NCBI GenBank assembly: GCA_018699935.1 | Contig: JABISF010000075.1 | Location: forward strand, 1 to 64,000 | Origin: Flavobacteriaceae bacterium | GTDB taxonomy: Bacteria; Bacteroidota; Bacteroidia; Flavobacteriales; Flavobacteriaceae | Direction: 5' to 3' | Length of the DNA stretch: 64,000 nt | Part shown: in pieces, positions 1-64,000 of the stretch | Numbering within the stretch: position 1 is the first letter of the stretch | Layout: every line of letters starts with the position of its first letter | Program-made: the position numbers and the translations under genes | The notes under the pieces: model-generated | Database searches by the model: none | Told to the model about the DNA's origin: nothing | What the model saw: only the letters and a program-made list of their open reading frames with translations

Positions 1-1834
1 CTAAGATATGCATGCCACGGAGTAAACTCACCATGCCTCCCATGGGCGAGCCAGAATGCCAAATCCCTTCCAAACGATGCCCTCGCGTACGAATAATCAG
101 CGGTGCGATTTGTTGTCCAAAAGTGCGGAAATTTAAACAGGCCAGATCATCACTTAAAATCTGGATGCAATAGAGGATGTAATCCAAGTATTGAATTTCT
201 GCAATGGGGCGCAACCCGCGCAGTGCCATCCCGATGCCTTGTCCTACGATGGTGGCTTCGCGAATTCCAGTATCGGCAATACGGGTTTCTCCAAATTTGG
301 CTTGTAATCCCTCCAAACCTTGGTTGACATCGCCAATTTTTCCGACATCCTCGCCAAAGATGAGTAGTTTATCGTTTTTACTTAATAAAGCTTCAAAATT
401 ATCGCGAATGATGATACGTCCATCCACACGTTTGGGATTTTCAGCATAGGTGGGAGGGGTAGGCTCAAAGGCGAGTAATGCGGCTTTGGAGGCAGTATAA
501 ATATGAGATGAAATTTTGAATTTCATAAGATCCCGCAAACTTTGCAACCACTGGTCAAATTCTGAAGTATTGATTTCCGGATACTGTGTTAAACGAACTT
601 TGATCTTCCGTCCTGCGCCCACGATATCTTTGAATCCAACTTCCAAAACAGTGTCAAATTCTTTTCTGACCACTTGTATGCCTGTATCGTTAGCCGTTAA
701 GGGTAAAAGTTTTTCAACCCATAGTCGGAAATTATTTTTTTCCTTTTCGATGGGTTTTTGGTAGGCTTCCCAAGCTTTTCTTCGCGCCACACGCACTTCT
801 GTTTTAGCCGCTTTTTCGATGCCGATCAGTGTTTCTTCATCGGCAATCCCATGAGATAAAATCCACTGTCGCATGAGGGTGTTGCAGTCGTGTTCTTTTT
901 CCCATTGCAGTCTTTTTTCGGACTTATAGCGTTCGTGAGAGCCGGAGGAAGAATGCCCCAGCGGTTGGGTCAATTCCACCACATGCACCAAGACCGGAAC
1001 ATGTTCCTTGCGCGCGAGTTGAGAAGCGTAGTCGTAGGCATCAATAAGGCCCAAATAATCCCATCCTTTGACTTTGATGATTTCAAAACCGGCTTGGGTA
1101 TCAGTGCGCTGGAACCCTTTCAAAGCTTCGGAAATACTCTCTTTGGTGGTTTGATCTTTGTTGTGTACCGAAATGCCGTAGTCATCATCCCAAATACTGA
1201 TCACCATGGGGATTTGAAGGACCCCCGCAGCATTGATGGCCTCAAAAAAGACCCCTTCGCTGGTACTGGCGTTTCCAATGGTTCCCCAAGCAATTTCATC
1301 CCCGTTGTTGGAAAATTTTTCACTGCCTTTGATGTTTAGGCTGCGATATATTTTAGAAGCTTGTGCCAAACCTACCAAGCGGGGCATTTGTGCCGCTGTG
1401 GGAGATATGTCAGAACTGTGATTGACTTGATCAACTAAGGATTTCCATTGGCCTTGCTTGTCCATGCTGGGCGTAACATAATGACCGCCCATTTGGCGCC
1501 CTCCGGACATGGGTTCGCGTTCCAGATCCAAATCGGCATAAAGGGCTGCAAATAATTTTTCAGGGGTAAGGATGCCTTGCGCAAGCAGCAAAGTTTGATC
1601 GCGGTAGTAACCCGATCGGAAATCCCCGTTCTTAAAAAAGCGATGCATCACAATTTGAGGCAACTCTTTTCCATCGCCAAAAATTCCAAATTTCCCTTTT
1701 CCACTGAAAACTTCGCGCCGTCCTAAGTAACTTAATTCCCTACTTAAAACGATGGCAGTATAATCCTCGACCACTTGTTTTTTAAAGTCGTCAAAAGAAA
1801 GTTTTTCGATAGTTTCCTTTTTACTTAAATCCAT
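1..1834 (-). CDS. 2-oxoacid dehydrogenase E1, fused alpha and beta subunits (partial, 3' end outside window)
   Basis: Thiamine-diphosphate-dependent E1 component of a branched-chain 2-oxoacid (or related) dehydrogenase complex, which decarboxylates the 2-oxoacid and passes the acyl group to the E2 lipoyl domain. About 611 codons are visible. Residues 1 to roughly 370 read as the alpha part, with the SGGRQMGGHY segment and the GNASTSEG and DDDYGIS segments around the cofactor site. After a linker the beta part begins, with LLIFGEDVGK and DTGIREATIVGQGIGMA. Alpha and beta in one polypeptide is common in Bacteroidetes. The reading frame is open to the window edge, so the C-terminus is missing. 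The start is the ATG at 1834, seven bases after the likely transcription start of a TAAATTTG box. The exact substrate cannot be told from sequence alone. Confidence 0.9.
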   Translation of the reverse strand, partial: MDLSKKETIEKLSFDDFKKQVVEDYTAIVLSRELSYLGRREVFSGKGKFGIFGDGKELPQIVMHRFFKNGDFRSGYYRDQTLLLAQGILTPEKLFAALYADLDLEREPMSGGRQMGGHYVTPSMDKQGQWKSLVDQVNHSSDISPTAAQMPRLVGLAQASKIYRSLNIKGSEKFSNNGDEIAWGTIGNASTSEGVFFEAINAAGVLQIPMVISIWDDDYGISVHNKDQTTKESISEALKGFQRTDTQAGFEIIKVKGWDYLGLIDAYDYASQLARKEHVPVLVHVVELTQPLGHSSSGSHERYKSEKRLQWEKEHDCNTLMRQWILSHGIADEETLIGIEKAAKTEVRVARRKAWEAYQKPIEKEKNNFRLWVEKLLPLTANDTGIQVVRKEFDTVLEVGFKDIVGAGRKIKVRLTQYPEINTSEFDQWLQSLRDLMKFKISSHIYTASKAALLAFEPTPPTYAENPKRVDGRIIIRDNFEALLSKNDKLLIFGEDVGKIGDVNQGLEGLQAKFGETRIADTGIREATIVGQGIGMALRGLRPIAEIQYLDYILYCIQILSDDLACLNFRTFGQQIAPLIIRTRGHRLEGIWHSGSPMGGMVSLLRGMHIL

Positions 1835-1846
1835 TGTAAAGTGTTG

Positions 1847-1854
1847 CAAATTTA
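1847..1854 (-). promoter_or_regulatory. Bacteroidetes -7 box (TAAATTTG) for the E1 gene
   Basis: TAAATTTG on the minus strand matches the TAnnTTTG -7 consensus of Bacteroidetes sigma factors. It lies 13 bases before the ATG at 1834, so the message would have a leader of only about 5 to 8 bases. No convincing -33 element is seen. Confidence 0.5.
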
Positions 1855-1902
1855 CAAAAAAAGATGGATATTTAAGGGTCTGATATTCAAGGGCAACCCC
1901 TA

Positions 1903-4770
1903 TTAAAACCAACGTCTAGTGAAGAGGCTCGTGAGGGTTCTAAAACTCGGATAAAGAATAAAACGGATTTTTGTAGCAAAGCGCGCTTGGGTGAGTTCAA
2001 AACCATTGGAAGACAACAGCGGAAGGTAGATTTCCAAATAATCAGGGCTTAGATTCAGTTTAATTCCCGAATCGAAATAAGCTTTCGCCTTATTGCCGTA
2101 ATTTTTTAAAACGCCCACATCGCCATAGAGTTCAATCCATTTCCACACGCCCGCTGAAGTATTGAGGGATAGCATATAGTCATTGGCGGTAGATTCCTCA
2201 AATATAGATTTAAACCCTCCCTCTGAAGGAATGAATTGTTGGCTGTAGATTCCTGTTGTTTCAGAACGCCCCAGATATCCATAGCGAAATAAATAATCGG
2301 AGGGTCGGTTGAGATTAAAATCAAAAAATTGGGTGTCAAGGGCATTGTGCCAAAAGAATTTCCCCATAAACAAACGAGCACTGATTTGTCTGCCGCTGGG
2401 AAAAAGTTTTCGAGCTTCCGCACTGTATTGAATTTTTCCAAAACTTTTTGAAAATTCCAAGCTTGTATCTGAGCTGAGGTAATTAATGGTATTATTCCGG
2501 TTGTATATATGGCGCACATTCAGAATACTGTAATCCGGATTGGTTGGAATATCGGGAGACTTGTCTCTAAAGACATTATACCATCCCAGAAAGAGCCTCT
2601 GCCCTTGATTGTCACGAATGTTTTCCGGACGAAAGTCCCAAGTAATCGAGGGAATAAGCACACTATAGCGATAGTTGGAATTGTAATGATAGCTGTTGGC
2701 AGAAAACCGATATCGGGTCAAGTAATTTCTGCTATAGGGTTTAAAATGTTTGTAGTCCACCTTAAAAAATCCTACGATATCTTTTTCGAGGTAGGTGTAT
2801 TGTGGCTTGAAATCAAATTCAAAAGGGCGGCTTTTGATACGGGTGTTATAAAATCGGATACCGGTCGTGATCCCATCGTATTTGTTGAATTGAACAGCCG
2901 GTTGAAAAAAGATTTGCTCGGTTTGAGGATTTTGAGCATCCTTTATAAAAGTAAATTGTAAAGGTTTGATTCCAAATAAGGTATGCAGCGGTTTCCAATT
3001 ATTTGATTTGTTGGATTCGGGCAGTTGTAAAAAGGGATTTACAGCAACAAAGTCTGCCTTTTCTCGCTTCCAAGTGATCAGGGTGTCTTGTTCACTCAAT
3101 GGAATCCAGGAGGATCGGATGAGTTGATTGTTTTTGATAAGTCCAATTTTAACGGGTATCGCCCGTTGATCGCGACTGCTTACGCTGAATTGAATACTGT
3201 CAGCGGATTTTTGTAAGTCTTTGATTCTTATATCAAATGGCTTGCGATCCTTTAAGTAATAATTAAAGAACCAATCCGAATGGGGTTGTTCCTTTTGGAA
3301 GAAGGTTTCAAAATCCAAACTTCCGTGGGATTGAAGATAAGATTTTAGTGTATTGGCGATACCAATCGCTTCATTTTGATGTTCCAAATAATGAAGCCCA
3401 GTCCCTACATGACCCGGAATGGCAATTTTCTCATTGAATTTGGTCAACTGCTCTTTGGAAAGTAAATCGGGTTGATGTACGTTGGAACGTTGGCCAAATT
3501 CATAGATGAATTCATAAAGCTCATTGAAAGGAAGTTTTGTGGCAGTGTAGGGTTTGAAAAGTTGAAAAAGGTTGAGGGGTTTCCATTTATTTAAACTACC
3601 GGTAAGTTTTTCGTCTGGATAATAATGATCCACATATTTGATAAGTCCATACGATACGATTCCTCCCAAGAGCCAGTGATCCTTGCGTTTGTCAATTTGC
3701 AAATTTTGTTGTGCATAATGATCCAAATACGCTTTAAGATATTTCAGTTCATATACAAAGGAGGTGGGAAAAAAACTAAGATTCCAAATTTTATTTTTAG
3801 AGATGCGAATTTCAGTTTGTACTTCCGAAAAGCTGTAAAAGGGATTTTTGTTGTAATTGGATTTCAACAACAGCATCTTCGTGGAGGGGAAGGGCGTATA
3901 AAGAGAATCTGAAAACCGAATTACGCGTTCCAAAGTTTGTTGGATATCTACCGTTTCGGAATTTGGAGGTAAAAAATCAGTAAGCACCGTTTTTCCATTG
4001 CTTAATGGAATGCTGACAAATCGATTGGTGGTATCAAAAACAAAATCGGCTTGAATGCGGTTTTGGTCTTTGAAATGAGTAGTGCTGATGGAATCCTTTT
4101 GTTCGGTGGTTAGTTCCACCAAATTACTAGCCACATAATAGCCTTTGGGATAATGCCAAGTAAGATCGTAATTGGCTGGCAGACCGCTGTAGTCGTCTAA
4201 ATCTAAATTACTATGCAGCAGCCATTCCCCGTTGATAAATGGCGCCAAGGAGATGATCCAATGATTGAGGTAGACCCTTCCATTGTCGTTGATTCCCATG
4301 CCCGTAAACCGACTGTCTGGGATTTTAATAGTATAAGAAAGGGTTAAGGTAATACTTTCTCCGGACGCTAATGCAGTATCTAAAAAAACACGTAGGATGT
4401 CCGGTTGCTCCGGGAGTCGTTCCCAAACGAGCGTATGGCTCTTGCCGGTGAGGTGGTCAATTTCCGTAAACCCCAATTTATTTTTAGCCGCAGCATAAAA
4501 ACTGCGTTTAAATTCTTCTGCAAAGCGTTTTGCCAAAGGTGTTTGGGTGTCTTTATAGGCATTGACCCAATCTTGAAGATAAAGCTCTTGAGTGGCTTTA
4601 TGGCTGGGATTGACAAAGGTCATTTCTTGATTGACCGAGATACTTTGATGCTCAATATCAAGGGTTGCATCAATCGAATATTTTGTGTTTTGCGACCAAA
4701 GTGCAGCACTGCAGAGTGCCAGGAGTAAAACCCCTACTTTTTGGATCAAAACAACAAAATTATGATGCAT
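1903..4770 (-). CDS. M1 aminopeptidase-like protein without zinc site, with C-terminal barrel-like region
   Basis: A 955-residue exported protein with a signal peptide at about residues 8-26 (ending LWSQ). The N-terminal two thirds resembles M1 (gluzincin) aminopeptidases of Bacteroidetes. Where the HExxH zinc motif should be, the sequence reads FVYELKYL (about 338-345). The following helix reads HWLLGGIVSYGLIKY (about 365-379) instead of the usual W.dEGfA.y. The catalytic residues are therefore absent. From about residue 620 the sequence alternates aromatic and polar residues like outer-membrane beta strands and ends in a terminal phenylalanine, as many outer-membrane proteins do. Its ATG overlaps the stop of the upstream LOG gene in a TAATG, so the two are translationally coupled. 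Role unknown; a binding or assembly role in the outer membrane is inference. Confidence 0.72.
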   Translation of the reverse strand: MHHNFVVLIQKVGVLLLALCSAALWSQNTKYSIDATLDIEHQSISVNQEMTFVNPSHKATQELYLQDWVNAYKDTQTPLAKRFAEEFKRSFYAAAKNKLGFTEIDHLTGKSHTLVWERLPEQPDILRVFLDTALASGESITLTLSYTIKIPDSRFTGMGINDNGRVYLNHWIISLAPFINGEWLLHSNLDLDDYSGLPANYDLTWHYPKGYYVASNLVELTTEQKDSISTTHFKDQNRIQADFVFDTTNRFVSIPLSNGKTVLTDFLPPNSETVDIQQTLERVIRFSDSLYTPFPSTKMLLLKSNYNKNPFYSFSEVQTEIRISKNKIWNLSFFPTSFVYELKYLKAYLDHYAQQNLQIDKRKDHWLLGGIVSYGLIKYVDHYYPDEKLTGSLNKWKPLNLFQLFKPYTATKLPFNELYEFIYEFGQRSNVHQPDLLSKEQLTKFNEKIAIPGHVGTGLHYLEHQNEAIGIANTLKSYLQSHGSLDFETFFQKEQPHSDWFFNYYLKDRKPFDIRIKDLQKSADSIQFSVSSRDQRAIPVKIGLIKNNQLIRSSWIPLSEQDTLITWKREKADFVAVNPFLQLPESNKSNNWKPLHTLFGIKPLQFTFIKDAQNPQTEQIFFQPAVQFNKYDGITTGIRFYNTRIKSRPFEFDFKPQYTYLEKDIVGFFKVDYKHFKPYSRNYLTRYRFSANSYHYNSNYRYSVLIPSITWDFRPENIRDNQGQRLFLGWYNVFRDKSPDIPTNPDYSILNVRHIYNRNNTINYLSSDTSLEFSKSFGKIQYSAEARKLFPSGRQISARLFMGKFFWHNALDTQFFDFNLNRPSDYLFRYGYLGRSETTGIYSQQFIPSEGGFKSIFEESTANDYMLSLNTSAGVWKWIELYGDVGVLKNYGNKAKAYFDSGIKLNLSPDYLEIYLPLLSSNGFELTQARFATKIRFILYPSFRTLTSLFTRRWF

Positions 4771-5459
4771 TAGAAATTGGGTTTAAAGTTTTCGTTTTTA
4801 TAAAAACGTTGGATACAATCAATCACTTCTGCTTCTGTATCTACCAATTCAAACAAAAAGAGATCTTCGGGATTGATGTTTTTTTCCTCCAAAAGGGTGT
4901 TTTTAATCCAATCGATCAGTCCTTTCCAATAATCCACACCCACGAGAATGATGGGAAATTTACTGATTTTAGAAGTTTGCAATAAGGTCATGGCTTCGAA
5001 AAGTTCGTCTAAAGTACCCAAACCGCCGGGCATGACCACAAATCCTTGTGCATATTTAACAAAGACTACTTTGCGGACAAAGAAATATTGAAATTCGATC
5101 AATTTGTCTTGATCGATATAGGGATTGCTTTGCTGTTCAAAGGGAAGTGAAATGTTTAAACCAATAGACGTTCCTCCGGCTTCTTTGGCTCCTCGGTTGG
5201 CCGCTTCCATAATTCCGGGGCCTCCACCGGTGATGATCCCAAAGCCCATTTTTGAAATGGCCTTTGCAATGTTAACGGTGAGTTGATAGGTGGGATGGTC
5301 TTCGGGAGTGCGGGCGGAACCAAAAATGGAAATCGAAGGACCAATGGTACTCATCTTTTCATAACCGTTGACGAATTCACTCATGATTTTGAACAATGCC
5401 CAAGAATCATTGGATTTGATCTCGTTCCAATTTTTATATTTCAATTGCTTTTTCTCCAT
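4770..5459 (-). CDS. LOG family protein (TIGR00730 type)
   Basis: A 229-residue cytosolic Rossmann-fold protein of the LOG (lonely guy)/lysine-decarboxylase-like family. Characterised members hydrolyse nucleoside 5'-monophosphates, releasing the base and ribose 5-phosphate. The family motif PGGLGTLDELFEA is present at about residues 144-156. The phosphate-binding loop GGGPGIMEAANRGAKEAGG is seen at about 78-96. Length is normal for the group. It starts two bases after the stop of uvrA and its stop overlaps the start of the M1-like gene, giving the order uvrA-LOG-M1-like. The real substrate in this organism is not known. Confidence 0.85.
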   Translation of the reverse strand: MEKKQLKYKNWNEIKSNDSWALFKIMSEFVNGYEKMSTIGPSISIFGSARTPEDHPTYQLTVNIAKAISKMGFGIITGGGPGIMEAANRGAKEAGGTSIGLNISLPFEQQSNPYIDQDKLIEFQYFFVRKVVFVKYAQGFVVMPGGLGTLDELFEAMTLLQTSKISKFPIILVGVDYWKGLIDWIKNTLLEEKNINPEDLFLFELVDTEAEVIDCIQRFYKNENFKPNF

Positions 5460-5461
5460 GA

Positions 5462-8314
5462 CTAAACGGGGGTTTTAAGGGTATTTAATATTTCGGCTAA
5501 AAATGGAGCCGTATAACTTTTTTCATTTTTTACAATTTCTTCGGGGGTGCCACAGGCAATGAGCTTTCCGCCATTGCGGCCTCCCTCCGGACCAATATCA
5601 ATCACATAATCGGCTTGTTTGATGACGTCCAAATTGTGTTCGATAATCAATACTGTATTTCCTTTTTCGACCAAGCGATTCAACACTTCCATCAAAACGC
5701 GGATGTCTTCAAAATGCAATCCTGTAGTGGGTTCGTCCAAAATATAAAAGGTTTCCCCTGTATCTCTTTTGGAGAGTTCGGAAGCGAGTTTAATCCGCTG
5801 GGCTTCCCCGCCCGATAGTGTAGTAGAGGATTGCCCCAAGGTGATGTACCCAAGCCCCACCTCTTTGATGGCCAACAATTTATTATAGATTTTAGGAATC
5901 GCCTCAAAAAATTGACAGGCTTCATTTACCGACATGGACAAAACATCGGAAATGGATTTTCCTTTATAGCGGACTTCTAGCGTTTCTCTATTGAAGCGTT
6001 TGCCTTGACAACTTTCGCATTCCACATATACATCTGGAAGGAAATTCATTTCAATCACTCGCATTCCACCCCCTTGACAGGTTTCGCAACGTCCGCCAAC
6101 CACATTGAAACTAAATCGCCCCGGTTTATAGCCTCGAATTTGAGCTTCAGGCGTTTTGGTAAACAAACTCCGGATTTCGCTAAACACCCCACAATAAGTG
6201 GCAGGATTGCTCCGTGGTGTTCTACCAATTGGGCTTTGATTCACATCCACCACTTTATCTATATGTTTCAGACCACTAACTTTTTTATAGGGCAGCGGAA
6301 CCCCAAGCGCACGATAGACATGAGCGTTGAGAATGGGGTAGAGGGTTTCGTTAATCAAGGTGGATTTTCCACTGCCCGAAACCCCAGTAACACCGATCAT
6401 TACTCCCAAAGGAAAATCCACATCGACGTTTTTTAAATTATTTCCGCTGCATCCTTCCAAACGAATTTTCTTTCCATTCCCTTTTCTTCTTTCATGGGGG
6501 ATTGCAATTTCTAATTCTCCACGAAGATATTTTGCCGTTAAGGTATCATCCATCAACACGTTTTGGGGAGTTCCTTGGGAAATGATTTCTCCCCCATTTT
6601 TTCCTGCAAAAGGACCAATATCAATCAGATGATCGGCTTTGAGCATCATGTCTTTATCGTGTTCCACCACCAAAATAGAATTTCCCAAATCGCGCAAAGC
6701 AATTAAAGAATTGATGAGCCGATGATTGTCACGTTGATGCAAGCCGATGCTGGGTTCGTCTAAAATATATAACACCCCAACCAACTGAGAACCGATTTGG
6801 GTCGCCAAACGAATGCGCTGGGCTTCTCCGCCAGAAAGCGATTTGGAAGAACGATTGAGTTGCAAATATTGCAAGCCTACATCAACCAAAAACTGTAATC
6901 GCGTTCGAATTTCTTTAATGATTTCTTCGGCGATTATATTTTCATTGGCACTTAAATCTTTGGGAAGTTTGAAAATCCATTGGATCAAGTCGCTCAAATC
7001 CATTTCCACCAAATCCACAATATTTTTATTGGATACTTTAAAATGTAAAGCTTCTTTTCGCAAACGCGCACCCCCGCAATCTTCACAAGGATTTTCATCC
7101 ATATAGCTGCTTGCCCAGCGTTTGATACTGGCAGACCCCCCATCTTCATAGGATTGTTCGATATAACTGATAAAACCTTCAAAATCTATTTTGTAGGTGC
7201 GTGTCACCCCCAACGTTTTTGAATTCACTTCAAATTTCTCAGTACTTCCATGCAGGATAACGCTGATGGCTGCATCGGGGAGCGTTGCAATGGGATCGTT
7301 TAAAGTAAACTCAAAGCGTTTGGCAATCGTTTCAATTTGCTTATATGTCCAGTTGTTTTTCTTCGTTCCCAAGGGGGCTATCCCTCCCTGTGCAATACTG
7401 AGGTTGCGGTCGGGAAAAACTTTGTCTAAATTAACCTTGTGTTGAACGCCCAAACCTTTACAGCTGGGACACATTCCTTTGGGAGAATTGAACGAAAAAC
7501 TATTTGGTTCGGGTTTGGGATAGGAAATACCGGAGGTGGGACATACGAAATTTCGACTGAAATAGCGGGTCTTTTCAGTGGCATAATCCAACACCATAAT
7601 AGCGTCTTGACCATAATGCATGGCCGTCTCGATGGAGGCTTGTAAGCGCTTCAAAAATTCTTCATCACCTTGTTTGACCGTAAATCGATCGATGACCAAT
7701 TCAATATCGTGGTTTTTGTACCGATCCACTTTCATGCCTCGGGTTAAATCCACGATGTGTCCATCCACGCGAACGCGCATAAATCCTTGACGAGAAAGGG
7801 AGTCGAACAATTCTCGATAATGCCCTTTTCGCGCTTTGACGATGGGTGCCAAAAGCATGATTTTTTGATCTTTAAATTCAGAAACAATGAGCGCCATAAT
7901 TTGCTCATCGGTATAACTGATCATCCGTTCTTTGGAAACATAACTGTAGGCCGTTCCGATCCGTGCAAAAAGCAATCGGATATAATCGTATAATTCGGTA
8001 ACGGTACCCACTGTTGAACGCGGACTTTTGGAAGTGGTTTTTTGTTCAATGGCGATCACGGGTGAAAGCCCATCAATCTTGTCCACATCGGGGCGTTCCA
8101 TGGTGCCGATGAATTGTCGGACATAGGCAGAAAAGGTCTCCATATAGCGACGTTGCCCCTCTGCATAGATGGTATCGAAGGCTAAGGAAGATTTGCCACT
8201 ACCGGAAAGTCCGGTGATGACCACCAATTCATCTCGAGGAATACGAAGATGAATGTCTTTTAAATTGTGCACGCGTGCGCCCTCTATTACAATGCAGTTG
8301 TCTGTCTTTTTCAT
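5462..8314 (-). CDS. uvrA: excinuclease ABC subunit A
   Basis: UvrA, the damage-recognising ATPase of nucleotide excision repair, which loads UvrB on DNA. The 950 residues hold both ABC modules: Walker A GLSGSGKSSLAFDT near the N-terminus and GVSGSGKSTLINETLYP in the second half, with two LSGGEAQRI signatures. The zinc-binding cysteine pairs are present (CPSCKGLG, CEDCGG, CETCQGGG and CESCQGKR). The start at 8314 (MKKTDN) is preferred over an upstream in-frame ATG at 8329, because a good -7 box at 8327-8334 would put the transcription start between the two. Length and motifs are normal. Confidence 0.96.
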   Translation of the reverse strand: MKKTDNCIVIEGARVHNLKDIHLRIPRDELVVITGLSGSGKSSLAFDTIYAEGQRRYMETFSAYVRQFIGTMERPDVDKIDGLSPVIAIEQKTTSKSPRSTVGTVTELYDYIRLLFARIGTAYSYVSKERMISYTDEQIMALIVSEFKDQKIMLLAPIVKARKGHYRELFDSLSRQGFMRVRVDGHIVDLTRGMKVDRYKNHDIELVIDRFTVKQGDEEFLKRLQASIETAMHYGQDAIMVLDYATEKTRYFSRNFVCPTSGISYPKPEPNSFSFNSPKGMCPSCKGLGVQHKVNLDKVFPDRNLSIAQGGIAPLGTKKNNWTYKQIETIAKRFEFTLNDPIATLPDAAISVILHGSTEKFEVNSKTLGVTRTYKIDFEGFISYIEQSYEDGGSASIKRWASSYMDENPCEDCGGARLRKEALHFKVSNKNIVDLVEMDLSDLIQWIFKLPKDLSANENIIAEEIIKEIRTRLQFLVDVGLQYLQLNRSSKSLSGGEAQRIRLATQIGSQLVGVLYILDEPSIGLHQRDNHRLINSLIALRDLGNSILVVEHDKDMMLKADHLIDIGPFAGKNGGEIISQGTPQNVLMDDTLTAKYLRGELEIAIPHERRKGNGKKIRLEGCSGNNLKNVDVDFPLGVMIGVTGVSGSGKSTLINETLYPILNAHVYRALGVPLPYKKVSGLKHIDKVVDVNQSPIGRTPRSNPATYCGVFSEIRSLFTKTPEAQIRGYKPGRFSFNVVGGRCETCQGGGMRVIEMNFLPDVYVECESCQGKRFNRETLEVRYKGKSISDVLSMSVNEACQFFEAIPKIYNKLLAIKEVGLGYITLGQSSTTLSGGEAQRIKLASELSKRDTGETFYILDEPTTGLHFEDIRVLMEVLNRLVEKGNTVLIIEHNLDVIKQADYVIDIGPEGGRNGGKLIACGTPEEIVKNEKSYTAPFLAEILNTLKTPV

Positions 8315-8326
8315 AGTTTCAGCGCA

Positions 8327-8334
8327 CAAAAATA
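8327..8334 (-). promoter_or_regulatory. -7 box (TATTTTTG) for uvrA
   Basis: TATTTTTG on the minus strand fits TAnnTTTG. Two TTTG sequences lie 16 and 22 bases upstream and could act as the -33 element. It predicts transcription starting around 8320, which supports the uvrA start at 8314. Confidence 0.5.
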
Positions 8335-8380
8335 AGATTTATAATGGATTCAAACTCAAATCCATGCAAAGCTTTATTTT

Positions 8381-10069
8381 TTAATAAATAGGAACTGCCG
8401 TGTCGTCCCCCCTGGGGTCAGCTCCTGTGCTTAGGGTTTTGTCTTCGTTCACCAAAATGGCATCTACACGACCAATGATACGAGCATACTCCTCCTTACT
8501 TGAGTAGCCTTTGGCGTTTAAGTCCTGAATCAATTTTGATTCAAATTGGTGAGGTTCAAAAATAACATCATCGGGCAACCATTGATGATGAAAACGGGGT
8601 GCACTGACCGCGGACTGTATGTCCATGCCATATTCATACACATTCAACAGGGTTTGAAGCACTGAGGTGATAATGGTAGAGCCGCCAGGGGTTCCCACAA
8701 CGAGATAAAGTGCGCCGTTTTTTTCTACGATGGTGGGGGTCATGGCACTAAGCATACGTTTTTGAGGGGCGATGGCATTGGCCTCGCCACCCACCAACCC
8801 AAACATGTTGGGTACACCGGGTTTACTGCTGAAATCGTCCATTTCGTTATTCAAAAAATAACCGCCCTCTTCGACAAATACTTTAGATCCATAACTTCCG
8901 TTAAGGGTGGTAGTAACCGCCACGGCATTGCCTTGAGGATCCACTATAGAATAATGCGTTGTTTCTTCACTTTCCTCCCAGACAATAGTTCCCGGAGCAA
9001 TATCGGAAGACAAAGAAGCCTTTTCAAAAGAAAACGAGCGCATGCGGTTCTTTAGATAGTTATCATCCAGCAAGCTGTCGATGGGAATGGAAACAAAATC
9101 GGGATCGCCCAAATACAAACTACGATCTGCATAGGAGCGTCGTTCTGCCTCTACAATCACTTGTATGGATTTTAATGTATTATGCCCATATTGTCCCACA
9201 TTGTAGGGTTCAACCATTTTAAGAATTTGCGCCAAACAAATGCCTCCACTGGAGGGCGGTGCCATGGAATGCAAGGTGAGATCTTTGTATTGAAAACGGA
9301 TGGGTGCTCGCCATACAGGTTGATAAGCAATCAGGTCTTCATGGGTAATGATCCCTCCGGTTTCTTGTACCCTTTTCACCAAAGCATCAGCCACCACCCC
9401 TTTGTAAAAACCATCCTTACCCTTTTGAGCAATTTGCTCCAAAGTGGCTGCCAAGGCAGGATTTAAAACCCCGTCACCTGCTTTAAAATCTTGCGCATAG
9501 AGGGTTTGTATTCCATTTTGCACAATAAAATCTTCTTTTTTATCCGCAAAACTTCGGGCTTGTTTTTCGGTTACTTGATACCCCTTTTGCGCCAATTCAA
9601 TCGCGGGTTGCACTAAATCTCTCCAAGGGAGTTTTCCGAATTTTTGATGGATCGCATACAAACCAGCCACCGTACCGGGAACCCCCACGGCCAGCCCCCC
9701 TAACAAACTTTTGTTGGGTATGACCTCACCGTTTTCGTCTAAATACATGTCTTTGTCTGCCGCCAAAGGGGCTTTTTCGCGATAGTCCAAACTCCCCACC
9801 GCTCCGGTGTGGGTGCGATAGACCATAAATCCTCCTCCGGAAATATTCCCTGCATTGGGATAGCATACCGATAGCGCAAAATCCGTAGCGATCATCGCAT
9901 CAAAAGCGGATCCACCTTGTTGCATGATTTGAACCCCAATTCTTGAAGCTTCTTCACGCGCAGAGACCACCGCTCCACGGATTGGTTTTTTGGGAGTACA
10001 GGAAAAAATAAAGAAGAGCAGCAATAATAAGGCAGCTCGAGGACATATCGGTTTTTGAATACAATTCAT
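8381..10069 (-). CDS. ggt: gamma-glutamyltransferase
   Basis: Exported enzyme that cleaves the gamma-glutamyl bond of glutathione and related peptides, made as a precursor that cuts itself into two subunits. The 562 residues begin with a hydrophobic segment ending FIFSC, a probable lipoprotein signal with lipidated Cys24. The self-cleavage site and nucleophile are in EETTHYSIVD, with Thr370 the first residue of the small subunit. The conserved GGYFLNNEMDDFS follows, and APPSSGG lies in the large subunit. The gene overlaps the end of the upstream ACP phosphodiesterase-like gene by four bases (ATGA), so the two are translationally coupled. The next gene, uvrA, appears to have its own promoter. 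Confidence 0.94.
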   Translation of the reverse strand: MNCIQKPICPRAALLLLLFFIFSCTPKKPIRGAVVSAREEASRIGVQIMQQGGSAFDAMIATDFALSVCYPNAGNISGGGFMVYRTHTGAVGSLDYREKAPLAADKDMYLDENGEVIPNKSLLGGLAVGVPGTVAGLYAIHQKFGKLPWRDLVQPAIELAQKGYQVTEKQARSFADKKEDFIVQNGIQTLYAQDFKAGDGVLNPALAATLEQIAQKGKDGFYKGVVADALVKRVQETGGIITHEDLIAYQPVWRAPIRFQYKDLTLHSMAPPSSGGICLAQILKMVEPYNVGQYGHNTLKSIQVIVEAERRSYADRSLYLGDPDFVSIPIDSLLDDNYLKNRMRSFSFEKASLSSDIAPGTIVWEESEETTHYSIVDPQGNAVAVTTTLNGSYGSKVFVEEGGYFLNNEMDDFSSKPGVPNMFGLVGGEANAIAPQKRMLSAMTPTIVEKNGALYLVVGTPGGSTIITSVLQTLLNVYEYGMDIQSAVSAPRFHHQWLPDDVIFEPHQFESKLIQDLNAKGYSSKEEYARIIGRVDAILVNEDKTLSTGADPRGDDTAVPIY

Positions 10070-10650
10070 AAAGCATTGATTTTGTTTTGGGTAAAAATTT
10101 GGATGTCTTTAATAAATTCAAAAAAATGAATTGAAAAATACTCATAATTTTCTTTTAAATCCAAAACAGAAGCACTCAAATTTGAAGGAAACGCCGTGCG
10201 CTTTTCCATTTGCTTTAAAATACGTTCTAAACCAGAGCGTGAACCGTAAAGATTGAACCAGTCGTATTGGGTCAATGCCGAGATAAATCCTTGTAGGGGA
10301 GGGGGGAAGTCAATGCTATTGCGTTTGCAAAAAGCATAAAAATCGTTTGTAAAATCGGGAAGCGGAGTCGGGTGGAATTGATTCCAATTTTTTGCTAAAA
10401 AATGATCGAAATACATGTCAACGATTACTCTGCTGTAATGTCGATATTTGGGAAATAGTTGACTGACGCAAGCTTTAAAGCAAGGGTGTTGGTCGGTAAA
10501 ACGGTCGATTTCGCGATGTAATAAAATTCCTTTTTGAATGGGTATTGGATAGTTAATATAATCTTTTCCTTTAATCCTATCGGCAATTAGATTCCCCAAC
10601 GCCAAGTGAGGGTCATTTCCGGAAAGATAAACATGTGCCAAAAAATTCAT
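10066..10650 (-). CDS. acyl carrier protein phosphodiesterase-like protein (DUF479/AcpH family)
   Basis: A 194-residue protein of the AcpH family; in E. coli AcpH removes the 4'-phosphopantetheine group from acyl carrier protein. The family pattern is visible: MNFLAHVYLSG at the N-terminus, LGNLIADRIKG, the histidine/aspartate-rich LLHREIDRFTDQHP, and DMYFDHFLAKNW. The ATG at 10650 is used because the two extra codons upstream would need a TTG start. It is the first gene ahead of ggt and its stop overlaps the ggt start (ATGA). No clear promoter box was found upstream. Family assignment is firm; activity in this lineage is inferred. Confidence 0.85.
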   Translation of the reverse strand: MNFLAHVYLSGNDPHLALGNLIADRIKGKDYINYPIPIQKGILLHREIDRFTDQHPCFKACVSQLFPKYRHYSRVIVDMYFDHFLAKNWNQFHPTPLPDFTNDFYAFCKRNSIDFPPPLQGFISALTQYDWFNLYGSRSGLERILKQMEKRTAFPSNLSASVLDLKENYEYFSIHFFEFIKDIQIFTQNKINAL

Positions 10651-10772
10651 GCTCAAAGCTAGTTTTTTTCTACTAGTGGAATGGGTAGGTTAAGAATTAA
10701 TCTATTGGAGTCCTATGTATTATATTTTTGTCAGTTTTCATTTGATAAAAGTTGGGTTGGTCAAAAATTAAA

Positions 10773-10780
10773 TAAATTTG
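10773..10780 (+). promoter_or_regulatory. promoter with -7 box TAAATTTG upstream of glmM-like gene
   Basis: TAAATTTG matches TAnnTTTG, and a TTG at 10752-10754 lies 18 bases upstream as a plausible -33 element. The predicted start of transcription (about 10786) lies after an upstream in-frame ATG at 10778. That is why the start at 10799 is chosen for the gene. Confidence 0.6.
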
Positions 10781-10798
10781 CAACTTATTTATACGCCC

Positions 10799-12178
10799 AT
10801 GACACTAATAAAATCTATATCAGGAATTCGAGGAACAATCGGTGGTTCGGCTTCAGACAATCTCACGCCCTTGGACATTGTTCGTTTTACTTCTGCCTAT
10901 GCCCAATGGCTTATGACCCACAACAGCGGAGGTTTAAGCGTTGTAACAGGTCGCGACGCCCGGATTTCGGGGCAGATGGCACATCAATTGGTCAATCAGA
11001 CCTTGATCGGAATGGGAATAGATGTTATTGATTTGGGACTGTCCACCACGCCTACTGTTGCAGTGGCAGTACCTTGGGAAAAAGCTCAGGGAGGGATTAT
11101 TCTGACTGCCAGCCATAATCCTAAACAATGGAACGCCTTAAAACTTTTAAACGAAAAAGGTGAATTTATCAATGCTGAAGCGGGTGCCCAAGTTTTGCAT
11201 TATGCGGAACAAGAAGCTTTTCAGTATGCCGAAGTAGATGCTTTGGGAAAATGGCACCCTCGAACCGATGCCATTCAAAAACACATTACAGCCACATTAG
11301 CAATGGATACCGTGGATGTTGCTGGAATTAAAAAAGAAAAATTTAAAGTCGTTGTTGATGCTGTAAATTCTTCCGGAGGTATTGCGATTCCTCAGTTGTT
11401 AGCGGCATTGAACGTAGAAGTTGTTGAAATTCACTGTACGCCCAATGGGCATTTCCCGCATAATCCAGAACCTTTGAAGGAACACTTGGGTGACCTTTGC
11501 GAAACGGTCGTGAAAGAACAAGCGGATTTTGGAATCGCAGTAGACCCCGATGTGGATCGCTTGGTGTTTGTGGATGAAAAGGGGGAACTTTTTGGTGAGG
11601 AATACACCTTGGTGGCCTGTGCCGATTATATTCTAAGCAAAACTCCAGGAGCAACTGTCTCCAATCTTTCTTCCACACGTGCTTTGGCTGATGTCACCCG
11701 TACGCATGGCGGTTCCTATACGGCCAGTGCTGTTGGCGAAGTGAACGTGGTCACTGAAATGAAAGCGGTTCAAGCAGTTATTGGTGGAGAAGGAAACGGA
11801 GGGGTGATTTATCCTCCTTTACACTATGGAAGAGACGCCTTGGTGGGCGTAGTACTTTTCTTATCGCTACTCGTAGAACGTAAGCTTTCGGTGGCGCAAC
11901 TTCGAGCATCCTATCCCAGCTATTTTATGAGTAAAAATAAAATCACTTTGGCGGAGCATATGGATGTTGATGCCATTTTGGACAGCTTGGCTAAGCAATA
12001 CAAAGAGGAGCGACTTTCTACGATTGATGGAGTTAAAATTGATTTTGAAAACGAATGGGTGCATTTGCGAAAATCCAATACAGAACCGATTATTCGAATT
12101 TATACAGAAGCCCCTTCTCAAAATGCAGCCGACACTTTGGCGCAGCGGTTTGTGGAAGAAATCAAAAGCTTGTTTTAA
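10799..12178 (+). CDS. glmM: phosphoglucosamine mutase / phosphohexomutase
   Basis: Alpha-D-phosphohexomutase, most likely GlmM, which converts glucosamine 6-phosphate to glucosamine 1-phosphate for peptidoglycan and lipopolysaccharide precursors. The 459 residues carry the phosphoserine loop ILTASHNP (Ser105), the magnesium loop VDPDVDRL (Asp249, Asp251, Asp253), the sugar-binding GEGNGG and a C-terminal phosphate loop RKSNTEPIIRIY. The start at 10799 follows the promoter box at 10773-10780. A phosphomannomutase or phosphoglucomutase role is the main alternative, since the families overlap in sequence. Confidence 0.88.
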   Translation: MTLIKSISGIRGTIGGSASDNLTPLDIVRFTSAYAQWLMTHNSGGLSVVTGRDARISGQMAHQLVNQTLIGMGIDVIDLGLSTTPTVAVAVPWEKAQGGIILTASHNPKQWNALKLLNEKGEFINAEAGAQVLHYAEQEAFQYAEVDALGKWHPRTDAIQKHITATLAMDTVDVAGIKKEKFKVVVDAVNSSGGIAIPQLLAALNVEVVEIHCTPNGHFPHNPEPLKEHLGDLCETVVKEQADFGIAVDPDVDRLVFVDEKGELFGEEYTLVACADYILSKTPGATVSNLSSTRALADVTRTHGGSYTASAVGEVNVVTEMKAVQAVIGGEGNGGVIYPPLHYGRDALVGVVLFLSLLVERKLSVAQLRASYPSYFMSKNKITLAEHMDVDAILDSLAKQYKEERLSTIDGVKIDFENEWVHLRKSNTEPIIRIYTEAPSQNAADTLAQRFVEEIKSLF

Positions 12179-12225
12179 CCTCATGTTTTTAATAAATAAT
12201 TATAAAAGTGTGCATGTAGAAACAT

Positions 12226-12233
12226 TATATTTG
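12226..12233 (+). promoter_or_regulatory. -7 box (TATATTTG) upstream of pckA
   Basis: TATATTTG matches TAnnTTTG. It would start a message about 120 bases before the pckA start codon, leaving a fairly long untranslated leader. I could not assign a structure or ligand site in that leader. Confidence 0.45.
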
Positions 12234-12360
12234 TTCAATAATTGTATTTAAGAATACCCCAAAAATGATTTTTTTATAGTCTTATAAAACCTCAAATGTT
12301 AAGGCGTTTTTAGTTCCAAGTCCCAAAATCAGTAACCCCACAACCCACAAATCTTTTCTC

Positions 12361-13947
12361 ATGAAACAAAAATTTAACTTAGATGCCGCTGGAATTTTCC
12401 CCAAAGAGTTACACCGTAATCTTTCACCTTCGCAATTATATTCCAAGGCACTTCGCTTTGATTCCGGGGCTGTTATTTCCGACATGGGCGCTTTGATCCT
12501 GCTTTCTGGAGAAAAAACAGGGAGAAGCCCCAGTGACAAACGTATCGTGGAAGCGGCAGCTTCTCAAGATGATATTTGGTGGGGAGAAATCAATATTCGC
12601 ATGGATGCACATACGTTTCGCATCAACCGGCAACGCGCCATCGATTATTTCAACACCCGTACTCGAATCTATGTGGTGGATGGTTTTGCTGGATGGGATC
12701 CCAATTATCGTATCAAGGTGAGAGTCATTTGTTCACGTCCCTATCATGCCTTGTTTATGCACAATATGATGATACGTCCCACACCCCAAGAACTTAAAAA
12801 CTTTGGCGAACCGGATTATGTCATCTACAATGCCGGAGAATTTACGGCCAATCAATACACCAGCTTTATGAACACCAAAACCAGTATTGATTTGTGTTTT
12901 GAAGAAAAAGAATTTGTTATTTTGGGAACCGAGTATGCCGGTGAGATGAAAAAAGGAATTTTTTCAATCATGAATTATATTATGCCCAAAAAAAACATCA
13001 TGTCCATGCACTGTTCTGCCAACGAAGGAGCAAAAGGTGATGTTTCCCTCTTTTTTGGTTTAAGTGGTACTGGAAAAACGACCCTATCTGCCGACAGCGA
13101 TCGATATTTAATAGGAGATGATGAACATTGTTGGTCGGATCGAGGGATTTTTAATATTGAAGGGGGATGCTATGCCAAAGTAATTAATCTGACCGAAAAA
13201 AGTGAGCCTGAAATTTTTCACGCCATAAAATTCGGTACCGTTTTAGAAAATGTGGTTTATCATCCCAAAACGCACAAAGTGGATTATACAAACACTTCGA
13301 TTACGCAAAATACAAGAGCGTCCTATCCGATTGAATTTATTGAAAAAATAAAACTCCCCTGTGTTGGAGGACATCCTTCCAATATCATCTTCCTCACTTG
13401 TGATGCTTTTGGAGTGTTACCTCCAGTATCCAAGTTGAGTTCCAAACAAGCCATGTATCATTTTATAAGTGGATATACGGCCAAAGTTGCAGGAACTGAA
13501 ATGGGGGTAACCGAACCGCAAGCTACTTTTTCGGCTTGTTTTGGAGCCGCCTTTATGGTGTGGCATCCTTCTAAATACGCCGCTCTTCTAGCCGAAAAAA
13601 TTGAACAACACCAGACCCATGTATGGTTGGTCAACACAGGATGGATTGGAGGTGGAACAGAGGAAGGAAAACGAATTTCTTTGAAACATACCCGTGCCAT
13701 AATTGATGCGATTCACGACGGTAGCCTATTGACCACGGACTTCGATACACTTCCTGTTTTTGATTTAAAAATTCCGAAAAAAGTGAAAGCTGTTCCCGAT
13801 GAGGTGCTCAATCCTTCTGCTTTTTGGAAGGATGAAAAACACTATTGGGAACAAGCCAAAAAATTAGCCCGATTATTTCAAGACAATTTTAAAAAGTTTA
13901 AAGCTGGAGATCAATTGGACATTGCCCAACACGGCCCTAAGTTGTAA
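12361..13947 (+). CDS. pckA: phosphoenolpyruvate carboxykinase (ATP)
   Basis: ATP-dependent PEP carboxykinase, converting oxaloacetate and ATP to phosphoenolpyruvate, CO2 and ADP at the first step of gluconeogenesis. The 528 residues match the usual length. The kinase-1a loop GLSGTGKTTLS lies at 233-243 and is followed by the metal-binding kinase-2 segment IGDDEHCW. The substrate-side segment EKTGRSPSDK at 51-60 and the C-terminal GWIGGGTEEGKRI are also typical. It reads towards the acyltransferase gene with only 12 bases between them. Gluconeogenic capacity fits an organism living on amino acids and peptides. Confidence 0.97.
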   Translation: MKQKFNLDAAGIFPKELHRNLSPSQLYSKALRFDSGAVISDMGALILLSGEKTGRSPSDKRIVEAAASQDDIWWGEINIRMDAHTFRINRQRAIDYFNTRTRIYVVDGFAGWDPNYRIKVRVICSRPYHALFMHNMMIRPTPQELKNFGEPDYVIYNAGEFTANQYTSFMNTKTSIDLCFEEKEFVILGTEYAGEMKKGIFSIMNYIMPKKNIMSMHCSANEGAKGDVSLFFGLSGTGKTTLSADSDRYLIGDDEHCWSDRGIFNIEGGCYAKVINLTEKSEPEIFHAIKFGTVLENVVYHPKTHKVDYTNTSITQNTRASYPIEFIEKIKLPCVGGHPSNIIFLTCDAFGVLPPVSKLSSKQAMYHFISGYTAKVAGTEMGVTEPQATFSACFGAAFMVWHPSKYAALLAEKIEQHQTHVWLVNTGWIGGGTEEGKRISLKHTRAIIDAIHDGSLLTTDFDTLPVFDLKIPKKVKAVPDEVLNPSAFWKDEKHYWEQAKKLARLFQDNFKKFKAGDQLDIAQHGPKL

Positions 13948-13959
13948 AGCGGAAGGGTG

Positions 13960-14835
13960 TCATTTTTTTTTGGCGTGTCTGAATCGATTGTGCGTCCAAA
14001 AATATTGGGAAGGGTCTTCGTAGATTTGTGCTTCCAACCAGTCCGTAAAGGTGTCCGTAATATAATTTGGAGGGCTTGCTTTGGGTTGGTCGGTCATCAG
14101 TTTGAATTCCGCTTGGTAGTACCCTCTTTTGACACGTTTGATTTTTGCGAAAACAATGGGGATGTTCAATTCGCGTGCCAAACGTTCTGCACCCGTATAT
14201 ACAGGAACATGTATGCCAAGAAATGACCTCCAATAGGTGAGTGGTTTGGGTCGGGGGGATTGATCACTGGCAAAACCGAAAACGCCCCGTTCGTTGTCTT
14301 CTTCCATCCGCTTGATTTCAGCAGCAGCAGTCCGCTGTGCAATCATAAAAGCATTGTGACGACTGCGTATTTTTTTAATCAAATTGTCAAAATAGGGATT
14401 CCGGATCGGGGTATAAATGCCATAGCCATTGTGTTTCATATGATAGCCCAAGGACATCATCCACTCCCAACTAGCATAATGCCCACACATAATAAAGGCA
14501 GAGCGGTTTTCCTTTTCAAATTGGGTTAAAGCCTCGATATTGACCACTTGAAATCGTTTCATCATTTCCTTTTTTGACATCCCCATTGATTTTATGATTT
14601 CCAAAAACAAATCACAAAGATGACTGTAAAAGTCACGCTCAATTTTGAGTAATTCCTTTTCGGAAAGGTCAGGAAAAACACGTTTTAAATTGGATCGTAC
14701 CACTTTTTTTCGATACCCAAAAACACGATATAAGAAAAAACAAACCAAATCGGATAGTCCATAGAATATGGGAAAGGGGAGTCTTGATATTACATAGAGG
14801 AGGGGAAAAGCAAGATAATAGATGACTGCGTTCAC
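13960..14835 (-). CDS. lysophospholipid/lipid A acyltransferase (LpxL/HtrB family)
   Basis: Inner-membrane acyltransferase of the LpxL/HtrB group, which adds secondary acyl chains to lipid A precursors. The 291-residue protein has an N-terminal membrane segment (about residues 4-22). It carries the catalytic GHYASWEW, in which His and Glu are the H-x4-E pair of this family, and the downstream FGFASDQSPRP segment. The start is a GTG at 14835. The conserved C-terminal segment EAQIYEDPSQYFWTHNRFR is present. Which acyl position is modified cannot be inferred. Confidence 0.88.
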   Translation of the reverse strand: MNAVIYYLAFPLLYVISRLPFPIFYGLSDLVCFFLYRVFGYRKKVVRSNLKRVFPDLSEKELLKIERDFYSHLCDLFLEIIKSMGMSKKEMMKRFQVVNIEALTQFEKENRSAFIMCGHYASWEWMMSLGYHMKHNGYGIYTPIRNPYFDNLIKKIRSRHNAFMIAQRTAAAEIKRMEEDNERGVFGFASDQSPRPKPLTYWRSFLGIHVPVYTGAERLARELNIPIVFAKIKRVKRGYYQAEFKLMTDQPKASPPNYITDTFTDWLEAQIYEDPSQYFWTHNRFRHAKKK

Positions 14836-14983
14836 GTGGCGGATAATGAAAGCCCAAAATTAATTATATAAATTCTATTATTAGCACACTGCTTGATTTT
14901 AATTCGTTGTTGCATTATAAATGTTAAAGTTTAAAAAAAGTTATAAAAATAACATTTTAACACTTTTATGTTTCAAATACAAC

Positions 14984-14991
14984 TATATTTG
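14984..14991 (+). promoter_or_regulatory. -7 box (TATATTTG) upstream of the TonB receptor and lysine genes
   Basis: TATATTTG fits TAnnTTTG and lies 32 bases before the receptor start codon. No clear -33 TTG at the right distance. It could drive the whole run from 15023 to 21289, because the genes downstream are closely spaced. Confidence 0.5.
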
Positions 14992-15022
14992 GACTCGAAT
15001 TTAACCTAATATTGATTAATTT

Positions 15023-17706
15023 ATGAAAGCTTATGTTCCCATTATTGCATTCACATTATGCACATTTTTTGCCATTGCCCAAGATATAGAGGGTGTGGTA
15101 GTAAGCGATTCAGGAGATCCAATTCCTGGAGTAAACGTAGTAGAAAAGGGGACTCAAAACGGAGTAGTCACAGATTTTGATGGAAAATTTACCATCACAG
15201 CTGCTCCCGAGTCAACTTTAGTTTTTAGCTATGTGGGTTTTGAAACCCAAGAACGTGTTGCAGGTTCCTCTCCATTGCGAATAACACTAAGCAGTGGTCT
15301 CGCATTATCGGAAGTATTTTTAGTCGGCTCTAGAAATGCAAAACGGTCGAGCACAGATACGGCCGTACCTGTGGATGTAATTGATGTTCAGGGCGTTTCA
15401 TTGGTGACCGGAAAAGTAGAAGTCAATGATTTTTACAATACGCAGCCCCTTCTTTTAATGCCACTAAACAATCTGGTTCGGACGGTGCCGATCATATTGT
15501 TCCCGCTTCTTTGAGAGGTTTAGGTCCGGATCAAACCTTGGTATTGATTAATGGAAAAAGAAGACATCAATCTTCCTTGGTCAATATTTTTGGTACACGC
15601 GGTAGAGGAAATTCAGGAACGGATTTAAATGCCATTCCTTCCTCTGCGATCAAAAGAATAGAAGTGCTTCGAGACGGTGCTTCCGCTCAATACGGCTCGG
15701 ATGCTATTGCAGGAGTTATCAATATCGTATTAAAAGACAATACCGACGGTTTTACTGGCGGGCTCACCTATGGTGGCTACAGTACCAATGTGGGTGAAGG
15801 ATGGGCAGAAGAATCCGGAGAAACACTCTATAATGTACAAGGTAAAAACCGATTGGACGGCAAAGACAAAAATTACGATGGAGAAACCGTTAAGGTAGAT
15901 TTAAACTACGGATTAAAACTCAACGACAAAGGCGGTTATGCCAATTTTGCAACTGAATTTCTTTCTCGAAACAATACCCTTCGTCCCGGATTTTCATGGC
16001 GAAAAGGATATGGAAGCGCAGGTATTTCCGGTTTTAACTTTATGATCAATTCATCATTACCCTTGAGTGATGACACAGAATTGTACTTGTTTGGAGGAAA
16101 AAACTACAGAGACACCAATGCCTATGCTTTTTCTAGAAGCAGTTTTGCCGATGGTGATAATCGTTCGGTTCCCTCGCTGTATCCCAATGGCTTCACCCCA
16201 AGAATCACTTCAGTGATTTCGGATAATTCCTTTTCAGCCGGAATCCGACATACCATGAAAAATGGATGGCGTTTTGACTTTAATAACAGTTATGGAAAAA
16301 ATAATTTTCATTATTATATATTGGACACCAACAATGCTTCTCTAAAGGATGCTTCTCCCACCGACTTCGATGCCGGAGGACATTATTTGTCTCAAAATAC
16401 GACATCAATTGATTTTAGTAAATATTTTGAAGAAAGTGCAGCGGGAATCAACTTGGCGTTTGGCTTGGAATATCGAACTGAAAATTTCGGCATTTTTTCC
16501 GGCGAAGCGGCTTCCTATGGGCTCTATGATGAAGACGGCTTGATCATCACCAATCCTTCCTTGCAAACCGTTGCCACCGATGCCAATGGAGATAGCCTTC
16601 CCGGAGGCTCGCAAGGTTTTCCCGGCTATAGTCCCTCCAATGTGGTGGACCGCAATCGATCCAATTTTGGAACCTATTTGGATACTGAAATCAACCTGAG
16701 TTCCAATTTTCTAATTAGCGGTGCATTGCGTTTTGAAAATTATAGTGATTTTGGAAACACCCTCAATTTTAAAGTTGCTAGTCGTTTAAAAGTCAATAAT
16801 GATCTGTCGTTTAGAGGATCCTTATCCACAGGCTTTCGCGCCCCTTCTTTGGCACAATTGTACTATAATTTGGTATTTAACAATATCGTCGCCGGAAAAT
16901 CGGTACCCTCCTTGCTTTCTGCGAACAACAGTACCATAACAAAAGCTTTTGGTATTCAGCAACTTACAGAAGAAAAAGCAGTCAACGGCAGTATAGGTTT
17001 CACCTATACCAAGGGCGCTTTCAAAGCCACTGTAGACGCCTATTCGATTTCGGTAAAAGATCGGATCATATTGACCGATAATTTCTCAGATCAAACGGTT
17101 TTAGGTCCCTTGAATGTTGATGCTGCTCAATTTTTTGCCAATGGAGTGGACACCAAAACTAAGGGAATTGACATCGTTTTGGGCTATGACATTCGCCTTG
17201 GAACGGATCAATTGCTAAAATTGGTGGCGGTAGGAAACTTTAATGATTTAACCATTGATAAGATCAATAATGAAGCATTGAATGAATATACATTTTTCAG
17301 TCCTTTTTCAAGAGCTTATTTGGAAGCGGCTGCCCCCGATCATAAGTTGGGCTTTAATTTAAGCTATGTGGGGTCAAAATTTAATGCAGCCTTATCGCTC
17401 ACCAATTTTAGCGAAGTGCGTCTACAGGACTTTCAATGGGTGGACACCCCACCGACCACTAAAGCAGAGGCCGATGCGTTGTATGCTAATGCCACCGATG
17501 TGTATGCAGCTAAAACAGTAGTTGATTTCTCTTTGGGTTATGAATTATCCGATCAATTGTCATTACAAATAGGCACCAACAACCTCTTGAACACCTATCC
17601 AACGCCCCAATTTGACGGGTGGACAGACCAAGGAGGATTTTCAGATTCTGTACAAATGGGTTCGGACGGTCGCTATGTGTTTAGTCGTTTAAATTTTAAA
17701 TTTTAA
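15023..17706 (+). pseudogene. TonB-dependent outer-membrane receptor, interrupted by a one-base frameshift
   Basis: Outer-membrane receptor for TonB-driven import. The first frame (15023-15514) gives a signal peptide ending FAIAQ and a CarboxypepD_reg-like beta-sandwich (DIEGVVVSDSGDPIPGVNV and on). It then breaks after KVEVNDF. The second frame (15511-17706) continues with the plug motif, including IKRIEVLRDGASAQYGSDAIAGVINI, and the full barrel, ending in FKF. Reading the bases after the break one position earlier gives FLQYAAPSFNATKQSGSDGAD, exactly the missing plug sequence. One T is therefore absent from the run at 15430-15434 (five Ts where six are needed). Everything else looks intact (about 894 residues). 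The gene ends 7 bases before the lysine 6-dehydrogenase-like gene. Substrate unknown. Confidence 0.85.
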
Positions 17707-17713
17707 TAATCAA

Positions 17714-18775
17714 ATGAAGAAAATTGTAGTCTTAGGAATGGGCAAAGTGGGTACTTTGGTTGGCACTTTATTGCATAAAAATTTTGAAGTAACCGGTGTG
17801 GATCAAAAACCCCCACACTATGAGTATAAACTTCCGTTCCCGGTGGAAATATGTGATGTAAGCGACAAATCGGCATTGCAACCGCTTTTGCAAAAATATG
17901 ATGCCGTAGTTTCTGCATTGCCCTATTTTTTAAACAAACGAGTGGCGGATTTGGCACTCGAATTGAATTTGCATTATTTTGACTTAACCGAAGATGTTGA
18001 CACTACCAAACACATCCAAAAACTGAGCAAAAAAGCCACTAAGGTATTTGCCCCTCAATGTGGTTTGGCTCCTGGTTTTATTGGGATTATTGGCAGTGAT
18101 TTGTCCACCTACTTTGATCGCCTTCGCGACATTGAGTTACGTGTGGGAGCTTTGCCACGTTATCCCAACGGGCAAATGGCGTATTCATTTACTTGGTCAC
18201 CGCATGGGGTCATCAATGAATACATCAACGATGCAGAAGCCATTCACAATGGAAAAAAGAAAATGGTTCCTTCTTTGCAAGGCTTTGAGTATATCAATAT
18301 CGAAGGACAAGAATTTGAGGCTTTTACCACCTCCGGGGGCTTGGGCACCATGTGCGATACTTTCGAGGGAAAAGTAGATACTTTAAATTATAAAACCATC
18401 CGTTATCCCGGTCATGGAAAATTGATGCGTTTTTTGATGTACGAACTTATTTTGAAAGAGGATAAAGATCTTTTGGAACGCATTTTAAGCAATGCCAAAC
18501 CTCCGGTGGATGAGGATGTGGTTTATGTATATGCGGTTGTAGAAGGATGGAAAAATGAAACTTTAAGTAGAAAAGAATATTTTAAGGCCTTCTATCCCAA
18601 AGAAATTCAAGGTTTTGTATGGCGCGCCATTTCTTGGACCACTGCAGCTTCTATCGCTGCCGTAGTTGAAATGGTAGCCGCTAACAAATTACCCCAACAA
18701 GGATTTATTAAACAAGAAGAAATTTCTTGCTCAGATTTTTTTAAAACCGACTCAGGAAGCTTATTTTTAACCTAA
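17714..18775 (+). CDS. lysine 6-dehydrogenase / saccharopine dehydrogenase-like oxidoreductase
   Basis: NAD(P)-dependent oxidoreductase of the saccharopine dehydrogenase fold, 353 residues. The dinucleotide loop VLGMGKVGTLVG is at residues 5-16. The middle reads APQCGLAPGFIGI, then VPSLQGFEYI, EAFTTSGGLGTMCDTF and YKTIRYPGHG. This order and spacing are those I remember for lysine 6-dehydrogenase, which oxidises the epsilon-amino group of L-lysine to give 2-aminoadipate 6-semialdehyde (or its cyclic form). Saccharopine dehydrogenase is the alternative, but no lysine-ketoglutarate reductase gene is nearby. The next two genes encode later steps of lysine breakdown, which supports the role. It lies 7 bases after the TonB receptor and 12 before the DUF1338 gene. 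Confidence 0.78.
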   Translation: MKKIVVLGMGKVGTLVGTLLHKNFEVTGVDQKPPHYEYKLPFPVEICDVSDKSALQPLLQKYDAVVSALPYFLNKRVADLALELNLHYFDLTEDVDTTKHIQKLSKKATKVFAPQCGLAPGFIGIIGSDLSTYFDRLRDIELRVGALPRYPNGQMAYSFTWSPHGVINEYINDAEAIHNGKKKMVPSLQGFEYINIEGQEFEAFTTSGGLGTMCDTFEGKVDTLNYKTIRYPGHGKLMRFLMYELILKEDKDLLERILSNAKPPVDEDVVYVYAVVEGWKNETLSRKEYFKAFYPKEIQGFVWRAISWTTAASIAAVVEMVAANKLPQQGFIKQEEISCSDFFKTDSGSLFLT

Positions 18776-18787
18776 TTATTTTTAAAC

Positions 18788-19696
18788 ATGCACTTAAACG
18801 AAACCACCGTTTTAACCTCTATTTTACAGGGGTTGTTCACCACTTATGCCGAGCGTGTTAAGGATGTGAACAAAATCACCAATGCCTTGATTGACCGAAA
18901 AATCGTCGCAGGCCAAGAAGAGATCATCAATGATCATATTGCTTTTCGCACTTTGGGAGTTCCAAATTTAGGGATCGCTTCATTTGAAAAAATTTTTCTT
19001 ACCCATGGCTATCGCAAAATGGGATCGTATCATTTTGATGCTAAAAAATTAGACGCCAATTGGTATGCCCCCCCTACGGAAGATCTTCCAAGAGTTTTTA
19101 TTAGTGAATTATGTGTGCACGAACTTTCTGAAAACGCGCAACATATTATAAAAAAATATACTTCAAAAATTGATGTCGATCCGGTGGATGCACTGGATTT
19201 ACATAATGCGGAAGAAGTTATTGATTATTTACACCGTCCTTTGTGGGAACTCCCCACTTTGGCGGATTACAATGCGTTATTGGAAGAAAGCGAATATGCC
19301 GCTTGGGTAATCTACAACCGATACTATCTCAACCATTACACCATCAGTGTTCATGAACTTAAGAAAGGGTTAAATACTTTGGATACGTTTAATGATTTTT
19401 TATTAGATTTAGGTGTTGCATTAAACAATTCCGGAGGCCTTATTAAGGTGAGTGCTGATGGTCTTTTGCGTCAAAGCAGTTCTGTTGCTGAGCAACATAT
19501 CGCTACTTTTGCCGGAGGTGAAAAACGATCCATCGCTGGAAGTTATGTTGAGTTTGCCGAACGACTGCCCTTGCCTCAATATGCGCATTTGCCAAATCAT
19601 ATCTTGACACGTGCCCAGCGTCGTGAAGGCTTTGAAACTCAGAATGCAGACAAAATTTTTGAAAGCACCTTCACCTCACAACTCAAACAGCATTGA
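18788..19696 (+). CDS. DUF1338 / HglS-like 2-oxoadipate dioxygenase/decarboxylase
   Basis: A 302-residue protein of the DUF1338 family. The characterised Pseudomonas putida member HglS is a metal- and oxygen-dependent enzyme that turns 2-oxoadipate into D-2-hydroxyglutarate and CO2 in lysine catabolism. The expected VOC-type metal ligands can be placed: His50 in NDHIAFRT, His183 in YYLNHYTISVHEL and Glu255 in SYVEFAERL. It is shorter than the Pseudomonas enzyme (over 450 residues by memory), like other short members. The position between a lysine 6-dehydrogenase-like gene and an antiquitin-type aldehyde dehydrogenase fits the same pathway. The family call is firm; the exact reaction is inferred from family and context. 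Confidence 0.82.
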   Translation: MHLNETTVLTSILQGLFTTYAERVKDVNKITNALIDRKIVAGQEEIINDHIAFRTLGVPNLGIASFEKIFLTHGYRKMGSYHFDAKKLDANWYAPPTEDLPRVFISELCVHELSENAQHIIKKYTSKIDVDPVDALDLHNAEEVIDYLHRPLWELPTLADYNALLEESEYAAWVIYNRYYLNHYTISVHELKKGLNTLDTFNDFLLDLGVALNNSGGLIKVSADGLLRQSSSVAEQHIATFAGGEKRSIAGSYVEFAERLPLPQYAHLPNHILTRAQRREGFETQNADKIFESTFTSQLKQH

Positions 19697-19756
19697 TTCC
19701 CTGTTTTTGATTTAATTCCTTACATTGATTTCTAAATCCATTATTAAAAACATTTT

Positions 19757-21289
19757 ATGTCACACCAAGCATTACTCCAATCCTTACACATTGAAAACAA
19801 TCAAAAGGGCTGTTCTTCCGGACAACAATGGATGGGCAATGGAAAAACACTAAACGCTGAGAGTCCGGTAGACGGATCGTTTTTGGGAAGTGTAACCACT
19901 TGTACGGTGGAAGATTATGAAACAATAGTGACCCAGGCAGAAACTGCCTTTGAAACCTTTCGGTCGATTCCGGCACCCAAACGTGGCGAAATGGTTCGTC
20001 AATTGGGAGAAAAACTTCGTCTCCACAAAGAAAATTTGGGGCGATTGGTTTCACTAGAAATGGGAAAATCGCTACAGGAAGGATATGGTGAGGTTCAAGA
20101 AATGATCGATATCTGTGAATTTGCCGTGGGCTTGTCCCGTCAATTACATGGACTGACAATGCACTCCGAACGCCCCGCCCACAGGATGTATGAGCAATAC
20201 CATCCTTTGGGCTTGGTGGGTGTGATTTCGGCCTTTAATTTTCCCGTTGCCGTTTGGAGCTGGAATGTCGCTTTGGCCTGGGTGTGTGGCAATGTATGCC
20301 TTTGGAAACCCAGTGAAAAAACACCCATGTGTAGCATCGCTTGTCAAAAATTAGTAGCAGAAGTCCTACAGGAAAACAACCTTCCCGAAGGGATTTCTTC
20401 TGTTCTTAATGGTGGTGCAGAAGTTGGAAAATGGTTGGCAGAAGATCGACGCATTGCACTGCTATCTGCTACGGGTTCTACCCGTATGGGGAAAGATGTC
20501 GCCCAACGCGTGGCTGCTCGATTGGGTAAAAGTTTGTTGGAATTGGGCGGTAACAATGCGATTATCATTACCCCGGATGCCAATCTGGATATTGCCCTCA
20601 GAGCCGCTGTGTTTGGTGCCGTGGGGACTTGCGGTCAGCGTTGTACCTCCACAAGAAGACTTATTGTCCATGCCGATTGTTTTGAAACCGTTAAAAATAA
20701 ATTGATCAAAGCCTATCAACAAATTCGAATTGGAGATCCTTTGGACGCCAACAATCATTTGGGGCCTTTGATTGATGCGCAAGCCGTGGAACAATACAGC
20801 AAAGCACTTCAAGCCGTTGAAGAACAAGGGGGTGTATGGATTGTTGAAGGAGGTGTATTAAAAGGCTCTGATTACAAAAGCGGATGTTATGTTAAACCAG
20901 CGGTAGCAAGCCTGAGTAACGACGCTGCAATTGTCCAACAAGAGACGTTTGCGCCCATCCTTTATCTGATTCGCTATGAAGGCGGGGTAGAACAAGCCAT
21001 TACAATTCAAAATGACGTAAAACAAGGGCTATCCTCTTCCATAATAACCAATAATTTGCAAGAGGCAGAAGCTTTCCTTTCGCACTCGGGCAGTGACTGT
21101 GGAATTGCCAATGTGAATGTCGGCACTTCTGGAGCTGAAATTGGGGGTGCCTTTGGAGGAGAAAAAGAAACTGGTGGCGGCCGTGAAAGCGGATCCGATG
21201 CTTGGAAAGCCTATATGCGAAGACAAACCAATACAATCAATTATTCAGCCGATCTTCCCTTGGCGCAGGGCATACAATTTGACCTTTAG
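19757..21289 (+). CDS. amaB: ALDH7-type 2-aminoadipate 6-semialdehyde dehydrogenase (antiquitin family)
   Basis: NAD-dependent aldehyde dehydrogenase, 510 residues, oxidising 2-aminoadipate 6-semialdehyde (in equilibrium with piperideine-6-carboxylate) to 2-aminoadipate. The general base Glu262 lies in LLELGGNN and the nucleophile Cys296 in TCGQRCTSTRR. The C-terminal half carries the hallmark of the ALDH7/antiquitin group: NVNVGTSGAEIGGAFGGEK, GGGRESGSDAWKAYMRR, and the ending DLPLAQGIQF. These match human ALDH7A1 closely as I remember it. Third enzyme gene of the cluster, 60 bases after the DUF1338 gene. The symbol follows the Pseudomonas lysine-pathway enzyme. Confidence 0.9.
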   Translation: MSHQALLQSLHIENNQKGCSSGQQWMGNGKTLNAESPVDGSFLGSVTTCTVEDYETIVTQAETAFETFRSIPAPKRGEMVRQLGEKLRLHKENLGRLVSLEMGKSLQEGYGEVQEMIDICEFAVGLSRQLHGLTMHSERPAHRMYEQYHPLGLVGVISAFNFPVAVWSWNVALAWVCGNVCLWKPSEKTPMCSIACQKLVAEVLQENNLPEGISSVLNGGAEVGKWLAEDRRIALLSATGSTRMGKDVAQRVAARLGKSLLELGGNNAIIITPDANLDIALRAAVFGAVGTCGQRCTSTRRLIVHADCFETVKNKLIKAYQQIRIGDPLDANNHLGPLIDAQAVEQYSKALQAVEEQGGVWIVEGGVLKGSDYKSGCYVKPAVASLSNDAAIVQQETFAPILYLIRYEGGVEQAITIQNDVKQGLSSSIITNNLQEAEAFLSHSGSDCGIANVNVGTSGAEIGGAFGGEKETGGGRESGSDAWKAYMRRQTNTINYSADLPLAQGIQFDL

Positions 21290-21305
21290 TACGTCATATT
21301 TTCTT

Positions 21306-21313
21306 TATCTTCG
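21306..21313 (+). promoter_or_regulatory. possible -7 box (TATCTTCG) upstream of rhomboid gene
   Basis: TATCTTCG differs from TAnnTTTG at one position and lies 11 bases before the rhomboid start codon, so the message would be almost leaderless. Only a candidate. Confidence 0.3.
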
Positions 21314-21324
21314 TCAAAAAAAGA

Positions 21325-21981
21325 ATGGGAAATTCTCTTCCGCCGGTTGCTATTGCAATCCTTTTAGCGAATGTTATCGTTAGCTACAAAGGGTTTAATG
21401 ACGAGATTTTTTTTAACCGCTTCCACTTTCAAGTGCGAAAAATCAAACAGGGCGAATACATTCGTCTTTTAAGCTCCGGCTTTTTGCATGTGGGGACTTC
21501 GCATCTCATTTTTAATATGATCACCTTTTATTTTTTTGCAGCTCCTGTGATCTACAGCATTGGGAACATTCCTTTTTTGGTGGTTTATTTTGGAAGTCTT
21601 TTGGCAGGGAATGCTTTTGCCAATTATTTTCATCGTGATGAACCCTTTTATACAGCGGTGGGAGCGAGTGGTGCAGTTACGGGTATTTTGTTCAGTTCCA
21701 TTTTGTTATATCCTGCGCTGGAACTCTATATGTTTTTCATACCGATTCCCATTCCCGGCTATTTGTTTGCAGTGGGTTATTTAGCCTATACTTTGTATGG
21801 CATGAAAAAACAAAACGATACGATAGGCCATACGGCACATTTTGGAGGAGCTTTGGGGGGTATATTAATTACCTTGATTTTTGCCCCAGTTGCGATTTAT
21901 GAATCACAACTCACTTTGGGCTTATTGACCGCTACTTGTGCTTTGGTGGGGTATATCCTTTTCCGCTCAAGAAAAAAATAA
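21325..21981 (+). CDS. rhomboid-family intramembrane serine protease
   Basis: Inner-membrane protease of the rhomboid family that cuts substrates within or near the membrane. The 218 residues have about six hydrophobic segments. The catalytic serine is Ser115 in VGASGAVTG and the catalytic histidine is His172 in HTAHFGGALGG. HLIFNM, with the conserved Asn, lies near residues 60-65. It follows the aldehyde dehydrogenase by 35 bases on the same strand but has a possible promoter box of its own. No functional tie to the lysine genes can be shown. Its stop lies two bases from that of the convergent TlpA-like gene. Confidence 0.92.
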   Translation: MGNSLPPVAIAILLANVIVSYKGFNDEIFFNRFHFQVRKIKQGEYIRLLSSGFLHVGTSHLIFNMITFYFFAAPVIYSIGNIPFLVVYFGSLLAGNAFANYFHRDEPFYTAVGASGAVTGILFSSILLYPALELYMFFIPIPIPGYLFAVGYLAYTLYGMKKQNDTIGHTAHFGGALGGILITLIFAPVAIYESQLTLGLLTATCALVGYILFRSRKK

Positions 21982-21982
21982 A

Positions 21983-23089
21983 CTAGAGCCCGTTGAGTAA
22001 TTCGTCTACTTTTTGATAGAGCGCTTGGCCTCTTAAGTCTCGAGCAATGATGGTTCCTTCGCTATCGAGTACAAAAGTAGCAGGAATGCTGGTAACCTGG
22101 TAGGTTTTAGCGATGGGCTCTTGCCAATGTTTTAGATTAGAGACTTGTTCCCAAATCAAACCATCATCTTCGATGGCTTTAACCCATTTGTCTTTTGTTT
22201 TATCAAGTGAAACTCCTAAAATCTTTAACCCTTGGTTTTGGTGTTTTCTGTAGAGTTGCACCAAATTGGGGTTTTCAAATCGACAAGGACCACACCAACT
22301 GGCCCAAAAATCAATGATGGTGATGGTTCCCAACTGATTGGCTAAAGAAATCATTTCGCCTTGGGGATTGGGAGCTTCAAAAATAGGTGCCAATTTGCCT
22401 ATTTCTGCTTTGGGAGGGGCACTTAATGCTTCCTGAATATTTTTTCCAGAAACGGTATTCTTGATTCGGTCACTAAATTGGTCGAAGATGCTTTTTATTT
22501 CCTCCAGAGGTAGGGATTGTGATCCTAAAAAACGCTCTAAAATTAAAACCGAAATAAAAGAATCCGGTTTGGTTTTAATGAAATCAACTTCGTAATCTTT
22601 GATTTGATTTTGTACTTCTAAATATTGTTCTTGCAAGTCTTGAAACAGCAAAGACTCGTTCAATATTTGTGCTTGTTGCATGTCTTTGGCAATTCCATTA
22701 ATGGATTTGACATAGATTTTTGTGTCGTTTTTATATTGCATAAAATCATCATTGGAAAGGGTGCCTTTCACAATTGACTGTTGCAAGCTATCTTTAAAAA
22801 TGTCAACAGAAATAGTTCCGCTTTCAGCAATAAAAGGGAGACTTCCTCCAATTTCTTCGATTTGCAAAAAGTTGATGTCAGGTATTTCTATCATGCCTTC
22901 AAATTGAAAAGCTCCAGCATTCACTTCGGCAGAATCAATCACTTGGGGTTGGTTGTTGGCATTGGCAATGATCCGATACACCTTTTTTCCATTGGCAAGG
23001 TCAACGGCTCCTTTGATCTTAAAAGTTCCAGGAGATTGGCAGGCAAATAGAAGCAGCCCAGCTAGGACTAGTTGAATATATGTTTTCAT
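21983..23089 (-). CDS. TlpA-like thiol-disulfide oxidoreductase lipoprotein with N-terminal DUF4369-like domain
   Basis: A 368-residue periplasmic lipoprotein (lipobox LLFACQ near residue 16). The N-terminal half resembles the DUF4369 beta-domain common in Bacteroidetes TlpA-like proteins, followed by a helical linker. The C-terminal half is a thioredoxin fold with the active-site WASWCGPCRFE near residues 264-274 and the cis-Pro segment VTSIPATFVLD. Likely role: reduction of periplasmic disulfides, for instance in cytochrome c maturation or cell-wall stress. Transcribed divergently from the D-2-hydroxyglutarate dehydrogenase-like gene and convergent with the rhomboid gene. Confidence 0.88.
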   Translation of the reverse strand: MKTYIQLVLAGLLLFACQSPGTFKIKGAVDLANGKKVYRIIANANNQPQVIDSAEVNAGAFQFEGMIEIPDINFLQIEEIGGSLPFIAESGTISVDIFKDSLQQSIVKGTLSNDDFMQYKNDTKIYVKSINGIAKDMQQAQILNESLLFQDLQEQYLEVQNQIKDYEVDFIKTKPDSFISVLILERFLGSQSLPLEEIKSIFDQFSDRIKNTVSGKNIQEALSAPPKAEIGKLAPIFEAPNPQGEMISLANQLGTITIIDFWASWCGPCRFENPNLVQLYRKHQNQGLKILGVSLDKTKDKWVKAIEDDGLIWEQVSNLKHWQEPIAKTYQVTSIPATFVLDSEGTIIARDLRGQALYQKVDELLNGL

Positions 23090-23180
23090 AGTAAAATTTT
23101 ACGCGATAAAAGTAAGGAATAAAAAAGAATTGAGAAACTTATCCGTATTTTAGTCTTCCCAAATAAACAATAGCGAACGT

Positions 23181-26108
23181 ATGGAAACAACAGCAAAATT
23201 AAACTCAAAATTGATGCTTTTACAGCGGCAATTGGAGGGAGAACTTTTGTGGGATTCACTACATAAAAAATTATATGCCACAGATGCCTCTGTCTATAAA
23301 ATGGAACCTTTGGCAGTGGCTTTTCCAAAAAACGAAACCGACTTGAAAGCGCTAATCGTTTTTGCGCAAGAGTATCAATTGAGTTTAATTCCTCGAACCG
23401 CCGGAACCTCTTTGGCAGGGCAATGTGTTGGGACGGGCATCGTGGTGGATGTTTCCAAGTATTTTACCAAAATATTGGATTTGGATACAGAGAAAAAAAC
23501 CGTGACCGTTCAGCCCGGTGTGAATCGCGATGCACTGAATATTTATCTGGCGGAAAAGGGATTGTTTTTCGGCCCTAACACGTCCACTTCTAAATATTGT
23601 ATGTTGGGAGGAATGGTTGGGAACAATTCTTCAGGAACGACCTCCATTCGTTACGGTGTAACTCGAGACAAAGTGGTGCGTATGGAAACCTTGTTGAGTG
23701 ATGGTTCTAAAGCCATTTTTGAAGAATGTGATCAAAACCTGCTGCAACAAAAACTGGAACAGGACAGTTTGGAAGCGTCCATTTACAAGATGTTTTTGGA
23801 GGAACTTTCCGATAAAAAAGTTCAATCTCATATCATAAACGATTTTCCGCATGCCAGCGTTCATCGCAGAAACACGGGCTATGCAGTGGATAAATTATTA
23901 GAACAGCAACCGTTTCAGCCAAAGGGCAGCGGACTTAATCTTTCAAAATTGTTAGCTGGAAGCGAGGGAACCTTAGCTTTTACAACTGCCATTACATTGG
24001 ATTTAGAACCGCTGCCGCCCCAGCACAGTGTGATGTTGGTGTTGCATTTTGATAGCATCAAAAATGCAATGCAGGCGGTCGTCCCTGTCATGAAACACCA
24101 TTTGTTCACCTGCGAGTTGATGGACAAAACCATTTTGGATTGTACGAAAGATCATCCCGGATATCAAAAAAACCGATTTTTTATTCAAGGCGACCCCAAA
24201 GCAATTTTGCTACTAGAGTTACGACATGCAGATACGGAGCAATTAAAAAAGGATCTAGAAGCCCTGAAACAAACCGCCGAAACCGATGGTTTCTGTTATG
24301 CTGCGGTTCCTTTGTGGGGAGAAGAAATTGAAATGGCCAACACACTACGTCATGCAGGCTTGGGTTTGTTGGGGAATATAGTGGGGGATCACAAAGCGGT
24401 GGCGTGTATTGAAGACACGGCCGTACCTTTGGAGCAATTGGCGGACTATATCGAAGCATTTCAAGCGTTGATGCAACAGTTTCAACAAGAAGTTGTGTTT
24501 TATGCCCATGCCGGTGCCGGAGAACTTCATTTGCGCCCGATTTTAAATTTAAAAACAAAAGAAGGAATTCAGGATTTTAGGGCGATTACCCTCGCCGTTG
24601 CAAAATTGGTCAAGAAGTACAAAGGCTCCTTGAGTGGGGAACACGGGGACGGAATTGTGCGCTCCGAGTTTATCCCGATCGTGGTGGGTGCTGAGAATTA
24701 TGCCTTGTTTAGGCGAATTAAAAAAACTTTTGATCCCCAGGGGATCTTCAATCCTGGAAAAATTGTAGATCCATTTCCCATGGATGAAAATTTGCGTACT
24801 TCAACAGCAGTAAAAGCAGAAATCTCAACCTTGATGGATTTTTCAGCGGATCAAGGCTTGCTGCGTGCAGTAGAAAAATGCAATGGAGCCGGCCAATGTC
24901 GCTCGGTGCTCCCCTCGGGTACACTTTGTCCCAGCTATCGTGCCACTCGAGATGAAAAGCATAACACTCGAGGACGTGCCAATGTATTGCGCGAAGTTCT
25001 CCTATCCAATACGGCTGTCAATGCGTTTGATGATGCCGCGCTAAAAGAAGTCTTTGATTTGTGTTTAAGCTGTAAGGCCTGCGCTACGGAATGTCCCAGC
25101 AGTGTTGATATTGCAAGCTATAAAGCAGAATTTTTATATCAATATCAAAAGACTCATGGCAGCTCATTACGGAATAAATTATTTGCCTATAATGGAAAAA
25201 TAAATGAAAAAGTATATCCGTTTCGTGGGGTGCAGAACCTGCTCTTACGGCAAAGTTTTTTCGGAAAGCTGTTCAAAAAAGCATTGGGAATTGCTCCAAA
25301 ACGAGCTTTTCCAGTATTAGAAAAACCTTTACATAAATCAATAAAAATCAACGCTATAAACACAAATAATAAAAGTGTTTATTTATATTTAGACGAGTTT
25401 ACAAACTATCAAGAAACGCACCTTGGAAAAACGGCTATTGCGCTACTTGAAGGTCTGGGATATCACGTAAATATATTGCCCCCAACAGAAAGTGGACGCA
25501 CCTATATTTCGAAAGGTTTTTTGGAGCAAGCCAAAAAATGTGCCGACCGTAATGTCGCCTTATACGGCGATTTAATTTCAGAAAAGCATCCGCTCTTGGG
25601 GATAGAACCATCAGCCATCTATACTTTTTCTGACGAATACCCAAAATTGACTTCGGAGGTGGAAAAGGCTAAAAAACTAGCCGCAAATTGTTTTCCTATC
25701 GAAACTTTTCTAGCAGCAGCACTGAAAAAGGGAAATTTAAAAGCGGATCAATTTCATGAGGCAACAAAAACCATTAAAATCCATGCGCATTGTTATCAAA
25801 AAGCCTTGGGGAATCCTGCGGATACCTTTGCATTGTTGAATCTTCCCGTGAATTACAAAGTAAGTCTTTTGAATACGGGCTGTTGCGGGATGGCGGGCTC
25901 CTTTGGTTATGAAGCAGAACATTATGAGGTCAGTATGAAAGTGGGGGAGGAACGCCTTTTTCCCGCTGTTCGAAAAGCCGACGCAAATGACGTTATTGCA
26001 GCGAATGGAACCAGTTGTCGCCATCAAATCAAAGATGGTACGGGACGTAAAAGTCAACACCCCATTGAAATTTTATACGATGCATTAGTTAAAAAAAACC
26101 CTAGCTAA
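23181..26108 (+). CDS. FAD-linked and 4Fe-4S oxidoreductase, probable D-2-hydroxyglutarate dehydrogenase (YdiJ-like)
   Basis: A 975-residue fusion of an FAD-binding (VAO/PCMH, GlcD-like) half and an iron-sulfur (GlpC/CCG-like) half. FAD-site segments are PRTAGTSLAGQC (about 71-82), GGMVGNNSSGTTSIRYG (about 143-159) and SGEHGDGIVRSEF. Two cysteine clusters follow: CNGAGQC with a later CPSY, and CLSCKACATECPSSVD. Near the end there is a CCG-type segment, LLNTGCCGMAGSFGYE. This architecture and length match E. coli YdiJ, reported as a D-2-hydroxyglutarate dehydrogenase. D-lactate dehydrogenase is the main alternative. D-2-hydroxyglutarate is the product of HglS-type enzymes, so a location 3.5 kb after the DUF1338 gene fits a lysine route ending at 2-oxoglutarate. 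Confidence 0.85.
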   Translation: METTAKLNSKLMLLQRQLEGELLWDSLHKKLYATDASVYKMEPLAVAFPKNETDLKALIVFAQEYQLSLIPRTAGTSLAGQCVGTGIVVDVSKYFTKILDLDTEKKTVTVQPGVNRDALNIYLAEKGLFFGPNTSTSKYCMLGGMVGNNSSGTTSIRYGVTRDKVVRMETLLSDGSKAIFEECDQNLLQQKLEQDSLEASIYKMFLEELSDKKVQSHIINDFPHASVHRRNTGYAVDKLLEQQPFQPKGSGLNLSKLLAGSEGTLAFTTAITLDLEPLPPQHSVMLVLHFDSIKNAMQAVVPVMKHHLFTCELMDKTILDCTKDHPGYQKNRFFIQGDPKAILLLELRHADTEQLKKDLEALKQTAETDGFCYAAVPLWGEEIEMANTLRHAGLGLLGNIVGDHKAVACIEDTAVPLEQLADYIEAFQALMQQFQQEVVFYAHAGAGELHLRPILNLKTKEGIQDFRAITLAVAKLVKKYKGSLSGEHGDGIVRSEFIPIVVGAENYALFRRIKKTFDPQGIFNPGKIVDPFPMDENLRTSTAVKAEISTLMDFSADQGLLRAVEKCNGAGQCRSVLPSGTLCPSYRATRDEKHNTRGRANVLREVLLSNTAVNAFDDAALKEVFDLCLSCKACATECPSSVDIASYKAEFLYQYQKTHGSSLRNKLFAYNGKINEKVYPFRGVQNLLLRQSFFGKLFKKALGIAPKRAFPVLEKPLHKSIKINAINTNNKSVYLYLDEFTNYQETHLGKTAIALLEGLGYHVNILPPTESGRTYISKGFLEQAKKCADRNVALYGDLISEKHPLLGIEPSAIYTFSDEYPKLTSEVEKAKKLAANCFPIETFLAAALKKGNLKADQFHEATKTIKIHAHCYQKALGNPADTFALLNLPVNYKVSLLNTGCCGMAGSFGYEAEHYEVSMKVGEERLFPAVRKADANDVIAANGTSCRHQIKDGTGRKSQHPIEILYDALVKKNPS

Positions 26109-26131
26109 AAGGCAATCCAAAACTTTACCTT

Positions 26132-26139
26132 TATCTTTG
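26132..26139 (+). promoter_or_regulatory. -7 box (TATCTTTG) upstream of aroC
   Basis: TATCTTTG is a perfect TAnnTTTG match ending 17 bases before the aroC start codon. No TTG is found at the usual -33 distance. Confidence 0.5.
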
Positions 26140-26156
26140 AGGTTTTAATATAGAAT

Positions 26157-27221
26157 ATGTCTGGAAATATATACGGTACCCTGTTTCGAATCGCTACTTT
26201 TGGAGAATCTCATGGTGCTGCTATTGGGGGAGTGATTGATGGCTGTCCTGCAGGAATAAAATTAGATCTAGCGGCCATTCAACGCGATTTAGATCGTCGC
26301 AAACCGGGGCAATCGGCGATTGTAACCCAACGTAAAGAACCTGATGAAGTTGTTTTTTTCTCCGGCATTTTTGAGGGGCAAACCACAGGAACACCCATCG
26401 GTTTTGCGATTCATAACACCAATCAAAAATCAAAAGATTATTCGCATATCAAAGACAGCTATCGACCTTCACATGCCGATTATGTCTATGACGAAAAATA
26501 CGGAATCCGCGATTATCGGGGAGGGGGGCGCAGTTCCGCCCGTGAAACTGCCAGTAGGGTAGTGGCCGGTGCCATCGCCAAACAGTTTTTAAATCCTGTA
26601 TCTATACAAGCTTATGTATCAGGCGTGGGTGCAATTCAGTTAGACAAGCACCCCTCTGAAGTTGATTTTTCAACAATAGAAGATAATCCTGTACGTTGTC
26701 CAGATCTCAAAATGGCCGTTGCGATGGAGGAATATATCAAGCAAATTCGAAAGGAAGGGGATACCGTTGGAGGTGTAATCACCTGTGTTATAAAAAACGT
26801 TCCCGTTGGTTTGGGAGAACCTGCATTTGATAAATTACATGCAGAATTAGGAAAAGCCATGTTGTCCATCAATGCCGTGAAGGGTTTTGAATACGGCAGT
26901 GGGTTTGCCGGAACTCAAATGAAAGGGAGTCAGCACAATGATCTATTCAATTCGGACGGGACCACTCAAACCAATCGTTCCGGTGGAATTCAAGGAGGAA
27001 TTTCAAATGGAATGGACATTTATTTTAGAGTGGCATTTAAACCCGTTGCGACCATTATGCAACAACAGTCTACCATCAATTCCAAAGGAGAGCCCGTAGA
27101 AATGCAGGGCAAAGGGCGTCACGACCCTTGTGTGGTGCCCCGTGCTGTTCCCATAGTGGAGGCTATGGCGGCTCTTGTTTTGGCAGATTTTTCGCTTTTA
27201 AACAGAACCATAAAATCCTAA
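26157..27221 (+). CDS. aroC: chorismate synthase
   Basis: Last enzyme of the shikimate pathway, converting 5-enolpyruvylshikimate 3-phosphate to chorismate with reduced FMN. The 354 residues show the conserved opening [27 protein letters not shown], the [14 protein letters not shown] segment and [10 protein letters not shown]. The end has [19 protein letters not shown]. Length is normal. It has its own -7 box and is followed after 13 bases by a symporter gene. Confidence 0.97.
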
Positions 27222-27234
27222 ATACTTATTCCCC

Positions 27235-28500
27235 ATGAAAAAACTTGCACTACACTGGAAAATTTTAATCGGCATGCTCCTTGGGGTGCTCTTTGGGCTG
27301 TTACTTTCTCTAATGGATGGAGGTCCCGCTTTTATAGGGAACTATATCAAGCCCTTTGGAACCATTTTTATTAATTTACTAAAACTCATCGCTGTTCCAC
27401 TGATTTTGGCATCACTGATTAAAGGGGTTTCCGATCTAAAGGATATTTCAAAGCTCTCTCAAATGGGGGGGCGTACCATCGTCACCTATTTACTGACCAC
27501 CTTGACTGCCGTGAGTATTGGTTTGGTTTTGGTCAATATCATTCAACCCGGAAAGTCCATTAGTGTGGATACGCGGGAGGAGTTGGTGGCAGCCTATGCC
27601 TCCGAAACTCAGGCCAAGCAGGAGGCAGCCGCCCAGCAAAAAGAAGCGGGCCCTTTGCAAGCCTTGGTGGATATGGTTCCTTCTAATATTTTTGAAGCTG
27701 CCTCGAGCAATAGAAATATGTTGCAGGTCATATTTTTCGCCTTGTTTTTTGGCATCGGGATGATCTTATTGCCTCCTCGGAAAGTAAAACCCGTTAAAAA
27801 ATTCTTCGACGCTTTTAATGAAATCATTCTTAAACTGATTGATTTAATCATGCTGATAGCCCCCTATGGTGTTTTTGCTCTTTTGGCGGCTTTGGTGGTA
27901 GAAGCTCCTAGTTTAGAGCTGTTTAAGGCACTCGCTTTGTATGCAATTACTTTATTGTTGGGATTAGCCATTATGATTGTGGTTTATGTTGTGATTGTTC
28001 GAGTGTTTACGAAAAAGAAGGCGTCCTTTTTTTTAAAAGGAATAGCACCCGCCCAATTGCTCGCCTTTTCAACCAGTTCCAGTGCAGCCACTCTCCCCGT
28101 TACGATGGAATGTGTGGAGGATAACTTAGGGGTGGACGAGGAAGTGGCCAGTTTTGTGCTTCCCATTGGAGCCACCATCAATATGGACGGGACCTCCGTA
28201 TATCAGGGAGTAGCTGCCGTATTTATTGCACAAGCTTTTGGTTTAGATTTGAGTTTAAGTGCTCAATTGGGTATTGTTTTTACTGCGACCTTAGCCTCCA
28301 TAGGAACTGCCGCTGTTCCCAGTGCTGGCATTGTTATGTTGGTCATCGTTTTGGCTCAAGCAGGGATCCCGGAAGCCGGTTTGGCGTTGATTTTTGCGAT
28401 AGACCGACCTTTAGACATGTGCCGAACCATTGTAAATGTTACGGGAGATGCTGCTGTATCCATGATAGTAGGGAAGTCGATCGGAAAACTAAAAGATTGA
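27235..28500 (+). CDS. dicarboxylate/amino acid:cation symporter (DAACS family)
   Basis: Inner-membrane symporter of the GltP/DctA family, importing glutamate, aspartate or C4-dicarboxylates with Na+ or H+. The 421 residues have about eight membrane segments. The serine-rich hairpin reads AFSTSSSAATLPVT, and the transmembrane motif NMDGTSVYQGVAAVFIAQ and a final RPLDMCRTIVNVTGDA are present. It follows aroC by 13 bases. The link to aroC may be transcriptional only; uptake of acidic amino acids or C4 acids fits the amino-acid-degrading profile of the window. Confidence 0.92.
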   Translation: MKKLALHWKILIGMLLGVLFGLLLSLMDGGPAFIGNYIKPFGTIFINLLKLIAVPLILASLIKGVSDLKDISKLSQMGGRTIVTYLLTTLTAVSIGLVLVNIIQPGKSISVDTREELVAAYASETQAKQEAAAQQKEAGPLQALVDMVPSNIFEAASSNRNMLQVIFFALFFGIGMILLPPRKVKPVKKFFDAFNEIILKLIDLIMLIAPYGVFALLAALVVEAPSLELFKALALYAITLLLGLAIMIVVYVVIVRVFTKKKASFFLKGIAPAQLLAFSTSSSAATLPVTMECVEDNLGVDEEVASFVLPIGATINMDGTSVYQGVAAVFIAQAFGLDLSLSAQLGIVFTATLASIGTAAVPSAGIVMLVIVLAQAGIPEAGLALIFAIDRPLDMCRTIVNVTGDAAVSMIVGKSIGKLKD

Positions 28501-28503
28501 GCT

Positions 28504-28908
28504 TTATTTCTTTTTTAACAAGTCACGGATTTCTGTAAGCAATACTTCTTCTTTGGAGGGAGCAGGGGGGGTAGCGGGAGCTTCTTTTTCATTAGCCGCT
28601 AAACGATCTTGCATTTTGTTGTACATCTTTACGACCATGAAAATGGCAAATGAGACAATTAAAAAAGTGATGATGGTGTTTATAAAAGCACCATAATTGA
28701 CAGCTACTTCGGCAGCATCGCCTTGCGCTTCTTTAATGACAATTTTCAGCGCAGAAAAATCAACACCGCCCAACAACAAACCCACTGGAGGCATGATGAT
28801 GTCGTTGACTAAGGATTTTACAATCGCTCCAAAATAAGTGGCCATGATAAGACCTACAGCCATATCGATCACATTTCCACGGCTGATAAATTTTTTAAAT
28901 TCTTTCAT
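28504..28908 (-). CDS. mscL: large-conductance mechanosensitive channel
   Basis: MscL, the emergency release channel opened by membrane tension. The 134 residues begin with the amphipathic [40 protein letters not shown], the N-terminal helix and pore-lining first membrane helix. The second membrane helix ([19 protein letters not shown]) and a charged C-terminal helix follow. Normal length. It ends three bases from the convergent symporter gene. Confidence 0.95.
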
Positions 28909-28992
28909 ATAGACAAAAATTTGAGGTTAAAAGAGTAGTTAAATTAGCATATTTAAGTTAAAATTTCAACAAAGGATTTATTTCATTTTCAT

Positions 28993-29388
28993 TTATTGGA
29001 GAAATTTATGTCGAATTTTTTCTTCCGGAATTGGACAAGTTTCCTTTTTTCCAAACAACCAATAACGCCCATGGGCAACTGAACGGTAGATGAAATTGGT
29101 TAAAGTCCGTGGGAGCAAAGAAAAAATGAGTAAGCTACGCACTCCACCTCGAAGACGCTTTAAGATCATAAATACTGCAGACGCTTCAACGGCAAAATTT
29201 TCTTGATCCCAAACAATAATTGAATCGTACGCTAAAAGTTCGGGACGATTTTGTAAGAATTTTCTAGCAATCTCGCTTTCTAAGGTTGAAAAACGCAATT
29301 GATCATTTCGATCCCATCGACAAAGTACCCGCACCCAAAAATTACAAAAGACACAATAGCCATCAAAAAAAATAATAAGCGGTTGCAT
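28993..29388 (-). CDS. DCC-family thiol-disulfide oxidoreductase-like protein (DUF393)
   Basis: A 131-residue protein of the DCC family, a thioredoxin-related fold named after its conserved residues. The hallmark IIFFDGYCVFCNFWVRVL is at residues 5-22, with the CxxC-type pair Cys12 and Cys15. Later family segments LLAYDSIIVW and FIYRSVAHGRYWLFGK are present. The biological substrate of this family is not established. The nearest neighbours are mscL and the MutS2-like gene on the same strand, with no clear operon signal. Confidence 0.85.
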   Translation of the reverse strand: MQPLIIFFDGYCVFCNFWVRVLCRWDRNDQLRFSTLESEIARKFLQNRPELLAYDSIIVWDQENFAVEASAVFMILKRLRGGVRSLLIFSLLPRTLTNFIYRSVAHGRYWLFGKKETCPIPEEKIRHKFLQ

Positions 29389-29480
29389 GCTGTTTTTTGT
29401 TTAAATAAAAATAATAATCAACTGTAAGGGAGTATCCACTTTAATTTCTCTACGCTTATATATTTAAAAGGATCTGAAAA

Positions 29481-31652
29481 CTATTTTTTCTCTGCCTCAA
29501 CAAATTCGAGTAAGTCCAAATTAATTTGCGTGGTGAATTTCCCATAATTGACAATGGCTTTACGCTTCTCAATAGCATCAATACTTCCCACGGAACGTCC
29601 ATCATGCATGCGCACACGATCCCCAATTTTCAGGGTGCGTTTTGGTGTAATTTCAGTTTTAGGCTCCTTTTTTTGTTTCTTTTTTTCTTTGCGAACAACA
29701 GCAATTTCTTTCTCAACCACTGTGTTTAGTTTGTCTTTTTGGGCGCGTTCTTTTTTTGCCTCAGTAGCCGTTTTGCGTTTGCGTTTTGCGTTTTCGGTTT
29801 CCACCAGTCTTAAAAGTTCGGCAATCAAAGGACGTTTTTTGTTGTTTAAGAAATAGTTTTCTGCCACCTCATTGAATTTGTTGCCCAAAGCAATCATACG
29901 TTGGTTGTAATCGAACAATTCTTGATAGCTGATGAGTTTACTTTTTAATTTGGCATTTAAGCTTTCCATATTTTCGGAAGCTTTGGCGGCTTGATCTTCT
30001 TTTTCTTTCAGTGAAGCTCCCGTTTTAGCCATTTTAGAACGTTCTTTTTGGAGTTTGGCAATGGTTTCATCAAAGCGGACTTTGCCGCGCTCTATTTTCT
30101 TTTTGGCCCGATTGATAAGACTGTAGGGCAATCCGTTTTTTTGAGCCACTTCAAAGGTAAATGAACTTCCCGCTTCTCCAGTAATCAGTTTAAAAACGGG
30201 TTCCAAGGTGCGGTTGTCAAATTGCATATTGGCATTTACCATGGCGGGTAATTCGTTGGCTAAAACCTTTAGGTTCGCGTAGTGGGTGGTGATTAGACCA
30301 AAGGCTTCTCGCTCATAAAAATCTTCAAGAATTACTTCAGCTAGGGCACCTCCTAATTCGGGATCGGAACCGGTTCCAAACTCATCAATCAGGAATAAGG
30401 TTTGGGCATTGCATTTTTTTAAAAAAACCTTCATGTTTTTCAACCGATAGGAGTAGGTACTTAGATGATTTTCAATTGATTGGTTATCTCCAATATCCGT
30501 TAAAATCCGATCAAAAATACAGCCAACACTGCGCTCGTGAACCGGAATCAGCATACCACTTTGCAGCATTAATTGCAACAGACCAACGGTTTTGAGTGTA
30601 ATACTTTTTCCTCCTGCATTGGGTCCAGAAATCACAACGATTCGATGCTCCTTATCCAAGGTGATGTCTTGAGGAAAAGTGGTTTTTCCTTCCAACTGAT
30701 GGGTTTTGAGCAAAAGGGGATGATAGGCATTTATATAATCAATTTCTTGCGTATCTAAAACAATACGAGGTAACTGCGCGTTGATGGACGCTGCGTAACG
30801 TGCACGGGCATAAACCGTATCTAAATACAATAAAAAGTCCTGTTGACTTTGTAACAATGGCAGAAAAGGTCGAAAAAATTCAGTGAGTTCGCTCAATATT
30901 TTTTTAATCTCCTGAGTTTCTTCATATTGAAGATTTTGTAATTCTCTTGTCAAGGCGTTGGTTGCTTCGGGCTCAATAAATACGATACTCCCCGTTTTTG
31001 AGCTGCCTAAAATGGCGCCTTTAACTTTTCGGCGGTACATGGCTTTTACTGCCAAAACACGTTTGTTATCCACCACCGACTCGCGTATGTCATCTAAATA
31101 ATTCGAAGATTGGTAGGAGGAGAGTGCTTTATTAAAACTATTGCCGATTTTCCCACGAATTTGATGAATCTGTTTCCGAATTGAAAATAATGCGTCAGAG
31201 GCATGGTCTCGAATTTCACCAAATCGATCAATTACTTGATCTACTGCTTTTTTGATTTCCTTTTCTTGAACCAAATGTTCGGATGCACCAAAAAGGGTGG
31301 GGTAGTAGGTTTTGAATTTAAGTAGAAAAGTCAAAAGGGTGTTCACCGTCTCAGTGTTTGCAGCAAAGGTTTTAAAGGCAGCGGGTTCCAATACACTATT
31401 TTCAATTTTCAACAGCGACAAAAAAGACGTCACGGATTGAAAACCGTGATTGGGAATACGATTTTCATTGTCGAAGGAGGCGAGAAATTCAAAGACCGCT
31501 TGTAGTTCGGTTTGGATAAAAACAACTTCTATAGAAGGAAATAAATCAAAACAAGCTTCCTTGCCCATAGGGGTTATGGCATAGTCCGAAACTTGTCGGA
31601 GTACTTGATGGAATTCCAAATCTTCGAGTGTCTTTTTCGGGATTTTAAACAT
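29481..31652 (-). CDS. MutS2-like ATPase without Smr nuclease domain
   Basis: A 723-residue MutS2-type protein. It has a core/clamp helical region (about 1-290), then the ATPase with Walker A GPNAGGKS (343-350), Walker B TLFLIDEFGTGSDPELGGAL (Asp423/Glu424) and THYANLKVLA. A long lysine- and glutamate-rich coiled coil follows (about 510-660). The end is a small KOW-like domain (GDRVRMHDGRSVGSIDAIEKRKAIVNYG). The C-terminal Smr endonuclease domain of classical MutS2 is absent; the protein stops just after the KOW-like part. MutS2 proteins act on branched DNA or on collided ribosomes; which applies here is unknown. Confidence 0.88.
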   Translation of the reverse strand: MFKIPKKTLEDLEFHQVLRQVSDYAITPMGKEACFDLFPSIEVVFIQTELQAVFEFLASFDNENRIPNHGFQSVTSFLSLLKIENSVLEPAAFKTFAANTETVNTLLTFLLKFKTYYPTLFGASEHLVQEKEIKKAVDQVIDRFGEIRDHASDALFSIRKQIHQIRGKIGNSFNKALSSYQSSNYLDDIRESVVDNKRVLAVKAMYRRKVKGAILGSSKTGSIVFIEPEATNALTRELQNLQYEETQEIKKILSELTEFFRPFLPLLQSQQDFLLYLDTVYARARYAASINAQLPRIVLDTQEIDYINAYHPLLLKTHQLEGKTTFPQDITLDKEHRIVVISGPNAGGKSITLKTVGLLQLMLQSGMLIPVHERSVGCIFDRILTDIGDNQSIENHLSTYSYRLKNMKVFLKKCNAQTLFLIDEFGTGSDPELGGALAEVILEDFYEREAFGLITTHYANLKVLANELPAMVNANMQFDNRTLEPVFKLITGEAGSSFTFEVAQKNGLPYSLINRAKKKIERGKVRFDETIAKLQKERSKMAKTGASLKEKEDQAAKASENMESLNAKLKSKLISYQELFDYNQRMIALGNKFNEVAENYFLNNKKRPLIAELLRLVETENAKRKRKTATEAKKERAQKDKLNTVVEKEIAVVRKEKKKQKKEPKTEITPKRTLKIGDRVRMHDGRSVGSIDAIEKRKAIVNYGKFTTQINLDLLEFVEAEKK

Positions 31653-31691
31653 CTGTTTTGCCTATCTTAGTGCTGCAAAAGTAGTGAATTC

Positions 31692-32357
31692 ATGACGGTA
31701 CAAATACATCCGAGTTGGGAAAAACAGTTATACGCTGAATTTCAAAAACCGTATTTTAAAGAATTGGTGCAATTTGTCAAGACCGCCTATGCTACGCAAC
31801 CATGCTACCCCCCGGGGAAACTGATTTTTAATGCATTTAATCTATCTCCCTTTGCAAATACTCGCGTTGTGATTTTGGGACAAGATCCATATCACGGTCC
31901 TGGTCAAGCGCACGGTTTATGCTTTTCTGTTCCGGAAGGCATCTCGCATCCTCCTTCGTTGGTCAATATCTTCAAAGAAATTGAAACGGATTTAAATCTC
32001 CCTTATCCCAAAAGCGGTAATTTGGAACGTTGGGCACAGCAAGGTGTTTTGTTGTTAAATGCCACGCTCACTGTTCAAGCGCATCAAGCCGGGAGCCATC
32101 AAAAAAAGGGCTGGGAAACCTTTACCGACAGCGTGATACAGTTACTTTCTGAAAATCGTGAGGGATTGGTGTTTATGTTGTGGGGGGGCTATGCCAAACA
32201 AAAAGCAACACTGATCGATTCCCAAAAGCATTGCATTCTGTCCAGTGGGCACCCCTCTCCACTGAGTGCCAATCGAGGATATTGGTTTGGTAACAATCAC
32301 TTTAGCCAATGTAATGCCTATTTAAAGAATAGGGGAGTAGCTATTATTCGCTGGTAA
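31692..32357 (+). CDS. ung: uracil-DNA glycosylase (family 1)
   Basis: Removes uracil from DNA to start base excision repair. The 221 residues contain the water-activating loop VILGQDPYHGPGQAHGLCFSV (Asp65, Tyr67) and PPSLVNIFKEI. LLLNATLTV and the leucine loop GHPSPLSANRGYWF, with its catalytic histidine, are also present. Length is normal. It is transcribed divergently from the MutS2-like gene with only 39 bases between the start codons. Confidence 0.97.
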   Translation: MTVQIHPSWEKQLYAEFQKPYFKELVQFVKTAYATQPCYPPGKLIFNAFNLSPFANTRVVILGQDPYHGPGQAHGLCFSVPEGISHPPSLVNIFKEIETDLNLPYPKSGNLERWAQQGVLLLNATLTVQAHQAGSHQKKGWETFTDSVIQLLSENREGLVFMLWGGYAKQKATLIDSQKHCILSSGHPSPLSANRGYWFGNNHFSQCNAYLKNRGVAIIRW

Positions 32358-32850
32358 TACAATATATTTTTTATACCGATAATGCAACAATATCTGCCAC
32401 TGACTACTTCAGTGCACCTGCAGGTTTCAAAGGGTTATAGAATTCATCTGAGATACAGGATTTTTGTTATCAATATGATAGAACGAACCCCTAATGTCGT
32501 TGCGTTTGAAACCAAATATTTACCTTTTAATAATGAACTTCTCAAGTCGATCCCGTTTTTTAGTTCAAATAAACATCGGAAGGAATTTTGTGGATTTAAT
32601 TTCTCTTGCATTATTAACTGATGGGAGTATTTCAAAAGTTTTATTGAATTTAGGTGTGCATTCTAACCAACGCATCTCCTTTTCTATGTCTAATACTGGG
32701 GAAGGAAGCCTCCAAAATAGAGGAAGTACGTGAAATTGATTTCCTCGCTGCAGGACAAGCTTAAAAAGCATGTACGCCTGCTAAAAAAAACAGTTCTGTT
32801 CTCAAGGTTGGAATGTGAATTTAAACGCTTCCCCCATAACCTCTAATTTT
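32358..32850. other. 493-base stretch with no supported gene
   Basis: Between ung and the next exported gene. Short open frames exist on both strands (for example 32382-32621 plus and 32444-32635 minus), but none has a recognisable domain, signal peptide or good start context. Two frames on the plus strand seem to continue each other. This would fit a decayed gene, but I recognise no family. No tRNA-like fold, terminator or repeat is evident. Confidence 0.4.
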
Positions 32851-33755
32851 ATGAGTTTAATCTACATGAGATTTTCACCTTTATTTGTCTGTTTTTTTCT
32901 TTTTGCAGGTGTTTTGAGCGCACAGGAGACCCTAGTAACCGATCATAAAGGCACAAAAAAATAGTTACTTCCAACACGGTGACCACCACAGCGACAGCAC
33001 CTACTAGCCCGGTTGAGGGGGACGTTTGGTTTGATGCCACCAGTCGAAGCACTAAAATTTGGCAAGGAGATCCAGCCATCTGGAAAGACCTCACACCTAT
33101 TGTTTCGCTATGGCAATCGAACACCGACGGAGGTCTATATGCGGTCGATGATATTGTTAGTTATAACGGAATCCTTTATAAAAATTTGACAGCAACAAAC
33201 ACCAATCTCAGCCCCGACAATGACCCAACCAATTGGGGGTATGCCATTGCCTCTGGTGCAGCCGATGAGCCTTGGTATACGGTTGGTACAACTACTGGAC
33301 ATACTTCCAATACCGGAGACATGTTCTTTATGGGGCAAGTGGCTATAGGCAACGCTAGTCCTGACCCAAATGCGATATTAGATTTAACAAATTCTATCGA
33401 TAAAGCTTTTTTATTGCCTTCTGAAACACTTCAATCAAACATTAGTTCCCCAACAGACGGAATGTTGGTGTATAGTTCAGATAATAATAATGTATACCTA
33501 AGAGCAGAAAGTGCGTGGAAACCTATTGCTCACAATTTGGTAACCAATGAACTTATTTTTGATGGCGAAGATGACACTGATGTTACCAACGACAATTTCT
33601 ATTACGTTTCATTTGTAGTCAACGGCGATTGGAAGGTAGTTCGGTATGATAAAACTGATGTAAATATAGAATTACAGGCTACTTTGAGCAACAATTCTGG
33701 ACAGCTTGCTCAGCCCATTGATTTATTGACCTGTACTGCTTTAACCTATAATTAG
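32851..33755 (+). pseudogene. exported protein with CBM5/12-like module, frame broken in an A run
   Basis: From the ATG at 32851 (or 32866) a signal peptide reads FSPLFVCFFLFAGVLSAQE and the frame stops at 32964. In the next frame the protein goes on without a gap: VTSNTVTTTATAPTSPVEG, then a carbohydrate-binding-like module (LWQSNTDGGLYAVDDIVSYNG, LYKNLTATN, DPTNWGYA). After that comes QVAIGNASPDPNAILDL, a segment also seen in flavobacterial surface proteins. The break lies in the A run at 32955-32961: seven As, where eight would join the two frames. The second part has only a GTG start (32979) and no export signal, so the two belong together. About 300 residues if joined. The stop is directly followed by the next start (TAGATG). 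Function unknown. Confidence 0.65.
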
Positions 33756-35780
33756 ATGAAATTTGTTATAAAACATATCGAAAATCGTTCTCTTTTAAAA
33801 ATTAGTAATATCGGCCATTTCAAAGTCTTTTTTTTATGGATTCTTCTACTATTTAGTTTTTTATCATCAATAGCACAAAATGTTACGCTGTCGGGCGCTA
33901 TCATTACACAAAGTGGTGGATCACTATCGAGGAGGGGGACGCCTCAGGATATTATTGATGCTGGATATGGAACACTTACAGGGGCTAAAACCATTACGAT
34001 GGGCAACTACCATTTGATAGTAAATGGGTTTTATGAGGATACCGGCTGGACGTATATATTTTCTTCGGGCAGAAGAATGATTGCAGGGTCTGCTTGTAAT
34101 TGGGTTTCAGGAAAATCTACTAACGGTCAATATTATGATGGTGCAATTTTTAATATTTATTCAGTATCTGGGAGTAGTGATGTTAATATAAGTCAAACTG
34201 ATGCCACATTGTTTTGGTATGGAGTGATTATTGACAATAAATCGCTTCAATCGCGATTACGAATGAATCCATTAAACGCAACATCAGAAGTTGTTTTAAC
34301 CCTAAAAAACCCCTCTTATCTTACCAATAATGTTGGTGATATTGCTTTGTTTGAACTTAGTCATTACACTGCTTTTATTAGACACGGTGCCAACGTTGGA
34401 CGCTTGGATAAGTTTTTGCACGTTTCTCCAATATCGAACAGCATCTACAATAATACCTACGCCCAGGATATTATTTATAATCTCTACCAACCTATTTCTG
34501 AGACAGGACAGAGTATTAATTTTTATAGTATTACTGGAACACGAGATTTAGTATTGAATAATCCTATTCTTGATACAGACAAATTACGGATTTATAGAAA
34601 TGGAGAAGTAATTCGAATAAATGAAGATTTGGAGATAAGTGTGAGTAGCAATTCATCTCAATTAAACGGTATTGATATTCATGTATTTACACAAGATGGC
34701 AGTTATCAGTTTCCATTGAGCAGCGTTACAGATACAGATGGGGAGGTTACCGCACGACTTCTGGATATATGGAGAGGTAATGGTAATGGGGTTTCGGCAT
34801 ATAATATTCCAAGCACAATAGTAGATCGGCGTGCTGTAAAAATAGTATTTGCAAGGTATGACATTAATTACAAAACTACAGATTACAATGATGTGATCGG
34901 AAATGGCGTATTTCCAGTTACAGTTTTTAGAGCAGAAGACATAAATATTAGTGAATCTGACAAGACGGTGGTAGATTCCTATACGAAAATAGATAATCTC
35001 GATAATTTATACGATAGGGCTAAAAGTTGGAAAGTTGATGCTGCAAACATAGAGCATCCAACACTAGATTCGCTGCTCGTGTTGAACGATCAAAAAACGC
35101 TTCTTTTAGGCAATCATGATTTAGTAATAGATCGTAATGCTACGGCGGCTTTTTCTGTGGATAAAACAAATCGAATCATTACCATAAAAGCAGATACTTT
35201 AGTGATTGGGGATAAATTTACTTCGATTCAAACAACAGGCACTATAACTACGCAAAATGGTGCCACACTAGAGTTTGGTTATACAGATGATTCGGGTATT
35301 AATAAATTTGTTCACCTTGATTGGAATGAAAATACAACTCAAAATGTTAGTGTAGAAAATTTGAGTACAAATACAGCAATAGTGGGTTCAGTATCCGCAA
35401 CAAATGTTTACAAAGGACATTTTTTAATGCCTAATCCAGCACCTTCTGCTGGAATTCAGGTTGAAATTGCTTCCATAGGGGGGTATACCTTATTTCAAAA
35501 ATTATTTCCAGAGCCTGACATGAACTTTATTAGGACGAATATCACCTTAAACGCAAGTGAAGAAAAACAAATTGAGATGCTGTTTCTAGCTAAAAAAATT
35601 CTTCAAAAATCGGAAGGAATAAATGAAGCATTGACAGGAAATACTCCTAACATAGTCGATAACTCTACAGTTACTGCTACCAATGCAGCCGCAACCAACG
35701 AAAATCAAGAAGCGATCCTCCAACTGTTGCTGCGTGTTTTAAATAAAGTTTCGTCAAATAGAGAGGCCTTTAGGGAGTAA
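33756..35780 (+). CDS. large exported protein of unknown function
   Basis: A 674-residue protein with a membrane/signal segment at about residues 24-41 (KVFFLWILLLFSFLSSIAQN). The rest is rich in Thr, Asn, Ile and Gly with many predicted beta strands. Two parts stand out. A region near 410-560 runs LYDRAKSWKVD, LLGNHDLVIDRNATAAF and FGYTDDSGINKFVHLDW, which reminds me of marine phage tail or fibre proteins. The C-terminal stretch (about 600-670) is helical: ASEEKQIEMLFLAKKILQKSEG, and QEAILQLLLRVLNKV near the end. It starts directly after the stop of the preceding gene. Codon use looks more AT-rich than its neighbours by eye. I do not recognise a family with confidence. Confidence 0.6.
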   Translation: MKFVIKHIENRSLLKISNIGHFKVFFLWILLLFSFLSSIAQNVTLSGAIITQSGGSLSRRGTPQDIIDAGYGTLTGAKTITMGNYHLIVNGFYEDTGWTYIFSSGRRMIAGSACNWVSGKSTNGQYYDGAIFNIYSVSGSSDVNISQTDATLFWYGVIIDNKSLQSRLRMNPLNATSEVVLTLKNPSYLTNNVGDIALFELSHYTAFIRHGANVGRLDKFLHVSPISNSIYNNTYAQDIIYNLYQPISETGQSINFYSITGTRDLVLNNPILDTDKLRIYRNGEVIRINEDLEISVSSNSSQLNGIDIHVFTQDGSYQFPLSSVTDTDGEVTARLLDIWRGNGNGVSAYNIPSTIVDRRAVKIVFARYDINYKTTDYNDVIGNGVFPVTVFRAEDINISESDKTVVDSYTKIDNLDNLYDRAKSWKVDAANIEHPTLDSLLVLNDQKTLLLGNHDLVIDRNATAAFSVDKTNRIITIKADTLVIGDKFTSIQTTGTITTQNGATLEFGYTDDSGINKFVHLDWNENTTQNVSVENLSTNTAIVGSVSATNVYKGHFLMPNPAPSAGIQVEIASIGGYTLFQKLFPEPDMNFIRTNITLNASEEKQIEMLFLAKKILQKSEGINEALTGNTPNIVDNSTVTATNAAATNENQEAILQLLLRVLNKVSSNREAFRE

Positions 35781-35852
35781 TTTTATTTCGCAGAAAAAAC
35801 GTGGTTTAAAGTAATCCTTTAAAGCATCATAAAAGTCAAATTGTTGGATGAT

Positions 35853-36194
35853 TTATCCCCCAACACGCTTGACATGATGTCCCATTTCGGAGAGGATTTG
35901 TATGAGTTGCTCGCGATAATTCCCTTGAATAATTATTTCTCCATTCTTCACACTACCGCCCACACCGACACCTTGCTTTAGGGTTTTAGAAAGGCTTTTT
36001 AAAGCATCCGGCGAACCTTTAAACCCTTTGATGAGGGTGACCGTTTTTCCACCCCGCCCTTTGTTGCTGAAATGAGCTTCCAAATGTTGTGCCTCAAACT
36101 GCGGTTCACTTTCCGGAATGGGATCAGGATCGGGAGCCAGATTATCAAATTGTATTTGGGCAAGGGCATCCAAGCTATTCATTTTCTTTGCCAT
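35853..36194 (-). CDS. SUI1-domain translation initiation factor-like protein (YciH family)
   Basis: A 113-residue protein whose second half is an eIF1/SUI1 domain: KGRGGKTVTLIKGF, then LKSLSKTLKQGVGVGG and IIIQGNYREQLIQIL. Bacterial YciH proteins of this type act in, or mimic, start-site selection. The first half is an acidic, proline-rich linker. The start at 36194 (MAKKMNS) is chosen because a -7 box at 36213-36220 overlaps the longer alternative start at 36215. Divergent from the DinB-like gene. Confidence 0.86.
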   Translation of the reverse strand: MAKKMNSLDALAQIQFDNLAPDPDPIPESEPQFEAQHLEAHFSNKGRGGKTVTLIKGFKGSPDALKSLSKTLKQGVGVGGSVKNGEIIIQGNYREQLIQILSEMGHHVKRVGG

Positions 36195-36212
36195 AAAAAG
36201 GGTTTTAAACAT

Positions 36213-36220
36213 CAAAAATA
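36213..36220 (-). promoter_or_regulatory. -7 box (TATTTTTG) for the SUI1-domain gene
   Basis: TATTTTTG on the minus strand matches TAnnTTTG. It lies 18 bases before the start codon at 36194 and covers the alternative start at 36215, so it decides the start. Confidence 0.45.
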
Positions 36221-36243
36221 CTTAATTTAGAGTTTTAGACCCA

Positions 36244-36819
36244 ATGAAAAAAATCGTTTTTATTTTCTTTTTTAGTACTTCGCTTATGGCACAAGAAGCC
36301 CTCCCTTTTCGAGAAATCGGTAATGCTCCACAAGATTATACCGCCGGAAACCTAATCAGTCGAATGATAGAAGGTTTGGGGTTTCGTTATTATTGGGCTA
36401 CGGAGGGTTTAGCCGTTGTAGATATGGCCTATCAACCTTCGCCAGATGCCCGAAGTCTGTATGAAACTTTGGAACATATTTATGGCCTCTGCAACGTCAT
36501 CAGCAATATCGCCCTGGTGCGACCGAGTGTTCGCCCTCCCGAGGCGATACCCGCAGATTTTGAAAGTTTGCGAAAGGCAACTTTAGAGCATTTGCAAACC
36601 GCTCAAAAAATATTTTTATCGTTAGATGCCGAAGCGCTTTCCAAAATGGAAATTATTTTTGAAAGGGGAGGGGAGCAGCAGCATTTCCCTTTATGGAATT
36701 TATTAAATGGTCCACTTTCCGACGCACTCTATCATACGGGGCAAGTGGTTGTTTTTCGACGTTCGGCCGGCAATCCAATTGCTAACGGCGTGAATGTTTT
36801 TTTAGGAAAAAAGAATTAA
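36244..36819 (+). CDS. exported DinB-like protein
   Basis: A 191-residue protein with a short signal peptide (IVFIFFFSTSLMAQE). The mature part looks like the DinB/YfiT four-helix bundle: an N-terminal helix with ISRMIEGLGFRYYWATEGL, a second helix SLYETLEHIYGL, and a late helix DALYHTGQVVVFRRSAGNP with the metal-site-like histidine. Most DinB-like proteins are cytosolic thiol-dependent enzymes, so an export signal is unusual but known in Bacteroidetes. No operon partner is evident. The fold is recognised by pattern only. Confidence 0.65.
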   Translation: MKKIVFIFFFSTSLMAQEALPFREIGNAPQDYTAGNLISRMIEGLGFRYYWATEGLAVVDMAYQPSPDARSLYETLEHIYGLCNVISNIALVRPSVRPPEAIPADFESLRKATLEHLQTAQKIFLSLDAEALSKMEIIFERGGEQQHFPLWNLLNGPLSDALYHTGQVVVFRRSAGNPIANGVNVFLGKKN

Positions 36820-36838
36820 ATACTTTTTTCGGGCAAAA

Positions 36839-37153
36839 CTACTCAATGATAACGGCAGTTCCATAGGCAAGTATTTCCGAGCAACCTTGCATCACCATGG
36901 AGGTGGTAAGGCGTACATTGACAATAGCATTTGCACCCATTTTCTCGGCATCTTCAATCATACGTTGAAGTGCTTGCTCACGTGACATTTCTTGTAATTT
37001 TGTGTATTCACTAATTTCGCCGCCAATGATGTTCTTTAGACCTGCGAAAACATCTTGGCCAATATTTCGTGCCCTTACCGTACTGCCTCGAGCAATGCCA
37101 AGAGTTTGAGTGATTGTCTTGTTTGAAATGGTGGGAGTGTTAACAATAATCAT
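36839..37153 (-). CDS. YbjQ/UPF0145 family protein
   Basis: A 104-residue protein of the YbjQ (UPF0145, putative heavy-metal-binding) family: PTISNKTITQTLGIARGSTVRARNIGQD at the N-terminus, GGEISEYTKLQEMSREQAL in the middle and GANAIVNVRLTTSMVMQGCSEILAYGTAV at the end. Members form oligomeric rings; the function is not known. Its start overlaps the stop of the upstream amidohydrolase gene by four bases (ATGA), so the two are translationally coupled. Confidence 0.88.
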   Translation of the reverse strand: MIIVNTPTISNKTITQTLGIARGSTVRARNIGQDVFAGLKNIIGGEISEYTKLQEMSREQALQRMIEDAEKMGANAIVNVRLTTSMVMQGCSEILAYGTAVIIE

Positions 37154-38292
37154 GGTTGGTGTAATTTAAATAAATGAATATCAATAGTAGGGAAGAGGCG
37201 CAACGCATTTTCATAATACACTTTTTGCAAAACGGAATCGGGCAGGGCAAGTCCGTACATTTTCCAATGCGCATGGCGTTTTCGATAATAATCAAAGTAT
37301 TCGTCCTCCGTTTCCAAAACACGGAAGTAAGTATAGTACTCACTCACATTGTAACTGTCTTTGCCAAACAACAAACGATCTTGATAATCGATAAAAAATT
37401 GTCGTGCACGTTTAGGCTGTCTTCCTAGTTCAGCAAGAACAGCACCAATTTCGGTCATCACATTTGGATATTGATCCAGGTGTTTTCCCAGTCGATCCAA
37501 ATCATTCCCCATCCAACCCAAATGCGCATTAATAAAGGTTGTGTTTGGATGTTTTTTGAAAATAGCATGTTGTTCTGCTAGGACCTCCTCAAAAGAAGGA
37601 TTGGTTTTTGGATCGCGATACCGCCCTGGTTTTTGGCGAAGTTCTAACCAACGTTCATTGAATTTGTCTTTGGGTTGCCAAAAAGAAGCCGGTTCTCCGG
37701 TATGAATAAGTACTGGAATATTATTTTTTCCACAGGCTTCCCAAATAGGATCCAAACGTGCATCCTTTACAGCAATACGATGTCCATTACGGTCCTTACT
37801 GGAAAGTCCGAGTGATTTATAAACTTTTAACCCCATCACTCCAGCTTTTGCTGCGGAGTCGATCAGCGCAACTTGGGTGGTTGCAAAATCAGCTTGATCG
37901 ATGGCTTCAAAATCAACATTTAGAAATAACCCGAACCGTTTTGGGGCATTTTCGCTAATGTTTTCCAACGATTTTCGTAGATACAAGCCTCTGTATCCAC
38001 TTAAATTAATCATAAAGCCCATGTTCAAACTATCCATTTCCGCAACCAATTTGGAAAGGTCTTTAATGGGCATGTCAAATTGATGATTGTGAACATCTAC
38101 AAAAGGAAATTTTGCTCTTTTGACGGGGTGTTCCGGCACTACCAAAGTAGACTTTGGGCTGTAGACTTCAATGTCCATCAGGTTCTTCTTTTTTTGAAGC
38201 ACATCAATGCTGTAGTAGCATACACCAAAGATGATACTAATAAATAGAACAACTTTAAGGAGCAAGCGGAAGGTGAGCAAGCCCCAGCGCAT
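37150..38292 (-). CDS. membrane-anchored amidohydrolase (TIM-barrel metal-dependent hydrolase)
   Basis: A 380-residue protein with one N-terminal membrane segment (about residues 5-24) and an amidohydrolase-2 type barrel. The metal-site pattern is visible: DVHNHQFD (HxH), GLKVYKSLG (lysine), PVLIHTGEP (His), FINAHLGWMGND (His) and LLFGKDSYN (Asp). The substrate is unknown. The start at 38292 is preferred over 38328 because it makes a TAATG overlap with the upstream DUF2911 gene, while the longer form would overlap it by 37 bases. The anchor puts the enzyme on the periplasmic side of the inner membrane, by inference. Confidence 0.8.
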   Translation of the reverse strand: MRWGLLTFRLLLKVVLFISIIFGVCYYSIDVLQKKKNLMDIEVYSPKSTLVVPEHPVKRAKFPFVDVHNHQFDMPIKDLSKLVAEMDSLNMGFMINLSGYRGLYLRKSLENISENAPKRFGLFLNVDFEAIDQADFATTQVALIDSAAKAGVMGLKVYKSLGLSSKDRNGHRIAVKDARLDPIWEACGKNNIPVLIHTGEPASFWQPKDKFNERWLELRQKPGRYRDPKTNPSFEEVLAEQHAIFKKHPNTTFINAHLGWMGNDLDRLGKHLDQYPNVMTEIGAVLAELGRQPKRARQFFIDYQDRLLFGKDSYNVSEYYTYFRVLETEDEYFDYYRKRHAHWKMYGLALPDSVLQKVYYENALRLFPTIDIHLFKLHQP

Positions 38293-38837
38293 TATTGTAT
38301 CGGAATACTTACTTCCGTGGTATCCCAACGCATTCTTAGGCGTAGTCCTTCAGTGCCTTCTTCAAAATCTATAGTGAATTGTTCCAAAGCGTTCTCTAGT
38401 TCAGCTGTCGGACGATTGAGTTGCATCACAATTCCTTCCGAATCGGGAAGGGCGGCACCGGATCCAGATGCTTTGTCATGAACCACCACCAACCAATGAT
38501 CGGCATAGGGATAACAATATAAACGATACTTTCCTGCGGGTAAATTTCGACCTCCAAAAACCAGATCGGTTTTGGACTCAATACGCGTTGCCATATTGGC
38601 ACCCAAACGCCAATAAACCCCATAAGGAAGCAATGCACCCTCGGTAGCTTCGCCAAATATCAAGCGTTCTTTTTTATAGGGACGGGAATAATTGAGGGTG
38701 ATGTCTTTTCCGGCTTCTTGATAATAGATGGTTTCATTGGGACTGGCTGGATTGATGAACAGCACGTAAGTAAAGTAGCCGATTATTGCAACCCCAACAA
38801 CCAACAACATAAGTCCGATTAGTTTTAAAATTCTCAT
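38292..38837 (-). CDS. DUF2911 family membrane-anchored protein
   Basis: A 181-residue protein with an N-terminal membrane segment (residues 7-29) and a DUF2911 beta-domain: DITLNYSRPYKKERLIFG, LLPYGVYWRLGANMATRIE, GGRNLPAGKYRLYCYP, and a C-terminal LRMRWDTTEVSIPI. The domain is common in Bacteroidetes and its function is not known. First gene of a coupled set: DUF2911, amidohydrolase and YbjQ, joined by a TAATG and an ATGA overlap. Confidence 0.88.
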   Translation of the reverse strand: MRILKLIGLMLLVVGVAIIGYFTYVLFINPASPNETIYYQEAGKDITLNYSRPYKKERLIFGEATEGALLPYGVYWRLGANMATRIESKTDLVFGGRNLPAGKYRLYCYPYADHWLVVVHDKASGSGAALPDSEGIVMQLNRPTAELENALEQFTIDFEEGTEGLRLRMRWDTTEVSIPIQ

Positions 38838-39227
38838 AAGATTTGATTTTTTATAATTTATACGTTTTCAATGAATTACGCCTATTAAAGCGATGCTGAT
38901 CAAAGGTTAAACTTTAGAATAATAAACTAAATTACACATTATAAACGATGACGCAAGGATACAACTTGAAGAAATTTTTAAAGAATTTTAAAAAAATGTT
39001 GTTTTTCAGATCAGTTGATTTTTTGTCGTGTCTATTTTTAGTTTTAAACTATTGAAACCTTGTCTTACGCAGTTTAATTTTCTAAATAAATATTTTTTTT
39101 AAACATTAGTTTTATTCAAGTGCTTCAAAAACAATATTTTACATTATATAAATAAACTTATAATTTATATTATGTTCAATGGAAATTTAATGAGACAGAA
39201 CCCCTACTCATTACTCTTTCTTTTGCC
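38838..39227. other. AT-rich intergenic stretch
   Basis: 390 bases upstream of the DUF2911 gene and downstream of the TetR gene, very AT-rich. I find no TAnnTTTG box in either orientation, no clear hairpin and no credible small gene. The promoter of the DUF2911 operon should lie here but I cannot place it. Confidence 0.5.
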
Positions 39228-39749
39228 TTAAATATCAAATTTATGATTCAAAGAATCCACAACCATATACAACTGATTGTTTTCTTCTCTGCAACTTTTG
39301 CAAATGGCGGCATCTAAAAATAAAATAACCAAATCGCTTTCTACTTTAGCATCCTCGCAATGGAGAAAATTAAAAGCTTTTTCCAAATAAGGATAAATCA
39401 GATCAAATATGGATTGCAAATGGGTGTGATTTTGCATCCTCAGTTGATAGAGTAAATTCCATAGTTTTTTTTGCGGATTGGGAATATGTAAAGGAATGGC
39501 GATTAAATGTTTGAGTAACACTTTGGGATGCTCATATTTAAACACGGGTTGTAAATGCGTTTCGATTTCTGTCTTACAAAAATTCAATACTGCTGTGAGT
39601 ATCCCCTCTTTATTTTGGTAATGTCGAAAAAGCAGCCCTTCTGAGACTCCCGCCACTTCTGAAATTTTTTTGGTTGAGGTTTCTTTGTAACCGTTTTTTG
39701 AAAACAGTTCTATAGCAGCTTTGAGGATATCGGTTTTCTTTGGGGTCAT
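39228..39749 (-). CDS. TetR/AcrR family transcriptional regulator
   Basis: A 173-residue repressor-type regulator. The helix-turn-helix is at the N-terminus: ILKAAIELFSKNGYKETSTKKISEVAGVSEGLLFRHYQNKEGIL (about residues 8-51). The C-terminal ligand domain has no recognisable signature and carries two cysteines in ICKSCREENN. It is divergent from the GH18 gene with a 157-base gap, which makes that gene a possible target. I found no clear operator palindrome. Confidence 0.88.
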   Translation of the reverse strand: MTPKKTDILKAAIELFSKNGYKETSTKKISEVAGVSEGLLFRHYQNKEGILTAVLNFCKTEIETHLQPVFKYEHPKVLLKHLIAIPLHIPNPQKKLWNLLYQLRMQNHTHLQSIFDLIYPYLEKAFNFLHCEDAKVESDLVILFLDAAICKSCREENNQLYMVVDSLNHKFDI

Positions 39750-39906
39750 AGTGATTGCTTACTTATAAAAATAAGTATTTTTTTTAAATATGGAAAAAGG
39801 TTTTTTGTCGAATATCATAAAAGTCTATCGAAAACACCATTGATTTATTTAGTTGGATTTATTAATGTGGTAAAAATTGATTAAATTGAAGGAAATAAAA
39901 TTCACA

Positions 39907-40989
39907 ATGAAACCCCTTATATTTTCTCTTTTATTTTTTGGATTAATCCAATGTAATCCCCCCTCCTCTACGGCTCTTGAAACCCCTCTTGTAATCGCCT
40001 ATTATTCTGGAAATGGAATAGACATAAAGCAATACGATCTAAAAGGTGTAGATCAACTGATTTACAGTTTTTTACATTTAAAAGGGAATCAACTTGCAAT
40101 CGATAATCCCCAAGATTCATTGACTTTATTGCAACTTACTGCTTTAAAAAAAGCTTATCCTAAGCTTCAAGTGCTTGTTTCTTTGGGAGGCTGGGGGGGT
40201 TGCAAAACCTGTTCAGATGTGTTTTCAACCCAAGCCGCACGTAAGGAATTTGCCCTTTCCACTGCACAAATTTTAAAAAACTATCAAGCTGATGGCATTG
40301 ATTTAGATTGGGAATACCCTGTTGTTCCGGGACCTCCGGGGCATCCCTATAAGGATGCCGATCAAGCGAATTTTACAGATTTAGTGGTTCAATTACGAAA
40401 AGAACTCCCAAAAAAGGCGGTATTAAGTTTTGCAGCGGGCGGTTATCCCGATTATTTGGAACGCGCCATCGATTGGAAAGCCGTCATGCCCTTGGTGGAT
40501 CATGTCAATGTAATGAGTTACGATATGGTAGGAGGCTTTAGCACCACAACAGGACATCACACTCCCCTCTATGCTACTTCTCAACAAGAACGCTCCGCCG
40601 ATCAAGCGATTCAATGGTTGTTAGAAAAGGGCGTTCCTGCCCATAAAATTGTCATTGGTGCTGCTTTTTATGGAAGAATTTTTCAGCAGGTTCCTCCAGA
40701 AAATCAAGGGCTATATCAAACGGGTACTTTTCTAAAAGGGGTGGATCAAAAAAACTTTGATGAAGTCACTCAAAATTTTACGTTCTATTGGGATCAGATT
40801 GCTCAAGCTCCTTATGCCTATGATGAAGAAAATCAGCTGTTCTTAACTTACGACAATGCAAAATCCATTGCCCTAAAAGTGGATTATGTTCGTACACATC
40901 ATTTGAAAGGCATTATGTTTTGGGAATTAAGCAATGATTTACCCAAAAATGGTTTGCTTCACGGGCTGGTTCAAAAAGCAAAAAAATAG
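39907..40989 (+). CDS. GH18 family glycosidase (chitinase-like) lipoprotein
   Basis: A 360-residue exported glycoside hydrolase of family 18, which cleaves chitin or related N-acetylglucosamine polymers by substrate-assisted catalysis. The catalytic motif DGIDLDWE is at residues 129-136, with Glu136 the acid. The substrate-binding VLVSLGGWGG is at 89-98, and MSYDMVGGFS and the C-terminal GIMFWELSND are also seen. The N-terminal signal ends at LIQCN (Cys16), a likely lipoprotein. The start at 39907 is used because the longer frame would start with TTG at 39877 and bury the signal peptide. No chitin-binding module. Confidence 0.92.
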   Translation: MKPLIFSLLFFGLIQCNPPSSTALETPLVIAYYSGNGIDIKQYDLKGVDQLIYSFLHLKGNQLAIDNPQDSLTLLQLTALKKAYPKLQVLVSLGGWGGCKTCSDVFSTQAARKEFALSTAQILKNYQADGIDLDWEYPVVPGPPGHPYKDADQANFTDLVVQLRKELPKKAVLSFAAGGYPDYLERAIDWKAVMPLVDHVNVMSYDMVGGFSTTTGHHTPLYATSQQERSADQAIQWLLEKGVPAHKIVIGAAFYGRIFQQVPPENQGLYQTGTFLKGVDQKNFDEVTQNFTFYWDQIAQAPYAYDEENQLFLTYDNAKSIALKVDYVRTHHLKGIMFWELSNDLPKNGLLHGLVQKAKK

Positions 40990-41001
40990 ATTAAAAGAGT
41001 C

Positions 41002-41158
41002 GTAAGTCGAAAGTCGCCTCATGACTTACCACTAGCGACTAATCGACTAACTTGTCATAAGTCGAATCCTGACTAACCACTTACCACTAGTGACTAATCG
41101 ACTAACTTGTCATAAGTCGAATCCTGACTAACCACTTACCACTTACGACTAATCGACG
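41002..41158. repeat. 55-base tandem repeat, nearly three copies
   Basis: Three units with a 55-base period: 41002-41056, 41057-41111 and a partial 41112-41158. Units two and three are almost identical; the first is more divergent. Each unit holds the short inverted words TAAGTCGA and TCGACTAA, so single strands could fold. It lies in the gap between the GH18 gene and the alpha/beta hydrolase gene and encodes nothing convincing. There are no unique spacers, so it is not a CRISPR array. Confidence 0.9.
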
Positions 41159-41223
41159 AACATACTTCCCACAAAAAAACAGAATAAACAAAAGCTTTTT
41201 CTTAATTTTAGATTTTGCTCTAA

Positions 41224-42096
41224 ATGATGAATAAACCTATTTCCCTACTTTTTATTACACTCGTATTTTTAATCCTTACAAATGCATGTATGCGGCTGCG
41301 AACTTCCGATCAGAAGTTTTACAAGTCCTTTGCAAAAGTGAATTTACACCCGCAAATCAAATACCATGACTATGAAGGGGTGTCGATGCGCTATCTACTT
41401 TCCAAAACCTATGACCCTACCCTACCCAGTATTGTATTTGTACATGGGGCGCCGGGCTCTAGTGATAACTTTCAGCAATATTTAAAAGATGAAAGCCTCA
41501 ACCGTCGTGCCAACCTTTTTAGTGTAGATCGTTTGGGCTATGGCTATTCTGACTTTGGAGTAGCGTATCCGAGCATTGAAAAACAAGCCGAAAGTTTGGT
41601 CAACCTTATGCAGGCGTATCATCATCCTGCCTCAAAATTTCTTTGGGTGGGTTGGTCTTATGGAGGACCTATTGCACTCAAAGTAGCTGCCGACTGCCCC
41701 GAGTTGGTACAACGTTTATTACTTCTCGCCCCTGCTGTAGATCCCGAAAAGGAACGCTTTTTTGCCTTAGGTAATTTGGCGGAATGGAAACTAACCCGAT
41801 GGATGGTTCCCGCTGCATTTAAGGTGGCTCAGATCGAGAAAAGAGCTCATCCAGAAGAATTACAACAGTTGATTGAGGATTGGGATAAAATCCAAATACC
41901 GGTCACACATATGCATGGGCTAAAAGATCAGTTAGTGCCCTATGAAAATGTTGATTTTTCAAAAAAACATCTTCCCGACTCACTTTTTACCCTTGTTCGT
42001 GTGGAAAAAGTGGGACATACGTTCCCGCTAATGCAACCCGAAATGGTTGTTAATGAGTTACATTTTCAATTAGATTTCTGGGAACAAGAAAATTAA
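41224..42096 (+). CDS. alpha/beta hydrolase lipoprotein
   Basis: A 290-residue serine hydrolase of the alpha/beta fold. The oxyanion segment is FVHGAPGSSDNF, the nucleophile elbow WVGWSYGGP (about residues 140-148), the acid Asp in HGLKDQLVPY and the His in VEKVGHTFPL. The start encodes a signal ending LTNACM, a probable lipoprotein. The substrate is unknown. Its last four bases overlap the stop of the convergent M61 peptidase gene. Confidence 0.87.
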   Translation: MMNKPISLLFITLVFLILTNACMRLRTSDQKFYKSFAKVNLHPQIKYHDYEGVSMRYLLSKTYDPTLPSIVFVHGAPGSSDNFQQYLKDESLNRRANLFSVDRLGYGYSDFGVAYPSIEKQAESLVNLMQAYHHPASKFLWVGWSYGGPIALKVAADCPELVQRLLLLAPAVDPEKERFFALGNLAEWKLTRWMVPAAFKVAQIEKRAHPEELQQLIEDWDKIQIPVTHMHGLKDQLVPYENVDFSKKHLPDSLFTLVRVEKVGHTFPLMQPEMVVNELHFQLDFWEQEN

Positions 42097-43994
42097 TCCC
42101 GTAACCAAGCTTCACGAAGGGCGACTTCCTGAGTGGTGGCACTATCTTTTGAAATGATGCCTGTAGACAGTACAGAAGGCTTGCCAACTTTCCCAGTTAG
42201 TGTAAGCTTCTCCCCGTCTCGCATGACGGTCATCGTCAAGTCTTTGTCTTCCTTCCAGCTAAAAGTATCTCTAAAAAGTTGATTGAGAGCTGCACCACTT
42301 TCGGGACTGGGATTATCCAAATTATTGCCTTCTAATTCCACCAAAAGATCTCCTTCTTGGATTCCTAATGCATCCAATGAGGAATTACTGGCCGAAACTA
42401 AAAATTCACGTTTGCCGTCTGCACTCATTTGAACCGTGAAAAAAGGGCGTTGTCCATCTACCAGCAATATGCTGGGCAAATTTTTGTCAATAGTTCCATA
42501 CGTCAAGCCTACTTTTTCAAAATACGTAGCGTAATCAATGGGCGTGGTTCCTACTACGTGTTGCTCAAAAAATTGTCCCACTTCGGGATAGGTCATCGCA
42601 ATGATTTCATCGATGAGTGCTGCATCTTGAAAAGGTTTTTCGGAACCGTATTTTTGAGCCAAAGCTTTCATCACCGACAAGATACCACGGCTTCCCCCAC
42701 TTTGCTCACGGATGATGATGTCCAAACACATATTGATTAGAGCTCCTTTTTGGTAAACATTTCCATAATTGGCTTGATAAGGTTCCTCAACGATGTTTTT
42801 ACTCATTTCTGTAAAAGACATCTGATCGTCATAGCGACTGGAGAAATCAATTTTTTCCATTATGCGATCAAAGAAATCGGCATCGTCTATCAAACCTTGA
42901 TTGATTTGAAACAAATTGGAAAAATATTCTGTGGTTCCTTCATACATCCACAAATGCTGAGACATAATGGCTTGATTGTAGTCAAAGTTGTGGATTTCTT
43001 CAGAATGTACATTTAAGGGTGTCAGCGTATGAAAAAATTCATGCGAAACCACATCAATCAAGCTCTGCTCCAATTCTGCTTTTTCCATACCGTCAAAAAA
43101 GACCACAGTTGTTGAGGTGTGATGCTCCAAGGCGCCCATCATGCCTCCGAAAAACTGTAATTCTTCATAATCCATCAAATCAATCAGGACATTGTAAACC
43201 GGAGTGTTGTTGGCTGCTCCCAAAAAGTTCTTTTGAGCGGTCATCATTTTTTGGATTGCCGCTTGATAATCTGAAGAACGATGTGTATCAGAAGGAGAAT
43301 AGATGGCCAACCCCACTTTTATATTGTCTAAATCGAAATAGGTTCCCTTTTCCTTGGTGTACAATACAGGATTGTCAATAATTTGAAAATAGCGTTGCGC
43401 ACGAAAGACATCCAAACTATCACTACTTTGTATTCGAGCTAAAGAAGTGTGTGGATTTAAGGTTTTAGGAGAGTTGATTTTAACTTGATAAGGAATTTCT
43501 TTTTTACCCTCAAAATACCCAATAATACTATGTAAATTAAGCATAAAAGCTTGGTCCGCAATAAAGTTGGTGCCGCCCATTGGATAGATGTCCTGACCCA
43601 TTTCGCCATCAAAAGTGTCTTCTACCCAATAGTGCAATTTATCTAAGTTTTTGGCATTGGAAATCACCCAAGTATTGGTTTCAGGATGGGACACAGGAAG
43701 TTCAACGCCATTTTTATCCAAGGCCTTAAAGTCTGTTATAAACCGACCAAAATTTGAATTTTCATAAGTGCCAGGTACAACCAAGGGGAGATAGAAACGC
43801 ACTACATCTGTAGTAATCGGCATGGGATCAATCTCCACATGAGCTTTGTCGTCTACTAAATTACGCAGATCGATACTGGCTAAAATATCGGTTTGTGGAA
43901 CTTCTTGAATCGTTCGTAATCCAGAACACCCAACCAAAAGGAGGGTGGTGAATAAAAAGGCAAGAAAATTAAAAGATTTGTTGATGTGTTGCAT
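42093..43994 (-). CDS. M61 family metallopeptidase with PDZ domain, lipoprotein
   Basis: A 633-residue exported peptidase of family M61 (glycyl aminopeptidase type). The signal ends LLVGCSG (lipobox). The zinc site is HEFFH (His318, Glu319, His322), with the third ligand Glu352 in LWMYEGTTEYF. The N-terminal beta-domain precedes it, and a PDZ domain lies near the C-terminus (FLVSASNSSLDALGIQEGD and on, about 530-590). Likely role: trimming of peptides in the periplasm or at the cell surface. Next to a DUF2461 and a DUF885 gene on the same strand. Confidence 0.92.
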   Translation of the reverse strand: MQHINKSFNFLAFLFTTLLLVGCSGLRTIQEVPQTDILASIDLRNLVDDKAHVEIDPMPITTDVVRFYLPLVVPGTYENSNFGRFITDFKALDKNGVELPVSHPETNTWVISNAKNLDKLHYWVEDTFDGEMGQDIYPMGGTNFIADQAFMLNLHSIIGYFEGKKEIPYQVKINSPKTLNPHTSLARIQSSDSLDVFRAQRYFQIIDNPVLYTKEKGTYFDLDNIKVGLAIYSPSDTHRSSDYQAAIQKMMTAQKNFLGAANNTPVYNVLIDLMDYEELQFFGGMMGALEHHTSTTVVFFDGMEKAELEQSLIDVVSHEFFHTLTPLNVHSEEIHNFDYNQAIMSQHLWMYEGTTEYFSNLFQINQGLIDDADFFDRIMEKIDFSSRYDDQMSFTEMSKNIVEEPYQANYGNVYQKGALINMCLDIIIREQSGGSRGILSVMKALAQKYGSEKPFQDAALIDEIIAMTYPEVGQFFEQHVVGTTPIDYATYFEKVGLTYGTIDKNLPSILLVDGQRPFFTVQMSADGKREFLVSASNSSLDALGIQEGDLLVELEGNNLDNPSPESGAALNQLFRDTFSWKEDKDLTMTVMRDGEKLTLTGKVGKPSVLSTGIISKDSATTQEVALREAWLRD

Positions 43995-44028
43995 TGGGTT
44001 TTATTTAAAAATTTAAAGATACTTTATT

Positions 44029-44703
44029 CTACAATAATGAAACTCCATTTAAATCAGTAGTCAAAACACTACTCATATAATCGAAAAAGGGACGAATCTT
44101 CACAAAACGATCCAAAACTTGAGTCATAAAATCAGGGGCTAAAACTTCCTCATCAGTGAAGTTTTGAATAAATAAGTATTGTTTTTTACGCACTAAATCA
44201 ATGTTTGCGCCTTCTTTAGAAAATCCTTTAGGGGCGGTTTTCACTTCTTCTCCTTCAAGATTTCCCCACGCTTTTTTAAAATTTTCAGTGGCCATCAAAG
44301 TACGCAATTCATCGGCATCGGTTTCCAACTCTTTCCGAATGCGCAACAAATCTTCTTTGCTCGGATCCCAAAAACCGGTAGCAATAAAACTTCCTCCGGG
44401 TTGGATATGTATATAATAGCCTCCTCGCAATGCAGGCTTTTGACGAGAAAATGACATCCCAAAATGGGTTTTAAAAGGAGTCTTATCATTGGAAAAACGA
44501 ACATCTCTGTAAATCCGAAACAACTTTAGCTGATCAATACTGTCGGTCTCATTCAGTTTCGATTGTAGCGCAACACCAATTTCTTTAAATTCTTTTTCCA
44601 GAGCTTTAAACCGGGGCTTTTGAGCGTCAAACCATTCTCGGTTGTTATTGGTTTTTAAGGAACTAAAAAAATTAAAAATATCAGGATTGATCTGTACTTG
44701 CAT
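44029..44703 (-). CDS. DUF2461 family protein
   Basis: A 224-residue cytosolic protein of the DUF2461 (TIGR02453) family. Conserved parts are FFSSLKTNNNREWFDAQKPRF at the N-terminus, FRIYRDVRFSNDKTPFKTHFG and GYYIHIQPGGSFIATGFW. The function is unknown. It lies between two peptidase genes on the same strand, 11 bases after the DUF885 gene, so it may be co-transcribed with it. Confidence 0.9.
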   Translation of the reverse strand: MQVQINPDIFNFFSSLKTNNNREWFDAQKPRFKALEKEFKEIGVALQSKLNETDSIDQLKLFRIYRDVRFSNDKTPFKTHFGMSFSRQKPALRGGYYIHIQPGGSFIATGFWDPSKEDLLRIRKELETDADELRTLMATENFKKAWGNLEGEEVKTAPKGFSKEGANIDLVRKKQYLFIQNFTDEEVLAPDFMTQVLDRFVKIRPFFDYMSSVLTTDLNGVSLL

Positions 44704-44714
44704 AGCTTTATATT

Positions 44715-46478
44715 TTATTTATGGTCATGGATCCAATGATCAATTTTATATTCCAAAAAGGCCAAGGGCAAACAACCCGATTCCAATACTTTTTGATGGA
44801 ACACCCGAACATCAAATTGATTCCCAAGGGCTTGGGTGGCTTTATTGCGCAGCTCCCGAATTTTTAATTGTCCAATTTTATATGACAAGGCCTGTCCGGG
44901 ATTGGCCATATAACGTTCAATTTCAGATTCTAAAGCCACCTCCGATTCTGCCTCGTTGTCCAAGGAATATTGAATGGCTTGTTCTCTCGTCCATCCTTTG
45001 GCATGCAGTCCTGTATCGACCACCAAACGAACGGCACGGTGAATTTCAGCTCCAAGCATTCCAAAATATTGATAAGGATCGGTGAATAAGCCCAATTCTT
45101 TTCCTAAAGATTCAGCATACAAGGCCCAACCTTCGCCATAGGCACTGTACCACAACCCCTTGCGGAAACTGGGAAGACCCGTGTTTTCTTGTTGTAATGA
45201 AATTTGAAAATGATGTCCCGGAATGGCTTCGTGCAGAAATAAGCTTTCATCGGAAAATATATTATACGAATTTACATCGGGTATGGGAACGTAGAAAATT
45301 CCCGGGCGGGTTCCGTCCATAGAACCCGAATTGTATTCTGCACTTGCAGAAGATTCACGAAAAGCCTCGGTACGTCGGATTTCAAAAGCGGTTTTGGGTT
45401 GCAGGGAAAACAATTGATCCACTTGAGGTTTCATGGCGGTATGAATGTCTTTAAAATGATCTATCACCTGCTGGGGTGCATCAAAAGGCATCAAACTTTT
45501 TAAATTTCGAACATGATCGAAAAAATCTTTCAAGGAACCTTCAAAACCTACTTCGGTTTTTACTTTTTCCATTTCGCTTTGGATACGTGCAACCTCGCTT
45601 AAGCCCAACTGATGAATAGCATCGGCGGAAAGGGTGGTTGTTGTATAGTACTTTATAGCATGGGCGTAATACGCTTCTCCTCCGGGCAAGGAATTAAAAC
45701 CACTCGTCTCTCGAGCAGCCTCCATATAGGGGCCTGCCATAAAATCATGCAATTGCTGATACGCCGGAATCAATTGTTCCGTGATTTTATGAGCATATGC
45801 ATTCGTGAGCCGTTCTTTGTCTTCCGAAGAAAAATCCTCTGGAAAATTCATGATGGGACTGTAAAACAGGTTTTCTTCAAGCTGTGGTTGGGTCATGGTT
45901 TTTAATTGGGGTAATACCTTTTTTACCAAAGCCTTGGGCAAAACCCATTGTTCCGCAATACCTTCCCGCATTTTGGTCTCCGCCGATTGCATCCATTCCA
46001 AATAGCCATCCAACCGAATTAACCAATTTTCATAATCTTTCACGGTTTTAAAGGGCTGCGCACTTTGACCGCTGGCCAATTGTCCGATGCTCAATTGAAA
46101 AGTCCACATTTGATCTACGGGCATCAGTTCTTTTTTGAGTTGAAGCCCCTCGATACTCAAGTCCAATTCCCAATTCAATATTTTCTTACTCAATTGATCT
46201 TCAGCGCTTAAAGACTTATCATCAAAAGCGTTTATTGCGGTTTTGTAGGTATTGAAATAGGCGGCTTCTTTCGCTTTAAAATCGGGGGATAAGAAATTGG
46301 GGAGGGTGTCGTTGTATCGCGCATCGCCTTCATAGGTGGCGTTGATTCTGTACAGGGCTAAACCGTCTTGATAGTAATCTTCCAAAACAGAAGCAAATTT
46401 TTCGGCAGTCGTTGTTTTTGAAGGGGGTGTGCAACCTAAAATGAAAAGGGCAAACAAAAGCAAGTAATATTTTTTCAT
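44715..46478 (-). CDS. DUF885 family metallopeptidase-like lipoprotein
   Basis: A 587-residue exported protein of the DUF885 family, related to zinc carboxypeptidase-like (M32-like) enzymes. The metal motif is HEAIPGHHFQ (about 416-425). Downstream YGEGWALYAESLGKELG carries the third ligand type, and GQALSYKIGQLKIREL lies near the end. The signal peptide ends ILGCTPP (lipoprotein Cys16). The ATG at 46478 is used because upstream codons would add a charged tail before the signal. Probably degrades peptides outside the cytoplasm, by family. Confidence 0.9.
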   Translation of the reverse strand: MKKYYLLLFALFILGCTPPSKTTTAEKFASVLEDYYQDGLALYRINATYEGDARYNDTLPNFLSPDFKAKEAAYFNTYKTAINAFDDKSLSAEDQLSKKILNWELDLSIEGLQLKKELMPVDQMWTFQLSIGQLASGQSAQPFKTVKDYENWLIRLDGYLEWMQSAETKMREGIAEQWVLPKALVKKVLPQLKTMTQPQLEENLFYSPIMNFPEDFSSEDKERLTNAYAHKITEQLIPAYQQLHDFMAGPYMEAARETSGFNSLPGGEAYYAHAIKYYTTTTLSADAIHQLGLSEVARIQSEMEKVKTEVGFEGSLKDFFDHVRNLKSLMPFDAPQQVIDHFKDIHTAMKPQVDQLFSLQPKTAFEIRRTEAFRESSASAEYNSGSMDGTRPGIFYVPIPDVNSYNIFSDESLFLHEAIPGHHFQISLQQENTGLPSFRKGLWYSAYGEGWALYAESLGKELGLFTDPYQYFGMLGAEIHRAVRLVVDTGLHAKGWTREQAIQYSLDNEAESEVALESEIERYMANPGQALSYKIGQLKIRELRNKATQALGNQFDVRVFHQKVLESGCLPLAFLEYKIDHWIHDHK

Positions 46479-46580
46479 CACTGTGAATTTTTGGTGGAAC
46501 AAAAGTGTTGGTTGATCTGGGTTAGATTTCGATAAATTGGAAATTTGAATAAAAATACGATTTTTAGAACGATAAAAAAA

Positions 46581-47177
46581 TCAGCCTTTTCGATTTTTTA
46601 AAACCTCGATGATGTCATTGAAAGTAAATCCTTTGGCCTGAAGTAATATCAAATAATGAAAAAGCAGATCGGCACTTTCATTAAGAAAAAGCGTGTCGTT
46701 GTTGTCTTTGGCTTCAATGACCGTTTCAATGGCTTCCTCTCCTACTTTTTGTGCAATTTTATTGATCCCTTTTTCAAACAAACTTGCCACATAACTGTCC
46801 GAGGAGGGGTTTTCTTTGCGAGAACGAATGACGGTCTCCAATTCAGACAAAAAGCCGTATTCCATCGTATTGCTGCTTCCCCAGCAACTGTCCGTTCCCT
46901 TGTGGCAGGTCGGACCGTTGGGTAATGCTTGAATCAAAATAGTGTCTTGATCACAATCGATCGCCCAGTCCACCAAATCTAAAAAATGACCACTCTCCTC
47001 TCCTTTGGTCCACAAGCGTTGTTTTGAACGACTAAAAAAAGTGACTTTTTTGGTGGCTTTGGTGGTCTCCAATGCTTCTGTATTCATATACCCCAACATC
47101 AATACATTTTTGGTTTGAGCATCTTGAACAATGGCAGGCAATAAGCCCTCCGGAGATTTTGAGAAATTAGGTTCCAT
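46581..47177 (-). CDS. hisIE: bifunctional phosphoribosyl-AMP cyclohydrolase / phosphoribosyl-ATP pyrophosphohydrolase
   Basis: Carries out steps 2 and 3 of histidine biosynthesis. The N-terminal HisI part has MLGYMNTEAL, FFSRSKQRLWTKGEESG and the zinc site CDQDTILI...GPTCHKGTDSCW. The C-terminal HisE part has SLFEKGINKIAQKVGEEAIETVIEAK and a final all-helical segment. 198 residues is normal for the fusion. Last gene of the his operon, two bases after hisF. Confidence 0.97.
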   Translation of the reverse strand: MEPNFSKSPEGLLPAIVQDAQTKNVLMLGYMNTEALETTKATKKVTFFSRSKQRLWTKGEESGHFLDLVDWAIDCDQDTILIQALPNGPTCHKGTDSCWGSSNTMEYGFLSELETVIRSRKENPSSDSYVASLFEKGINKIAQKVGEEAIETVIEAKDNNDTLFLNESADLLFHYLILLQAKGFTFNDIIEVLKNRKG

Positions 47178-47179
47178 AC

Positions 47180-47935
47180 TTATATTCTTACAGCAATTGC
47201 TTGTTTTTTTAATGTTGACTTCAGTTGCGGAATGGGAATTTCGCCAAAGTGAAACACACTGGCGGCCAATGCGGCATCTGCCTTTCCTTCCACAAAGGTA
47301 TCGATAAAATGTTGTTCATTCCCGGCTCCTCCCGATGCAATGATAGGAATATTGACCAATTCCGACAGCTTTGCTAGGGCTTCATTCGCAAATCCGTTTT
47401 TTGTTCCGTCGTGATCCATGGAGGTAAAGAGTATTTCTCCGGCGCCGCGTGCCTCCACTTCCTTAGCCCAATCAAAAAGGTTGATTTCAGTAGGGACCTT
47501 TCCCCCTAACAAATGAACTTTCCATGTCCCCGCTATTTGTTTCGCATCAATGGCCACGACAATACATTGATTTCCAAATTTTTTGGATAAGCGGTTAATC
47601 AATTCAGGATTTTTAACCGCCGCAGAGTTGATGGACACTTTGTCGGCTCCATTGGCTAAAACCGCTGAAACGTCTGCCTCTGCACTGATGCCACCACCAA
47701 CGGTAAAAGGAATGTCAATGGCTGCGGCAACTTTGAGCACCAATTCAGAAAGTGTTTTTCGTTTTTGTTCAGTGGCAGAAATATCGAGAAAAACCAATTC
47801 ATCCGCCCCTTCTTGGGCATATTTCCGCGCTAATTCGACTGGATCTCCAGCATCGCGTAAATTGACAAAATTCACCCCTTTCACGGTTCTTCCGTCTTTG
47901 ATATCTAAACAAGGGATGATGCGTTTTGTCAACAT
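47180..47935 (-). CDS. hisF: imidazole glycerol phosphate synthase cyclase subunit
   Basis: The cyclase half of IGP synthase, a TIM barrel that uses ammonia from HisH to form IGP and AICAR. The 251 residues begin [23 protein letters not shown] with the catalytic Asp. [16 protein letters not shown] and VVAIDAK are present, along with IIASGGAG near the end. One base separates it from the hisA stop. Confidence 0.98.
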
Positions 47936-47936
47936 A

Positions 47937-48671
47937 CTAGTCCGTAGATTTTTGGTTAAGGATAAAGGTTTCGAGTTCTTTTAAGGTGATTTTGTTTTCA
48001 TAAATAGCCTTTCCTATGATGGTTCCTTCGCATCCCAATGCAGCGAGTTGAGGCAATTCTTCAATGGAAGAAATCCCTCCGGAAGCAATTAGCTGGATGG
48101 AACATGCAGTCAGGAGTTGTCGGTACAAATCAAAGGAAGGTCCTTCTAGCATTCCATCTTTGGCAATATCGGTACAAATCACATAGGAAATCCCTTTTTC
48201 TTGATAGTGAGTAACAAAATCAATAAGCGTTTGATCCGAGGTTTCCAACCAGCCATCCGTTGCGATATGCGTCCCCTTTACATCTGCCCCTAAAATAATT
48301 TTTTCTGTTCCATATTGTTCGATCCAAGATTGAAAAACCTCGGGTTGTTTTACAGCAATACTTCCTCCGGTTATTTGATATGCCCCTGATTCAAAAGCAA
48401 TACGGAGGTCATCATCAGACTTTAACCCCCCACCAAAATCCACTTGGAGATCTGTATGACGGGCAATGCGTTCCAAAACTTTATAATTCACAATATGTTT
48501 CGACTTGGCTCCGTCCAAATCCACCAAATGCAAATATTGAATCCCGTGATCTTGAAAGCGTTTGGCAACTTCCAAAGGGTTTTCGGAATATATTTTTTTT
48601 GTACTGTAGTCGCCTTTGGACAAACGGACACATTTTCCGTCAATGATATCTATAGCAGGAAGGATTCGCAT
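47937..48671 (-). CDS. hisA: ProFAR isomerase (HisA)
   Basis: Isomerises ProFAR to PRFAR in histidine biosynthesis. A 244-residue TIM barrel: [21 protein letters not shown] with the catalytic Asp8, [41 protein letters not shown] with the second Asp, and LIASGGISS. One base separates it from hisH. Confidence 0.98.
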
Positions 48672-48672
48672 T

Positions 48673-49254
48673 TTATAGTTTTAAAAAATTTTCGAGCAAC
48701 TGCTGCCCAGCGGTACTGCTCTTTTCGGGATGAAATTGTACTCCATAAAAATTATCTTTTTGCAAGGCAACACTGTAATTCCCGGCATAATCGCTTTGTG
48801 CAATGGTCTCCTCTATAACAGGAACAAAATAACTGTGCACCAAGTACATATAAGCATCTTCTTCAATTTTTTCAAAAAGGTTAGATTGTAAGGAGAAAAT
48901 TGTATTCCAGCCCATTTGCGGGACTTTGACGGTATTTGGAAAACGTTCAACATGCGCCTTGATGAGGCCTAATCCCGGGCTGTTTCCCTCTGCAGTAGAG
49001 CTGCACAAAAGTTGCATTCCCAAACAGATCCCCAAAACAGGTTGTTGTAACTGCGGAATCCATTGATCCAAGCCTGTTGCCGTTAGTTTTTTCATGGCAG
49101 AAGCGGCCGCTCCTTGACCGGGAAAAATCACCTTGTCTGCCTTTTGAATCAGCTCCCAATCATGAGTGAGCCGTGCCTGTACTCCCAGGCGTTCTAATGC
49201 AAATTGCAGGCTTTTTACATTTCCCGCTCCATAATCAATAATGGCAACATCCAT
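48673..49254 (-). CDS. hisH: imidazole glycerol phosphate synthase glutamine amidotransferase subunit
   Basis: Class I glutaminase that feeds ammonia to HisF. The 193 residues have [11 protein letters not shown] at the start, PGQGAA (the oxyanion region), the nucleophile in [11 protein letters not shown] and the His/Glu pair in [10 protein letters not shown]. Tightly spaced between hisB and hisA. Confidence 0.98.
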
Positions 49255-49255
49255 C

Positions 49256-50389
49256 TTATAAACTTCCTTTGGTAGAGGGTAATATCATTTTATCAGGATC
49301 ACGGCGAACCGCCACCTTAATCGCTTTGGCAAAAGCCTTAAAAATAGCTTCAATTTTATGATGTTCATTACTCCCCTCGGCTTTAATGTTCAAATTGGCT
49401 TTGGCACCGTCGGAAAAGGATTTAAAGAAATGGAAAAACATTTCGGTAGGCATGCCCCCAATCATTTCGCGTTTAAAATCTGCTTCCCAAACCAACCAGT
49501 TGCGTCCTCCAAAATCAATAGCGACTTGTGCCAAGCAATCGTCCATGGGGAGGCAAAAACCATAGCGCTCCATTCCTAATTTATCCTGTAAAGCTGCGCC
49601 AAAGGCTTCCCCCAATACAATGGCGGCGTCTTCAATGGTGTGGTGCTCATCCACTTCCAAATCGCCTTGTACTGATAATTCGATATCCATTCCCCCATGC
49701 CGTGCCAATTGATCCAGCATATGATCAAAAAATGCGATTCCAGTATGGATTTTACTTTGACCACTACCATCAATTTGCAATTTGATCTGTATATCGGTTT
49801 CATTGGTTTTACGTTGGCGTTCAACGGTACGTGGAATTAACTTCAAAAACGCATAAATGTCTTTCCAATCTTCTGTACGGCAAGCAATTGCCTGTTCTGC
49901 ACGCTCGTTAGACTGCACTTCTTCTGCGCCCAAAGCTGTATTTTTTGTTAAAAAAATGCCCTTGGATCCCAAATTGGCCGCCATTTCCATATCCGTCAAT
50001 CGATCCCCAATGACAAAAGATTTTGAAAGGTCATAATCCGCATTTTCCATATAAGCGGTCAACATACCGGTGCCCGGTTTACGGGTGGGTAAATTTTCTT
50101 CTGGAAAACTTCGATCGATACAAATTTCTGAAAATCGAATACCTTCGTTTTCAAAAGCTTTGATGACAAACTCTTGTGTCGGCCAAAAAGTTGCTTCCGG
50201 AAATCGATCTGTCCCCAAGCCGTCCTGATTGGTTACCATCACCAATTCGAAATCCAATTCGCGTTGAATGCGACCTAAATACATAAAAACTTCGGGATAA
50301 AACGCTAATTTTTCTAGGGCATCCAGTTGATAATCCCCAGGTTCTTTTACCAAGGTTCCATCGCGATCAATAAAAAGTATTTTTTTCAT
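49256..50389 (-). CDS. hisB: bifunctional histidinol-phosphatase / imidazoleglycerol-phosphate dehydratase
   Basis: Two steps in one protein of 377 residues. The N-terminal HAD phosphatase has [12 protein letters not shown] and later [13 protein letters not shown]. The C-terminal dehydratase has the metal-binding [31 protein letters not shown] and [19 protein letters not shown]. The start at 50389 ([11 protein letters not shown]) is preferred over 50413, which lies inside the end of hisC. Confidence 0.97.
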
Positions 50390-50393
50390 AGTG

Positions 50394-51455
50394 TTATTTC
50401 TCAGATTTTTCAAGTTGGTTAAAAGCTTTGATCAGGGTGTCATTTTCTAGGGGTGTTCCAACAGAAATCCGCAAACTGTTTGCGCAACCGAGTTGTTTGG
50501 ATGGATTACGAACCACGATTCCCATCTCAATGAATTGATTATAACGTTTTTGACTGTCATCCACCCGAATTAAGAAAAAATTAGCATCGGAGGGAAATAT
50601 CGTTTCGACAAAGCGGATGGGTTGTATTGCTTCTATCAACCGCTTTTTTTCGACCAAAAGCTGCTCCACTTGTCGCTTCACCGTTTCCTGCTCTTTTAGG
50701 CGTTCCAAAACTTTTTGCAGGGTCAATGTATTGATGTTGTAGGGGGCTTTGATACGGTTTAAAATCTGAATGACCGTACTTTGCGCAAAGGCCATTCCGA
50801 GACGAACGCCGGCGAGGCCTTGTGCTTTTGAAAAAGTCTGTAAAACAATGAGATGGGGATACTCCTTTAACCAAGAGATTAAAGAGGCATCGGTTGAAAA
50901 TTCAGCGTAGGCCTCATCAATAATAACAAATCCCTTAAAACCATCTAAAATTGCCTTTAAATCGGCTTTGTCAAAACGATTCGCGGTGGGATTATTAGGT
51001 GTAGGAATAAAAATAATTTTGGAATGTTCGTTACTTCTATTCAAAATGGCATCGACATCCAAACGGAACGTATCCAATTGCAGGGGTACTTCTTCCAAAG
51101 CTACTCCAAAGATGGATGCTGCTACGGCATACATTCCAAAAGTGGGCGGATTGATTATGATATGATCTTTACCCGGTTCACAACAGGCGATGATCAATTG
51201 CGAAATAATTTCATCACTTCCATTGCCCAAGAAAATCTGTTCAGGCAAAACGTTTCGCCATTCAGCGATGGCGGATTTGAGTTCCTTTTGCAATGGATCT
51301 GGATAGCGATTTACTTTGGTTTCGTAGGGGTTTTCGTTGGCATCCAACAATATCATTTTACGTCCGTCGGCCACAAATTCCTCCCTCGCAGATTGGTAAG
51401 GACTGAGTTTTTGGATGTGTTCTCGGAATAAGTGATTTATGGCTTCTAATTTCAT
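50394..51455 (-). CDS. hisC: histidinol-phosphate aminotransferase
   Basis: Fold-type I PLP enzyme converting imidazole acetol phosphate and glutamate to histidinol phosphate. The 353 residues include [19 protein letters not shown] at the N-terminus, [29 protein letters not shown], and the PLP lysine in [14 protein letters not shown]. Its start overlaps the hisD stop by four bases. Confidence 0.97.
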
Positions 51456-52738
51456 TTTTTTAAAGAATTTAAACGAAGACTTACTGCATTTTTATGGGCT
51501 TCCAATCCCTCAGCTGCAGCCATCAATTCTATGGCGGGACCAATTTTCTGAATGCCTTTTTCGTCAATCTTTTGAAAGGTAATGGCTTTTAAAAAACTAT
51601 CTAAATTCACACCACTATACTGCTTGGAATAGCCATTGGTTGGCAGGGTATGATTGGTGCCCGAGGCGTAGTCTCCAGCACTTTCCGGAGTATAATTTCC
51701 AATAAATACAGAACCTGCATTGACAAGCTGAGTGAGGTATTTATCTTCATTTTTTACACAAACAATATAGTGTTCCGGACCATAGGCATTGATGAACGTT
51801 ATGGCTTCTGCATCGGAAGAAAAATAAATCATTTTAGAATTTGCAAGTGCTTGGGCAGCAATGTCTTTCCTCGGAAGTGCTTGAAGCTGAACATCAATTG
51901 CAAGCTGTACTTTTTCCATGAGGCCCTCAGAAAGGCTTACCAACAACACTTGACTGTCTGGACCGTGCTCTGCTTGAGAAAGTAAGTCCGAGGCGATAAA
52001 CTCTGGATTGGCGGAGTCATCGGCAACAATCAAGAGTTCACTGGGGCCAGCAGGCATATCTATGGCAACCTGATAGCGGGTGGCTACTTGCTTGGCAACC
52101 GTAACAAATTGATTTCCGGGGCCAAATATTTTATACACCCCAGGAATTGTTTCGGTACCAAAAGTCATGGCTGCTATGGCTTGTATGCCTCCTACGGCAA
52201 AAATTTGATCTACCCCGCACAAGGAAGCTGTATAAAGAATAACATCGGGGATTTTTCCTGCTGCATCGGGAGGTGTACAGAGTACAATTTCGCGACACCC
52301 AGCCAGCTTTGCGGGAATGGCCAACATCAATAGGGTTGAAAACAATGGGGCGCTTCCTCCGGGAATGTATAAGCCCACTTTTTCAATCGGGCGTTTTTCT
52401 TGCCAGCAATGCACGCCTGGTTGTGTTTCTACTTTTACAGGAGCTGTTTTCTGGGCTTTGTGAAAGCAAACGATGTTTTCCTTCGCCAATTTTATGGCTG
52501 TTTTTAAGGCTTCCGATATATTGGCTTCAGCAGCCAAAATATCTGTTGGAGCAATGGCTTTGACCTTAGTTGATATCTTGTCAAATTTTTGAGTGTATGC
52601 GTTTACCGCAACATCACCCTCTTTTTGCACGCGGTCAAAAACCTCAAAAACAAGAGGTTCAATGGCTGCATAGGTGGCTGTAGGTCGCTTTAAAAGCACA
52701 TCCCAGTCTTCTTTTTTAGGTTGGAGATAGCGATTCAT
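51452..52738 (-). CDS. hisD: histidinol dehydrogenase
   Basis: NAD- and zinc-dependent enzyme for the last two oxidation steps to histidine. The 428 residues show GVHCWQEKRPIEKVGLYIPGG, FGPGNQFVTVAKQ and IDMPAGPSELLIVADDSA. The segment AEHGPDSQVLLVS with a conserved His is present, as are the end motifs GPEHY and ASGTNHTLPT. Its start overlaps the hisG stop in a TAATG. Confidence 0.98.
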   Translation of the reverse strand: MNRYLQPKKEDWDVLLKRPTATYAAIEPLVFEVFDRVQKEGDVAVNAYTQKFDKISTKVKAIAPTDILAAEANISEALKTAIKLAKENIVCFHKAQKTAPVKVETQPGVHCWQEKRPIEKVGLYIPGGSAPLFSTLLMLAIPAKLAGCREIVLCTPPDAAGKIPDVILYTASLCGVDQIFAVGGIQAIAAMTFGTETIPGVYKIFGPGNQFVTVAKQVATRYQVAIDMPAGPSELLIVADDSANPEFIASDLLSQAEHGPDSQVLLVSLSEGLMEKVQLAIDVQLQALPRKDIAAQALANSKMIYFSSDAEAITFINAYGPEHYIVCVKNEDKYLTQLVNAGSVFIGNYTPESAGDYASGTNHTLPTNGYSKQYSGVNLDSFLKAITFQKIDEKGIQKIGPAIELMAAAEGLEAHKNAVSLRLNSLKK

Positions 52739-53589
52739 TACAAGACCATTTTTTCAATGGGACAAACCAAAATATCTTCCGCTCCGGCAGCTTTTAATTG
52801 GTCGATGACCTCCCAAAAGTCGCCGTCATTAATGACCGAATGCAGCGAACTCCAGCCGGCTTTGGCTAAAGGTAAGACGGTAGGGCTTTTAAGTACGGGT
52901 AGGATGCTGCTGATTTCTTGAATTTTATCATTAGAAGCATTTAGTAGGATATACTTTGATTTTTTCGCGCGCATGACTGCCTGCATTCGGAAGCGAATCT
53001 TGTCGATCCATCCCAAAGCTTCCGCATCCAATTGGGGTGCTTGAACCAAAACCGCTTCGGAATCTAGAATGTGAATGACTTCCTTTAAGTTGTTCTTAAA
53101 CAGCGTACTTCCACTCGATACAATATCACAAATTGCATCTGCCAAACCAATATTGGGTGCAATTTCGACAGATCCATTAATGATGTGTAACTCTGCTTGA
53201 ATTCCGTTTTTGGCCAAAAAAGTATTGACCGTATTGGGATAAGAAGTGGCGATGCGTTTGTTTTTTAGGTCTTCAATTCCATGGAACGCATCATCTTTTG
53301 GGATGGCGATGGACACTCTGCATTTTGAAAAACCCAATTGTTCCACTACTTCCAAATCTTTTCCTTTTTCCTCCAAAGTGTTACTGCCCAAAATAGCAAG
53401 ATCCACTACCCCATCTCTTAAATATTGAGGAATGTCTCCATTTCGTAGGAAAAATACTTCAACAGGAAAGTTGCGCGCAGCTGCTTTAAGCTGATCTTTT
53501 CCATTGTCGATGGAAATTCCGCACCGTTTTAATAAATCAAGCGATTCTATATTTAAACGTCCTGATTTTTGAATTGCGATTCGTATCAT
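52738..53589 (-). CDS. hisG: ATP phosphoribosyltransferase, long form
   Basis: Committed and feedback-controlled first step of histidine synthesis, joining ATP and PRPP. The 283 residues correspond to the long form. After the catalytic part (RIAIQKSGRL, RIATSYPNTVNTFL, ADAICDIVSSGSTL) there is a C-terminal regulatory domain (about residues 210-283) that binds histidine in this class. First structural gene of the operon, 69 bases after the end of the leader peptide and directly behind the attenuator terminator. Confidence 0.97.
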   Translation of the reverse strand: MIRIAIQKSGRLNIESLDLLKRCGISIDNGKDQLKAAARNFPVEVFFLRNGDIPQYLRDGVVDLAILGSNTLEEKGKDLEVVEQLGFSKCRVSIAIPKDDAFHGIEDLKNKRIATSYPNTVNTFLAKNGIQAELHIINGSVEIAPNIGLADAICDIVSSGSTLFKNNLKEVIHILDSEAVLVQAPQLDAEALGWIDKIRFRMQAVMRAKKSKYILLNASNDKIQEISSILPVLKSPTVLPLAKAGWSSLHSVINDGDFWEVIDQLKAAGAEDILVCPIEKMVL

Positions 53590-53600
53590 AATTTATTCTA

Positions 53601-53632
53601 TAAAAAAAACCCGCTTGATGTTCAAACGGGTT
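53601..53632 (-). terminator. intrinsic terminator of the his attenuator
   Basis: On the minus-strand RNA, AACCCGUUUGA pairs with UCAAGCGGGUU (11 pairs, one of them U-G) around an ACA loop, and eight U follow immediately. It lies between the leader peptide and hisG. The 5' arm holds CGUUUGA, which can instead pair with UCAAACG in the leader (53667-53673). Confidence 0.92.
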
Positions 53633-53658
53633 CCTAATGATCTATATACATAGCATCT

Positions 53659-53715
53659 CTAGCACTCGTTTGAGCTAAACCGGAGATGATGGTGATTTCT
53701 GTTTTTTAAATTCAT
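53659..53715 (-). CDS. hisL: his operon leader peptide with three consecutive histidines
   Basis: An 18-residue open frame, MNLKNRNHHHLRFSSNEC, starting at the ATG at 53715 and ending with TAG at 53659. It is directly upstream of hisG and its terminator. The three His codons (CAC CAT CAT) are codons 8-10. A ribosome waiting there would leave the following UCAAACG free; a ribosome reaching the stop would cover it. This is the arrangement of classical amino-acid attenuation. The frame is too short to be found by length alone; the call rests on the position, the histidine run and the terminator. Confidence 0.88.
   Translation of the reverse strand: MNLKNRNHHHLRFSSNEC
53667..53673 (-). promoter_or_regulatory. 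antiterminator strand in his leader (UCAAACG)
   Basis: UCAAACG on the minus-strand RNA lies within codons 14-17 of the leader peptide and is a perfect 7-base complement of CGUUUGA, the 5' arm of the terminator (53622-53628 on the plus strand). Pairing of the two excludes the terminator. The same region can also form a local hairpin (UAGCUC...GAGUGCUA), a likely competing structure. Confidence 0.75.
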
Positions 53716-53721
53716 CGTGTG

Positions 53722-53750
53722 CAAATATATTTAAAATATTTGAAAAGCAA
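53722..53750 (-). promoter_or_regulatory. his operon promoter (TTG, 18-base spacer, TATATTTG)
   Basis: On the minus strand TATATTTG (53722-53729) matches the TAnnTTTG -7 box, and TTG (53748-53750) lies 18 bases upstream as the -33 element. Transcription would start within a few bases of the leader-peptide ATG at 53715, so the leader peptide would be read from an almost leaderless message. Confidence 0.7.
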
Positions 53751-53914
53751 TCAAAGTTTTTAAAATCAAGAAATAATGGACTACGCTCTTTTATTAAAAC
53801 AATCAACTCTTGTTGTAAGCTTGTGCTGTAATTTGACAGACGTTTTTTTTAAAGATTTTATTAATTATTAGTTAAAATTTTTATATTAGCTATAATATTT
53901 TTAATTCTCAAATC

Positions 53915-54882
53915 ATGAAAAATACCTACTTATTCATAGGGCTAATCCCTTTTTTAGCGAGTGCTCAATTCAATCTATACAGCGATTTTTATATTGCTCC
54001 GGGCACAGAGTTGTACATCACTGCTCCCTCCACCACTTTTGAGTCCGCCTCCTTTATCACCGACCACGGTGCAACGGGGGGCGTGGTTTCTTTTGCGGCC
54101 AACAGTCAGTGGAGCAATGCCGATCACAACGCCCATGTGGATGGGAATGTAAAGGTCTACAGCCCCACTCAGTTTGAATTTCCTGTGGGTCACGACAACG
54201 TCTTCCAACCCCTTGCCATCAGCGCAGCCAGTGGCGTTTCTTTTCTAAATCTAGACTATCGTCATTTGGCGCATTCCGATCTCAACCCCAGTTCAGGACT
54301 GATAAAAATTCATCCAGCGCACTATTGGAGTCTCAATCAAGGAAGTGGAACCGCCAAAGTGCATTTGTCGTGGAATGCTTTTAGCAATTTGGATACCTTT
54401 CTAAATGGGTTACGTTGGAAGACTTAACCGTAGTAGGCTATAAAAACAATGCTTGGGAATTGATTCCCTCCGCATTGGAGAACAACACTTCAAATTCGTT
54501 GCTTTCGGGAGCCATCGTTTCCGAAACGCCCATTGCTCTGAATGAATACAATGCCTTGGCACTTGCTGTAAAAGGGATCGCCGGATCCGATGGAACACCA
54601 GCAGGCTTGCCCCTTGTGGCAGAAGGTGTTTCTCCCAACGGTGATGGGGATAACGACACTTGGTTTATCCAAGGCATTGAACGTTTCCCCAATGCCAAAA
54701 TTAAAGTGTATAACCGTACCGGAGAAGTCGTCTTCCGAGCGAACAACGGATACAACAACGATTGGATCGGAGATTTTAAAGAAAGTGGAAATATACTGCC
54801 TTCGGCTCCTTATTTCTATACCATCGATTTAGATGATGATGGAGAGCTTGATTTACAAGGATGGTTGTATGTGCAGCAGTAA
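53915..54882 (+). pseudogene. secreted protein with gliding-motility (CHU_C) C-terminal domain, frame broken once
   Basis: Signal peptide (TYLFIGLIPFLASAQF), a beta-rich middle part (SFAANSQWSNADHNAHVDGNV and on) and a C-terminal CHU_C/type IX secretion domain: VSPNGDGDNDTWFIQGIERF, IKVYNRTGEVVFR and PYFYTIDLDDD. The first frame stops at 54427 after FLNGLRWKT. The second frame carries on with VTLEDLTVVGYKNNAWELI, which is what the family would have. One base is missing near 54403-54409 (for example a G from the GGG run). About 322 residues if joined. Probably exported by the type IX system and surface-attached or released. A sequencing error is a real possibility. Confidence 0.75.
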
Positions 54883-54966
54883 CATACGGCACCTCACCTC
54901 GACACCTCGACAGGCTCGGTGTCCGGTGTTCGGTGCTCGAGAGAAGACTTTTCGCAGGGCACTGAG

Positions 54967-55037
54967 CTGCCTGCCGGCAGGCAGGCTCGGTGTTCAGGAA
55001 AACAACCCTCCCCCCTAACAAGGGGGGCTAGGGGGGT
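54967..55037. repeat. GC-rich palindromes between two surface-protein genes
   Basis: An 18-base perfect palindrome, CTGCCTGCCGGCAGGCAG (54967-54984), and a second fold in which CCCCCC (55010-55015) can pair with GGGGGG (55022-55027), followed by a further GGGGGG block. The surrounding 54895-55040 is much more GC-rich than the window and contains several GACA/CGGTGT words. Both look like dispersed intergenic repeats. No terminator T-run follows. Confidence 0.75.
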
Positions 55038-55111
55038 GTAAAAACCTGAAGAACAGATAAATTAAAAACAATGTAAAAAAAACCAATAGTAACAATTAAA
55101 ACCTCAATATT

Positions 55112-58100
55112 ATGAACACAAAATTTACTTATGTACTAGTAATCACCTTCCTTTTAACAGGTTTAGGTCTTAGTGCCCAAGCCAAATTGGGAGATAATCC
55201 GACCGATGTAAATCCTAACGTACTTTTAGAATTAGAAAGTAGCGACAAAGGACTGTTGATCCCCAGATTGACCGATGCACAACGCGACAGTGCCTTTACT
55301 TCCAATGTGCCGGAAGGCTTGTTGATTTACAATACCACCGCCGACTGTTTGCAATTGTACAGCAGCAACAGTTGGAACTGTATTGGTGGAACCACAGGAG
55401 CCTTAACCTTGGAAGGCAACGTACTCAGTCTCAACGGAAATCCCTTAGATTTATCGGACTTGCTGAGTAATGAAACCCTCAGTCTAGACGCAGGGGATGC
55501 CACTACTTCTGTAATTCGATTGGGAACTAGTTCCATAACCCTAAAAGAAGGACGCAACATCACGCTGACCGAAAGCGGAAATACGATCACCATAGCCGTT
55601 GCATGTGGTGGTGGCGGTGGTGGTGGTGCTGCCGGAACGGATGATCAAAAACTAAGTTTAAGCGGGAATGTACTTACTTTAGAAGACGGAGGGAGTGTGA
55701 CCCTACCCGGAGGAGTAAATACAGACAATCAAACACTGAATGTATCCGGAACAACACTATCCATTTCCGGGGGAAATAGTGTAGCCTTAGCCTCAGGGAC
55801 GGACACCCAAACCTTGAGTGTAATGGCTGGTACAACAAGTCAATCGATACTCTCCTTAACCAACGGAGGGCAAGCCATTTTTGAATCCGGGGCTAATATT
55901 GTTTTGAATGAAGACCCTTTGACGAATACCATCTATATTGCTGCTACAGGAAGCCTAACCGCAGGTACGGACGACCAAAACCTTATGGTTGGGGCAGGAA
56001 CCGCCAGCACATCATTAATTGATATTGAAACAGGGAGCGGAATTACACTGGAAGCCGGGAACAATATTACGCTGAGTGAACCAAATGCATCAACCATAAA
56101 AATTGAGGCGACTGAACAGCAAACATTGACTTTGACTGGAACCGATTTGTTTATCAGTGGAACCAATTCGGTGAGTTTGGCTGCCTTTAACAATTCGAGT
56201 ACAGACAGCCAGTCGATTACAGGATTAAACCTAGACTCAAGCAATGTGTTAACAATCGGTATAACTGGAGGAGCCTCTGACACCGTTGATTTAAGTGCTT
56301 TAGCCACGTCCAGTACAGACAGTCAAAGCTTGACTCTAGTTGCAGGAACTTCTACAGCCACCACTTTAACATTAGACAATAGTCCTTCTTTAAGCATTAT
56401 TACCAGCGGTACGCTTACCCTAAACACGACCAATTCCAGCACCTTGGAACTGATAGGGGACACCTCTGGATATTTAGATAAAATTACAGAAAATGGAAAA
56501 ACAGGGTATCGTATTTTAAACCGAAATCCAGATTTTTATGGAGATATTGGCCTTGAAGCAGTGGATTTATCCTTCAGTAATACAGTGACCAATACATTTG
56601 GTGCTACGGGTGATTATTCCTTTACAACGGGGATAAATAATATAGCATCCGGAGATTATAGCACTTCTATGGGAATTTCTTCAACAGCTTCAGGAGTTGC
56701 AAGTTTTGCAGTTGGACATGGAGCTTCAGCGAAAGGTCATCTTAGTATCGCCATGGGTGAAGAAACAATTGCATCAGGATATGCAAGTGTGGCGATGGGT
56801 TTTCAAACAAAAGCAAATGGAGATGAAAGCTTTGCGACTGGAAGATTTAATTATGCCGATGGTGATGCAAGTACTGCAATGGGCTCTGATACAAAGGCTT
56901 TGGGAAATATAAGTACTTCGATGGGTTCTTTAACAGAAGCACTAGGCTTTGCAAGTACAGCCATGGGAGAATCAAGTGTTGCAAATGGAAATGTATCCAC
57001 CGCAATGGGATATGAAACCACGGCTGAGAGTTTTGCTGAAACTGTTATTGGAGGTTATAACACAAACTACACTGCTGCAAGTAGTTCTACTTGGATTGGA
57101 ACAGACCGACTATTTGTTATTGGAAATGGAACGTCAGGCAGTCTTTCCGATGCACTTATAATGCTTAAAAACGGCAATACGGGCTTAGGTGTTTCCAGCC
57201 CTACGGCTACCCTTCATGTGAGTGGAACGCTGCGTATTATGGATGGATTACAAGGGCTAGGGAAGGTGCTTACCTCTGATGCCAATGGAAATGCTGCTTG
57301 GGCAAGCCTTTCGGCTGCCTCAGCAACACCGACCACTTTGGCAGATGTAGACGGCGACACCAGCATCAGTGTGGATAACGGTACCGACCCCGATACTATT
57401 TCTTTTACAACTTCCGGAACAGAACATTTTAGAATGGAAGGTTACCGATTAGAAGTTTATAATTCGAATAGAAACTTAGCAATCGGAGATAATGCTCTTG
57501 AAGTAAACTCTACTGGTTATGATAATATTGGAATAGGATTTAGGACTTTAAAATCCAATACAACAGGATACTATAATACTGCCCTTGGAAATCATGCTCT
57601 AGATGCAAATGTGGATGCTTGGAATAACTCAGCTTTTGGATTCCAAGCCCTTACTGAAAACATATCAGGAATAGCAAATAATGCTTTTGGACACCAAGCT
57701 CTTTACAATTCAAAAAATAGCTACAATTCCGCTTTTGGAGGGGGAGCATTGTCTAGCCTTACTAGTGGGGCGCAAAATACTGCTGTTGGGCATGCCGCTT
57801 TGGGTTATTCTTTGGGAGATCAAAATACAGCCGTGGGAGCTTGGAGTTTATTTTGGAATAACACAACTGGATCATATAATACAGCACTTGGTTATGCAGC
57901 GGGGAATGAACTCAGAACCAATAGCAGCTATAACACTTTTATTGGACATGAAGCAAACACAATTTCTACAACAATTTTATACAATGCTACTGCCATAGGG
58001 GCGGGTGCATTGGTTTTTGACAGTAATACCATTCAGTTAGGAAATTCATCAGTGACACAAGTAAACAGCTTCGGAGATTTCAGTAAAAGCGGAACGAATT

Positions 58101-58414
58101 ATAATCACCCAGATTATGTTTTTGAAAAAGTGTTTGATGGATACTCTGAATACAATAGTTCATATGAATTAATGCCACTCAATCAATTGGAGTTGTATAT
58201 TCAAAAAAACAAGCATCTCCCCGGGGTTCAAAGCCGAGCGGAAATTCAAGCAAAAAACAGTTGGAACGTATCTGAAAACGTACGCACCAATCTAGAGAAA
58301 ATTGAAGAACTCTACATACATACCATCGAACAGCAAAAGCAAATTGAGGCACAACAAAAAGAGATTACTGCTTTGAAAGACATGCTCAGTACGCTTCTTA
58401 AAAAAATGGAGTAA
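55112..58414 (+). CDS. large surface protein with YadA-like head repeats and C-terminal coiled coil
   Basis: A 1100-residue exported protein: signal peptide (about 1-24, ending LSAQA), then a segment common in flavobacterial surface proteins (DVNPNVLLELESSDKGLLIPRL). A long Ser/Thr/Gly-rich repeat region follows. Around 510-650 are head repeats of the YadA/Hep-Hag type, with GDYSTSMG, GHLSIAMGEE, GYASVAMG, GDASTAMG and GNVSTAMG every 14 residues. A second set around 790-960 has YDNIGIGF, YYNTALGN, SYNSAFGG and QNTAVGH. The end has YVFEKVFDG, HLPGVQSRAEIQ and a coiled coil of about 50 residues (QQKQIEAQQKEITALKDML). There is no autotransporter barrel. The repeats suggest a trimeric fibre, by inference. 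Confidence 0.82.
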   Translation: MNTKFTYVLVITFLLTGLGLSAQAKLGDNPTDVNPNVLLELESSDKGLLIPRLTDAQRDSAFTSNVPEGLLIYNTTADCLQLYSSNSWNCIGGTTGALTLEGNVLSLNGNPLDLSDLLSNETLSLDAGDATTSVIRLGTSSITLKEGRNITLTESGNTITIAVACGGGGGGGAAGTDDQKLSLSGNVLTLEDGGSVTLPGGVNTDNQTLNVSGTTLSISGGNSVALASGTDTQTLSVMAGTTSQSILSLTNGGQAIFESGANIVLNEDPLTNTIYIAATGSLTAGTDDQNLMVGAGTASTSLIDIETGSGITLEAGNNITLSEPNASTIKIEATEQQTLTLTGTDLFISGTNSVSLAAFNNSSTDSQSITGLNLDSSNVLTIGITGGASDTVDLSALATSSTDSQSLTLVAGTSTATTLTLDNSPSLSIITSGTLTLNTTNSSTLELIGDTSGYLDKITENGKTGYRILNRNPDFYGDIGLEAVDLSFSNTVTNTFGATGDYSFTTGINNIASGDYSTSMGISSTASGVASFAVGHGASAKGHLSIAMGEETIASGYASVAMGFQTKANGDESFATGRFNYADGDASTAMGSDTKALGNISTSMGSLTEALGFASTAMGESSVANGNVSTAMGYETTAESFAETVIGGYNTNYTAASSSTWIGTDRLFVIGNGTSGSLSDALIMLKNGNTGLGVSSPTATLHVSGTLRIMDGLQGLGKVLTSDANGNAAWASLSAASATPTTLADVDGDTSISVDNGTDPDTISFTTSGTEHFRMEGYRLEVYNSNRNLAIGDNALEVNSTGYDNIGIGFRTLKSNTTGYYNTALGNHALDANVDAWNNSAFGFQALTENISGIANNAFGHQALYNSKNSYNSAFGGGALSSLTSGAQNTAVGHAALGYSLGDQNTAVGAWSLFWNNTTGSYNTALGYAAGNELRTNSSYNTFIGHEANTISTTILYNATAIGAGALVFDSNTIQLGNSSVTQVNSFGDFSKSGTNYNHPDYVFEKVFDGYSEYNSSYELMPLNQLELYIQKNKHLPGVQSRAEIQAKNSWNVSENVRTNLEKIEELYIHTIEQQKQIEAQQKEITALKDMLSTLLKKME

Positions 58415-58456
58415 GCTTAAATTATTTGACAAACCTTTTAATAAAGGATTTATTTC

Positions 58457-58490
58457 ACCGCCTCAGTTTATTAATTGGGGCGGTTTTTTT
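58457..58490 (+). terminator. rho-independent terminator after the surface-protein gene
   Basis: ACCGCCTCA (58457-58465) pairs with TGGGGCGGT (58476-58484) through nine pairs (one G-U), with a 10-base loop and a run of seven T. It follows the stop of the 1100-residue protein by 43 bases. Confidence 0.88.
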
Positions 58491-58509
58491 GTTTTAAAAA
58501 AGCCGAAGC

Positions 58510-58606
58510 CCCTGAAACAAGTTCAGGGTGACGGATAAAGGGTGACAGGGGAATTGTCCAATCGAGACCTGCCTTTGTCATGCTGAACTTGTTTCAGCAT
58601 CTCCAT
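58510..58606. repeat. paired-hairpin repeat, copy 1 (left of the GIY-YIG gene)
   Basis: Two short hairpins facing each other. The left one has stem CCCTGAA/TTCAGGG (58510-58528), the right one stem ATGCTGAA/TTCAGCAT (58580-58600). The two are inverted copies of each other except for two stem base pairs that change together (CC:GG against TG:CA). About 50 bases lie between, including CGAGACCTGCC, which is also found in copy 2. The arrangement is that of REPIN-like elements. Confidence 0.88.
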
Positions 58607-58656
58607 TTTGAAATTTGATTCCAATCTACTAATTTGCTACAATAAAACCCCTACTC

Positions 58657-58959
58657 ATGCCAAGAAGAAGTTACCACAACTACTGGGTGTACATCATCAC
58701 TAATAAACCAAGAGGAGTTCTTTACATCGGTGTTACAGGAGGCATTGATGATCGAATGGAACGGCATGTTTCGGGAAAAGGCAGTAAATTTTCAGCCAAA
58801 TACAAACTTAAACTTTTGGTTTACTATGAAGAATTTCAATATGTTCTAAACGCTATTGCTAGGGAAAAACAACTTAAAAGATGGCATCGGGAATGGAAGA
58901 TCAATTTAATTGAAAAGAGCAATCCTAATTGGGAGAATCTGTGGAAGCCGTTGATGTAG
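58657..58959 (+). CDS. small GIY-YIG nuclease domain protein (YhbQ/URI type)
   Basis: A 100-residue protein that is all GIY-YIG domain. Catalytic positions are present: Tyr12 in WVYIITN, Tyr23 in LYIGVTG, Arg33 and His37 in DDRMERHVSG, and Glu70 in IAREKQLKRW. The C-terminal WKINLIEKSNPNWENLW is typical of the small stand-alone group. The domain cuts DNA in UvrC, homing endonucleases and other enzymes; the role of the stand-alone form is poorly known. The gene lies 50 bases after copy 1 and 58 before copy 2 of the paired-hairpin repeat, with no other genes between. Confidence 0.93.
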   Translation: MPRRSYHNYWVYIITNKPRGVLYIGVTGGIDDRMERHVSGKGSKFSAKYKLKLLVYYEEFQYVLNAIAREKQLKRWHREWKINLIEKSNPNWENLWKPLM

Positions 58960-59017
58960 TGAATTCTAGATTTCAGAGGGTGGCTTTTGTATTTTGGATC
59001 TGTCTATATAGACCGAG

Positions 59018-59099
59018 ACCCTGAAACAAGTTCAGGGTGACAGGAGAATTGTCAAAACGAGACCTGCCATTGTCATGCTGAACTTGTTTCAGCATCTCC
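59018..59099. repeat. paired-hairpin repeat, copy 2 (right of the GIY-YIG gene)
   Basis: Same order and orientation as copy 1: hairpin ACCCTGAA/TTCAGGGT (59018-59038), a spacer containing GAATTGTC and CGAGACCTGCC, and hairpin ATGCTGAA/TTCAGCAT (59075-59095). It is about 14 bases shorter than copy 1, which has an extra GGATAAAGGGTGAC between the arms. The two copies frame the GIY-YIG gene. Confidence 0.88.
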
Positions 59100-59112
59100 C
59101 CCTGTTTTCAAC

Positions 59113-59174
59113 GGTGACAGATGGAGGGTGAAGTGAGACCCTGAAACAAGTTCAGGGTGACAGATGGAGGGTGA
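59113..59174. repeat. third, single hairpin of the same repeat inside a 19-base direct repeat
   Basis: One hairpin, ACCCTGAA/TTCAGGGT, at 59138-59158. The 19 bases GGTGACAGATGGAGGGTGA occur at 59113-59131 and again at 59156-59174, a period of 43 bases. This looks like a duplication or an array of half units left from the repeat family seen at 59018. Confidence 0.8.
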
Positions 59175-59192
59175 CAAGGAGTTAGTGCATAA

Positions 59193-59226
59193 AAAAAACC
59201 AAACCTTTTGTTAGGTTTGGTTTTTT
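59193..59226. terminator. bidirectional terminator between the GIY-YIG region and the SPFH gene
   Basis: AAAAAACCAAACC (59193-59205) pairs with GGTTTGGTTTTTT (59214-59226) through 13 pairs around an 8-base loop, with A and T runs on the two sides, so it can work on both strands. It is 42 bases past the stop of the minus-strand SPFH gene and so ends the lpxC-to-SPFH operon. Confidence 0.88.
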
Positions 59227-59267
59227 ATATTGAAATAACGAAAACTTTATGGTTATAAAATCAAGGT

Positions 59268-60086
59268 TTATTGATTCCCTAAAATAATAGGCAAACCATT
59301 TTTACCACTACCTATAACTATCACTTTAGAATTGGGAGATTCAGACAACTTGACGGTGGCCTCAATTCCTTTTTCTTGAAGAATTTTATCTGTTAAAGAA
59401 GCACTCAAAATACGGTTTGCTGTTGCCTTTCCTTCTGCATCAATACGCTGACGCTCAGCCTCTTGTGTTGCTTTTTCAATTCTAAATTCATATTCCAAGG
59501 CTTCTTGCTCTTGGTTTAGCTTACGCTCAATCGCCTCTCTAATGGCAATAGGAAGCGTAACATCTCGAACCAATACAGCATTCAATTGAACGTGCTGATC
59601 TTCTACCACCTTTTTGGTTTCTTCAAAGATTTCATTTTGAATGGCATCTCGTTTTGTGGAATACAATTGCTCTGGAGTATAGCGTCCCACTACACTTCTT
59701 GCTACGGCCCGAATTTGTGGAATGATGATGATGTTCAAGTAATTTTCCCCTTTGGTTTTATGGAGTACTCCGAGTTCATCTATTTTGGGCTGGTAAAGCA
59801 CTGAAATATCCAAATTGATTTCCAAACCATTGGAGGACAATACTTGCATTTTACTTTCAAAGACCTCTTGTTGCTTCACATTATAAATATACACCTTATT
59901 CCAAGGCGCAATGATGTGAAATCCTTCTCCCAAAGGAGGTTCTTCGGTCACCACTCCCCCACCAAAGGTTTTAAAAAGCACTCCGGCTTCACCATAACCT
60001 ATGTTGATGGAAGATTTAGAAATAAAAATAATAAGAACCAAGCCTAACAAAATGATGGGCAGTCCAATTTTTGGTAATTTTTGCAT
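59268..60086 (-). CDS. SPFH/prohibitin-family membrane protein
   Basis: A 272-residue protein with an N-terminal membrane helix (about residues 8-25) and a band-7/SPFH domain of the prohibitin type: SINIGYGEAGVLFKTFGGGV, LPLGEGFH-like PPLGEGFHIIAPWN, and VVGRYTPEQLYSTKRDAIQNEIFE. A helical, glutamate-rich stretch follows (LNQEQEALEYEFRIEKATQEAERQRI). Members form large rings on the membrane and organise proteases or lipids. Last gene of the lpxC-fabG operon, 12 bases after fabG. Confidence 0.92.
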   Translation of the reverse strand: MQKLPKIGLPIILLGLVLIIFISKSSINIGYGEAGVLFKTFGGGVVTEEPPLGEGFHIIAPWNKVYIYNVKQQEVFESKMQVLSSNGLEINLDISVLYQPKIDELGVLHKTKGENYLNIIIIPQIRAVARSVVGRYTPEQLYSTKRDAIQNEIFEETKKVVEDQHVQLNAVLVRDVTLPIAIREAIERKLNQEQEALEYEFRIEKATQEAERQRIDAEGKATANRILSASLTDKILQEKGIEATVKLSESPNSKVIVIGSGKNGLPIILGNQ

Positions 60087-60098
60087 AATTGTTTTTTT

Positions 60099-60845
60099 TT
60101 AAGTTAACATTCCTCCATCTACATGGAGCACTTGCCCGGTGATATAGGCAGCTAAATCCGAGGCCAAAAACACACAGGCATTGGCCACATCTTCGGGTTG
60201 TCCCCCACGTTTCAATGGGATTCCATCACGCCATCCTTGGACAACTTCTTCGGAAAGTTTTTCCGTCATTTCGGTTTCTATAAAACCGGGAGCGATTACG
60301 TTGGATCGAATATTTCTAGATCCTAACTCCAAAGCCACCGACTTCGAAAAACCAATAATTCCTGCTTTAGAAGCAGCATAATTGGCCTGTCCTGCGTTTC
60401 CTTTAACACCTACTACCGAACTCATGTGAATGAGTGCGCCATGGCGTTGTTTTAAAAAGGTGCGCTGAACGGCCTTGGTCATATTAAATATGGATTTTAA
60501 GTTGACTTCAATCACTTGATCAAAATCCGCTTCACTCATTCGCATCAAAAGGTTGTCTTTGGTAATTCCTGCATTATTTACCAAAATATCCAAACCTCCA
60601 AAATCGTTGAGGACTTCATCTACCAGTTTTTGCGCCTCATCAAAATGTGCAGCATTGCTCTGATAGGCTTTTACTTTTACACCCGACCCTTCCAATTCGG
60701 CCACTAAAGCATCGGCAGCAGCTTGATTGCTGCTGTAGGTAAATGCCACAGCACAACCTTGTTCCACAAAGGTTTTGGCAATTCCACTACCAATCCCTCG
60801 ACTGGCTCCGGTAATGATAGCGGTTTTGTTGGCTAGTAATTTCAT
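60099..60845 (-). CDS. fabG: 3-oxoacyl-[acyl-carrier-protein] reductase
   Basis: NADPH-dependent ketoreductase of fatty acid elongation (type II FAS), a short-chain dehydrogenase of 248 residues. It has the cofactor loop TGASRGIGSGIA at 13-24, NNAGITKDNLLMRM with the conserved NNAG, the catalytic SSVVGVKGNAGQANYAASKAG (Ser, Tyr, Lys), and GFIETEMTEKL. The match to FabG is closer than to other SDRs. Four bases after sucD. Confidence 0.95.
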   Translation of the reverse strand: MKLLANKTAIITGASRGIGSGIAKTFVEQGCAVAFTYSSNQAAADALVAELEGSGVKVKAYQSNAAHFDEAQKLVDEVLNDFGGLDILVNNAGITKDNLLMRMSEADFDQVIEVNLKSIFNMTKAVQRTFLKQRHGALIHMSSVVGVKGNAGQANYAASKAGIIGFSKSVALELGSRNIRSNVIAPGFIETEMTEKLSEEVVQGWRDGIPLKRGGQPEDVANACVFLASDLAAYITGQVLHVDGGMLT

Positions 60846-60849
60846 ACAA

Positions 60850-61722
60850 TTATCCTAATACTTCGGCGACTTTGGCTCCAATTTGAGCAGGGGAATCCAC
60901 CACATGGATGCCACATTCGCGCATGATTCTTTTTTTAGCTTCTGCAGTGTCTTCACTCCCCCCCACGATTGCTCCTGCATGTCCCATGGTTCTTCCTTTG
61001 GGGGCGGTTTCTCCGGCGATAAAACCAACAACCGGTTTTTTATTACCCCCGGCTTTGATCCATTTGGCGGCATCGGCCTCCAATTGTCCGCCGATCTCAC
61101 CTATCATTACGATACAATCGGTTTCCGGATCGTTCATAAACAATTCTACAGCATCTTTGGTGGTTGTTCCAATAATGGGGTCTCCACCAATACCAATAGC
61201 CGTTGAAATTCCCAATCCTTGAGCGACGACTTGATCGGAAGCTTCATAGGTTAAAGTCCCTGATTTGGAAACAATACCTACATTCCCTTTTTTAAATACA
61301 AAGCCGGGCATGATTCCCACTTTGGCTTCATCGGGGGTAATGACTCCCGGACAATTGGGTCCAATCAAGGTAGCGCCTTTACTTTTTACATAAGCAAATG
61401 CCTTGGTCATATCATTGACCGGAATGCCCTCTGTGATGGTAATAATGACTTTGATTCCAGCCTCTGCAGCTTCCATAATGGCATCAGCAGCAAAAGCAGG
61501 CGGCACAAAAATGATGGAAGTGTCAGCTCCCACTTTGTCTACGGCTTCGGCTACCGAGTTGAACACGGGACGATCCAAATGGGTTTGCCCTCCTTTTCCC
61601 GGGGTAACTCCGCCCACCAAAGGGGTTCCGTATTCGATCATTTGTGAGGCGTGAAAAGTACCTTCACTCCCTGTGAAGCCTTGTACAATAATTTTTGAGT
61701 TTTTGTTTACGAGTACACTCAT
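60850..61722 (-). CDS. sucD: succinyl-CoA synthetase alpha subunit
   Basis: Alpha subunit of the TCA-cycle enzyme that makes ATP or GTP from succinyl-CoA. The 290 residues include the CoA-binding [32 protein letters not shown]-like [21 protein letters not shown], and the phosphohistidine in [13 protein letters not shown]. The start at 61722 (MSVLVNKN) gives the normal length; the longer frame to 61833 would run into efp. The beta subunit is not in this window. Confidence 0.97.
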
Positions 61723-61750
61723 AATAGAATATAGATTAACTGCTTTTTTA

Positions 61751-62317
61751 TTATTCTTTAATACGTTCTTGATAGTTCCCTTTTTCGGTGTCCACTTTAA
61801 TTTTATCTCCTTCATTGATAAACAAAGGTACATGAACCGTGGCTCCGGTCTCTACGGTGGCGGGTTTGGTGGCGTTGGTAGCCGTGTTGCCTTTTACCCC
61901 GGGTTCGGTGTGGGTTACTTCCAACACCACACTAATGGGCATGTCCACGGACAGTGGAGCCCCATCTTCTGTATTGATGGAAATACTTACGAGTTCTCCT
62001 TCTTTTAATAATTGAGGAGCATCCAATAAATTGATATGCACGCTGATCTGGTTGTAATCCTCAACATTCATAAAATGCATGAGTTCTCCCTCACTGTAGA
62101 GGTATTGATATTTTTGAGTTTCCACTCGTATATCTTCAATTTTATGACCCGCTGAAAAGGTGTTGTCAATCACCTTGCCCGAAGTAACACTTTTGAGTTT
62201 GGTTCTGACAAAGGCGGGACCTTTTCCGGGTTTCACATGCAGAAATTCAATAATTTTAAAAATATCATTATTGTATTTGATACACAATCCTTTTCTAATA
62301 TCTGAAGTTGATGCCAT
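61751..62317 (-). CDS. efp: translation elongation factor P
   Basis: Relieves ribosome stalling at polyproline stretches. 188 residues, three beta domains; the tip loop reads [13 protein letters not shown] with Lys32 at the residue that is modified in many bacteria. The S1-like end has the segment [32 protein letters not shown]. Nine bases after lpxA. I see no modification genes (epmA/B or earP) in the window. Confidence 0.97.
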
Positions 62318-62326
62318 AATTGGTTT

Positions 62327-63112
62327 TTAATTTTTTCTAAAATATCCCCTCATAATTCCACGCTGAGAATTTTGAATAAACTCTAAAATTCGATCCCGTT
62401 CTGCGGTTGCATCGATTTCCGCTTCAATCATTTCCACGGCTTGTGAAATATTGTGATTGGCCTGAAATAAGATGCGGTAAATATCTTGAATTTCTTTTAT
62501 TTTTTCAACACTAAAACCCCTTCTTCTCAATCCTATGGAATTTATACCTACATAGGACAAAGGTTCGCGGGCAGCCTTTACATAGGGCGGTACATCCTTG
62601 CGGACGAGTGAACCCCCGGAAATGAAGGCATATTCACCAACCGAACAGAACTGATGAATGGCCGCCATACCTGCCAAAATAACATAATCCCCAATGGTGA
62701 TATGTCCGGCTAAGGTACTGTTATTAGAAAAAATACAATGATTTCCAACGACACAATCATGAGCAATGTGAGAATAGGCCATAATAAGGCAGTGGGAGCC
62801 AATCACGGTCTTCCCCGTACTGGCGGTTGCCCGGTTGATGGTGACACATTCACGAATGGTGGTATGATCTCCAATAATGGCTAAAGTTTCTTCTCCGTTA
62901 AATTTTAAATCCTGAGGAACGGCAGAAATTACTGCTCCCGGAAAGATGGAACAATTTTTCCCAATACGGGCTCCTTCCATAATGGTAACATTGGATCCGA
63001 TCCAAGTTCCTTCACCGATTTCCACATTGTTGTTAATGGTAGTGAAGGGTTCAATAACGACCGTTTTGGCGATTTTAGCGCCGGGATGTACATATGCTAA
63101 AGGTTGATTCAT
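62327..63112 (-). CDS. lpxA: UDP-N-acetylglucosamine acyltransferase
   Basis: First step of lipid A synthesis, placing a 3-hydroxyacyl chain on UDP-GlcNAc. A 261-residue left-handed beta-helix with hexapeptide repeats (VHPGAKIAKTVVIEPFTTI, GEGTWIGSNVTIMEGARIG). The catalytic His lies in MAYSHIAHDCVVGNHC, and the C-terminal helical domain includes GLRRRGFSVEKIKEIQDIYRIL. It overlaps the end of lpxC/fabZ by four bases. Confidence 0.97.
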   Translation of the reverse strand: MNQPLAYVHPGAKIAKTVVIEPFTTINNNVEIGEGTWIGSNVTIMEGARIGKNCSIFPGAVISAVPQDLKFNGEETLAIIGDHTTIRECVTINRATASTGKTVIGSHCLIMAYSHIAHDCVVGNHCIFSNNSTLAGHITIGDYVILAGMAAIHQFCSVGEYAFISGGSLVRKDVPPYVKAAREPLSYVGINSIGLRRRGFSVEKIKEIQDIYRILFQANHNISQAVEMIEAEIDATAERDRILEFIQNSQRGIMRGYFRKN

Positions 63113-64000
63113 GAGGGTTTCGGTGAGTTTTCGCGACGTAAAATTTGCGCCATCAATTCAGCCTCACTGACCAATTGACCATTAACAAAGGCATAACCTT
63201 TCATATTGCATATTCCGCGTCTGATGGGAGTTATTAATTCTAATCTAAAAATCAAAGTGTCTCCGGGAAGTACGGGTCGCTTAAATTTTGCATTGTCAAT
63301 CTTCATAAAGAAGGTTAAATAGTTTTCCGGATCGGGCACGGTGTTCAACACCAATACCCCACCGGCTTGAGCCATGGCTTCAATTTGTAAAACGCCGGGC
63401 ATGATGGGAGCACCCGGAAAATGCCCCTGAAAAAAAGGTTCATTCATGGTCACATTCTTCAATCCCACAACATGGGTTTGCGACAACTCAAAGATTTTAT
63501 CTACCAAGAGAAAGGGTGGACGATGCGGCAACATTGCCATAATCTGATTGATGTCCATTAACACCGGAGTGTCATCACATATTTTGGGAGCCTTATTGCG
63601 TTGTTTTTCTTTGATGACTTGCGCCAATTTTTGTGCAAATTGAGTATTGATGGAATGGCCGGGTTTGGTTGCGACAATCCGTCCTTGTATGGGCATCCCC
63701 GCCAATGCAAGATCGCCAACCACATCCAAAAGCTTATGCCGTGCTGCCTCATTGGGGTGATGCAGGGTCAAATTGTCTAAAATTCCATTGGGATGCACTT
63801 TAAGCTCTGAAGTGTTGAAGGCATGGTGTAATAAATCCATTTTCCGATCAGCCAAAGGCTGATCCACATATACAATAGCGTTGTTTAAGTCCCCTCCTTT
63901 GATGAGTCCATTTTCCAGCATGGTTTCCAATTCATGCAAAAAACAAAACGTGCGAGCAGCCGAAATTTCCTTATGAAAACTGGAAATATCTTCCAATACT
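63109..64000 (-). CDS. lpxC/fabZ: bifunctional LpxC deacetylase / FabZ dehydratase (partial, N-terminus outside window)
   Basis: Fusion typical of Bacteroidetes. The visible first part is the second half of LpxC, the zinc UDP-3-O-acyl-GlcNAc deacetylase: SAARTFCFLHELE, KGGDLNNAIVYV, then HPNEAARHKLLDVVGDLALAG with zinc-ligand His and Asp, and GHSINTQFAQKL. From about 150 residues before the end it is FabZ, the beta-hydroxyacyl-ACP dehydratase: LPHRPPFLLVD, GHFPGAPIMPGVLQIEAMAQAGG with the active His and Glu, and KFKRPVLPGD. The frame is open past base 64000, so the start is not seen. First visible gene of the lpxC/fabZ-lpxA-efp-sucD-fabG-SPFH operon. Confidence 0.95.
   Translation of the reverse strand, partial: VLEDISSFHKEISAARTFCFLHELETMLENGLIKGGDLNNAIVYVDQPLADRKMDLLHHAFNTSELKVHPNGILDNLTLHHPNEAARHKLLDVVGDLALAGMPIQGRIVATKPGHSINTQFAQKLAQVIKEKQRNKAPKICDDTPVLMDINQIMAMLPHRPPFLLVDKIFELSQTHVVGLKNVTMNEPFFQGHFPGAPIMPGVLQIEAMAQAGGVLVLNTVPDPENYLTFFMKIDNAKFKRPVLPGDTLIFRLELITPIRRGICNMKGYAFVNGQLVSEAELMAQILRRENSPKPS

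What the first reader, a model, noticed from the sequence alone, without database searches (positions are those of the whole stretch)
15023..26108. Nearly complete lysine degradation route through 2-oxoadipate and D-2-hydroxyglutarate
Seen: a lysine 6-dehydrogenase/saccharopine dehydrogenase-like enzyme (17714-18775), a DUF1338 protein with ligands His50, His183 and Glu255 (18788-19696) and an ALDH7/antiquitin enzyme (19757-21289) in one run, then an FAD/Fe-S YdiJ-like dehydrogenase (23181-26108). Known: HglS-type DUF1338 proteins turn 2-oxoadipate into D-2-hydroxyglutarate, and YdiJ-type enzymes oxidise D-2-hydroxyglutarate. Inference: lysine -> aminoadipate semialdehyde -> 2-aminoadipate -> (aminotransferase not found here) -> 2-oxoadipate -> D-2-hydroxyglutarate -> 2-oxoglutarate. 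If the first enzyme is a true lysine 6-dehydrogenase, no saccharopine step is needed. I do not know this set to be described in Flavobacteriaceae.
Basis: partly seen in the sequence, partly recalled or inferred. Interest (0 to 1): 0.72.

Follow-up and report, generated by a model that had tools for sequence, protein, structure and literature searches.

The report
Lysine breakdown gene module in flavobacteria
A marine flavobacterium carries a three-gene module predicted to turn lysine into a central metabolite by a route known from Pseudomonas and plants, and related bacteria appear to reuse the same module with other starting enzymes.

Summary
LysDH, DUF1338/HglS and ALDH7 (17714-21289) form a tight module: LysDH is directly followed by HglS in 52 of 79 loci. 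The LysDH model matches solved L-lysine dehydrogenase best (Z 38.8, next 33.0). HglS keeps His50, His183, Glu255 and substrate-binding Arg54, as do all 82 short-form rows. ALDH7 passes the P6C-dehydrogenase cut-off. G253, of another family, has LysDH-HglS-ALDH7-YdiJ-like in one run; a Rhizobium plasmid has all of these plus an aminotransferase.

The weak link is the window's YdiJ-like gene: it fails the YdiJ equivalog cut-off (585 vs 1350 bits), lies in the general flavobacterial clade, sits nearby through older synteny and gives way in place to E. coli-type Dld in part of the genus.

Unexpected: three genomes of the window's family carry HglS-ALDH7-(SusCD)-GH-GH42-kinase/phospholyase-YdiJ-like, readable as a locus for glycosylated hydroxylysine from collagen. 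The module looks like a trunk with exchangeable inputs: a known pathway in a new arrangement.

The parts
17714..18775 (+). LysDH: predicted L-lysine 6-dehydrogenase (L-lysine to 2-aminoadipate 6-semialdehyde/P6C), 353 aa
   Evidence: Pfam PF03435+PF16653; best solved relative 3abi, P. horikoshii L-lysine dehydrogenase; VIA-align Z 38.8 vs 33.0 for the next entry; first gene of the conserved run
18788..19696 (+). HglS/DUF1338: predicted 2-oxoadipate dioxygenase/decarboxylase giving D-2-hydroxyglutarate, 302 aa
   Evidence: PF07063 202.1 bits; best solved relative 6w1k hydroxyglutarate synthase; His50, His183, Glu255 and Arg54 in 82 of 82 short-form rows (79 distinct at under 98% identity) and in E. 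coli YdcJ and Rhizobium HglS
19757..21289 (+). ALDH7: predicted L-piperidine-6-carboxylate / 2-aminoadipate-semialdehyde dehydrogenase, 510 aa
   Evidence: NF050084 811.1 bits, cut-off 730
23181..26108 (+). YdiJ-like FAD/Fe-S dehydrogenase, 975 aa: candidate oxidiser of D-2-hydroxyglutarate, substrate unsure
   Evidence: domains; 29% identity to E. coli YdiJ over nearly the whole length; below YdiJ equivalog cut-off, 585 vs 1350; general flavobacterial clade
21325..21981 (+). rhomboid-family gene 35 bases behind ALDH7; neighbour, no known role in the route
   Evidence: PF01694; same place in the genus regions read
21983..23089 (-). TlpA-like gene between the module and the YdiJ-like gene; not part of the route
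   Evidence: AhpC-TSA/DUF4369; same place in the genus regions read
15023..17706 (+). TonB-dependent receptor in two overlapping frames, 7 bases upstream of LysDH; no relative of it was found in the 19 other genus regions fetched, where LpxL is on that side; not counted as part of the route
   Evidence: Pfam CarbopepD_reg_2, plug and barrel; frame overlap 15430-15514; synteny; gap

Best explanation
The three adjacent genes are a catabolic module. [quoted passage not shown] ALDH7 oxidises it to 2-aminoadipate. An aminotransferase encoded elsewhere (best candidate AspB-like, G000:C52, locus L032) gives 2-oxoadipate. HglS converts 2-oxoadipate with O2 and Fe(II) to D-2-hydroxyglutarate. An FAD enzyme, the YdiJ-like protein in this genome and possibly Dld in some relatives, returns it to 2-oxoglutarate. 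No saccharopine step is needed. The family assignments, catalytic residues and linkage are shown; every substrate and the aminotransferase are inferred.
For: LysDH fold closest to 3abi. HglS ligands and arginine conserved in 82 of 82 short-form rows; the literature predicts that DUF1338 proteins with that arginine act on 2-oxoadipate (PMC7286885, sections 7 and 8 read). ALDH7 passes the P6C-dehydrogenase cut-off in the window and so do the four other ALDHs scanned (L253, L228, L224, L061). LysDH is followed directly by HglS in 52 of 79 loci, 38 of the 64 that I placed outside the genus. G253, of another family of the order, has LysDH-HglS-ALDH7-YdiJ-like as a four-gene run. The Rhizobium leguminosarum plasmid NZ_CP016288 carries HglS, ALDH, an aminotransferase, YdiJ (1461.7 bits, cut-off 1350) and LysDH side by side. 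All 15 HglS-bearing genomes (E up to 0.001) of the 296 sampled in the order also carry a YdiJ-like gene (E up to 1e-100), against 71 of 296 overall; outside the window's family 6 of 6 against 28 of 246.
Against: The window's YdiJ-like gene fails the YdiJ equivalog cut-off, is in the general flavobacterial clade rather than the HglS-linked one, and Dld is found instead of it in 14 of 38 genus genomes, never together with it. In 8 genus genomes LpxL sits directly beside HglS with no LysDH between, so lysine through LysDH cannot be the module's only input. In 17 of 79 loci neither HglS nor ALDH7 follows LysDH. No aminotransferase gene adjoins the module in the window. None of these proteins has been assayed as far as I saw.
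Confidence: 0.78

Rival explanations
1. The YdiJ-like gene is a general respiratory D-2-hydroxyacid dehydrogenase (D-lactate, or D-2-hydroxyglutarate from SerA) that has nothing special to do with the module; it lies nearby because LpxL, TlpA, YdiJ, AroC and DctA were already neighbours.
For: General clade; 43 of 50 same-family genomes carry such a gene, only 9 of 50 have HglS; G307 keeps DctA-AroC-YdiJ-TlpA-LpxL without the module between; E. coli-type Dld, model name D-lactate dehydrogenase (866.6 bits, cut-off 391), stands in its place in part of the genus.
Against: A separate branch of the same family is linked to HglS in G253, G113, G121, G061, G179, G212 and G252. G059, of the general clade, has it beside HglS with only an Lrp-type gene between. 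In G179 a SerB-SerA-like fusion lies between HglS and YdiJ-like. E. coli YdiJ is strict for D-2-hydroxyglutarate (PMC9504171, passages).
Confidence: 0.4
2. The module serves mainly semialdehyde from hydroxylysine or pipecolate, and LysDH is an optional extra input.
For: 8 genus genomes have HglS without LysDH beside LpxL and no Sacchrp_dh_C protein; no genus genome has a lysine 6-aminotransferase over the cut-off (0 of 38). APH-phospholyase-type fusions were read in the window's genome (L048) and in 6 of 6 other genus regions, 3 of them from LysDH-less genomes. Deinococcus proteolyticus has an FAD oxidoreductase in front of HglS-ALDH.
Against: In the window and in 52 of 79 loci LysDH itself leads into HglS (the loci were found with LysDH, so they favour it). 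The phospholyase half is nearest to an ethanolamine-phosphate phospholyase, so its substrate is open. In the genus the fusion is not linked to the module. The Deinococcus ALDH fails the P6C cut-off (361 vs 730).
Confidence: 0.2
3. The first enzyme is a saccharopine or carboxyspermidine dehydrogenase rather than a lysine 6-dehydrogenase.
For: Pfam names the domains after saccharopine dehydrogenase; public records call relatives 'saccharopine dehydrogenase family protein'.
Against: 353 aa, against 345-349 residues in the 3abi chains, 377-414 in the carboxyspermidine dehydrogenase-like chains and 435-449 in the saccharopine dehydrogenase chains; VIA-align Z 38.8 for 3abi against 33.0 or less and 32.0 or less for the two others; embedded with HglS, ALDH, aminotransferase and YdiJ in Rhizobium.
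Confidence: 0.08

Closest known systems
Pseudomonas putida / plant lysine catabolism through 2-oxoadipate and D-2-hydroxyglutarate (HglS, FLO7)
   Same: 2-oxoadipate to D-2-hydroxyglutarate by a DUF1338 protein with the HHE triad and the substrate arginine (PMC7286885, sections 7 and 8 read)
   Different: In P. putida the step belongs to D-lysine catabolism (start of abstract seen) and in plants, as I recall, the route starts with the saccharopine enzyme; here an L-lysine 6-dehydrogenase gene adjoins HglS and ALDH7. The short HglS is of the plant-like kind (best PDB match 6w1k). The paper gives about 15% identity between HglS and FLO7; the window's protein was not compared with the P. putida one.
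Rhizobium leguminosarum plasmid cluster NZ_CP016288:34116-43095
   Same: LysDH, ALDH (P6C equivalog), YdiJ and HglS in one cluster
   Different: Long-form HglS (463 aa), true YdiJ equivalog, an aminotransferase in the cluster, Lrp and LysR regulators; LysDH 43%, ALDH 54%, YdiJ 28% identical to the window's. Annotated only with generic names.
E. coli YdiJ D-2-hydroxyglutarate dehydrogenase
   Same: FAD + Fe-S + GlpC-like architecture, alignable over nearly the full length
   Different: 29% identity; window protein scores 585 against the 1350-bit equivalog cut-off
Pyrococcus horikoshii and Geobacillus L-lysine 6-dehydrogenases
   Same: Fold and size of the P. horikoshii enzyme; Tyr226, Thr228 and Arg230 match by spacing the modelled Tyr238, Thr240 and Arg242 of the Geobacillus enzyme (PMC6697735 passages)
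   Different: 25% identity to 3abi, which has Glu in place of the Tyr; the Geobacillus sequence was not at hand

Membership tests
L-lysine 6-dehydrogenase | Sacchrp_dh_NADP and Sacchrp_dh_C domains in a compact chain of about 350 aa | tested here: met
L-lysine 6-dehydrogenase | fold nearer to lysine dehydrogenase than to saccharopine or carboxyspermidine dehydrogenase | tested here: met
   Z 38.8, rmsd 2.5, 338 aligned (3abi) vs 33.0 or less; Foldseek ranks 1 and 2
L-lysine 6-dehydrogenase | residues binding the alpha-amino and alpha-carboxyl groups | tested here: inconclusive
   Tyr226 and Arg230 in 27 of 27 rows, Thr228 in 26 of 27, matched to the Geobacillus model by spacing only; 3abi and the second paralogue L239 have Thr and Arg but Glu for the Tyr
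L-lysine 6-dehydrogenase | activity with L-lysine and NAD(P)+ | not testable with these tools
   -
HglS / DUF1338 hydroxyglutarate synthase | PF07063 over cut-off | tested here: met
   202.1 bits, cut-off 25
HglS / DUF1338 hydroxyglutarate synthase | His-His-Glu metal triad | tested here: met
   His50, His183, Glu255 in 82 of 82 short-form rows
HglS / DUF1338 hydroxyglutarate synthase | 2-oxoadipate-binding arginine (HglS Arg74, FLO7 Arg64) | tested here: met
   Arg54 in 82 of 82 short-form rows and in the two long-form rows
HglS / DUF1338 hydroxyglutarate synthase | turnover of 2-oxoadipate | not testable with these tools
   -
L-piperidine-6-carboxylate / aminoadipate-semialdehyde dehydrogenase | NCBIfam equivalog NF050084 over cut-off | tested here: met
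   811.1 bits, cut-off 730
YdiJ D-2-hydroxyglutarate dehydrogenase | NCBIfam equivalog NF049975 over cut-off | tested here: not met
   585 bits, cut-off 1350
YdiJ D-2-hydroxyglutarate dehydrogenase | FAD_binding_4, FAD-oxidase_C, Fe-S and GlpC-like domains; conserved Arg/Lys and His/His/Glu/His of the superfamily | tested here: met
   Arg390, His443, His450, Glu487 and His488 in 54 of 54 rows, Lys405 in 52 of 54. Their role is recalled from human D2HGDH and, as I recall, shared with D-lactate dehydrogenases, so this does not settle the substrate
Complete lysine to 2-oxoglutarate pathway | 2-aminoadipate aminotransferase | tested here: inconclusive
   none linked; AspB-like L032 is 45% identical to the aminotransferase of the Rhizobium cluster. 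Of the 12 + 5 class I and class III places found (with overlaps) only L032, L033, L035, L044 and L048 were scanned; no 2-aminoadipate transaminase equivalog over its cut-off in the rows shown
Hydroxylysine kinase / phosphohydroxylysine phospholyase (novel reading) | APH kinase domain and phospholyase-type class III domain | tested here: inconclusive
   both domains present in L228, L234 and L048; nearest solved relative is ethanolamine-phosphate phospholyase 6tor, so substrate not settled

The most novel reading that the evidence does not exclude
HglS-ALDH7-YdiJ is a common trunk that bacteria join to different inputs. In three genomes of the window's family (G061, G212, G252) it forms a locus for glycosylated hydroxylysine from collagen: SusCD import (SusCD genes between ALDH7 and the glycosidase in two of the three), a YgjK-like glucosidase and a GH42 beta-galactosidase strip Glc-Gal from hydroxylysine, an APH kinase fused to a phospholyase makes 5-phosphohydroxylysine and then 2-aminoadipate semialdehyde, and the trunk carries it to 2-oxoglutarate. 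The window's organism has a related kinase-phospholyase fusion, so its module would take both lysine and hydroxylysine, and its LysDH-less relatives hydroxylysine only, with Dld acting on D-2-hydroxyglutarate in place of the YdiJ-like enzyme.
Probability: 0.35. Interest if true: 0.8.

Novelty: new variant of a known kind. Interest (0 to 1): 0.58.

Why it matters
It gives a testable route by which marine flavobacteria could return lysine carbon and nitrogen to central metabolism, using an oxygenase whose studied members that I saw in print are from Pseudomonas, E. coli and plants (PMC7286885). The in-place exchange of a YdiJ-like enzyme for Dld suggests either an unsuspected D-2-hydroxyglutarate activity of Dld or a different job for the YdiJ-like family. 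If the hydroxylysine reading holds, it would name a bacterial use of the collagen disaccharide unit; none of the titles listed by the two searches that bear on it is about such a locus.

Tried and rejected
Saccharopine route: rejected for this genus, since the 8 genomes with HglS beside LpxL have no Sacchrp_dh_C match, and in the 18 genomes with a match it lies beside HglS or in the window's LysDH (places held), with one extra in G023 (L239). The 8 genomes are 56-89% complete. Lysine 6-aminotransferase as the missing input: 0 of 38 genomes over the TIGR03251 cut-off. A broken LysDH in G020 (L067): the stretch is full of undetermined bases, so no conclusion. Tying LysDH strictly to the YdiJ-like gene: rejected, because G006 has LysDH with Dld and G029 has HglS and YdiJ-like without LysDH. 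G005, G013, G022 and G032 were not counted as lacking LysDH: the first three have HglS near a contig end, and G032 had no HglS match.

Reading position beside the module as proof for YdiJ: rejected after the tree. Order-wide LysDH matches (97 of 296) are mostly weak: only G000 and G253 exceed 500 bits, the next is 173. The YdiJ tree is a quick one; support for the seven-row HglS-linked branch is 83, so it is suggestive only, and my label in that call also held the window, L123 (linked to LysDH, not HglS), G059 and G307. Rows dropped before the HglS residue count: shorter than 240 aa, over 99% identical to the window, or identical to another row. The YdiJ order search scored at most 2 candidates a genome, so third copies are missed; that of G061 was seen only after fetching the region. 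Not tested: lysine 2,3-aminomutase, cadaverine or glutaryl-CoA routes and lysine epsilon-oxidase in this genome (genome searches spent). Literature: 10 searches. Lysine 6-dehydrogenase with DUF1338: 0 papers; hydroxyglutarate synthase with lysine and Bacteroidetes: 0. The library is partial. PMC7286885: passages and sections 7 and 8 read; PMC9504171, PMC6697735, PMC10413350 and PMC9007349: passages only; the rest listings.
Full report
What is in the window. All four enzyme genes named in the finding are present at the stated coordinates with the expected domains. LysDH, HglS and ALDH7 are separated by 12 and 60 bases; a rhomboid gene follows after 35 bases, then a TlpA-like gene on the other strand, the YdiJ-like gene, and two genes that I call aroC and dctA from their sequence (no family scan of these two). 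The window lies in a 2.17 Mb genome, 87.9% complete, in 85 contigs. Relatives with the same gene order have titles such as Flavobacteria bacterium MS024-2A and Flavobacteriaceae bacterium.

LysDH. The protein has the two saccharopine-dehydrogenase domains, but its best solved relative by sequence is 3abi. A model built from 27 window and locus sequences (mean pLDDT 90.7) matches 3abi, titled L-lysine dehydrogenase, first in Foldseek and at Z 38.8, rmsd 2.5 over 338 residues in VIA-align; the next entries are carboxyspermidine dehydrogenases (33.0 or less) and saccharopine dehydrogenases (32.0 or less). Tyr226 and Arg230 are present in 27 of 27 rows and Thr228 in 26 of 27. Their spacing equals that of Tyr238, Thr240 and Arg242, modelled as substrate-binding in the Geobacillus enzyme (PMC6697735 passages); but 3abi itself has Glu for the Tyr, and without the Geobacillus sequence this remains a lead.

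HglS and ALDH7. The DUF1338 protein is of the short, plant-like kind: its best PDB relative is 6w1k, hydroxyglutarate synthase. The metal ligands His50, His183, Glu255 and the arginine Arg54 are conserved in all 82 short-form rows collected here (79 distinct at under 98% identity), and in E. coli YdcJ and the Rhizobium long form. Thompson and colleagues predict that proteins with these residues act on 2-oxoadipate (PMC7286885, sections 7 and 8). ALDH7 passes the piperidine-6-carboxylate dehydrogenase cut-off, 811.1 against 730.

Conservation. In the genus, HglS is found in 30 of 37 genomes, one of them by a fragment. Of 19 genus regions fetched, 12 have LysDH in front of HglS (one, L067, only partly readable) and 7 have LpxL 62-147 bases from HglS with no LysDH between; G029 is an eighth such genome. 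In genome contigs, 79 loci with a LysDH relative were returned. LysDH is followed at once by HglS in 52 of 79 (in 32 of these ALDH7 comes next), by ALDH7 directly in 6, by neither in 17, and the contig ends in 4; for the 64 loci I placed outside the genus the counts are 38 (18 with ALDH7 next), 6, 17 and 3. Those with HglS next include records titled Flavobacteriaceae, Cryomorphaceae, Cytophagales, Bacteroidia, Jiulongibacter sediminis JN14-9 and Membranihabitans marinus CZ-AZ5. In L123, titled Saprospiraceae, LysDH lies beside a YdiJ-like gene.

Complete clusters elsewhere. In G253, another family of the order, LysDH, HglS, ALDH7 and a YdiJ-like gene follow each other without interruption, with a LysR-type regulator gene divergent upstream (L224:4310-11761). 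On a Rhizobium leguminosarum plasmid the whole route is side by side: HglS (PF07063, 550.8 bits), ALDH (NF050084, 798.2), a PLP aminotransferase, YdiJ (NF049975, 1461.7 over 1350) and LysDH, with Lrp and LysR genes. By DNA similarity the whole stretch is covered to 80% or more in 2 of 138 plasmid records with any match, one of them the query's own record. Two other plasmid LysDH relatives that I looked at with annotation (Ochrobactrum, Pseudochrobactrum) have no such cluster within 6-9 kb. The aminotransferase of the Rhizobium cluster is 45% identical to AspB-like L032 of the window's genome, my candidate for the missing step.

The D-2-hydroxyglutarate oxidiser. The YdiJ-like protein aligns with E. 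coli YdiJ at 29% identity but scores 585 against the equivalog cut-off of 1350. Among 296 genomes of the order, 15 have HglS (E up to 0.001) and 71 a YdiJ-like gene (E up to 1e-100); all 15 have both. Inside the window's family this says little (43 of 50 have YdiJ-like, 9 of 50 HglS). Outside it, 6 of 6 HglS genomes have it against 28 of 246, and these genomes are related in part. HglS and a YdiJ-like gene lie within 15 kb in G253, G113, G121, G059, G179, G212, G252, G061 and G307, and not in G037, G065, G138, G203 and G237, as far as the listed matches and the fetched regions go. In the tree, the linked copies of G253, G113, G121, G061, G179, G212 and G252 form one branch (support 83); the window, G059 and G307 copies belong to the general flavobacterial clade. 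G307 keeps DctA, AroC, YdiJ, TlpA and LpxL together without the module between. So in the window the YdiJ-like gene was probably there first, and its nearness is not evidence of function.

Exchange with Dld. In 38 genus genomes a YdiJ-like gene is found in 22 (a further match in G011, E 3e-4, was left out), an E. coli-type Dld (PF09330) in 14, both in none and neither in 2. FAD-oxidase_C is found in exactly the 22. In the 8 Dld genomes whose region was fetched, Dld stands between TlpA and AroC, where the YdiJ-like gene stands in the others (in G002 its frame has stops). G006 combines Dld with LysDH-HglS-ALDH7; G029 combines YdiJ-like with HglS-ALDH7 without LysDH. Not all Dld genomes showed HglS: of the 14, G011, G014, G019 and G027 had no match and G332 was not searched. 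Either Dld can serve D-2-hydroxyglutarate or the YdiJ-like enzyme serves another D-hydroxyacid. This is the sharpest open question.

Other inputs. In G061, G212 and G252 an Lrp-type gene is divergent from HglS and ALDH7, followed by (in G212 and G252) a SusC-type and a SusD-type gene, a YgjK-like glycosidase, a GH42 beta-galactosidase, an APH kinase fused to a class III aminotransferase-fold domain, and a YdiJ-like gene (SusC and SusD were scanned in G212 only; in G061 SusCD-like genes lie behind the YdiJ-like gene on the other strand). The aminotransferase-fold domain is nearest to ethanolamine-phosphate phospholyase 6tor (475 bits) and phospholyase 5g4i (294 bits), far above other class III enzymes (166 bits or less). 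From memory, human hydroxylysine breakdown uses an APH-type kinase and a phospholyase of this family to give the semialdehyde that ALDH7 consumes, and collagen hydroxylysine carries Glc-alpha-1,2-Gal; I recall that YgjK was crystallised with that disaccharide. The cluster fits such a substrate, but the phospholyase could act on ethanolamine phosphate. The window's genome has a two-domain fusion (L048, 40% identical to the L228 one), and 6 of 6 further genus regions read hold a fusion of about 1000 aa in a conserved, unlinked place; in the 3 of them scanned it has APH, M23 and class III domains. Deinococcus proteolyticus has an FAD oxidoreductase, HglS (56% identical) and an ALDH in a row, the ALDH below the P6C cut-off.

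Verdict. It is a known pathway in a new arrangement.

Noticed in passing
15023-17706: TonB-dependent receptor split over two overlapping frames (overlap 15430-15514, which holds a short run of T); could be an assembly error. It lies 7 bases upstream of LysDH, and LpxL holds that side in the other genus regions read.
   Followed up: partly
L061:3857-5545 (-); G006 L237:4994-6682 (-): E. coli-type Dld in exactly the place of the YdiJ-like gene in part of the genus; the two never occur together in 38 genomes.
   Followed up: yes
L228:561-18389, L234:576-18732, L233+L248: Candidate locus for glycosylated hydroxylysine: HglS, ALDH7, SusCD (two of three), YgjK-like GH, GH42, APH-phospholyase fusion, YdiJ-like.
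   Followed up: partly
L227:8934-10844: A HAD + D-2-hydroxyacid dehydrogenase + ACT protein (SerB-SerA-like fusion) between HglS and YdiJ-like in G179; SerA can make D-2-hydroxyglutarate from 2-oxoglutarate (PMC9504171, passages).
   Followed up: no
L251:5834-9559: Deinococcus proteolyticus plasmid: FAD oxidoreductase, DUF1338, aldehyde dehydrogenase in a row.
   Followed up: partly
L253:1117-10096: Rhizobium leguminosarum plasmid with LysDH, YdiJ, an aminotransferase, ALDH and HglS under generic names, between transposase and integrase genes.
   Followed up: partly
L239:3028-4167 (-): Second Sacchrp_dh_C protein in G023, 30% identical to LysDH, beside an ABC transporter ATPase gene; role unknown.
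   Followed up: no
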